Of a DNA stretch of 22,735 bases, positions 1 through 22,735 are shown in pieces. The stretch spans positions 1-22,735 of the IMG/VR virus record IMGVR_UViG_3300049893_000608. The stretch is one strand, 5' to 3'. The position numbers and the translations under genes are program-made. Under the pieces are notes generated by a model. The model ran no database searches, was not told the origin of the DNA, and saw only the letters and a list, made by a program, of their open reading frames with translations. Origin of the DNA: a virus. The first letter of the stretch is position 1. The number at the start of each line of letters is the position of its first letter.

Positions 1-147
1 GGAGCAAGGGAAACGGTGGGATTACTATATTGCAATATGAGCAGAAGGCTATATATGCCAAGCCAAGGAGCTTTAAAACAATACGGATGGGAACGTGAAC
101 CAGTTAAAGCAAAGGAAGAAGAAAAGCCGTTTATATTACCATTCTAA
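1..147 (+). CDS. Partial small phage protein, 3' end only
   Basis: The window opens inside this reading frame, which runs to a TAA at 145-147. The visible C-terminus is Lys/Glu-rich and ends in EEEKPFILPF. I do not recognise it. A second reading is possible: another frame ends with TGA at 38-40, and an ATG at 37-39 overlaps that stop (ATGA), which would give a coupled 36-residue gene at 37-147. No good ribosome binding site stands just before that ATG; a GGTGGG lies about 16 bases upstream. The gene after it has its own AAGGAGGA site overlapping this stop, so the unit is continuous and co-transcribed. I am fairly sure the last 30 residues are coding, and unsure whether the gene starts inside or before the window. 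Confidence 0.4.
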   Translation, partial: GARETVGLLYCNMSRRLYMPSQGALKQYGWEREPVKAKEEEKPFILPF

Positions 148-158
148 GGAGGATTACT

Positions 159-404
159 ATGTACCAACCAACGCTACAGACAATGAAGCAGTACAACGAA
201 GCAATTGAAAGCTACAACAGAGCCGAGGAATATTTCAACCGCACAGATATTACCGTAGAAACAAAGCAGGAAAGGGCGTTAGATTGTCAGATACTTTGCA
301 ATCATCTTAATGGGCTTATCGGGAAAATGAAAGACCTTGATTATGTTATGACGAGAGAAGAAATCTTGGAAGGATTTAGGCAGGTCAAATTTTTAGGATT
401 GTAG
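159..404 (+). CDS. Hypothetical phage protein, 81 aa
   Basis: This is an 81-residue charged, probably all-helical protein with no signal peptide, membrane segment or catalytic motif that I can see. The ATG is preceded by AAGGAGGA at 147-154 with normal spacing, which fixes the start. The N-terminal half is rich in Asn, Tyr, Glu and Gln, and the C-terminal half contains a likely amphipathic helix. It lies 12 bases upstream of the rusA-like resolvase gene and is surely in the same operon, so a role in phage DNA metabolism is possible, but this rests on position only. No function is assigned. Confidence 0.7.
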   Translation: MYQPTLQTMKQYNEAIESYNRAEEYFNRTDITVETKQERALDCQILCNHLNGLIGKMKDLDYVMTREEILEGFRQVKFLGL

Positions 405-416
405 GAGGCTGAAACG

Positions 417-809
417 ATGATAATTTTTACAGTGCCAGGCAAGCCAACAGGAAAAGGTAGACCACGCTTTGCAAGTAGGGGAAAATATGTGACTACATAT
501 ACACCCGAAAAGACGGCTAATTATGAGAATTGGATTAAAGTTTGCTTTATGAAGGATTATCCCGATTTTAAGCCGTTGGAAGAACCTTTGAGGCTTACAT
601 TTATTGCAACGTTTATTAAGCCTAAGTCAAACAAAATGAAATTCCCAACAATCAAACCAGATTGCGATAATTTAATCAAGTGCATGGACGCATTGAACGG
701 CATTGCGTTTTTGGATGATAAGCAGATAGTGAGTGTATTGGCTGAAAAGAAGTGGGGAAACAATGAGTGCGTTGAGATTAGGCTTGAACCGATGGAATAT
801 GAGTTTTAA
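417..809 (+). CDS. rusA: RusA-type Holliday junction resolvase
   Basis: This 130-residue protein matches the usual length (about 120-140) of the RusA family, dimeric Mg-dependent endonucleases that resolve four-way junctions formed in phage replication and recombination. The N-terminus carries the family signature GKPTGKGRPR (residues 8-17). The catalytic acidic region is clear: KPDCDNLIKCMDALNG (80-95) followed by FLDD (98-101), giving Asp82, Asp84, Asp91 and Asp100/101 as candidate metal ligands, as in E. coli RusA. A TAGGAGG site stands 8-9 bases before the ATG. In many Bacillota phages RusA sits in this spot, at the end of the replication genes and shortly before the late regulator, and the layout here agrees. 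Nothing looks broken. Confidence 0.93.
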   Translation: MIIFTVPGKPTGKGRPRFASRGKYVTTYTPEKTANYENWIKVCFMKDYPDFKPLEEPLRLTFIATFIKPKSNKMKFPTIKPDCDNLIKCMDALNGIAFLDDKQIVSVLAEKKWGNNECVEIRLEPMEYEF

Positions 810-816
810 CAAATAC

Positions 817-998
817 ACACAAGGAGCGTGATGTTGCCATGAGAAAGATATTACTAAAAATGAGGGACGGCATAAAGAAGTATTGCGAGGAAGTGGACAG
901 ATGCACCAAGTGTAAATGGAACTATTATGAATATTGCCATACACCGAACAAAGATGGAAGTTGTATATACAAAGAAAAAACACAAGGAGCGTGATGTT
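817..998 (+). repeat. 19-bp direct repeat spanning two translation-start regions
   Basis: The sequence ACACAAGGAGCGTGATGTT occurs exactly at 817-835 and again at 980-998, just before the starts at 839 and 999. A shorter copy (AGGAGCGTGA, 1190-1199) precedes the start at 1206. Each copy holds a Shine-Dalgarno core, and the second also contains the stop codon of the preceding gene. This looks like a start cassette spread by duplication; no wider homology between the genes is evident. Confidence 0.8.
839..994 (+). CDS. Cys-rich mini-protein, 51 aa, possible zinc binder
   Basis: This small gene starts at the ATG at 839 with AAGGAGCG at 821-828 and ends with TGA at 992-994. The 51 residues are basic at the N-terminus (MRKILLKMRDGIKKY), followed by CTKCKWNYYEYC and a later SC, giving cysteines at 16, 22, 25, 33 and 42 plus His34. 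The C-X2-C pair with further Cys/His is compatible with a small metal-binding knuckle, but I cannot name a family. Its stop lies within the ribosome binding region of the next gene, which starts at 999, so the two are translationally linked. A longer overlapping frame beginning at 927 is better explained as the next gene with a false early start. Confidence 0.6.
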   Translation: MRKILLKMRDGIKKYCEEVDRCTKCKWNYYEYCHTPNKDGSCIYKEKTQGA

Positions 999-1184
999 AT
1001 GAATGAGAGAAGCGAATTGCATAGTTGGTTGTGTGAAACAAAATTGGACTATCATATAGCAAGTGACCCAAAAGAACAATTAAGGTTAAGACACTTATTT
1101 ATAAAGCTTGAGCGGATATATAAAAGAATGTGGGACAGGTACGAAAAATATAAAAGAAAAATGGAAGACTGGGGCATTTATTAA
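999..1184 (+). CDS. Hypothetical charged phage protein, 61 aa
   Basis: I start this gene at the ATG at 999, eight bases after AAGGAG at 984-989, rather than at an in-frame ATG at 927. The latter has no ribosome site and would overlap the upstream Cys-rich gene. The 61-residue product is highly charged and probably helical, with a long Arg/Lys/Tyr-rich C-terminal stretch that includes RMWDRYEKYKRKMEDW. No known domain is recognised. The charge pattern would suit a nucleic-acid-binding or small regulatory protein, but that is only a guess. It is part of the tight forward operon. Confidence 0.65.
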   Translation: MNERSELHSWLCETKLDYHIASDPKEQLRLRHLFIKLERIYKRMWDRYEKYKRKMEDWGIY

Positions 1185-1205
1185 ATGACAGGAGCGTGAA
1201 ACGCT

Positions 1206-1436
1206 ATGAAACTAGAAGAAATCTTTGCAGAATACGACTGGCTGCGTATGTTGAAGGAGCGGAAACGCCAGAGAAAGCTAATGCAGAAATACCGCAGTAT
1301 AAAAGTACCACTGGTAGTAATCGAAACTAATACTAATGCGGAGGTGTTTGAGTATGAGACCAGCCAATGTAATATTTACGGAGACGCAGAAGCAGGAAAT
1401 AAAACAGAGAGCGGAGCAAGGAGAAAGGCTTTATAA
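1206..1436 (+). CDS. Hypothetical basic protein, 76 aa, long overlap with next gene
   Basis: The ATG at 1206 follows AGGAGCGTGA (1190-1199), the same start cassette used by the two upstream genes. The first 45 or so residues look like a real protein: an acidic start, a very basic helix (LKERKRQRKLMQKYRS) and a hydrophobic strand (KVPLVVIE). The last 27 residues are read from DNA that also encodes the start of the helix-turn-helix gene at 1354, an 83-base overlap that is long even for a phage. Their composition (Gly, Asn, Thr, Ala) looks like a shadow frame. Either the tail is an accident of the overlap, or the gene once ended earlier. Function unknown. Confidence 0.5.
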   Translation: MKLEEIFAEYDWLRMLKERKRQRKLMQKYRSIKVPLVVIETNTNAEVFEYETSQCNIYGDAEAGNKTESGARRKAL

Positions 1437-1797
1437 TTTAGCAAGGGAATATAAAGTGGCTAGGTATCGTATAACGGAGGTAATAAATGGCATGACGTAT
1501 CGGGAAAAGATGATGAACTTGCCGAGTGCGGACGAACGGAAGGAAAGCGATATAAGGCTACAGCTTGCAAGGCTGAAAAGATATTGGAACACGTTTAGTG
1601 TAGGCGATGCTGTAAGGCTAAAATATCCGTTGGGTAAGAAATGTTTGAATCTGGATGGCACAGTTACGTACAAAAACCGCTATTTTTTGAACGTTAAGTC
1701 GCAGGGTGATATATTTGAGGTTAAGATGTCAGATTTGATTTTAGAGGGTAATAAAACACAGATAAAACATATTCGGAACGATGAGAGGATGGGATGA
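1354..1797 (+). CDS. Helix-turn-helix protein with C-terminal beta domain
   Basis: I choose the ATG at 1354 because GCGGAGGTG (1338-1346) lies at ideal distance; an in-frame ATG at 1336 has no such site. The product is 147 residues. Residues 10-48 form a homeodomain-like/resolvase-type helix-turn-helix (TETQKQEIKQRAEQGE, then LAREYKVARYRITEVING), the arrangement seen in transposase and recombinase DNA-binding domains. Residues 82-130 are beta-rich with alternating hydrophobics (SVGDAVRLKYP, TVTYKNRYFLNVKS) and could be an SH3/KOW-like domain. It probably binds DNA as a small regulator; no catalytic residues are seen. Its stop overlaps the next start as ATGA, indicating coupling. Confidence 0.7.
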   Translation: MRPANVIFTETQKQEIKQRAEQGERLYNLAREYKVARYRITEVINGMTYREKMMNLPSADERKESDIRLQLARLKRYWNTFSVGDAVRLKYPLGKKCLNLDGTVTYKNRYFLNVKSQGDIFEVKMSDLILEGNKTQIKHIRNDERMG

Positions 1798-2120
1798 TAA
1801 TGGATAAAACTTATACTACTGGACAGATGATTGATATGTTGTTGGAGAATCCGAAAAGGAAGGCTAAAGACTCAGACGATTGTGGAGCTTATCTTGCTTT
1901 TAATGATGGAGTATTGTGTTGGTGTGGAGATGGTCAAAATGAACAGGAATTTGCAATAGCAACAGAGGATTTCGGTTTAAAATGGACAATTATTGAACCC
2001 GAACCAAAACAAGTTGATTTTGTGGAAGAGATAGAACGATTGAAAAAAGAAATTGATAAAATAAAAGAAGAGTGTGAAAAATATAAACATTTTGCATCTA
2101 AGTGTGGATATTTTAGATAA
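1794..2120 (+). CDS. Hypothetical phage protein with C-terminal coiled coil, 108 aa
   Basis: The ATG at 1794 overlaps the preceding stop (ATGA); a second in-frame ATG at 1800 is equally possible. The N-terminal 75 residues resemble the small phage proteins that begin with a modified-region-like motif (TGQMIDMLLENPKRKAK) followed by strands ending in WTIIEPEP, similar in layout to DUF2829-type proteins, but I cannot assign the family with confidence. Residues 76-100 form an amphipathic Glu/Lys heptad stretch (FVEEIERLKKEIDKIKEE), a probable coiled coil. It is the last gene of the forward cluster: 134 bases follow without a gene before the regulator at 2255. Confidence 0.65.
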   Translation: MIMDKTYTTGQMIDMLLENPKRKAKDSDDCGAYLAFNDGVLCWCGDGQNEQEFAIATEDFGLKWTIIEPEPKQVDFVEEIERLKKEIDKIKEECEKYKHFASKCGYFR

Positions 2121-2254
2121 TACTAACAATCCAATCACACTATAGCGCAACGCTACAAAACCAAGCCAAAAAACTATAAAAATAGCAAAGTAATATAAAT
2201 AGACCTTTAATCATACAACACCCCTTTAAACCGTAAATTAATATGGAGGTAACT

Positions 2255-2674
2255 ATGCGCACTAAGAATCGTGATAAAATTGATAGGCTAAAGTCATATA
2301 ATGATATTTGCAATAGAATTGATTTATTAAAAGAGGTATACCAACGCATAGAGAATAAGATGCAATCACCGAAATGTATGATAATAACAGATATGCCGAG
2401 GGGAGGCGGTGGAAACAAAAGCGATATGATGCTGGCGAGTTTCGAGAGGCTGGAACGGCTGGAACAGGATATACAGAATGAGCAGGATAAGTTGATACCA
2501 TTATTGGACGATATACGCAATATTATTGAGTCTATCGAGATTGTGCGGCATTATGAGGTTATGACTTGGCGGTATATTGTAGGACTAACATGGGAGGAAG
2601 TGGCTGAGCGGATGGGATATGATATACGGCATGTTACAAGGTTGCATGGGCAGGCTTTGAATAGGCTTACATAA
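2255..2674 (+). CDS. DUF1492/ArpU/RinA-like late transcription regulator
   Basis: This 139-residue protein starts at the ATG at 2255 after ATGGAGGT (2243-2250), not at the in-frame ATG that lies within that site. It has the hallmark of the DUF1492-type regulators of Gram-positive phages: a helical N-terminus, the motif MPRGGGG (47-53), another long amphipathic helix, then a sigma-70 region 4-like helix-turn-helix near residues 100-136 (WRYIVGLTWEEVAERMGYD, with RHVTRLHGQAL as the recognition part). ArpU/RinA relatives sit just before terS and activate the late operon, and the same order is seen here, interrupted by a reverse-strand operon. The likely target is the control region at about 3599-3640. 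A terminator follows the gene directly. Confidence 0.85.
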   Translation: MRTKNRDKIDRLKSYNDICNRIDLLKEVYQRIENKMQSPKCMIITDMPRGGGGNKSDMMLASFERLERLEQDIQNEQDKLIPLLDDIRNIIESIEIVRHYEVMTWRYIVGLTWEEVAERMGYDIRHVTRLHGQALNRLT

Positions 2675-2681
2675 AGAAAAA

Positions 2682-2712
2682 ACTCAGCTTAATCGGCTGA
2701 GTCCTTTTTTTT
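2682..2712. terminator. Bidirectional intrinsic terminator
   Basis: A 7-bp perfect stem, ACTCAGC (2682-2688) with GCTGAGT (2696-2702), encloses a 7-base loop. On the forward strand it is followed by CC and eight T. On the reverse strand it is followed by TTTTTCTTTAT. It ends both the DUF1492-like gene and the convergent reverse operon, whose TAA stop (2689-2691) lies in the loop. Confidence 0.88.
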
Positions 2713-2844
2713 GTCATTTTTTCGTTTCTCGATTTCGTTGTCAATGGCAGTTCTTACAAAGTCAACTTCTTTTTCATACGGTACGAGCAGGGATTTAGCC
2801 TTCTCTATTTGTGCTTCATCGAGGTAATAGCTGTATTTTTTCAT
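2689..2844 (-). CDS. Ribbon-helix-helix (CopG/Arc-like) DNA-binding protein, 51 aa
   Basis: The start is set by AAAGGTGAC a few bases upstream of the ATG at 2844. It overlaps the stop of the preceding reverse gene as ATGA, so the pair is coupled. The 51 residues fit a minimal ribbon-helix-helix fold: a strand (KKYSYYLDE), helix A (AQIEKAKSLLV) and helix B (VDFVRTAIDNEIEKRK), then a Lys/Asp-rich tail. Such proteins bind palindromic operators as dimers and often repress their own operon; many are antitoxins. A perfect palindrome sits in the promoter of this operon (3490-3503) and is an obvious candidate site. The order, with the regulator second, is allowed for such pairs. Identity of the fold is likely; the operator link is inferred. 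Confidence 0.75.
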   Translation of the reverse strand: MKKYSYYLDEAQIEKAKSLLVPYEKEVDFVRTAIDNEIEKRKNDKKKDSAD

Positions 2845-3434
2845 TGTGTCACCTTTGATGTATCTGTGACATATGAAGTTGTTTCTGAATCCCACACAAG
2901 GTTTGGTATAGTCTTGCCTTTAAGTTTAAAACATTCCCCAGCTCCACCGACATCTTTTGGATGCGCCCTCATACAATCGAAATGGATACATGCCTTTCTT
3001 TCTTCTTCGGTACAAGTCTTGCGACAATCTACGCCACCCCATCCATTCATCTCTACTTCAATCTTATTTGAATTGACTTCGTGAATTTCCTTAGCATCAT
3101 CATAATCAAGTCCATTGAGTTCTGAATCAATATCTCTATCCATGTCATAACTTTCGTCCCTGCGAACCCTGAGGGTATATCCTAAACCGTCTATCTGTAT
3201 GTGTATTTTGCCTGTGGTGTTGTCGGTAGAATCTTCGAGTACACTTATACCGCTGCATACTGTGTTTATGAATAAATTCTCTATTTTGTCAACAACAACT
3301 CTCATTTGCAAAACTTCTTCAAACTGGAGATTCTTTCCCATGTGAACTTGCTTCATAACGTTTATCCACATTTCAACTTCTTTCTCTGTCCCTTGAAATG
3401 TCATTCCTGTTACTTTCTCTGTAATATTAATCAT
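2841..3434 (-). CDS. Unknown acidic protein with C-terminal Cys/His cluster, 197 aa
   Basis: I start this reverse gene at the ATG at 3434, preceded by AAAAGGTGG; the longer frame begins at a TTG that lies within that site. The 197-residue product has a predicted alpha/beta N-terminal half, a very acidic stretch (RRDESYDMDRDIDSELNG, 91-108), and a C-terminal region with cysteines at 137, 141, 149, 154 and 168 and histidines at 151 and 158 that could bind zinc. No signal peptide or membrane helix is visible, so it is probably cytosolic. I recognise no family. Its own promoter, opposite orientation and pairing with a ribbon-helix-helix gene mark it as phage cargo (a moron or toxin-antitoxin-like pair) rather than a structural gene; its role is unknown. 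Confidence 0.7.
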   Translation of the reverse strand: MINITEKVTGMTFQGTEKEVEMWINVMKQVHMGKNLQFEEVLQMRVVVDKIENLFINTVCSGISVLEDSTDNTTGKIHIQIDGLGYTLRVRRDESYDMDRDIDSELNGLDYDDAKEIHEVNSNKIEVEMNGWGGVDCRKTCTEEERKACIHFDCMRAHPKDVGGAGECFKLKGKTIPNLVWDSETTSYVTDTSKVTQ

Positions 3435-3482
3435 AATCGTCAACCACCTTTTCAATAATTTCAGTGAAAAACCTGATAATTA

Positions 3483-3512
3483 ATTCTAGCATGATATATC
3501 ATGATACGTCAA
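3483..3512 (-). promoter_or_regulatory. Sigma-70 promoter with palindromic operator for the reverse operon
   Basis: Read on the reverse strand, TTGACG (3512-3507, 5 of 6 to consensus) and TAGAAT (3488-3483, 5 of 6) are 18 bases apart. The spacer contains the perfect 14-bp palindrome CATGATATATCATG (3490-3503), with a further TATCATG-like half just outside it. A repressor bound there would block the polymerase directly. Transcription would start near 3475, about 40 bases before the ATG at 3434. The ribbon-helix-helix product of this operon is the best candidate binder. Confidence 0.78.
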
Positions 3513-3598
3513 TATATATTTCACAATTATTTTAAAATTTATTCAATTATTTCTGAAAGCCGCTAATAGATTGAAAATGTTTTTTAACTATTTTTAAA

Positions 3599-3640
3599 AT
3601 GTCCTAGTATGTCCATATTGTTTTTTGATATTATTATGAT
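3599..3640 (+). promoter_or_regulatory. Candidate activator-dependent late promoter
   Basis: ATGTCC occurs at 3599-3604 and again at 3609-3614, exactly one helical turn apart. Downstream is TATGAT (3635-3640, 5 of 6 to the -10 consensus) with a poor -35 hexamer (TCCATA, 3612-3617). The repeat is thus centred near -41 of a start at about 3647, the place where class II activators bind when the -35 is weak. An alternative -10 is TGGTAAACT at 3642-3650. The DUF1492-like protein would be the expected activator. The repeat is real; the promoter role is inferred. Confidence 0.4.
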
Positions 3641-3684
3641 GTGGTAAACTAAAAAAATAATAAATTTATCCCCCATAAAACATT

Positions 3685-3724
3685 CGGCTGATATAAACAG
3701 ATATTGGCCGTTTGTTATTTTTTA
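3685..3724 (+). terminator. Intrinsic terminator in the terS leader region
   Basis: CGGCTGATAT (3685-3694) pairs over 10 positions with ATATTGGCCG (3701-3710), two of them G-U wobbles, around the loop AAACAG. The tract TTTGTTATTTTTTAT follows at once. No protein gene on the forward strand needs this terminator, because the DUF1492-like gene already ends at 2682-2712. It would therefore end a short leader RNA started near 3647. Confidence 0.65.
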
Positions 3725-3752
3725 TATGCTTTTATCTCCTCTCTTCTTATAC

Positions 3753-3775
3753 CCTGCATTGCTTCGGCGTGCAGG
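3753..3775 (+). other. UUCG-capped RNA hairpin
   Basis: CCTGCATTGC (3753-3762) and GCGTGCAGG (3767-3775) form a 9-bp stem with one bulged U around a TTCG tetraloop closed by C-G, a very stable RNA cap. No T-run follows, so it is not a terminator. It lies between the two leader terminators and could stabilise a leader RNA or serve as a recognition element. Function unknown. Confidence 0.55.
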
Positions 3776-3799
3776 CTCAAACATTATTAAAGTTTATAT

Positions 3800-3838
3800 A
3801 TGCGATTAACGTTGCGCATTACAATTAACGTATGCGAT
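3800..3838. repeat. ATTAACGT/ATGCGAT repeats upstream of terS
   Basis: ATGCGATTAACGT (3800-3812) is followed 12 bases later by ATTAACGTATGCGAT (3824-3838). ATTAACGT is repeated directly with a 19-base period, and ATGCGAT occurs at both outer ends; GCGCAT lies between them. Repeated short sites before terS are where packaging phages often place recognition sequences for the small terminase, but nothing here proves that. A transcription-factor site is equally possible. Confidence 0.5.
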
Positions 3839-3863
3839 GCACCTATGTAGCTCACATTGCAGC

Positions 3864-3891
3864 AGCCCGTCACATTATGTGCGGGCTTTTT
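3864..3891 (+). terminator. Strong intrinsic terminator upstream of the tRNA-like element
   Basis: AGCCCG (3864-3869) pairs with CGGGCT (3882-3887). Inside, separated by a single T, CACA (3871-3874) pairs with TGTG (3878-3881). A run of five T (3887-3891) follows. This is the second forward terminator within 200 bases that has no protein gene upstream, so it belongs to a leader RNA or protects terS from read-through. Confidence 0.78.
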
Positions 3892-3910
3892 GCATCGCTT
3901 CGCAGCATAT

Positions 3911-3974
3911 CCGCTTGCGTGGAGGCAATAGACAGCTTGTAACTGTCTGTCGGGAGTTCGATTCTCCAAAGCGG
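3911..3974 (+). tRNA. tRNA-Thr(UGU)-like element with short D-arm
   Basis: CCGCTT (3911-3916) pairs with AAGCGG (3969-3974) as a 6-bp acceptor stem. The anticodon arm is textbook: AGACAG/CTGTCT around CTTGTAA, the loop of canonical tRNA-Thr with anticodon TGT at 3938-3940. The T-arm has GGAG/CTCC around TTCGATT; the outermost pair is a G-A mismatch (3952/3968). The D-region is only about 14 bases (3917-3930) instead of about 19. It can form at most a tiny TGC/GCA stem whose loop contains GG. No CCA is encoded. It may be a compact phage tRNA, a decayed tRNA, or a tRNA mimic. It ends 32 bases before terS. Confidence 0.55.
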
Positions 3975-4006
3975 TCTAATATTATTATGGTAAAGGTGGT
4001 GAGATA

Positions 4007-4459
4007 ATGAAAGATAAATTAACGGCAAAAGAAGAAAAGTTTGTGCAGGGTTTATTCTCAGGACTCTCACAACGCAAAGCATGGAAGCAAGCATTCCCGG
4101 AAGATGCTTCAACGAATGAAACAATAGACAATAATGCTTCAAAATTAGCTAAAAGGAATGAGATTATAGCTAGGTTAACAGAATTACAAGATGAAGTAAA
4201 AGAAAAAAATGTTTGGACAATTGAAAGATTGATTAAAAAGTTTGAAGAGATTGGGGAAAAGTCCCTCGATGAAGAAGAGATATTTGATAGAAACGGTAAA
4301 CCAACTGGACTATTAAAATTTGATTCTGGCGGGGCAAATAAAGCCTATGAAAACATAGGTAAATTGCTTGGATTCTATACCGAACAAGTAAAACATAGCG
4401 GTGAAACAGGGGTGAGAATTATATATGACATCCCAAGAAGAAACGGTAAGCCTACTTGA
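4007..4459 (+). CDS. terS: Terminase small subunit (Terminase_2-like)
   Basis: This 150-residue protein recognises phage DNA and delivers it to the large terminase. The N-terminus (LTAKEEKFVQGLFSG, then SQRKAWKQAFP) and the following NNASKLAKRNEIIARLTEL (about 42-60) form the helix-turn-helix DNA-binding region typical of the Terminase_2 family, in which the host-like phrase NASKLAKR is strongly conserved. The C-terminus would bind the large subunit. AAAGGTGGTGAG stands before the ATG. The last 35 bases overlap the start of the large subunit gene, so the two are coupled. The 5' region, with repeats, terminators and a tRNA-like element, is the likely control and perhaps packaging-start region. 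Confidence 0.92.
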   Translation: MKDKLTAKEEKFVQGLFSGLSQRKAWKQAFPEDASTNETIDNNASKLAKRNEIIARLTELQDEVKEKNVWTIERLIKKFEEIGEKSLDEEEIFDRNGKPTGLLKFDSGGANKAYENIGKLLGFYTEQVKHSGETGVRIIYDIPRRNGKPT

Positions 4460-5810
4460 TGTAATAGCCCCATCTTTTAATGATGCTTTTTGGGATATAT
4501 TTGACAATAAATATTCTCATTATTGGTTCAAAGGCGGAAGAGGCTCGACTAAATCGTCATTTGTAGCGGTTGAAATAATACTTGGAATAATGGACGATGG
4601 CAAGAACGGAATAATGTCTAATGCAGTTGCGTTAAGAAAAGTAAAAGATACGCTTAAAGATTCTGTATATGAACAGTTATGCTGGGCAATTGACATATTA
4701 AATGTTGATAAGTATTGGGATAAAAAGGTTAGTCCAATGTCATTAACATATATTCCGACAGGACAAAAGATATTGTTTAGGGGAGCAGACAAACCAAAGA
4801 AAATTAAGTCAACTAAGTTCAGAAAAGGCTTCTGTAAATACATTTGGTTTGAAGAGGTGGACGAATTTGAGGGAATGGTTCCAATTCGTGTAATCCTTCA
4901 GTCTTTAATGCGTGGCGGAGATGATTCAATTTGCTTTTATTCATATAACCCACCTAAAAGCTCTGGCAACTGGGCGAATATGGAATGTAAAAAGACTAGA
5001 GCTGACAGGCTAGTACATCATTCAACATATCTAGAAGTTCCAAAGGAATGGCTTGGCAATCAGTTTATTGTCGAGGCTGAACATCTTAAACAGACAAATG
5101 AATTAGCATATAGACATGAGTACCTGGGCGAAGAAGTCGGAACGGGTGGTGAGATATTCCACAATGTAACGATTAGACCAATAACCGATGATGAAATAGC
5201 AGGGTTTGACCACTTGAAGCGTGGCGTTGACTTTGGTTATGCTATTGACCCTTGCCACTACGGGACAATGCATTTCGACCGCAAACGCAAGAGGTTGTAC
5301 ATATTTCACGAGCTGCACGAGGTTGGATTAAGTAACGAGAAGTTAATACGGCACATTAAAACTGAAAACAAATCAAATAAAGCCGTAACTGCTGATAGCG
5401 CAGAACCTAAAAGCATAGGCGAAATGTTGCAGAATGGGTTGAGGGTATTTCCTGCCAAAAAAGGTCCTGATTCGATTGATTATGGTATTAAGTTTTTGGT
5501 TGACTTAGAGGAAATAATAATTGATGATGAACGGTGTCCCAATACTGCTAGAGAGTTTTTAGGGTATGAACTTGAACAGGACGCTAATGGTAACTGGAAG
5601 AGTGAATATCCCGATAAGAACAACCATTCAATTGACATGTGTCGCTATGCTTTAGAGGATGAGATAATAGCAGGATTCCGATATAAAGAGCCAAAGAAGC
5701 CGGAGCAAAGTCCATTCCCCGAAACATCTATGGAACACAAGATACAAAAGAAGATGGAGCAAGTAATCAAGAGTAAGGGTAAGAAAAAAACGAAAGGGTG
5801 GTATTTTTGA
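4425..5810 (+). CDS. terL: Terminase large subunit (PBSX-like ATPase/nuclease)
   Basis: This 461-residue protein is a complete packaging motor. The ATPase domain shows Walker A KGGRGSTKSS (36-45), a Walker B strand YIWFEEVDEF (139-148) with the catalytic Glu, and the coupling motif SYNPP (173-177). The RNase H-like nuclease domain shows GVDFGYA (Asp269), VTADSAEPKSI (Asp324) and NNHSIDMCRYAL (Asp404), the three acidic positions expected. Length and motif spacing match the PBSX/Terminase_6 group, common in Bacillota phages. GGGGTGAG lies 8 bases before the ATG, which is inside the 3' end of terS. The C-terminal tail is Lys-rich (KGKKKTKGW). All key residues are present, so it should be active. 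Confidence 0.96.
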   Translation: MTSQEETVSLLDVIAPSFNDAFWDIFDNKYSHYWFKGGRGSTKSSFVAVEIILGIMDDGKNGIMSNAVALRKVKDTLKDSVYEQLCWAIDILNVDKYWDKKVSPMSLTYIPTGQKILFRGADKPKKIKSTKFRKGFCKYIWFEEVDEFEGMVPIRVILQSLMRGGDDSICFYSYNPPKSSGNWANMECKKTRADRLVHHSTYLEVPKEWLGNQFIVEAEHLKQTNELAYRHEYLGEEVGTGGEIFHNVTIRPITDDEIAGFDHLKRGVDFGYAIDPCHYGTMHFDRKRKRLYIFHELHEVGLSNEKLIRHIKTENKSNKAVTADSAEPKSIGEMLQNGLRVFPAKKGPDSIDYGIKFLVDLEEIIIDDERCPNTAREFLGYELEQDANGNWKSEYPDKNNHSIDMCRYALEDEIIAGFRYKEPKKPEQSPFPETSMEHKIQKKMEQVIKSKGKKKTKGWYF

Positions 5811-5998
5811 CAGGATACATAATAATATGTTCGCTATTCCTTGTATTTATCGGATACAGGGAATTTTTTATACAACAAGAACGACAGAAACTGATTGACA
5901 GAATACAGGCTAATGACTACGTGGAATATAAGAAGTTCGAGGATAAGCCAAAAGCGAAGCCTGAAAAGGAAGAGAAGCAAAAACCCATATGGTTATAG
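5807..5998 (+). CDS. Small single-helix membrane protein
   Basis: I place the start at the TTG at 5807, which overlaps the terL stop (TTGA) and follows AAAGGGTGG at 5793-5801; a GTG at 5798 lies inside that ribosome site. The product is 63 residues: a hydrophobic N-terminal helix (GYIIICSLFLVFIGY, about 3-17) and then a charged, Pro/Lys/Glu-rich tail. The helix has no cleavage site that I can see, so it probably stays in the inner membrane with the tail in the cytosol. Small membrane proteins in head modules have no agreed role. One helix, the position and the absence of a neighbouring endolysin argue against calling it a holin. Confidence 0.68.
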   Translation: MTGYIIICSLFLVFIGYREFFIQQERQKLIDRIQANDYVEYKKFEDKPKAKPEKEEKQKPIWL

Positions 5999-6012
5999 GA
6001 GGATAATGGATT

Positions 6013-6390
6013 ATGAAAAAACTATACAAAGCAGGATTTGGCGAACATTGGCACTTTGTAGCGGCTGATGATGTGCCAGAAGCGATAACTAAGGTTAGGG
6101 TGATTGACCAAAGCTTTACATATCTGCCTGCGGTGGCAGAGGAAGTCAAAGAGGAGACAGGATTTATAATTGGTTGCCTGCATCCAGACGAGCTGACGGA
6201 GGATGAGCCAAAGGTCGAGGAATATGAGTCGGTTATTGAAACGGTTGAAGAGGTTGAAGATGTTGAAGCTGTAGAGGTTACCGAAGAGCCTGCAAAGGTA
6301 ATCGTTGGGACTTGTAAAAAATGTGGTTCCGAGTTTGAAAACAAAGGCGAATTTTTAGCACATGCGAGAAAGTGCGGGAAAGAGGTGTAA
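6013..6390 (+). CDS. C2HC zinc-finger protein with acidic linker, 125 aa
   Basis: AGGAGG (5997-6002) lies 10 bases before this ATG. The 125-residue protein has three parts: a folded-looking N-terminus of about 60 residues with a conserved-looking GFGEHWHFVAADD start, a very acidic Val/Glu linker of low complexity (64-93, repeated EEVEDVEAVEV-type runs), and a C-terminal zinc finger with Cys101, Cys104, His117 and Cys121 (spacing C-X2-C-X12-H-X3-C, the classical finger spacing with Cys in the last position). Fingers of this kind bind nucleic acid or protein. Lying between the terminase and portal genes, it could bridge motor, portal or DNA, but this is inferred. The stop is 3 bases before the portal start. 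Confidence 0.75.
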   Translation: MKKLYKAGFGEHWHFVAADDVPEAITKVRVIDQSFTYLPAVAEEVKEETGFIIGCLHPDELTEDEPKVEEYESVIETVEEVEDVEAVEVTEEPAKVIVGTCKKCGSEFENKGEFLAHARKCGKEV

Positions 6391-6393
6391 ACC

Positions 6394-8352
6394 TTGGCTA
6401 AAGTCAAAGAAGATAATATAAATAAGGTGCCTGCCTATATACGGGATAGGGTAGAGAAAACCACTATGGATGATTATCGTCTACAGTGGTTTTTAAATAT
6501 GGCTTATTATACAGGACGGCAATGGGTAACGGCTGATACGGCAACAAATCAGTTGATTGAGCCTCCACGTGAACCGTGGGAAGTGCGTATAACTGCCAAT
6601 AGGATACAGCCAATCACGAGACTTGAGCTTGCAAAGATAACCAAAAACAAGCCTATATGCCAGGTTGTCCCTGCTTCGACTGACGATAACGACGTTAGGT
6701 CGGCAAAAGTGGGCGATAAGGTTTGTCAGTGGCTTGATTATGAACTAAAGCTTCATGGACTTGACAAAAAGATGATTATGTGGGGTTTGGTTGCCTCTAT
6801 CGGTTTTATGAAGCCTTTTTGGAATAAGAATAAAGGTGACGAGATACCAGATTTAGACGGCAAGCCTATACGACTAGGTGATATTGATACGGTTGTTGTC
6901 TCCCCTTTTGACTGCAAGTGGGACATGGCGGCTAACGAATGGAAAGATGTGCGTTGGTTTGTTCATGAAAAGGTCAAAAACGTTGACGCAATTTATGAAG
7001 AATACGGTGTTGAAGTAGAAGCACAAAAGGATATAATGTCAACTAATGTGTTTGATAGTAAACTGCGTAGCCTTAATATGGGATTTGCAAGCACTAACAT
7101 GCAAAAGGTTGAAAATGCCGCAATGGTATGCGAATACTGGGAACGTCCGACAAAGAAATTTCCTAAAGGTGTAAGAGCTACTTATTGCCAAGATAAGTTA
7201 TTGTATTATGCAGAAGACATTGGCTTTGGTGATGAGGATACGACCGAAAGGGAACTTCCGTTCTTCCCCTTTATCCATATCGAAGTACCAGGAAGAGTGG
7301 CAGGGACAACGACAGTTGAACAGCTTATACCGATTCAAAGGGAATATAACAAGAGCCGTAGTCAAGTAATCGAACACAAGAACCTTATGTGTAATCCTAA
7401 GTGGCTTGTCGAGGCTGAAAGCCTTATTGATGATATAACGGACGAGCCTGGACAAGTTGTGGAATATATCAAGGGATTTGCAAAACCAGAACAAAGCAAT
7501 GTAGCACCGATTGGAGTAGATGTTTACAAGAATATTGAACAGTGTATTGACGAATTTTTCTTTATAAGCGGTCAAGGCGAGTCAAGTCATGGGGAAACTC
7601 CCGCAGGAGTAAAAAGTGGCGTTGCGATTCGATTCTTGCAGGAGCAAGACGATACAAAAATTGGACCTACTATACAAAACTTCATTGACTGTAAAAACGC
7701 TTATATGTCTTATATGCTCAAGATTATTCGATATAAGTATGATTTAGAGCGTACTATAAACGTTGTAGGTATTGATAATAAAGTTGAGGCGGTAACGTTC
7801 AAGGGTAGCGACTTGACCAGTACAACGGTACGTGTTCAAGAAGGGTCAATGTTTGCGACTAATAAGAGTGCGAAACAGCAGTATGTGTTTGACTTGATTG
7901 CAAACAGCGTGTTGAATCCACAGACCGATAGAAGCTTGATATTGAAAATGCTTGAAATGGGAATGACCGACTACATGTATGATGATATACAGATAGATAT
8001 AAATCAAGCGGCAGACGAGCAGACAAAATGGACTATGGGCGATATGTCACCGCTTACACGTGATTTCTTTAACCATCAAGTACATATTAATGAACATAAT
8101 AAATTCCGTAAACAAGGACAATATACCGAGCTACCGCCAGAGATACAGCAGATTATTGATGCCCATGTTGTAGAGCATCAAAATTGGCTACTCTCTCAAA
8201 GCGTGCCGATGGGAGCAGGGGCAGGACAGGGCAACATTCCAATATCGGAGCTTGCAGACAGTTTGGATGATAATGAGTTGCAAATGATACAGGACGACCC
8301 AAGCATCATTGACGAGTATATGTCGGGAGGTGGCGCAGGTGGGCAAATGTAA
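6394..8352 (+). CDS. Portal protein, P22-like
   Basis: The gene starts with TTG at 6394 after AGAGGTG (6381-6387). At 652 residues it is in the size range of P22-type portals (600-730), longer than the 400-500 of most siphophage portals. The N-terminus (YYTGRQW and RITANRIQPITRLELAKI) and the motif with TPAGVKSGVAIRFLQEQDD near residues 401-420 are typical of this family, which forms the dodecameric ring at the packaging vertex. The core wing/stem region lies between them. The C-terminal 100 residues are helical with a Gly-rich end (SGGGAGGQM), which may form the barrel. It follows terL and precedes the scaffold and capsid genes, the standard order. Confidence 0.93.
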   Translation: MAKVKEDNINKVPAYIRDRVEKTTMDDYRLQWFLNMAYYTGRQWVTADTATNQLIEPPREPWEVRITANRIQPITRLELAKITKNKPICQVVPASTDDNDVRSAKVGDKVCQWLDYELKLHGLDKKMIMWGLVASIGFMKPFWNKNKGDEIPDLDGKPIRLGDIDTVVVSPFDCKWDMAANEWKDVRWFVHEKVKNVDAIYEEYGVEVEAQKDIMSTNVFDSKLRSLNMGFASTNMQKVENAAMVCEYWERPTKKFPKGVRATYCQDKLLYYAEDIGFGDEDTTERELPFFPFIHIEVPGRVAGTTTVEQLIPIQREYNKSRSQVIEHKNLMCNPKWLVEAESLIDDITDEPGQVVEYIKGFAKPEQSNVAPIGVDVYKNIEQCIDEFFFISGQGESSHGETPAGVKSGVAIRFLQEQDDTKIGPTIQNFIDCKNAYMSYMLKIIRYKYDLERTINVVGIDNKVEAVTFKGSDLTSTTVRVQEGSMFATNKSAKQQYVFDLIANSVLNPQTDRSLILKMLEMGMTDYMYDDIQIDINQAADEQTKWTMGDMSPLTRDFFNHQVHINEHNKFRKQGQYTELPPEIQQIIDAHVVEHQNWLLSQSVPMGAGAGQGNIPISELADSLDDNELQMIQDDPSIIDEYMSGGGAGGQM

Positions 8353-8434
8353 AGGTGGCAAAAAAGGTGGCAAGTAGTAGTTAACATAGTATATTCGCAG
8401 GGATAGCGGAAAAATCCAGAAAGGTTGATAAACA

Positions 8435-9205
8435 ATGGATGGAATGGAAAACACAGGCGTAAACGGTGGACAAGTCGCTGACGTCCAAAGCACACAATCA
8501 AACGATACTCCTGCACAGGATACAGGCGTAAACAATAGTTCGACCCCCGCCGAGTCGAAACCAATGCAGGATGACAAAACAAATGCCGCATTTGCCGAAA
8601 TGAGACGGGCAAGGGAAGCGGCAGAACAAAAAGCGGCACAAGTTGAAAGGGATTTTAATTATTTTGCAAAGTACAATAATTTGGGTGTTAAAACTGAGGC
8701 TGAATTAAAGGCTCAATATGGCAACCAAGGGATTAACTCTTGGGAAGATGTTGACCGTTATTATGAGGCACAGGACAAAAACATTGACCCCGATTTGTAC
8801 CGAGAAATAATTGAGTCCAAACAGACCGCACAACAGGCACTCGATAAACTAAGCAAGTACGAGCAAAAAGAATTGATGCAACGGCAGGCAGAGGAATTGT
8901 CAAAGGACTCCCGATGGGGTTCTTTTTTTAATGCCAATCGTGACGAAATCATGGGGGTTGCTAATCAATTTGGCGTTGACCTTAACACGGCACGTTTACT
9001 CGTACTTGACCAAAAGTATCAAGAGCCAGACAACGAAAGCCTAAAACAAACAGCAGTCAAAGAGTATTTGGAAAAGGTTAAGAGTGGCAATGCTCCAGTA
9101 GAAAGCGGTGGCAATACTGCCGTTTTAAGTGGTAGCAGTACACCAAAAACCTTTGAAGAAGCAAGAAAACAAGCAATGGCGTACCTGAGAGGTATAGCCA
9201 AATAA
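8435..9205 (+). CDS. Capsid scaffolding protein
   Basis: This 256-residue protein lies between portal and capsid genes, where the internal scaffold is normally encoded. It has a low-complexity, Asn/Thr/Gln-rich N-terminus (1-50), long charged helices with coiled-coil character (MRRAREAAEQKAAQVERD, and a second around 120-150), and a short C-terminal helix (FEEARKQAMAYLRGIAK), the usual capsid-binding end. No serine or other protease motif is seen, so I do not call it a fused protease-scaffold. The ribosome site is weak (AAAGG, about 12 bases upstream), which is unusual for a protein needed in large amount; the 82 bases before it contain two copies of AAGGTGGCAA with no clear role. Confidence 0.82.
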   Translation: MDGMENTGVNGGQVADVQSTQSNDTPAQDTGVNNSSTPAESKPMQDDKTNAAFAEMRRAREAAEQKAAQVERDFNYFAKYNNLGVKTEAELKAQYGNQGINSWEDVDRYYEAQDKNIDPDLYREIIESKQTAQQALDKLSKYEQKELMQRQAEELSKDSRWGSFFNANRDEIMGVANQFGVDLNTARLLVLDQKYQEPDNESLKQTAVKEYLEKVKSGNAPVESGGNTAVLSGSSTPKTFEEARKQAMAYLRGIAK

Positions 9206-9234
9206 ACTAAATTACAATCGAAAGGATGATGAAC

Positions 9235-10428
9235 ATGTCAGCTTCATTAACTAGCCTTAGTGCAATTTTGAAAAATCAATACATCGCTCCTGTAAGAGAG
9301 CAAATCAACAATGACCTTATAATCCTTAACAGAGTTGAAAAGGATTCTGAATCCGTAATGGGTAAAAATTTCACTATTCCTCTGCACTACGGAAGAAACG
9401 AGGGTGTTGGTGCAAGAGCAGAAAACGCCGCACTTCCAACAGCAGGGCAGCAGGCATACAAAGAAGCAATCGTTCCACAAAAACACATCTATGGTAGAAT
9501 CCAGTTGTCTGGACAGGCTATCAAAGCCGCAAGAGCCAATGAAGGTGCTTTCCTTCGTGCGGTAGATAGTGAAATGAAGGGCGTAACAAAAGACCTAAAA
9601 TCAATGATTAACCGTATGCTTTATGGTGATTCTACAGGAGCATTGACATTGTGCGGAACCACTTCCAATGCTACCACTGTTACTGTAGTTTCTACCAAGT
9701 ACCTTAGGGCTGGTATGGTTATTGATATAAGAGATACATCATCTGGTGCGGCTGTAACTAATGGTGATGCAGTAACAATTTTGACAATTGCTTCTGCAAC
9801 TACATTCACAGTAGCCGCTAATGTTACAACTTCATCTTCTCACAGCGTGTATATTGCAGGGTCAAGAAATCAGGAAATCATGGGATTGTCTGGCATTTGC
9901 GCAACAACAGATCCTATCTCTGGTGGATTGCATGGACTTGCAGTTGCTACATATCCTTGGTGGGTTGCTACAGTTAATACTAACAGCTCAGTAAATAGAG
10001 CTATTAGTGAAGTATTGCTCCAAAAGGTTATTGATGATGTTGAAACAGCAGGCAGCGGTAAAATATCTGCTATGTACACATCACATGGAGTAAGGCGTGC
10101 ATATCAGGCTTTGTTGACTTCTCAAAAGATTTACCAGAACACACAGAAGTTTAACGGCGGATTTGACGCACTCACTTATAACGGTTTGCCGATGTTTGCT
10201 GATAAGGATTGCCAAGCTAATACACTGTATATGCTTGATGAATCAATGATTAAATGGTTCCAAGTTAATCCAGAGGGCATGACTTGGATGGAAGAGGATG
10301 GAGCTATTCTTTCCAGAGTATCAGGCTATGACGCATACGAAGCAGTAATGTTTGACTATTGCGAGCTTGGCTGTATGTCAAGAAATGCTTTCGCTAAGAT
10401 TGGCGATTTGGCAGAGGCTAGTGCATAA
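9235..10428 (+). CDS. Major capsid protein (HK97 fold)
   Basis: I place the start at the ATG at 9235, which best fits the spacing from AAAGGA; two more in-frame ATGs lie at 9226 and 9229. The 397-residue protein has the features of HK97-fold coat proteins: an N-terminal arm (LKNQYIAPVREQINND), an E-loop region with a Gly/Ala-rich stretch (EGVGARAENAALPTAGQ), a spine helix (VTKDLKSMINRMLYGD) and a P-domain/A-domain tail. A beta-rich insertion at about 145-209 (VTVVSTKYLRAGMVIDI and following) is likely a surface I-domain. The fold has no mobile cleavage signal that I can see. It sits right after the scaffold gene and is followed by a strong hairpin. Confidence 0.92.
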   Translation: MSASLTSLSAILKNQYIAPVREQINNDLIILNRVEKDSESVMGKNFTIPLHYGRNEGVGARAENAALPTAGQQAYKEAIVPQKHIYGRIQLSGQAIKAARANEGAFLRAVDSEMKGVTKDLKSMINRMLYGDSTGALTLCGTTSNATTVTVVSTKYLRAGMVIDIRDTSSGAAVTNGDAVTILTIASATTFTVAANVTTSSSHSVYIAGSRNQEIMGLSGICATTDPISGGLHGLAVATYPWWVATVNTNSSVNRAISEVLLQKVIDDVETAGSGKISAMYTSHGVRRAYQALLTSQKIYQNTQKFNGGFDALTYNGLPMFADKDCQANTLYMLDESMIKWFQVNPEGMTWMEEDGAILSRVSGYDAYEAVMFDYCELGCMSRNAFAKIGDLAEASA

Positions 10429-10442
10429 TCAATAATAATAAC

Positions 10443-10473
10443 GGGGTGGGGATTCCTGCCCCTTTTCTATTTT
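10443..10473 (+). terminator. Terminator/attenuator after the capsid gene
   Basis: GGGGTGGG (10443-10450) and CCTGCCCC (10455-10462) can pair over 8 positions (two wobbles) around GATT, followed by TTTTCTATTTT. The next gene starts 20 bases later and has no obvious promoter of its own, so partial read-through is expected. That would make capsid mRNA more abundant than downstream mRNA. Confidence 0.7.
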
Positions 10474-10493
10474 AGACGAGAGGAAGTGTTATT

Positions 10494-10784
10494 ATGGCAG
10501 CAACAGCAACCATTACTTCAAGAGACAAAACAATTAACCGAAAAATAGTATACGGGACAGTAGTATTGGACTCATCCTACGCCACGGGAGGCGAGAGCAT
10601 TACTCCAGCTTCATTAGGATTGGGTCAAATTGATTTTATAACCTTTACTAATGCAAGCGGTTATAGATACGAGTTTGACTATACAAATAACAAGATAATG
10701 TCTTATACGAGCGGTGGAACTGAAACAACATCCACAACAGACTTATCAAGTATAACCGCTAGATACATGGCAATTGGTAAATAA
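10494..10784 (+). CDS. Small virion protein, 96 aa
   Basis: GAGGAAG lies 8-9 bases before this ATG. The 96-residue product is beta-rich and Thr/Ser-rich with few charges, like small structural proteins found directly behind the capsid gene in many Gram-positive phages. It carries the pattern SITPASLGLGQIDFITFTNASG followed by YRYEFDYTNNKIMSY here broken into two parts; a Leu-Gly-Leu plus a Tyr-Glu-Phe-Asp-Tyr strand pair is typical of that group. It may decorate the head or act as a minor head protein. The gene stands between two terminator-like hairpins (10443 and 10786), so its transcript level can differ from both neighbours. The function is inferred from position and composition only. Confidence 0.7.
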   Translation: MAATATITSRDKTINRKIVYGTVVLDSSYATGGESITPASLGLGQIDFITFTNASGYRYEFDYTNNKIMSYTSGGTETTSTTDLSSITARYMAIGK

Positions 10785-10785
10785 C

Positions 10786-10814
10786 AGGGGGGATAACTCC
10801 CCTCTTTTTATTTT
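10786..10814 (+). terminator. Terminator/attenuator after the 96-aa virion gene
   Basis: AGGGGGG (10786-10792) pairs with CTCCCCT (10797-10803; one G-U wobble) around ATAA, followed by CTTTTTATTTTA. Together with the hairpin at 10443 it forms two step-down points in a row within the structural operon. Confidence 0.75.
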
Positions 10815-10829
10815 ATGGAGGGACGCAAG

Positions 10830-11162
10830 ATGGTTGAATTTTCTGAATTGGCAGACAAGCAAAGAATCATGAAAGAAATTAGTCCAGACTTTGACGTTAC
10901 TTTTGATGTGGCTTTTGAGGAATACTGCATATCCCATAAGGATGTATTGTTTCGCAGAGTTCCAGTTGATGGGTTTACACGTCAAGAAGTGGAAGAAATC
11001 CGAAGGGTTGTCTGGATTAATGAAAATGGAAATATTTTGGAAGAGGTTGACAACGCAAATGAGAAACGAGAATTGGACAATGAAAAAAAGGCTAGCGATT
11101 TATATTATCAGATGGCTCAAGATATACGCAAACCATTAATCAAAGAAGTTTATGGAATATAG
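10830..11162 (+). CDS. Hypothetical acidic protein, 110 aa
   Basis: I start this gene at the ATG at 10830, 7 bases after GGAGGG; an in-frame ATG at 10815 lies within that site. The 110-residue product is acidic, with a mixed alpha/beta N-terminus (EISPDFDVTFDVAFEEYC), a middle strand region and a helical charged C-terminus (NEKRELDNEKKASDLYYQMA). Its length and place behind the capsid gene would suit a head completion or capsid-associated protein, but no family motif is visible to me. It is not Thr/Ser-rich like its neighbours, so it may be a cytosolic assembly factor rather than a virion part. Its stop (TAG 11160-11162) lies within the ribosome binding site of the following gene. Confidence 0.65.
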   Translation: MVEFSELADKQRIMKEISPDFDVTFDVAFEEYCISHKDVLFRRVPVDGFTRQEVEEIRRVVWINENGNILEEVDNANEKRELDNEKKASDLYYQMAQDIRKPLIKEVYGI

Positions 11163-11174
11163 GAGGTGTTACTA

Positions 11175-11507
11175 GTGGGAACAAAAACAACTTTTAATCA
11201 TACTTTTCACAATGCGGCTACAAGCACTGGAAACGGAAATGAATACGTTGTGGGTGGAGCTACAACACTTACAGTTAAAATCACAGGCACGAGTTCAAGC
11301 AGAACCGTCACATTCTATGCAAAAGATATTGACGGCAACCTTACTGCTTTGTTGGGGTTTAGATTATCCGATTTGGCTTCAGGCACAAGCACAACTGGAA
11401 CGGGCGAATATTGGGTGTTTGATGTTACAGGCATAGAAGCGGTTGTGATGGATTTAACGGCAGTATCTGGCGGAAATGTTACTGTAAAAGGCAAGGCGGT
11501 AGCATAA
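11175..11507 (+). CDS. Small beta-sandwich virion protein, 110 aa
   Basis: The start is a GTG at 11175, 6 bases after AGGAGGTG, which overlaps the preceding stop; a GTG at 11166 lies inside the site. The 110 residues are dominated by Thr, Ser, Gly and Val in alternating strands (TTLTVKITGTSSSRTVTF, EYWVFDVTGIEAVVMDL, GGNVTVKGKAV), a pattern of Ig-like or jelly-roll virion proteins. Few Lys/Glu and no catalytic motif are present. I take it as a capsid decoration or fibre-base protein because the next gene is a collagen-like fibre. Exact family is not recognised. About 50 bases without a gene follow, apart from a 15-codon frame that I reject. Confidence 0.65.
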   Translation: MGTKTTFNHTFHNAATSTGNGNEYVVGGATTLTVKITGTSSSRTVTFYAKDIDGNLTALLGFRLSDLASGTSTTGTGEYWVFDVTGIEAVVMDLTAVSGGNVTVKGKAVA

Positions 11508-11558
11508 GCAAATGAAACTCCAATTTTATTGGGATATTGATAGAAAGGAAGTGGACTA

Positions 11559-12644
11559 ATGGGAGATATAATCGGCAAGGCGGCTTATGCTAAGGCTAAT
11601 GCCATAGATGCAGAAGTGACAAGCATAGATGAAAGAGTTACAGATATCGAAGAAGGCGGCGGAAATACGCTTGCTGGAAATATACAATCTGAAACATTTA
11701 CGGCTACAGCAGGACAAACAGAATTTACGCTTAGTGATACTAATGGAAGTTTATTTATGGTTATCGTTAATAATGTTATTCAAACCGTAGGTGTTGGTTA
11801 TACAAAAACATCTGAAATCAAAGCAACGTTGACTTCAGGAGCTTCATTAAATGACAAGGTCACTATACATTACTTTAAGGCAACAAATGTTGTAAATTCA
11901 ACTGGAAGTACAAATACATGGTTAAGTGGATCGGGCACACCTGCCAATGGAAGTGGAAACGACGGGGATTATTATTTTAGAACTGCAACTGGAGATGTGT
12001 ATCTTAAAGCGGCAGGAACGTGGGGAAGTCCAATTGCAACTATAAAAGGAGAAAAAGGTGACACAGGCGCTACAGGAGCAACAGGCGAAACCGGAGCAAC
12101 TGGAGCGGCAGGTGCAACTTGGTACAATGGGTCTGGTGTGCCATCTGACGAAACAGGTAGCAATGGAGATTATTATTTAAGAACATCTAACAGCGATGTA
12201 TACTTTAAGTCTGGCGGTACTTGGGGTTCTGCTGTAGCAAACATTAAAGGAGCTACGGGAGCTACGGGAGCAACAGGAGAAACAGGTGCTACGGGATCAG
12301 CAGGTGCCGATGGGGCTGATGGAACTAATGGTGTATATAATACTGTTACTCAATCTGATAGTTATACGTTGGCACTTACTGATGCAAATACACTACAAAA
12401 ATGTACGAAAGGAACAGCTATGACGGTAACGGTTCCGGCAAATGCAAGTGTAGCGTTTGATGTTGGCGTAGAAATTGCAATAGTTCAATATGGGGCAGGA
12501 GCTGTAACTATAGAAGCAGCAGGAGGTGTCACCATTAATAGTGATACTGGTAAATTAAAAATTTCAACACAATATACAAGTGCTACTCTTAAAAAGATTG
12601 CAACAAATGAGTGGTTGCTTGTAGGCGCATTAGTAGCTGCTTAA
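11559..12644 (+). CDS. Collagen-like phage fibre protein, 361 aa
   Basis: AAAGGAAG lies 9 bases before this ATG. The product begins with a helical coiled stretch (AKANAIDAEVTSIDERVTDIEE, here 13-32, probable trimerisation). A small beta domain follows (41-108, ETFTATAGQTEFTL, then MVIVNNVIQTVGVGY). Then come two copies of a roughly 67-residue unit (121-187 and 188-257), each made of a small beta part (NGDYYLRT, then DVYFKSGGTWG) plus a collagen run (8 and 9 Gly-X-Y triplets, mostly GAT). The C-terminal domain (261-361) resembles fibre tips. Collagen runs form triple helices, so the protein is a trimeric fibre. As it is encoded next to the capsid genes and not with the tail genes, it may be a head fibre. 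It could serve attachment to cells or surface glycans. Confidence 0.85.
   Translation: MGDIIGKAAYAKANAIDAEVTSIDERVTDIEEGGGNTLAGNIQSETFTATAGQTEFTLSDTNGSLFMVIVNNVIQTVGVGYTKTSEIKATLTSGASLNDKVTIHYFKATNVVNSTGSTNTWLSGSGTPANGSGNDGDYYFRTATGDVYLKAAGTWGSPIATIKGEKGDTGATGATGETGATGAAGATWYNGSGVPSDETGSNGDYYLRTSNSDVYFKSGGTWGSAVANIKGATGATGATGETGATGSAGADGADGTNGVYNTVTQSDSYTLALTDANTLQKCTKGTAMTVTVPANASVAFDVGVEIAIVQYGAGAVTIEAAGGVTINSDTGKLKISTQYTSATLKKIATNEWLLVGALVAA
11919..12329 (+). repeat. Tandem duplication within the collagen-like gene
   Basis: Two adjacent units (11919-12119 and 12120-12329) encode the same domain order: a Trp-start beta part, GDYY, DVY, GTWGS and IKG motifs, then a collagen run. They differ at many codons, so the duplication is not recent. 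The Gly-Ala-Thr codons within the runs are more alike than the beta parts and may slip or recombine. Confidence 0.8.
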
Positions 12645-12659
12645 AAAGGGGGATATGAT

Positions 12660-13460
12660 ATGTTATTATCACAATTTGGCGTAATACCCTCTCGACCAGC
12701 AACGGTAGGTCAGTGGGATAATGTGGTGGCTATATATTCAATGGTTAAAGAAAAATCAGATTATACAGGAAGTTGTATGAGGGTTTGGAGAGCATCTGAT
12801 TCGACCGAACAAGATATAGGATTTTCTGGGGATAATCTCGACACAACTGCATTAAGTACATTTTGTTCGGGGACATCTGGATATGTATCTAAGTGGTACG
12901 ACCAAAGTGGAAATGGGAGAGATGCTGTTCAGGCTACATCTGGTAATATGCCTAGAATATATGAAAGCGGGGCTGTTCATGCTGGTGTATCTTTTCATAC
13001 AGTTTCAAGAAGACTTAATGCTTCTGGGTTGTTGGCTGCATTAACTGCAAATTTTACAATTCTGATGAAAATAAAGCCTAACTCTTATAACTATGGCGAC
13101 GCTATTTATGCCAATATTAATGGTGGAACTACAAGCAAGGGATTTAAAGTCTCTCAAAATGGAACTACAGTAAACCAATACAAGCTTGACGTTTATCCTT
13201 CTGGTGGAGCGAGTACAGATAAACTTTTGAAACAAGGAACTAACACCGACTACCATACATTAGCTATGACTCGAAATGGAACTGCTGTTGAAGGATTTTA
13301 TGATGGGACTTCATACTCTGACGAAACTGTAAATAGTGGAAATTTAGAACAGGCGAGTGGAGATAGTGCAATAGCTTATGGGCATAATGTTACTTATTTT
13401 AAAAAGTGGATGCTATTTTCAAGGGTTTTAAGCGACACTGAAATATCTAATTTAACCTAG
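12660..13460 (+). CDS. Arabinofuranosidase-B-like/lectin-like protein
   Basis: The 266-residue protein begins with a motif set seen in the N-terminal domain of fungal/bacterial alpha-L-arabinofuranosidase B and in many phage fibre proteins: GSCMRVWRASDSTEQDIGF (about 37-55), LDTTAL, then KWYDQSGNGRDAVQ (78-91). The rest is a concanavalin/LamG-like beta sandwich (NFTILMKIKP, HTLAMTRNGTAVEGFYDG, and MLFSRVLSDTEISNL at the end, a classic LamG ending). It therefore probably binds, and perhaps cuts, a surface polysaccharide; I cannot confirm catalytic residues, so binding is the safer claim. The ribosome site is AAAGGGGG. It follows the collagen-like fibre and precedes an esterase gene. Confidence 0.78.
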   Translation: MLLSQFGVIPSRPATVGQWDNVVAIYSMVKEKSDYTGSCMRVWRASDSTEQDIGFSGDNLDTTALSTFCSGTSGYVSKWYDQSGNGRDAVQATSGNMPRIYESGAVHAGVSFHTVSRRLNASGLLAALTANFTILMKIKPNSYNYGDAIYANINGGTTSKGFKVSQNGTTVNQYKLDVYPSGGASTDKLLKQGTNTDYHTLAMTRNGTAVEGFYDGTSYSDETVNSGNLEQASGDSAIAYGHNVTYFKKWMLFSRVLSDTEISNLT

Positions 13461-13472
13461 GAGGTGATTTTT

Positions 13473-14591
13473 GTGGCTATAGAAAAATTGAAGTATGATT
13501 TAAAATCTATTACTAATAGTGACATATCAGAAAACACTGTGTATCCAATCAATATCAAAGGGGCTTCTAATTACAATTTACTTAATCGAGCAGAACAAGT
13601 AGTTCCAAATATTACCGAGAATAAATATACTGCTAGTGGAAATTTATATTCTAATAATAGTTATTACATATCATCAAAGATACCAGTAAAAGCTAGCACT
13701 CAATATACTATGAGTTGTCTTGTTGGCTCAAGTGTAAACTATGGCTCTATGTATGATAAAAATGATAATTATTTAGCAAATATAAACGATAATTCAGCTC
13801 ATCCAGTAACAACTTTTACAACTACATCAACAACAGCATATATAAGGATAAACTGCTATGGAGTGACTAGAACAGCAACAACTATATCGGCTGATGCTAT
13901 GATAGTTGAAGGTGACACATTGCCAGCTATTACAGTTCCATATGGTGTTGATTTAGACTGGCTTAAATTAAATACATCACAATTAACATTAGCAGGCAAT
14001 AGATGGCTAGGTAAAAAAGCAAACTTTTTAGGTGATAGCATAACGGCTGGAAATCAAACCGCTGGTACTGCTTTTCCTACTTTGGTTGGACAATATCTAG
14101 GATTAAGTGTTTGCAGAAATTATGGTATATCTGGTACTACAGTTGGAACAGGTACAGGAGAAAATAATCCGATGGTTACAAGATATACGGATATGGATGA
14201 CGATGCGGATATTGTTGCATTTAATGGCGGGTTAAATGATCTACCATATATTAATAATCTTGGAACAATAAATGATGCAGTAACCACAAGTTTTTATGGA
14301 GCATTAAATGTTCTCGTTGATGGTTTAATAACAAAATATCCATCTGCATTAATATTTGGGATGACAACGACTCCCCGTGAATCTGCTGGAAATGTCGAAG
14401 GATACGCTGCTGCTATACAAGCTGTATGTGCTAAATTTCTTATACCATGCTTGGACTTATACCATATAAGTGGCATGAATCCAAAAAACGCATCTATGAA
14501 AGCGGCATATTTTGGAGATGGACTACATCATAGCGCAGCAGGTAAAGTAAGACTTGCAAATATAATTGCAGGGTTTATCAGAACTCAATAA
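13473..14591 (+). CDS. SGNH-hydrolase (GDSL-like esterase) with N-terminal beta domain
   Basis: The start is a GTG at 13473 after AGGAGGTG; a GTG at 13464 lies inside the site. The 372-residue protein has an N-terminal carbohydrate-binding-like beta domain (about 40-155, with ASTQYTMSCLVGSS and following strands) and a C-terminal SGNH domain (about 180-372). All four blocks are present: GDSIT (187-191, nucleophile Ser189), GISG (218-221, oxyanion Gly), NGGLND (251-256, Asn255) and DGLHHS (349-354, Asp349 and His352). Such enzymes remove acetyl or other acyl groups from glycans; phage versions act on O-acetylated capsule or cell-wall polymers. There is no signal peptide, in keeping with a virion enzyme. 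Its substrate cannot be read from sequence. Confidence 0.92.
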   Translation: MAIEKLKYDLKSITNSDISENTVYPINIKGASNYNLLNRAEQVVPNITENKYTASGNLYSNNSYYISSKIPVKASTQYTMSCLVGSSVNYGSMYDKNDNYLANINDNSAHPVTTFTTTSTTAYIRINCYGVTRTATTISADAMIVEGDTLPAITVPYGVDLDWLKLNTSQLTLAGNRWLGKKANFLGDSITAGNQTAGTAFPTLVGQYLGLSVCRNYGISGTTVGTGTGENNPMVTRYTDMDDDADIVAFNGGLNDLPYINNLGTINDAVTTSFYGALNVLVDGLITKYPSALIFGMTTTPRESAGNVEGYAAAIQAVCAKFLIPCLDLYHISGMNPKNASMKAAYFGDGLHHSAAGKVRLANIIAGFIRTQ

Positions 14592-14650
14592 TCCCAATAA
14601 AATTTTGCTTTTAATGGAACTAAAAATAAAATATAAACGGAGGGTTTTCT

Positions 14651-15634
14651 ATGAATATCGAAAAATTCTTTCAAGGCACAGTATCAAGCACAGCAACAAC
14701 ATTTACATTGCCATATGCGGCAAGAAATGTAATCATCGCAAATGAAGGTAGCGAAAATGTAACCGTTAGCTTTTCTGTAAACAATGTACTTACAGTAGGC
14801 GTAGGTGAATCAAAAAGCTTTGCAGGCATTAACCTAAAAACATTTACAGTAGCAGCTGCTTCTTCATCGTCAACAATTGAAATTACAGTGGAATATGATG
14901 CAGTATTTGCGCAAATGGAAGAGTATCTCCCTACGGGTTTGAGTAAGTTGCCGTCAAGGAAGTTTGAAATATTTGACGATTTCTTACAGCAGACAATAAC
15001 AGAAGCAGACACGCCTTGGGCTTTTAATAAAGGTAATGATGCACAAGCGGCAGACCCTGTTATAGTAGCGGCAGCAGAAGAAGGCGTAATTCGTTTGACC
15101 ACGGGCAACAACTCAGGTACGCTTTCTGATGATGGAAGTCAAATAGTATGTGCTGTTCCTGTACAAGCTGATTCTGGTGGGTTAGTATTTGAAACAAGGC
15201 TAAAAATTAACACAGCCGTTACAACTGTTTCGGTAAATGCAGGCTTTACTGACAGTACATCTCTCGAAGAACCATTCACAATATCGGGCTCAACAATAAC
15301 AGCGGTTGCTACTGATGCGGCTTGTTTTGTTTATGACACAGCTCAAACAACAGACCAATGGATGGCATGTTCGGTTGACGGAGATACAGTTGATGAAGAT
15401 AGCGACTTGACGGGTATTGCTCCTGTAGCTGATACATACCAGACGCTTAGAATAGAAGTAGACTCTGATGGGAACACAATCAGATATTACATTAATGGTT
15501 CACTTGTAAGGACTCTTACAATAACAGGCATATCTCCTAGTGTAAATCTATATGCCACAGTAGTAGCCAACGCAACAACTACGACAAGCAGAGTTGTGGA
15601 CATTGATTATATTTATGTTGCTCATAACAGATAA
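14651..15634 (+). CDS. LamG/ConA-like virion protein, 327 aa
   Basis: GGAGGG lies 9 bases before this ATG. The 327-residue product has two parts. Residues 6-88 form a compact beta domain (GTVSSTATTFTLPYAARNV, VGVGESKSFAGINLKTFTV). Residues 103-327 look like a concanavalin/LamG-like sandwich: FEIFDDFL, SGGLVFETRLKINTA, QTLRIEVDSDGNTIRYYING and VVDIDYIYVAH are its typical strands. Lectin-like domains of this type bind glycans. No catalytic residues are obvious. The protein is encoded after the esterase and before the decoration-like gene, still ahead of the tail connector genes, so it is probably carried on the head or its fibres. Family naming is moderate; virion location is inferred. Confidence 0.72.
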   Translation: MNIEKFFQGTVSSTATTFTLPYAARNVIIANEGSENVTVSFSVNNVLTVGVGESKSFAGINLKTFTVAAASSSSTIEITVEYDAVFAQMEEYLPTGLSKLPSRKFEIFDDFLQQTITEADTPWAFNKGNDAQAADPVIVAAAEEGVIRLTTGNNSGTLSDDGSQIVCAVPVQADSGGLVFETRLKINTAVTTVSVNAGFTDSTSLEEPFTISGSTITAVATDAACFVYDTAQTTDQWMACSVDGDTVDEDSDLTGIAPVADTYQTLRIEVDSDGNTIRYYINGSLVRTLTITGISPSVNLYATVVANATTTTSRVVDIDYIYVAHNR

Positions 15635-15649
15635 TAGTGGGGTGAGAAT

Positions 15650-16225
15650 ATGGCATTAGTAAATTCAAGTGTAGAGGATATAACGGCTGATACTATGTTA
15701 GCCACAAGCAAGCCTAAGATAGATGGGAATGATGATAAACTATTAGCGAACGATGTAGCAATAGAAGCAAGAGTCACCACTTTGGAGGGTGGCTCTTTTT
15801 CTTCTGCAACAAAAACTAAGTTTACCGCTGAAGGTGGATTAGCTATTAAACTAACTAACAAAACAGGTACAACAAGCGTTAAGGGTACGGTCGTATCTGC
15901 GGCAACTGGAACAGATAATGCTTTTATATTGCAGGCGAATGAGTATGATGCAATTGGCGTTGTGTATGAAAACGGTATAGCTGATGCGGCAGAATGTTGG
16001 GTGGTAGTCGCAGGAATTGCACAGGTGTTATTAAAGGATTCTACGGCGGCAACGAGGGGATATATTGCCTTGTGTGCTGATACCGATGGAAGATTTATCG
16101 CAACGGCACCAAGCGGAAGTCCTCCAATCGCAACAGATACACACTTTAAGGAAATAGGACATGTAATTGAAAGCCAAAATTCTGGCACGAACGTCCTTTG
16201 CAAATGCGTACTACACTTTAACTAA
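15650..16225 (+). CDS. Head decoration-like protein, 191 aa
   Basis: GGGGTGAG lies before the ATG. The 191-residue product has a helical N-terminus with a short coiled coil (NDDKLLANDVAIEARVTTLE, about 27-46), suited to trimer formation. A beta domain follows, of a type that recurs in phage capsid-associated proteins (GLAIKLTNKTGTTSVKGTVV, then YDAIGVVYENGIADAAECWV, then VLLKDSTAATRGYIAL, then EIGHVIES and CKCVLHFN at the end). Domains of this kind resemble the small beta-barrel head decoration proteins that clamp capsid subunits at threefold sites. I do not see a catalytic motif. It is the last gene before the head-tail adaptor, and it completes the run of surface proteins behind the capsid gene. 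Confidence 0.72.
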   Translation: MALVNSSVEDITADTMLATSKPKIDGNDDKLLANDVAIEARVTTLEGGSFSSATKTKFTAEGGLAIKLTNKTGTTSVKGTVVSAATGTDNAFILQANEYDAIGVVYENGIADAAECWVVVAGIAQVLLKDSTAATRGYIALCADTDGRFIATAPSGSPPIATDTHFKEIGHVIESQNSGTNVLCKCVLHFN

Positions 16226-16237
16226 TGGGGGTGACTT

Positions 16238-16807
16238 ATGGCTAACTTAACCCTTCAACAAATGATTGACAAGGTCGCCATGTATACGAGACGAGAGATT
16301 GGAGCGTCTCCATATACAGGCGAAAACTTAGATATAGTTAATAAAATTAAGGACGGTATCAACTACGCATATGAGAAAATATGCAAAGAGAAGTACCGTC
16401 TTTCTTATACTCAGGATATAACGCTAGACAGTAACCTTGAGTATGACACAAGCAATTTAACAAAGACTCTCTTAGAGATTAAGAAAATCAACTATGATAA
16501 CTTGAATTATCGGTTTGAGTTCATGGATGATGATGTAATTCGTATTCCTGATGGTACAAGTGGAACAACGTATGAAATAACCTATACATATGTTCCGACT
16601 GTGTTATCAGACTTAACGGATAAGCCAGAGTTCAAAGAAGGTCAAATTGACGATACCATTATATGTTACTATGCGGCGTATCACTATTTGAATATTGAGA
16701 TTGATTCGTCAAGTATTACATGGCTAAACCTTTTCAATGAAGGATTTGAAAAAATAAGAGACAGAAAAGGTGCAAGCAAAAAAGTTAAATCATTAGCGAG
16801 GTGGTAA
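16238..16807 (+). CDS. Head-tail adaptor protein (P22 gp4-like position)
   Basis: This 189-residue, mostly helical protein (LTLQQMIDKVAMYTRREIG, DGINYAYEKICKEKY, then strands around 60-115 and a long C-terminal helix) has the size and make-up of adaptor proteins that dock under the portal in podoviruses. It starts the connector cluster and overlaps nothing, but lies 1 base before the next gene, whose GAGGTGG ribosome site overlaps its last codons. The mixed helix-strand-helix order with an aromatic-rich end (CYYAAYHYLNIEID) is typical of this group. The role as connector follows from shape, size and order; I cannot prove direct portal binding. Confidence 0.75.
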   Translation: MANLTLQQMIDKVAMYTRREIGASPYTGENLDIVNKIKDGINYAYEKICKEKYRLSYTQDITLDSNLEYDTSNLTKTLLEIKKINYDNLNYRFEFMDDDVIRIPDGTSGTTYEITYTYVPTVLSDLTDKPEFKEGQIDDTIICYYAAYHYLNIEIDSSSITWLNLFNEGFEKIRDRKGASKKVKSLARW

Positions 16808-16808
16808 C

Positions 16809-18704
16809 ATGGCTATACCTTTGCAAACGGCTAGACCGCCACAAAGATTGAATTTTAAGGTGAATAAGTTTAAAGGGGTAAATAAAAGTGTTACCCCTTC
16901 TCAGATTGATGATGGGCAAAGCCCTGATATGCTAAATTTCCTGCTTGATAGTGAGTTTGCTTTGGATAAACGCACGGGGTATTATGCTTTATTTGACAAG
17001 CTACTTGGTGCATATACTTGGGCTGATGGTGAGTGGTCAAGTGCGGCTTGGACAAGTGGAACAGAGGATAACCCCGTTAAGGGGCTTTTTTTATATCGTA
17101 AAAGTGATGGCAATATAGAAAGGCTTATGTTTCAAGGTGGAAGCCTATACAAATGGACTGACACCACAAATACACTTATTTACACTGGTCTTGCTGATAC
17201 CATTCCAACAACATTTCAAGTGAATGATATTTTCTATTTTATGGATGGTACGGGATATTATTCATACAATGGAACTACTGTATCCGACATGACTGGTGCA
17301 AACGCATACGCTCCAACTATAACGCTAGGTCGTGCTCCTACTGGTGGAGGCACGGCAAACGAACAATTAAATTTGATTGGTACGGGATTTAAAGATTCAT
17401 TTTCGGGCAACGGTTCATCCACAACTTATACACTAAGTTATGCAGGATTAGCTTCAACGACCGTAACGTGTACCATTGGTGGCGTAGCAAAAACCGAAGG
17501 CACACATTTTACCGTGGATAGGACGAATGGAACAGTAAACTTTTCGGCGGGAACTTCTCCGCACGGTGCGCCTGCAAGTGGAACAAATAACGTTGTAATA
17601 ACGGCTTATAAGACATGGGACGATTACACAACAAGGAAAGAAAAAATAATTAAGTGTACGCTTTCAATATTCTTTGGTGGTACAAACGATACTAGAGTAT
17701 TAGTGAGCGGACACCCAACGTTGAAGAATATAGTTTATAGGTCAAGTTTAACTTCGGCAGGATATGCAGACCCGACATACTTTCCCGAAAACACATATTC
17801 CCTTGTTGGAGCAAATAACGAATCAATTTTAAACGTTGCAAAGCAATATGACACGCTTATTATTGTGAAGGAAAGCACGACCTATACAATGGCATATGAG
17901 ATTAACGGCGGAACGGCTCAATACACCACAAAGCCTATAAATGATACTGTGGGTATATATGCAAAGAATAGTTTAGCTATCCTTGATAATAACCCAACGT
18001 TTGTATCAAATAAAGGCGTGTATCAGCTTATTCAAGGACAGGTAAGAGACGAGCGTAACATGAAGCATTTGTCTGAGAATATTGACGAGGATTTGTTGAA
18101 TGAAGCTAACCTTGATGATGCTGTGGGGTATGACTTTGATAAGAAGTATTATATATGCCTTCCTTCTGGAAAGACGTATGTTTATGACTATGCCGCTAAA
18201 GAATGGCTCATATGGAACAACATAAAGGCTTCTTGCTTCTACGATGAAGGTAACTACCTTTACTTTGGAGCGAGTGACTGCGGCTGTGTATATAAGTTCA
18301 AGAAAGTTGATGATGTTGGTGCTTTCTATGATGATGGTGCGGCTATAAACTCTTACTGGAAAAGTAAAGTATTCAACCTAAAACGTGGAGACTTCCAAAA
18401 GCTTATTGACAGGCTAATAATCACGCTAAAGCCGTACAGCATAAGTAGTGCAAAGATATATTATTCGGCTGACAAGAAGGTGTCAAAGTATGTTAAAGAG
18501 ATTGATTTAGTATCATTTGATTTTAACACGCTTGATTTTAGCAACTTCTCGTTTGAAAGCTTCACACTTCCACAAACAAAGACAGCTAGAATAAACGAAA
18601 ATAGCACAGTTTACTTTCAGATTGAAATTGTAAACAACGAAGCAGGCGAAGGCTTGGGAATAACGGAGATTGGTATTCTTCATGCACCACAAAAATATGT
18701 GTAA
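16809..18704 (+). CDS. P22 gp10-like tail hub/stabilisation protein, 631 aa
   Basis: GAGGTGG lies just before this ATG. The N-terminus (FKGVNKSVTPSQIDDGQSP, then DMLNFLLDSEFALDKRTGY) is a signature of the large beta-propeller proteins that close and stabilise the head-tail joint in P22-type podoviruses. The body shows repeated strand blocks with Tyr/Trp/Gly turns, in line with a propeller or tail nozzle. An inserted beta domain at roughly 190-275 (SGNGSSTTYTLSYAGL, IGGVAKTEGTHFTVD) resembles the 41-108 domain of the collagen-like fibre and could be a surface-exposed add-on. Length is somewhat above P22 gp10 (472), which the insert helps explain. No tape-measure or tail-tube gene is found nearby, which supports a podovirus tail. 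Confidence 0.8.
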   Translation: MAIPLQTARPPQRLNFKVNKFKGVNKSVTPSQIDDGQSPDMLNFLLDSEFALDKRTGYYALFDKLLGAYTWADGEWSSAAWTSGTEDNPVKGLFLYRKSDGNIERLMFQGGSLYKWTDTTNTLIYTGLADTIPTTFQVNDIFYFMDGTGYYSYNGTTVSDMTGANAYAPTITLGRAPTGGGTANEQLNLIGTGFKDSFSGNGSSTTYTLSYAGLASTTVTCTIGGVAKTEGTHFTVDRTNGTVNFSAGTSPHGAPASGTNNVVITAYKTWDDYTTRKEKIIKCTLSIFFGGTNDTRVLVSGHPTLKNIVYRSSLTSAGYADPTYFPENTYSLVGANNESILNVAKQYDTLIIVKESTTYTMAYEINGGTAQYTTKPINDTVGIYAKNSLAILDNNPTFVSNKGVYQLIQGQVRDERNMKHLSENIDEDLLNEANLDDAVGYDFDKKYYICLPSGKTYVYDYAAKEWLIWNNIKASCFYDEGNYLYFGASDCGCVYKFKKVDDVGAFYDDGAAINSYWKSKVFNLKRGDFQKLIDRLIITLKPYSISSAKIYYSADKKVSKYVKEIDLVSFDFNTLDFSNFSFESFTLPQTKTARINENSTVYFQIEIVNNEAGEGLGITEIGILHAPQKYV

Positions 18705-18717
18705 AGGAGTGGTATAG

Positions 18718-19698
18718 ATGGGCGATATAAACACACTTAAAGATACAAACGCCGTAACGACTATACAATCACTAGATGATAGACCAGTTTTAGCTACAAC
18801 TAACGCTTTAAAGGCAAAGTTTGACGAGTATCCTGATGATTTAAGGGAACGTGTTAATAATTTGATAGATTATTTGCTGAAAAATAATAATACAGACGAT
18901 GGGGCAAGCAATATCGGTATCAATTCACCTTATGCCACTACGGTAAAGGGATTGTTCGATTACATATTAGGTCTAGGTACAGGAACTCTTCCTCCTGATG
19001 GAAGTATAACGAACGATAAACTAGCCACCACAAATAAAACAGGATTATTGGCAGACCTAACAACTACGGCAAAAACAACTCTTGTTGCTGCAATAAACGA
19101 AATATTGTCAACATTAACATCAACGTGTGGGTTGCTTGTTAATTTAACAACATCCGCAAAAACAAATCTTGTAGCTGCCATAAATGAATTGGTATCTATA
19201 AATTCTTATAATGTTGGCGAAGTCAAATACTTTGCTATGTCAATAGCTCCTACAGGATATTTAAAAGCTAATGGTGCTGCTGTAAGTAGAAGTGCATATG
19301 CTAGTTTATTCACAGCTATTGGGACAACTTTTGGGGTTGGTGATGGTTCGACTACGTTCAACTTGCCAGACTTGAGAGGCGTTTTCCCTCGTGGATGGGA
19401 TGATGGAAGAGGATATGATACAGGTCGTGTATTTGGTAGTTATCAGGCCGATGATATTAAGGCTCATGGTCATACGTTTACTACTTCAAGTAATGGAGAT
19501 CATAATCATACATATAGCCAATATAATACTAGCGTTTATGGTTCTGGCAATGGTAATAATCAGCCTGTGAATACTACATCTTCAACTACTACAGGAAATG
19601 CAGGAACCCATACACACACAGGCACAACCGATAATAATGGTTCAGCAACTGAAACAAAAGTAAAAAACGTAGCTTTATTGGCTTGTATCAAATATTAG
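18718..19698 (+). CDS. Tail fibre with phage collar domain, 326 aa
   Basis: AAAGGAGTGG lies before the ATG. The N-terminus (about 1-60) is helical and charged and should anchor the fibre. Two near-copies of a 21-residue helix (109-129 and 138-158, both ending in AAINE) form the stalk. Residues 165-230 match the phage collar/tail-fibre tip domain: VGEVKYFAMSIAPTGYLKAN, then FGVGDGSTTFNLPDLRG and FPRGWDDGRG. The C-terminus carries His-X-His pairs (250/252, 262/264, 298/300), like the metal-binding fibre tips of T4-type fibres, and ends in the usual NVALLACIKY. It is the likely receptor-binding protein. It follows the tail hub gene and precedes a small partner gene. Confidence 0.88.
   Translation: MGDINTLKDTNAVTTIQSLDDRPVLATTNALKAKFDEYPDDLRERVNNLIDYLLKNNNTDDGASNIGINSPYATTVKGLFDYILGLGTGTLPPDGSITNDKLATTNKTGLLADLTTTAKTTLVAAINEILSTLTSTCGLLVNLTTSAKTNLVAAINELVSINSYNVGEVKYFAMSIAPTGYLKANGAAVSRSAYASLFTAIGTTFGVGDGSTTFNLPDLRGVFPRGWDDGRGYDTGRVFGSYQADDIKAHGHTFTTSSNGDHNHTYSQYNTSVYGSGNGNNQPVNTTSSTTTGNAGTHTHTGTTDNNGSATETKVKNVALLACIKY
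19042..19191 (+). repeat. Two 63-base repeats in the fibre stalk
   Basis: 19042-19104 and 19129-19191 encode 21 residues each that differ at only five positions (start GLLA or GLLV, end AAINEI or AAINEL). They sit 87 bases apart start to start, giving a 29-residue period, and make up the stalk between anchor and collar domain. Confidence 0.75.
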
Positions 19699-19709
19699 GA
19701 GGAAATACA

Positions 19710-19916
19710 GTGAAAATATATCATTATCACCCAATTACCAAAGAATATATGGGAGAAGGGCTAGCTGACCTTTCGCCTCTTGATAAAAAGCATGGACGTG
19801 AGGTTTGGTTAGTTCCAGCAAATTCAACAACAGAAAGACCACCAGATGCAAAAACTGGATACATAAGAACTTTTGAAAATAATCAATGGATAGAAAATAA
19901 CATAATGGAGGTGTAG
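19710..19916 (+). CDS. Small fibre-associated protein, 68 aa
   Basis: The start is a GTG at 19710, 7 bases after AGGAGG; a longer frame beginning at 19683 would overlap the fibre gene and lacks a ribosome site. The 68-residue product has the layout of short tail-fibre partner proteins: an N-terminal strand pair (KIYHYHPITKEYMGEGLA), a central VWLVPANST with TERPP, and a C-terminal WIEN after an aromatic strand. This matches the N-terminal part of many tail fibre assembly or chaperone-like proteins. Directly behind the fibre gene, its likely job is folding or attachment of the fibre. Its stop is 3 bases before the next start. Confidence 0.72.
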   Translation: MKIYHYHPITKEYMGEGLADLSPLDKKHGREVWLVPANSTTERPPDAKTGYIRTFENNQWIENNIMEV

Positions 19917-19919
19917 ACT

Positions 19920-21548
19920 ATGGCAAAACCATATTACAACCCATACGGCGACCCTAACAACAACTATGCACAGCCAAAAGATATGACATATGACCCATAT
20001 GGCGACCCTACAAATAACTATGCTATAAGAAAAGCCGCCGAGGCTGGCATCGGTAACGGTATTAGTAATACTAATCCTGTTATGAATCCACCACCTTCAC
20101 CAATGGGAAATCAGATTCAGCAAACTCAACCCCAACAGCAACCTCAACAACAAAATCAACCACAACAACCAGAGTATGACCCTATTAAAGAGGCTGAGAG
20201 TGCAAAGAATAGAGCTATTACTCAAACTAATACTGCTTATGATGAGGATAAAAAATTAAGAGAGCAGCAAAAAGCTTCGGAGCTTGCAAGACTTAAAGCT
20301 ATACTTGATTCAAGAAAATCCGCTATAACTTCAAGTATATCTGGTGCACGGAATAAGTTTCAGCCACAACGAGAGCAAGTTGATGTTAGACGAGCGCAGG
20401 ATTTGGCAAGAGCAAGAGAAATATTAGCGGCACAGGGAATTATGGGCGGCGATAACCTGACAACTCAGATGGATGTAAATACTGGTGCTTCACAGCAAAT
20501 GGCAGAAGTAGACCAGACACAGGATGATTATGTTAGGAATCTTGAGCAAGAGTCAAGAAATTTAGAAGGTGCTTATGATGCTGATGTTGCTTCTCAAATG
20601 GCAAAACAGGCAGAGATGGAAAGAGAATCTTTGCTGAACAAAGCTAATTCAATTGCAAATGCTGAAAATTCCTATGCTACTAACTTACAGAACGCTTTAA
20701 AGGCAAAGCAAGAAAGAGAAGAAGCATTAAGAATTGAAAAGAAAAATGATAGTAGATTTGAACAGCAACAGAAAGACTTGAGATATGGTGAAATGGGAAT
20801 GGTTCTTGACCCTGCTACGGGTGAATATACCAAAACTCCTTCTCAAATCGAAAAAGAGCGTAAGTCAGCAGGAGAAGCCGAAGCAGATAGAATCAAAAAA
20901 TATGTGGATACTATCAGTCAATTTTCTGGAAATTATCAGCAGAGAATTAACGATGTCCTTGGCGATAACGACCCTTCTAACGATTGGGAAGTATCATATC
21001 TTAAAACGGCACAGGCCGACAAGAAAAGCAATATGTTTCAGAATGATATTAAGAATATTAGCCAATACAGCAACAATTATCAGGCAGAGATTAATAGAAG
21101 GACAGAAACGCTTGATGGTGAGGATGATAAACTTATACCTTATCTTGAAATGGCAAGACAGGGTAAGATTGCTAGTCTGGCCGAGGCAAAGAAGAAGCAA
21201 GAAGAAGAAATAAGAAAGAGGGAAGTTGAAGATAGGAAATACGAGTTAGACAGGCAAAAGACTCAGCATGATATTAATAAGCCTTATTACAAAGAGTCTA
21301 GCGGTGATAGCACTAAAGAAAAAAACGACAGAGTAAAAGACTATAGCGCAGTTATAGCCGATGAAATGTACAGCAAAGATGGCGGACTTGACTATACTAA
21401 GTTTGCAAACTACATGGAAAAGCTTATATCAAGGGGCGAGTCTAAAGATGTTATAGACTTATTATCTAGGAAATGGAACTTTGATGAAGATACCTACAGT
21501 GCCACAAAAACAAATACAAATCTAGCTGGATTAATGGGCTACAGATAG
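19920..21548 (+). CDS. Coiled-coil virion (probable ejection) protein, 542 aa
   Basis: GGAGGTG lies before the ATG. The N-terminus has a duplicated motif (YNPYGDPNNNYA at 6-17, YDPYGDPTNNYA at 24-35), a Gln/Pro tract (64-84), then long charged helices with coiled-coil character (about 95-330). Residues 332-368 and 380-416 are two copies of a motif starting ISQ(F/Y)S.NYQ and ending YL..A...K, a repeat with a 48-residue period. After a second charged helix (420-450) the C-terminus is globular. Long helical proteins encoded after the tail hub in podoviruses are internal proteins injected with DNA (P22 gp7/gp16/gp20-like in role, not in sequence). A scaffold-like or tail-internal role is also possible. 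Family not recognised. Confidence 0.7.
   Translation: MAKPYYNPYGDPNNNYAQPKDMTYDPYGDPTNNYAIRKAAEAGIGNGISNTNPVMNPPPSPMGNQIQQTQPQQQPQQQNQPQQPEYDPIKEAESAKNRAITQTNTAYDEDKKLREQQKASELARLKAILDSRKSAITSSISGARNKFQPQREQVDVRRAQDLARAREILAAQGIMGGDNLTTQMDVNTGASQQMAEVDQTQDDYVRNLEQESRNLEGAYDADVASQMAKQAEMERESLLNKANSIANAENSYATNLQNALKAKQEREEALRIEKKNDSRFEQQQKDLRYGEMGMVLDPATGEYTKTPSQIEKERKSAGEAEADRIKKYVDTISQFSGNYQQRINDVLGDNDPSNDWEVSYLKTAQADKKSNMFQNDIKNISQYSNNYQAEINRRTETLDGEDDKLIPYLEMARQGKIASLAEAKKKQEEEIRKREVEDRKYELDRQKTQHDINKPYYKESSGDSTKEKNDRVKDYSAVIADEMYSKDGGLDYTKFANYMEKLISRGESKDVIDLLSRKWNFDEDTYSATKTNTNLAGLMGYR
20913..21167 (+). repeat. Internal 48-residue repeat in the coiled-coil virion gene
   Basis: 20913-21023 and 21057-21167 encode two copies of the same helical motif, start to start 144 bases apart. 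Shared features are ISQ(F/Y)S, NYQ, an Asp-rich turn (DNDPSND or LDGEDD), then a YL(K/E).A helix. The DNA has diverged, so the copies are old or under selection. Confidence 0.65.
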
Positions 21549-21559
21549 GGGGTGTGGAT

Positions 21560-22735
21560 ATGTCGCTTTATGATGCTATAACAAAAAGGATGGAGCAGGA
21601 AAAGCAGCCTAGCGCAAAAAGGCAGGCTGAACCATTGCCACAAAAAACTATAGTCGTTGCCCCTCCCCCTCCATCGCCACAGGTTAAGCCGTCTAGTTCT
21701 ATGTTAGGTTCTGTTGCGGCAAGTCCAAAAATAGAACCTAAACCATTTTCGGGATTGGTTTCTTCTTTGGGCATTGCTCCAAAACCATTGACAGCATTTG
21801 AACAGTTTATGAAAAAACCTGCCGTAATGAATCCAGTTATGAATATTAATCCTGCCGATGGAAGACCCATCGTATCAGGAGTAGAAACACCAGAACAGGC
21901 ACAGGCAAGAAGGAATTTAGAAAGCTTTAATAAAACTCCATTGCCTACTATTGGAAGTAAAGTTGGGTCTTTTGCTTATGGTTTGGGTGATGCGGCTTCT
22001 CTTGGTGCTATGCCTACAATGCTAAAAATCCAGTCGGAATCTCAAAGAAATATATTCGGTCAACAGCAAGTGCCTAATATATATCAAGATGCTGAAAAGG
22101 CTGCGGCTGAAAATCCTTATACAAACTTTGCAGGCAAAATGGTAGGGTACGCAATACCTGGGGCAGGGTTGACTAAGGCTATAGGCGGAACTGCTTTAGG
22201 TTTGGCACTGAAAACATTACCTAGAGTTACAGGAATGGCGGCAACAGGTGCTATTGAAGGCGGATTAATGGGCGGTGTGGAAGGTGGATTTAACGCAAAT
22301 AGAACAGGTCAGGACGTGGTTAAGGGAATAGGTAAAGGATTGTTAGAAGGTACATTATGGGGAAGCATACTTGGCGGCGGCATAGGTAAGGCAACAAATA
22401 AATCGGCTATGTTCAAAGAAAGTGCAAAGCGAGCAGGACAAGCGGTAGACAATTATAAGTTCCCACAGCTTCGAGAACCAAATATTTTACCATTGCCCGA
22501 TACTATGGCAAGAGGTCCGAAAGTCAGCGCAGAAATTCCAGTGAAATATCAAAAGCCATTGCCTAAATCAAATGAACCTTTAATGCTTCCAGAACCTTCC
22601 CCATATTCACAGGCTAGGGGCAATGTGGAAATAGCAGGAGACCCAACAAGACCGTTAAGGGGTGAAAAACCTACTACATTAACTCCACAGGTTAAAGCGA
22701 CAGAAGTTAAAAAGCCATTTTCTCCGCCGAAAGAC
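21560..22735 (+). CDS. Large Gly-rich virion/ejection protein, N-terminal 392 aa, runs off the window
   Basis: GGGGGTG lies before this ATG and the frame stays open for 392 codons to the window end, so the true gene is longer. Residues 1-125 are Pro/Lys/Ser-rich and probably disordered. Residues about 135-295 are rich in Gly, Ala, Leu and Ile with hydrophobic helices (GKMVGYAIPGAGLTKAIGG, GLLEGTLWGSILGGGIG), the kind of segment that inserts in membranes. Residues 300-392 turn Pro-rich again and look like a linker to further domains. This layout is found in very large podophage ejection proteins and in polyvalent proteins that carry enzyme domains. The end is not in view, so neither can be chosen. 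Confidence 0.7.
   Translation, partial: MSLYDAITKRMEQEKQPSAKRQAEPLPQKTIVVAPPPPSPQVKPSSSMLGSVAASPKIEPKPFSGLVSSLGIAPKPLTAFEQFMKKPAVMNPVMNINPADGRPIVSGVETPEQAQARRNLESFNKTPLPTIGSKVGSFAYGLGDAASLGAMPTMLKIQSESQRNIFGQQQVPNIYQDAEKAAAENPYTNFAGKMVGYAIPGAGLTKAIGGTALGLALKTLPRVTGMAATGAIEGGLMGGVEGGFNANRTGQDVVKGIGKGLLEGTLWGSILGGGIGKATNKSAMFKESAKRAGQAVDNYKFPQLREPNILPLPDTMARGPKVSAEIPVKYQKPLPKSNEPLMLPEPSPYSQARGNVEIAGDPTRPLRGEKPTTLTPQVKATEVKKPFSPPKD

Follow-up and report, generated by a model that had tools for sequence, protein, structure and literature searches.

What would a run of glycan-handling genes be doing between the capsid gene and the head-tail adaptor gene of a short-tailed phage, and where on the particle would their products sit? 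The question is raised by the 22,735-nt IMG/VR record IMGVR_UViG_3300049893_000608, a partial podovirus genome analysed here over its whole length (the window). A preliminary description had read the position of these genes as a sign that the head may be coated with lectin- and esterase-bearing fibres. We instead consider it reasonably likely, with a probability of about 70%, that the segment at 11166-16225 encodes an adsorption cassette of a P22/Page-like podovirus whose products are anchored at the collar; a head coated with glycan-handling proteins is a possible but less likely reading.

Extent of the cassette

Gene order in the window runs from terminases, portal and scaffold through the capsid, two small genes and a six-gene cassette to the head-tail adaptor, the tail tube/stabilisation protein, the collar fibre and the fibre chaperone, with the adaptor and tube genes directly 3' of the cassette. 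The open reading frames and gene order behind the capsid were correctly described from the outset. Each cassette gene is preceded by a purine-rich Shine-Dalgarno-like stretch, and intergenic gaps are 3-59 bases. The features, all on the + strand, are as follows.

9226..10428, +, major capsid protein (phrog_14242 major head protein, E=3e-97)
10494..10784, +, f96, small protein (follows the capsid gene; homologues placed likewise in L002 and L040/L106/L107)
10815..11162, +, g115, conserved small gene (lies just before the adaptor gene where relatives have no cassette)
11166..11507, +, YomS/XepA-C family beta-sandwich (PDB 6i5o, 6i56; SPbeta yomS)
11559..12644, +, collagen-like fibre (PF01391, E=5e-7; C-terminal domain common to minor tail proteins)
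12660..13460, +, 266-aa protein, arabinofuranosidase-B-like N-terminal segment and LamG-like domain (PF09206, Laminin_G_3)
13473..14591, +, SGNH/GDSL esterase with N-terminal beta module, 372 aa (PF13472, E=8e-18; PDB 7bxd, 3dc7)
14651..15634, +, spike-like protein, 327 aa (N-terminal Page-type attachment domain; C-terminal part possibly LamG-like)
15650..16225, +, m191, 191 aa (N-terminal anchor, residues 1-57; exchangeable C-terminal domain, 59-191)
16238..16807, +, head-tail adaptor (iterated profile including Page gp12 and relatives; phrog_13046 weak)
16809..18704, +, tail tube/stabilisation protein (phrog_3287; Bacillus phage Page/Pony homologue)
18718..19698, +, tail collar fibre (phrog_523 tail collar fiber, E=5e-45)
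19683..19916, +, tail fibre assembly chaperone (phrog_105 tail fiber assembly, E=2e-12)

The capsid protein is 50-58% identical to those of its IMG/VR relatives (loci with L numbers) and 28-34% identical to Arthrobacter and Microbacterium phage capsids; no prophage turned up when 84,980 species, each represented by one genome, were searched with the capsid. The iterated adaptor profile matched 88 ORFs. The tube protein, which found no relatives as a single query in the viral-contig scan, is 40% identical over 97% to a virion structural protein of Bacillus phages Page and Pony. The collar fibre is of the conventional type and separate from the cassette, and homologous N-termini lie directly 3' of the tube gene in relatives.

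The glycan cluster had been thought to begin at 10494. Even in L002, which has no cassette, an f96 homologue follows the capsid directly, and g115 is followed directly by the adaptor in L002, L004, L057, L098, L103, L109, L114, L115 and L117. Because both genes are kept in relatives without the cassette, they fall outside it; f96 is a capsid-associated gene, possibly with a decoration role.

Proteins of the cassette

The first cassette protein is a 47% identical, full-length relative of SPbeta YomS, and its matches to the structures of YomS (PDB 6i5o, E=7e-25, residues 5-112) and XepA (6i56, E=3e-18) likewise place it in the YomS/XepA C-terminal family; for this one, the earlier label of small beta protein is corrected to a family of known structure. 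In SPbeta, yomS adjoins the siphophage minor tail/tail fibre genes yomR/yomQ, whereas here its relative sits in a podovirus cassette. The YomS crystal structure is a homopentameric disc, and its authors raised capsid binding as a possibility for the family's pentamers (PMC6834076), a suggestion that favours a head position over the collar. PBSX XepA, according to the same paper, is absent from mature phage, which tells against a head position (PMC6834076). The second protein carries the collagen repeats attributed to it earlier; its residues 264-358 match minor tail proteins of Gordonia phages at their C-terminal ends (~46%), and it matches phrog_8780, a minor tail protein.

The naming of the 266-aa protein as arabinofuranosidase-B-like with a LamG domain was borne out in part-length form: of the 315 positions in the ArabFuran-catal profile (PF09206, E=7e-9) only 13-90 are matched, and the Laminin_G_3 match (E=1e-4) scores 22.8 bits, below the curated cut-off of 27.6. 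Against the AkAbfB chain in the PDB it aligned to residues 25-92 only. We ruled out a GH54 alpha-L-arabinofuranosidase B, since a mere fragment of the catalytic domain aligns, and from its domain matches the protein is predicted to be lectin-like and incomplete as a GH54 enzyme. It matches Gordonia phage minor tail proteins at ~40%, and L044 has a homologue in the same capsid-adaptor interval.

The SGNH esterase had been called intact, and all four of its catalytic blocks are indeed complete (GDS 190-192, GISGT 221, GGLND 255-259, DGLHHS 352-357); esterase activity is predicted. Starting at GTG 13473, which is better spaced behind AGGAGG than GTG 13464, it has the 372 aa first reported, compared with 375 aa for the mechanical ORF from 13464. 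Its N-terminal module matches a spike of L025 at 34% and its SGNH domain the esterase of Microbacterium phage Shocker at 25%; as a single query against viral contigs the protein found no relatives. No anchor was recognised on the collagen-like, arabinofuranosidase-like or SGNH proteins, an observation that runs against a collar position. It would also suit a different arrangement, in which the YomS-like disc and the SGNH enzyme are soluble lysis or host-surface-modifying factors and the remaining products are spikes, the more so as XepA is a cytotoxic lytic-cassette protein, although YomS is not cytotoxic (PMC6834076). We regard this arrangement as very unlikely: the YomS-like protein is without the XepA N-terminal domain that cytotoxicity requires, and the SGNH domains of relatives are parts of spikes or of annotated tail fibre/minor structural proteins.

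Residues 7-77 of the 327-aa protein match the attachment domain of ~93 residues that begins the Page and Pascal tail spikes, spikes whose identity is given by annotation. The match, a profile comparison of a single sequence, has an hhalign score of 28.4 and a probability of 61%; none of 150 shuffles (best 21.2) and none of 400 real controls (best 19.6) equalled it. We take this as moderate evidence, at the level of sequence, for a Page-type attachment domain. The same domain occurs in 16 proteins, annotated tail spikes among them, whose genes lie either before or after the adaptor gene; in L018 one spike from each side has it (44% identical). The protein had also been described as a second LamG-like protein, which is not established: its C-terminal part reaches Laminin_G_3 with E=0.027, far below the cut-off, no relative was found in the PDB, and its AlphaFold model (mean pLDDT 36) is too poor to use. 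Neither tblastn against phage records nor a single-sequence scan of viral contigs gave a match.

The last protein, m191, consists of two modules of different distribution. Its residues 1-55 are 73% identical in L044, which has another C-terminus, while residues 59-191 are 52-63% identical in L121/L122, which have other N-termini; in L120 the identity is 74% over the full length. Related proteins adjoin the adaptor gene in L120, L044 and L054. On these alignments m191 is a recombinant that joins an anchor to a distal domain and, because domains are exchanged, is better read as a modular, adaptor-adjacent fibre than as the decoration-like protein first proposed. It had no significant match in Pfam, PHROG or PDB and none by tblastn against phage records; its AlphaFold model (mean pLDDT 35) is too poor to use.

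The adaptor-flanking site in relatives

Gene order here had been regarded as a notable exception. Among 62 distinct loci, at least 1.5 kb separates capsid and adaptor in 16 and at least 0.9 kb separates adaptor and tube in 9; by either measure, extra genes flank the adaptor in 22 of the 62. Where these flanking genes were read, many were of tail-spike types: pectate-lyase-like/beta-helix spikes, an endosialidase-type spike with S74 chaperone and Mtd_N-anchored spikes, one ending in SGNH, besides a zinc carboxypeptidase and a LamG protein. Among isolated phages, Page, Pascal and Shocker have spikes, a carboxypeptidase or an SGNH esterase at this site. Sites of this type are already known to house tail-spike genes in relatives, and the position is not unusual. 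Cassette domains are also found again in minor-tail clusters of siphophages and next to the tail-fibre genes of SPbeta.

The relatives mostly have either no cassette, with the order capsid-(f96)-g115-adaptor-tube (L002, L004, L049, L057, L098, L103, L109, L115), or a different insert: L040/L106 encode a spike-like protein of 718 aa, L116 a product of 294 aa, and L113/L111 products of 319-422 aa beyond the adaptor. By this comparison, the segment at 11166-16225 is a mobile module, probably transferred horizontally, inserted where gene content beside the adaptor varies.

Pagevirus (Page, Pascal, Pony, Palmer) shows the same gene plan, with the homologous tube protein, spikes and enzymes flanking the adaptor gene, and the attachment domain found on the 327-aa protein. 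Page differs in its capsid family and its long single-chain spikes (563-746 aa), whereas the window distributes the functions among six short genes that all precede the adaptor. Shocker, with a 34% identical capsid, has genes for a beta-helix protein, a hydrolase and an SGNH esterase between capsid and adaptor; the esterase is of 530 aa, and no collagen-like, YomS-like or arabinofuranosidase-like protein was found in that interval.

Position on the virion

That the cluster handles surface glycans, as first suggested, is very probable from the predicted lectin-like protein, SGNH esterase and collagen-like fibre, and its products are probably virion-borne. We infer their location, substrates and order of action as follows. 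The products would be docked round the adaptor/collar, as are the long fibres of SU10, whose gp12 and gp13, numbered right after the adaptor gp11, dock on the adaptor (PMC9509320). The 327-aa protein, with its Page-type N-terminal domain, and m191, with its conserved 57-residue N-terminus, would be the anchored spikes. Binding to cell-wall or capsule glycans would fall to the collagen-like fibre and to the arabinofuranosidase-B-like/LamG protein, both extending outward, and the esterase would strip O-acetyl or other ester groups, opening or exposing the receptor. The collar fibre behind the tube gene would serve as a second, conventional receptor-binding device.

Could some or all of these proteins instead sit on the capsid, in the manner of phi29 gp8.5, SPP1 gp12 or P68/Andhra, and lend lectin and esterase functions to the head, possibly restricted to the five hexamers that surround the portal vertex? 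These podovirus and siphovirus head fibres aid adsorption, and phi29, P68 and Andhra are podoviruses of Gram-positive hosts. The cassette region lies directly behind the capsid genes; SPP1 gp12 is, like the cassette fibre, collagen-like, forming a trimer attached to the capsid, and carbohydrate binding is known among decoration proteins (PMC7602432). The head fibres of Andhra, five in number, surround its portal vertex (PMC9710869). However, the Andhra head-fibre gene is apart from the capsid gene (gp13 versus gp18; PMC9710869), and a sequence search of the PDB matched no cassette protein to any known head fibre. The recurrence of cassette domains in tail-protein clusters also tells against a head position, and because spikes with the Page-type domain are encoded both before and after the adaptor, gene position is no proof of head location. 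We therefore consider head fibres unlikely, and the argument for them from the capsid-adaptor position unsupported. More doubtful still is a podovirus head with a composite glycan-handling appendage, acquired as one cassette and built of a capsid-docked YomS-like pentamer, the collagen-like fibre and lectin/esterase subunits.

The PHROG category 'head and packaging' was also considered as evidence of head location and rejected, the label there being the general 'virion structural protein'.

If the head reading were true, the phage would have an enzyme-bearing head coat. The locus cautions that head location should not be inferred from gene order, and it reveals an adaptor-flanking variable site in Page-like podoviruses at which adhesins and enzymes are swapped as modules.

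Cassette genes and their products

The right half of the 22,735-base virus contig holds the structural region of a short-tailed phage. Its order and flanking features are as follows, with protein-coding genes on the plus strand unless stated.

2689-3455, minus strand: two ORFs (68 and 204 aa) upstream of the terminase genes
3910-3976: tRNA-Thr (TGT) gene, just 5' of the terminase small subunit gene
then: terminase small and large subunits, portal (phrog_156), scaffold-like protein
9226-10428: capsid (phrog_14242)
10494-10784: small gene f96
10815-11162: small gene g115
11166-16225: cassette of six genes, among them the next four
12660-13460: arabinofuranosidase-B-like/LamG protein
13473-14591: SGNH protein
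14651-15634: 327-aa protein
15650-16225: 191-aa protein
16238-16807: head-tail adaptor
then: tube/stabilisation protein (phrog_3287; 40% to Bacillus phage Page), collar fibre (phrog_523), fibre assembly chaperone, further late proteins

No prophage with the window's capsid turned up in a search that took one genome for each species.

The genes that the preliminary description had grouped as a glycan-handling cluster are all present where it placed them. Six of its eight members make up the cassette proper, and the first two, f96 and g115, fall outside it because both are kept in relatives that lack the cassette. The product of the gene starting at 11166 is related over its full length to YomS of SPbeta, a protein that forms a pentameric disc in its crystal structure. 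The arabinofuranosidase-B match of the next listed protein does not extend beyond the first quarter of the catalytic domain, so that a lectin-like module is more likely than a GH54 enzyme. The SGNH protein, similar to the solved GDSL-like proteins 7bxd and 3dc7, contains all four catalytic blocks. The second LamG-like assignment, that of the 327-aa protein, is sub-threshold.

Receptor-binding proteins are usually built from a conserved anchor and a swapped distal domain. The N-terminal segment of the 191-aa protein has a 73% identical counterpart in one related locus (L044), and its C-terminal domain recurs behind other N-termini in two more (L121 and L122). Proteins related to it adjoin the adaptor gene in L120, L044 and L054.

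The variable site around the adaptor gene

Relatives with 50-58% identical capsids usually carry capsid, g115, adaptor and tube genes in direct succession. Where they do not, the insert differs from the window's: a spike-like protein of 718 aa separates f96 from g115 (L040/L106), one of 294 aa lies between g115 and the adaptor (L116), and the gap from adaptor to tube holds a protein of 319 aa (L113) or 422 aa (L111). Among 62 loci counted as distinct (with tube proteins less than 90% identical), the capsid-adaptor distance has a median of 417 bases and exceeds 1.5 kb in 16, with the window the largest at 5.8 kb; the adaptor-tube gap reaches at least 0.9 kb in 9, and one or other interval is enlarged in 22 of the 62, these counts being approximate because capsids outside two profiled families were assigned as the gene after the scaffold.

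Among the inserted proteins that were scanned with Pfam are spikes of beta-helix and pectate-lyase-like type, an endosialidase-type spike accompanied by its S74 chaperone, a zinc carboxypeptidase, a LamG protein and Mtd_N-headed spikes, one of them with a C-terminal SGNH domain. Microbacterium phage Shocker has an SGNH esterase among its inserted proteins.

Not all inserts are adhesins, and several are ORFs that look HNH-like or recombinase-like by eye. HNH-like ORFs of this kind lie within the capsid-adaptor-tube interval at L120:4929-5777 and L020:3908-4654, which suggests that homing elements use the same variable site as the cassettes. The capsid-adaptor interval of L032 (7105-8478) holds a 458-aa ORF of IscB-type appearance, again by eye, with an RRXRR-like start and an HNH motif. 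Tyrosine-recombinase-like ORFs, likewise recognised by eye, adjoin spike genes in the variable interval at L095:8701-9531 and L024:8876-9913, and these are a possible means of cassette exchange. The tube gene itself is apparently split by another ORF in several loci: by one of 301 aa in L113 (interval 9515-10718; L051 is the same contig), by a 128-aa ORF in L027 and by a 677-aa spike-like ORF in L030; the splits may reflect either an inserted element or an assembly effect.

Attachment to head or collar

An N-terminal domain of about 93 residues is common to the pectin-lyase spike of the Page group, a carboxypeptidase, the Pascal endosialidase and a 132-aa protein that stands alone. Two spikes of L018, whose genes flank the adaptor gene on opposite sides, also begin with it. 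A gene's place on one side or the other therefore does not reveal where its product binds. Residues 7-77 of the 327-aa protein match this domain, scoring higher than any of 150 shuffles or 400 control N-termini; we regard this as moderate evidence that the protein carries a Page-type N-terminal domain, since it is a single-sequence profile match at 61% probability.

Head fibres, a less probable reading of the cassette proteins, do exist on phi29, P68, Andhra and SPP1, and capsid binding was considered by the authors of the YomS structure. Gordonia siphophages have domains of the collagen-like and arabinofuranosidase-like proteins in their minor-tail clusters, and yomS adjoins the tail-fibre genes of SPbeta. 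The long tail fibres gp12 and gp13 of SU10 dock on the adaptor and are numbered directly after the adaptor, gp11 (PMC9509320). The genes probably form an adsorption cassette that handles receptors in several ways and acts at the collar, adding to the ordinary collar fibre whose gene follows that of the tube. What is unusual about the cassette is its number of short separate genes and their combination with a YomS-like disc; the place it occupies is a variable site that recurs among relatives.
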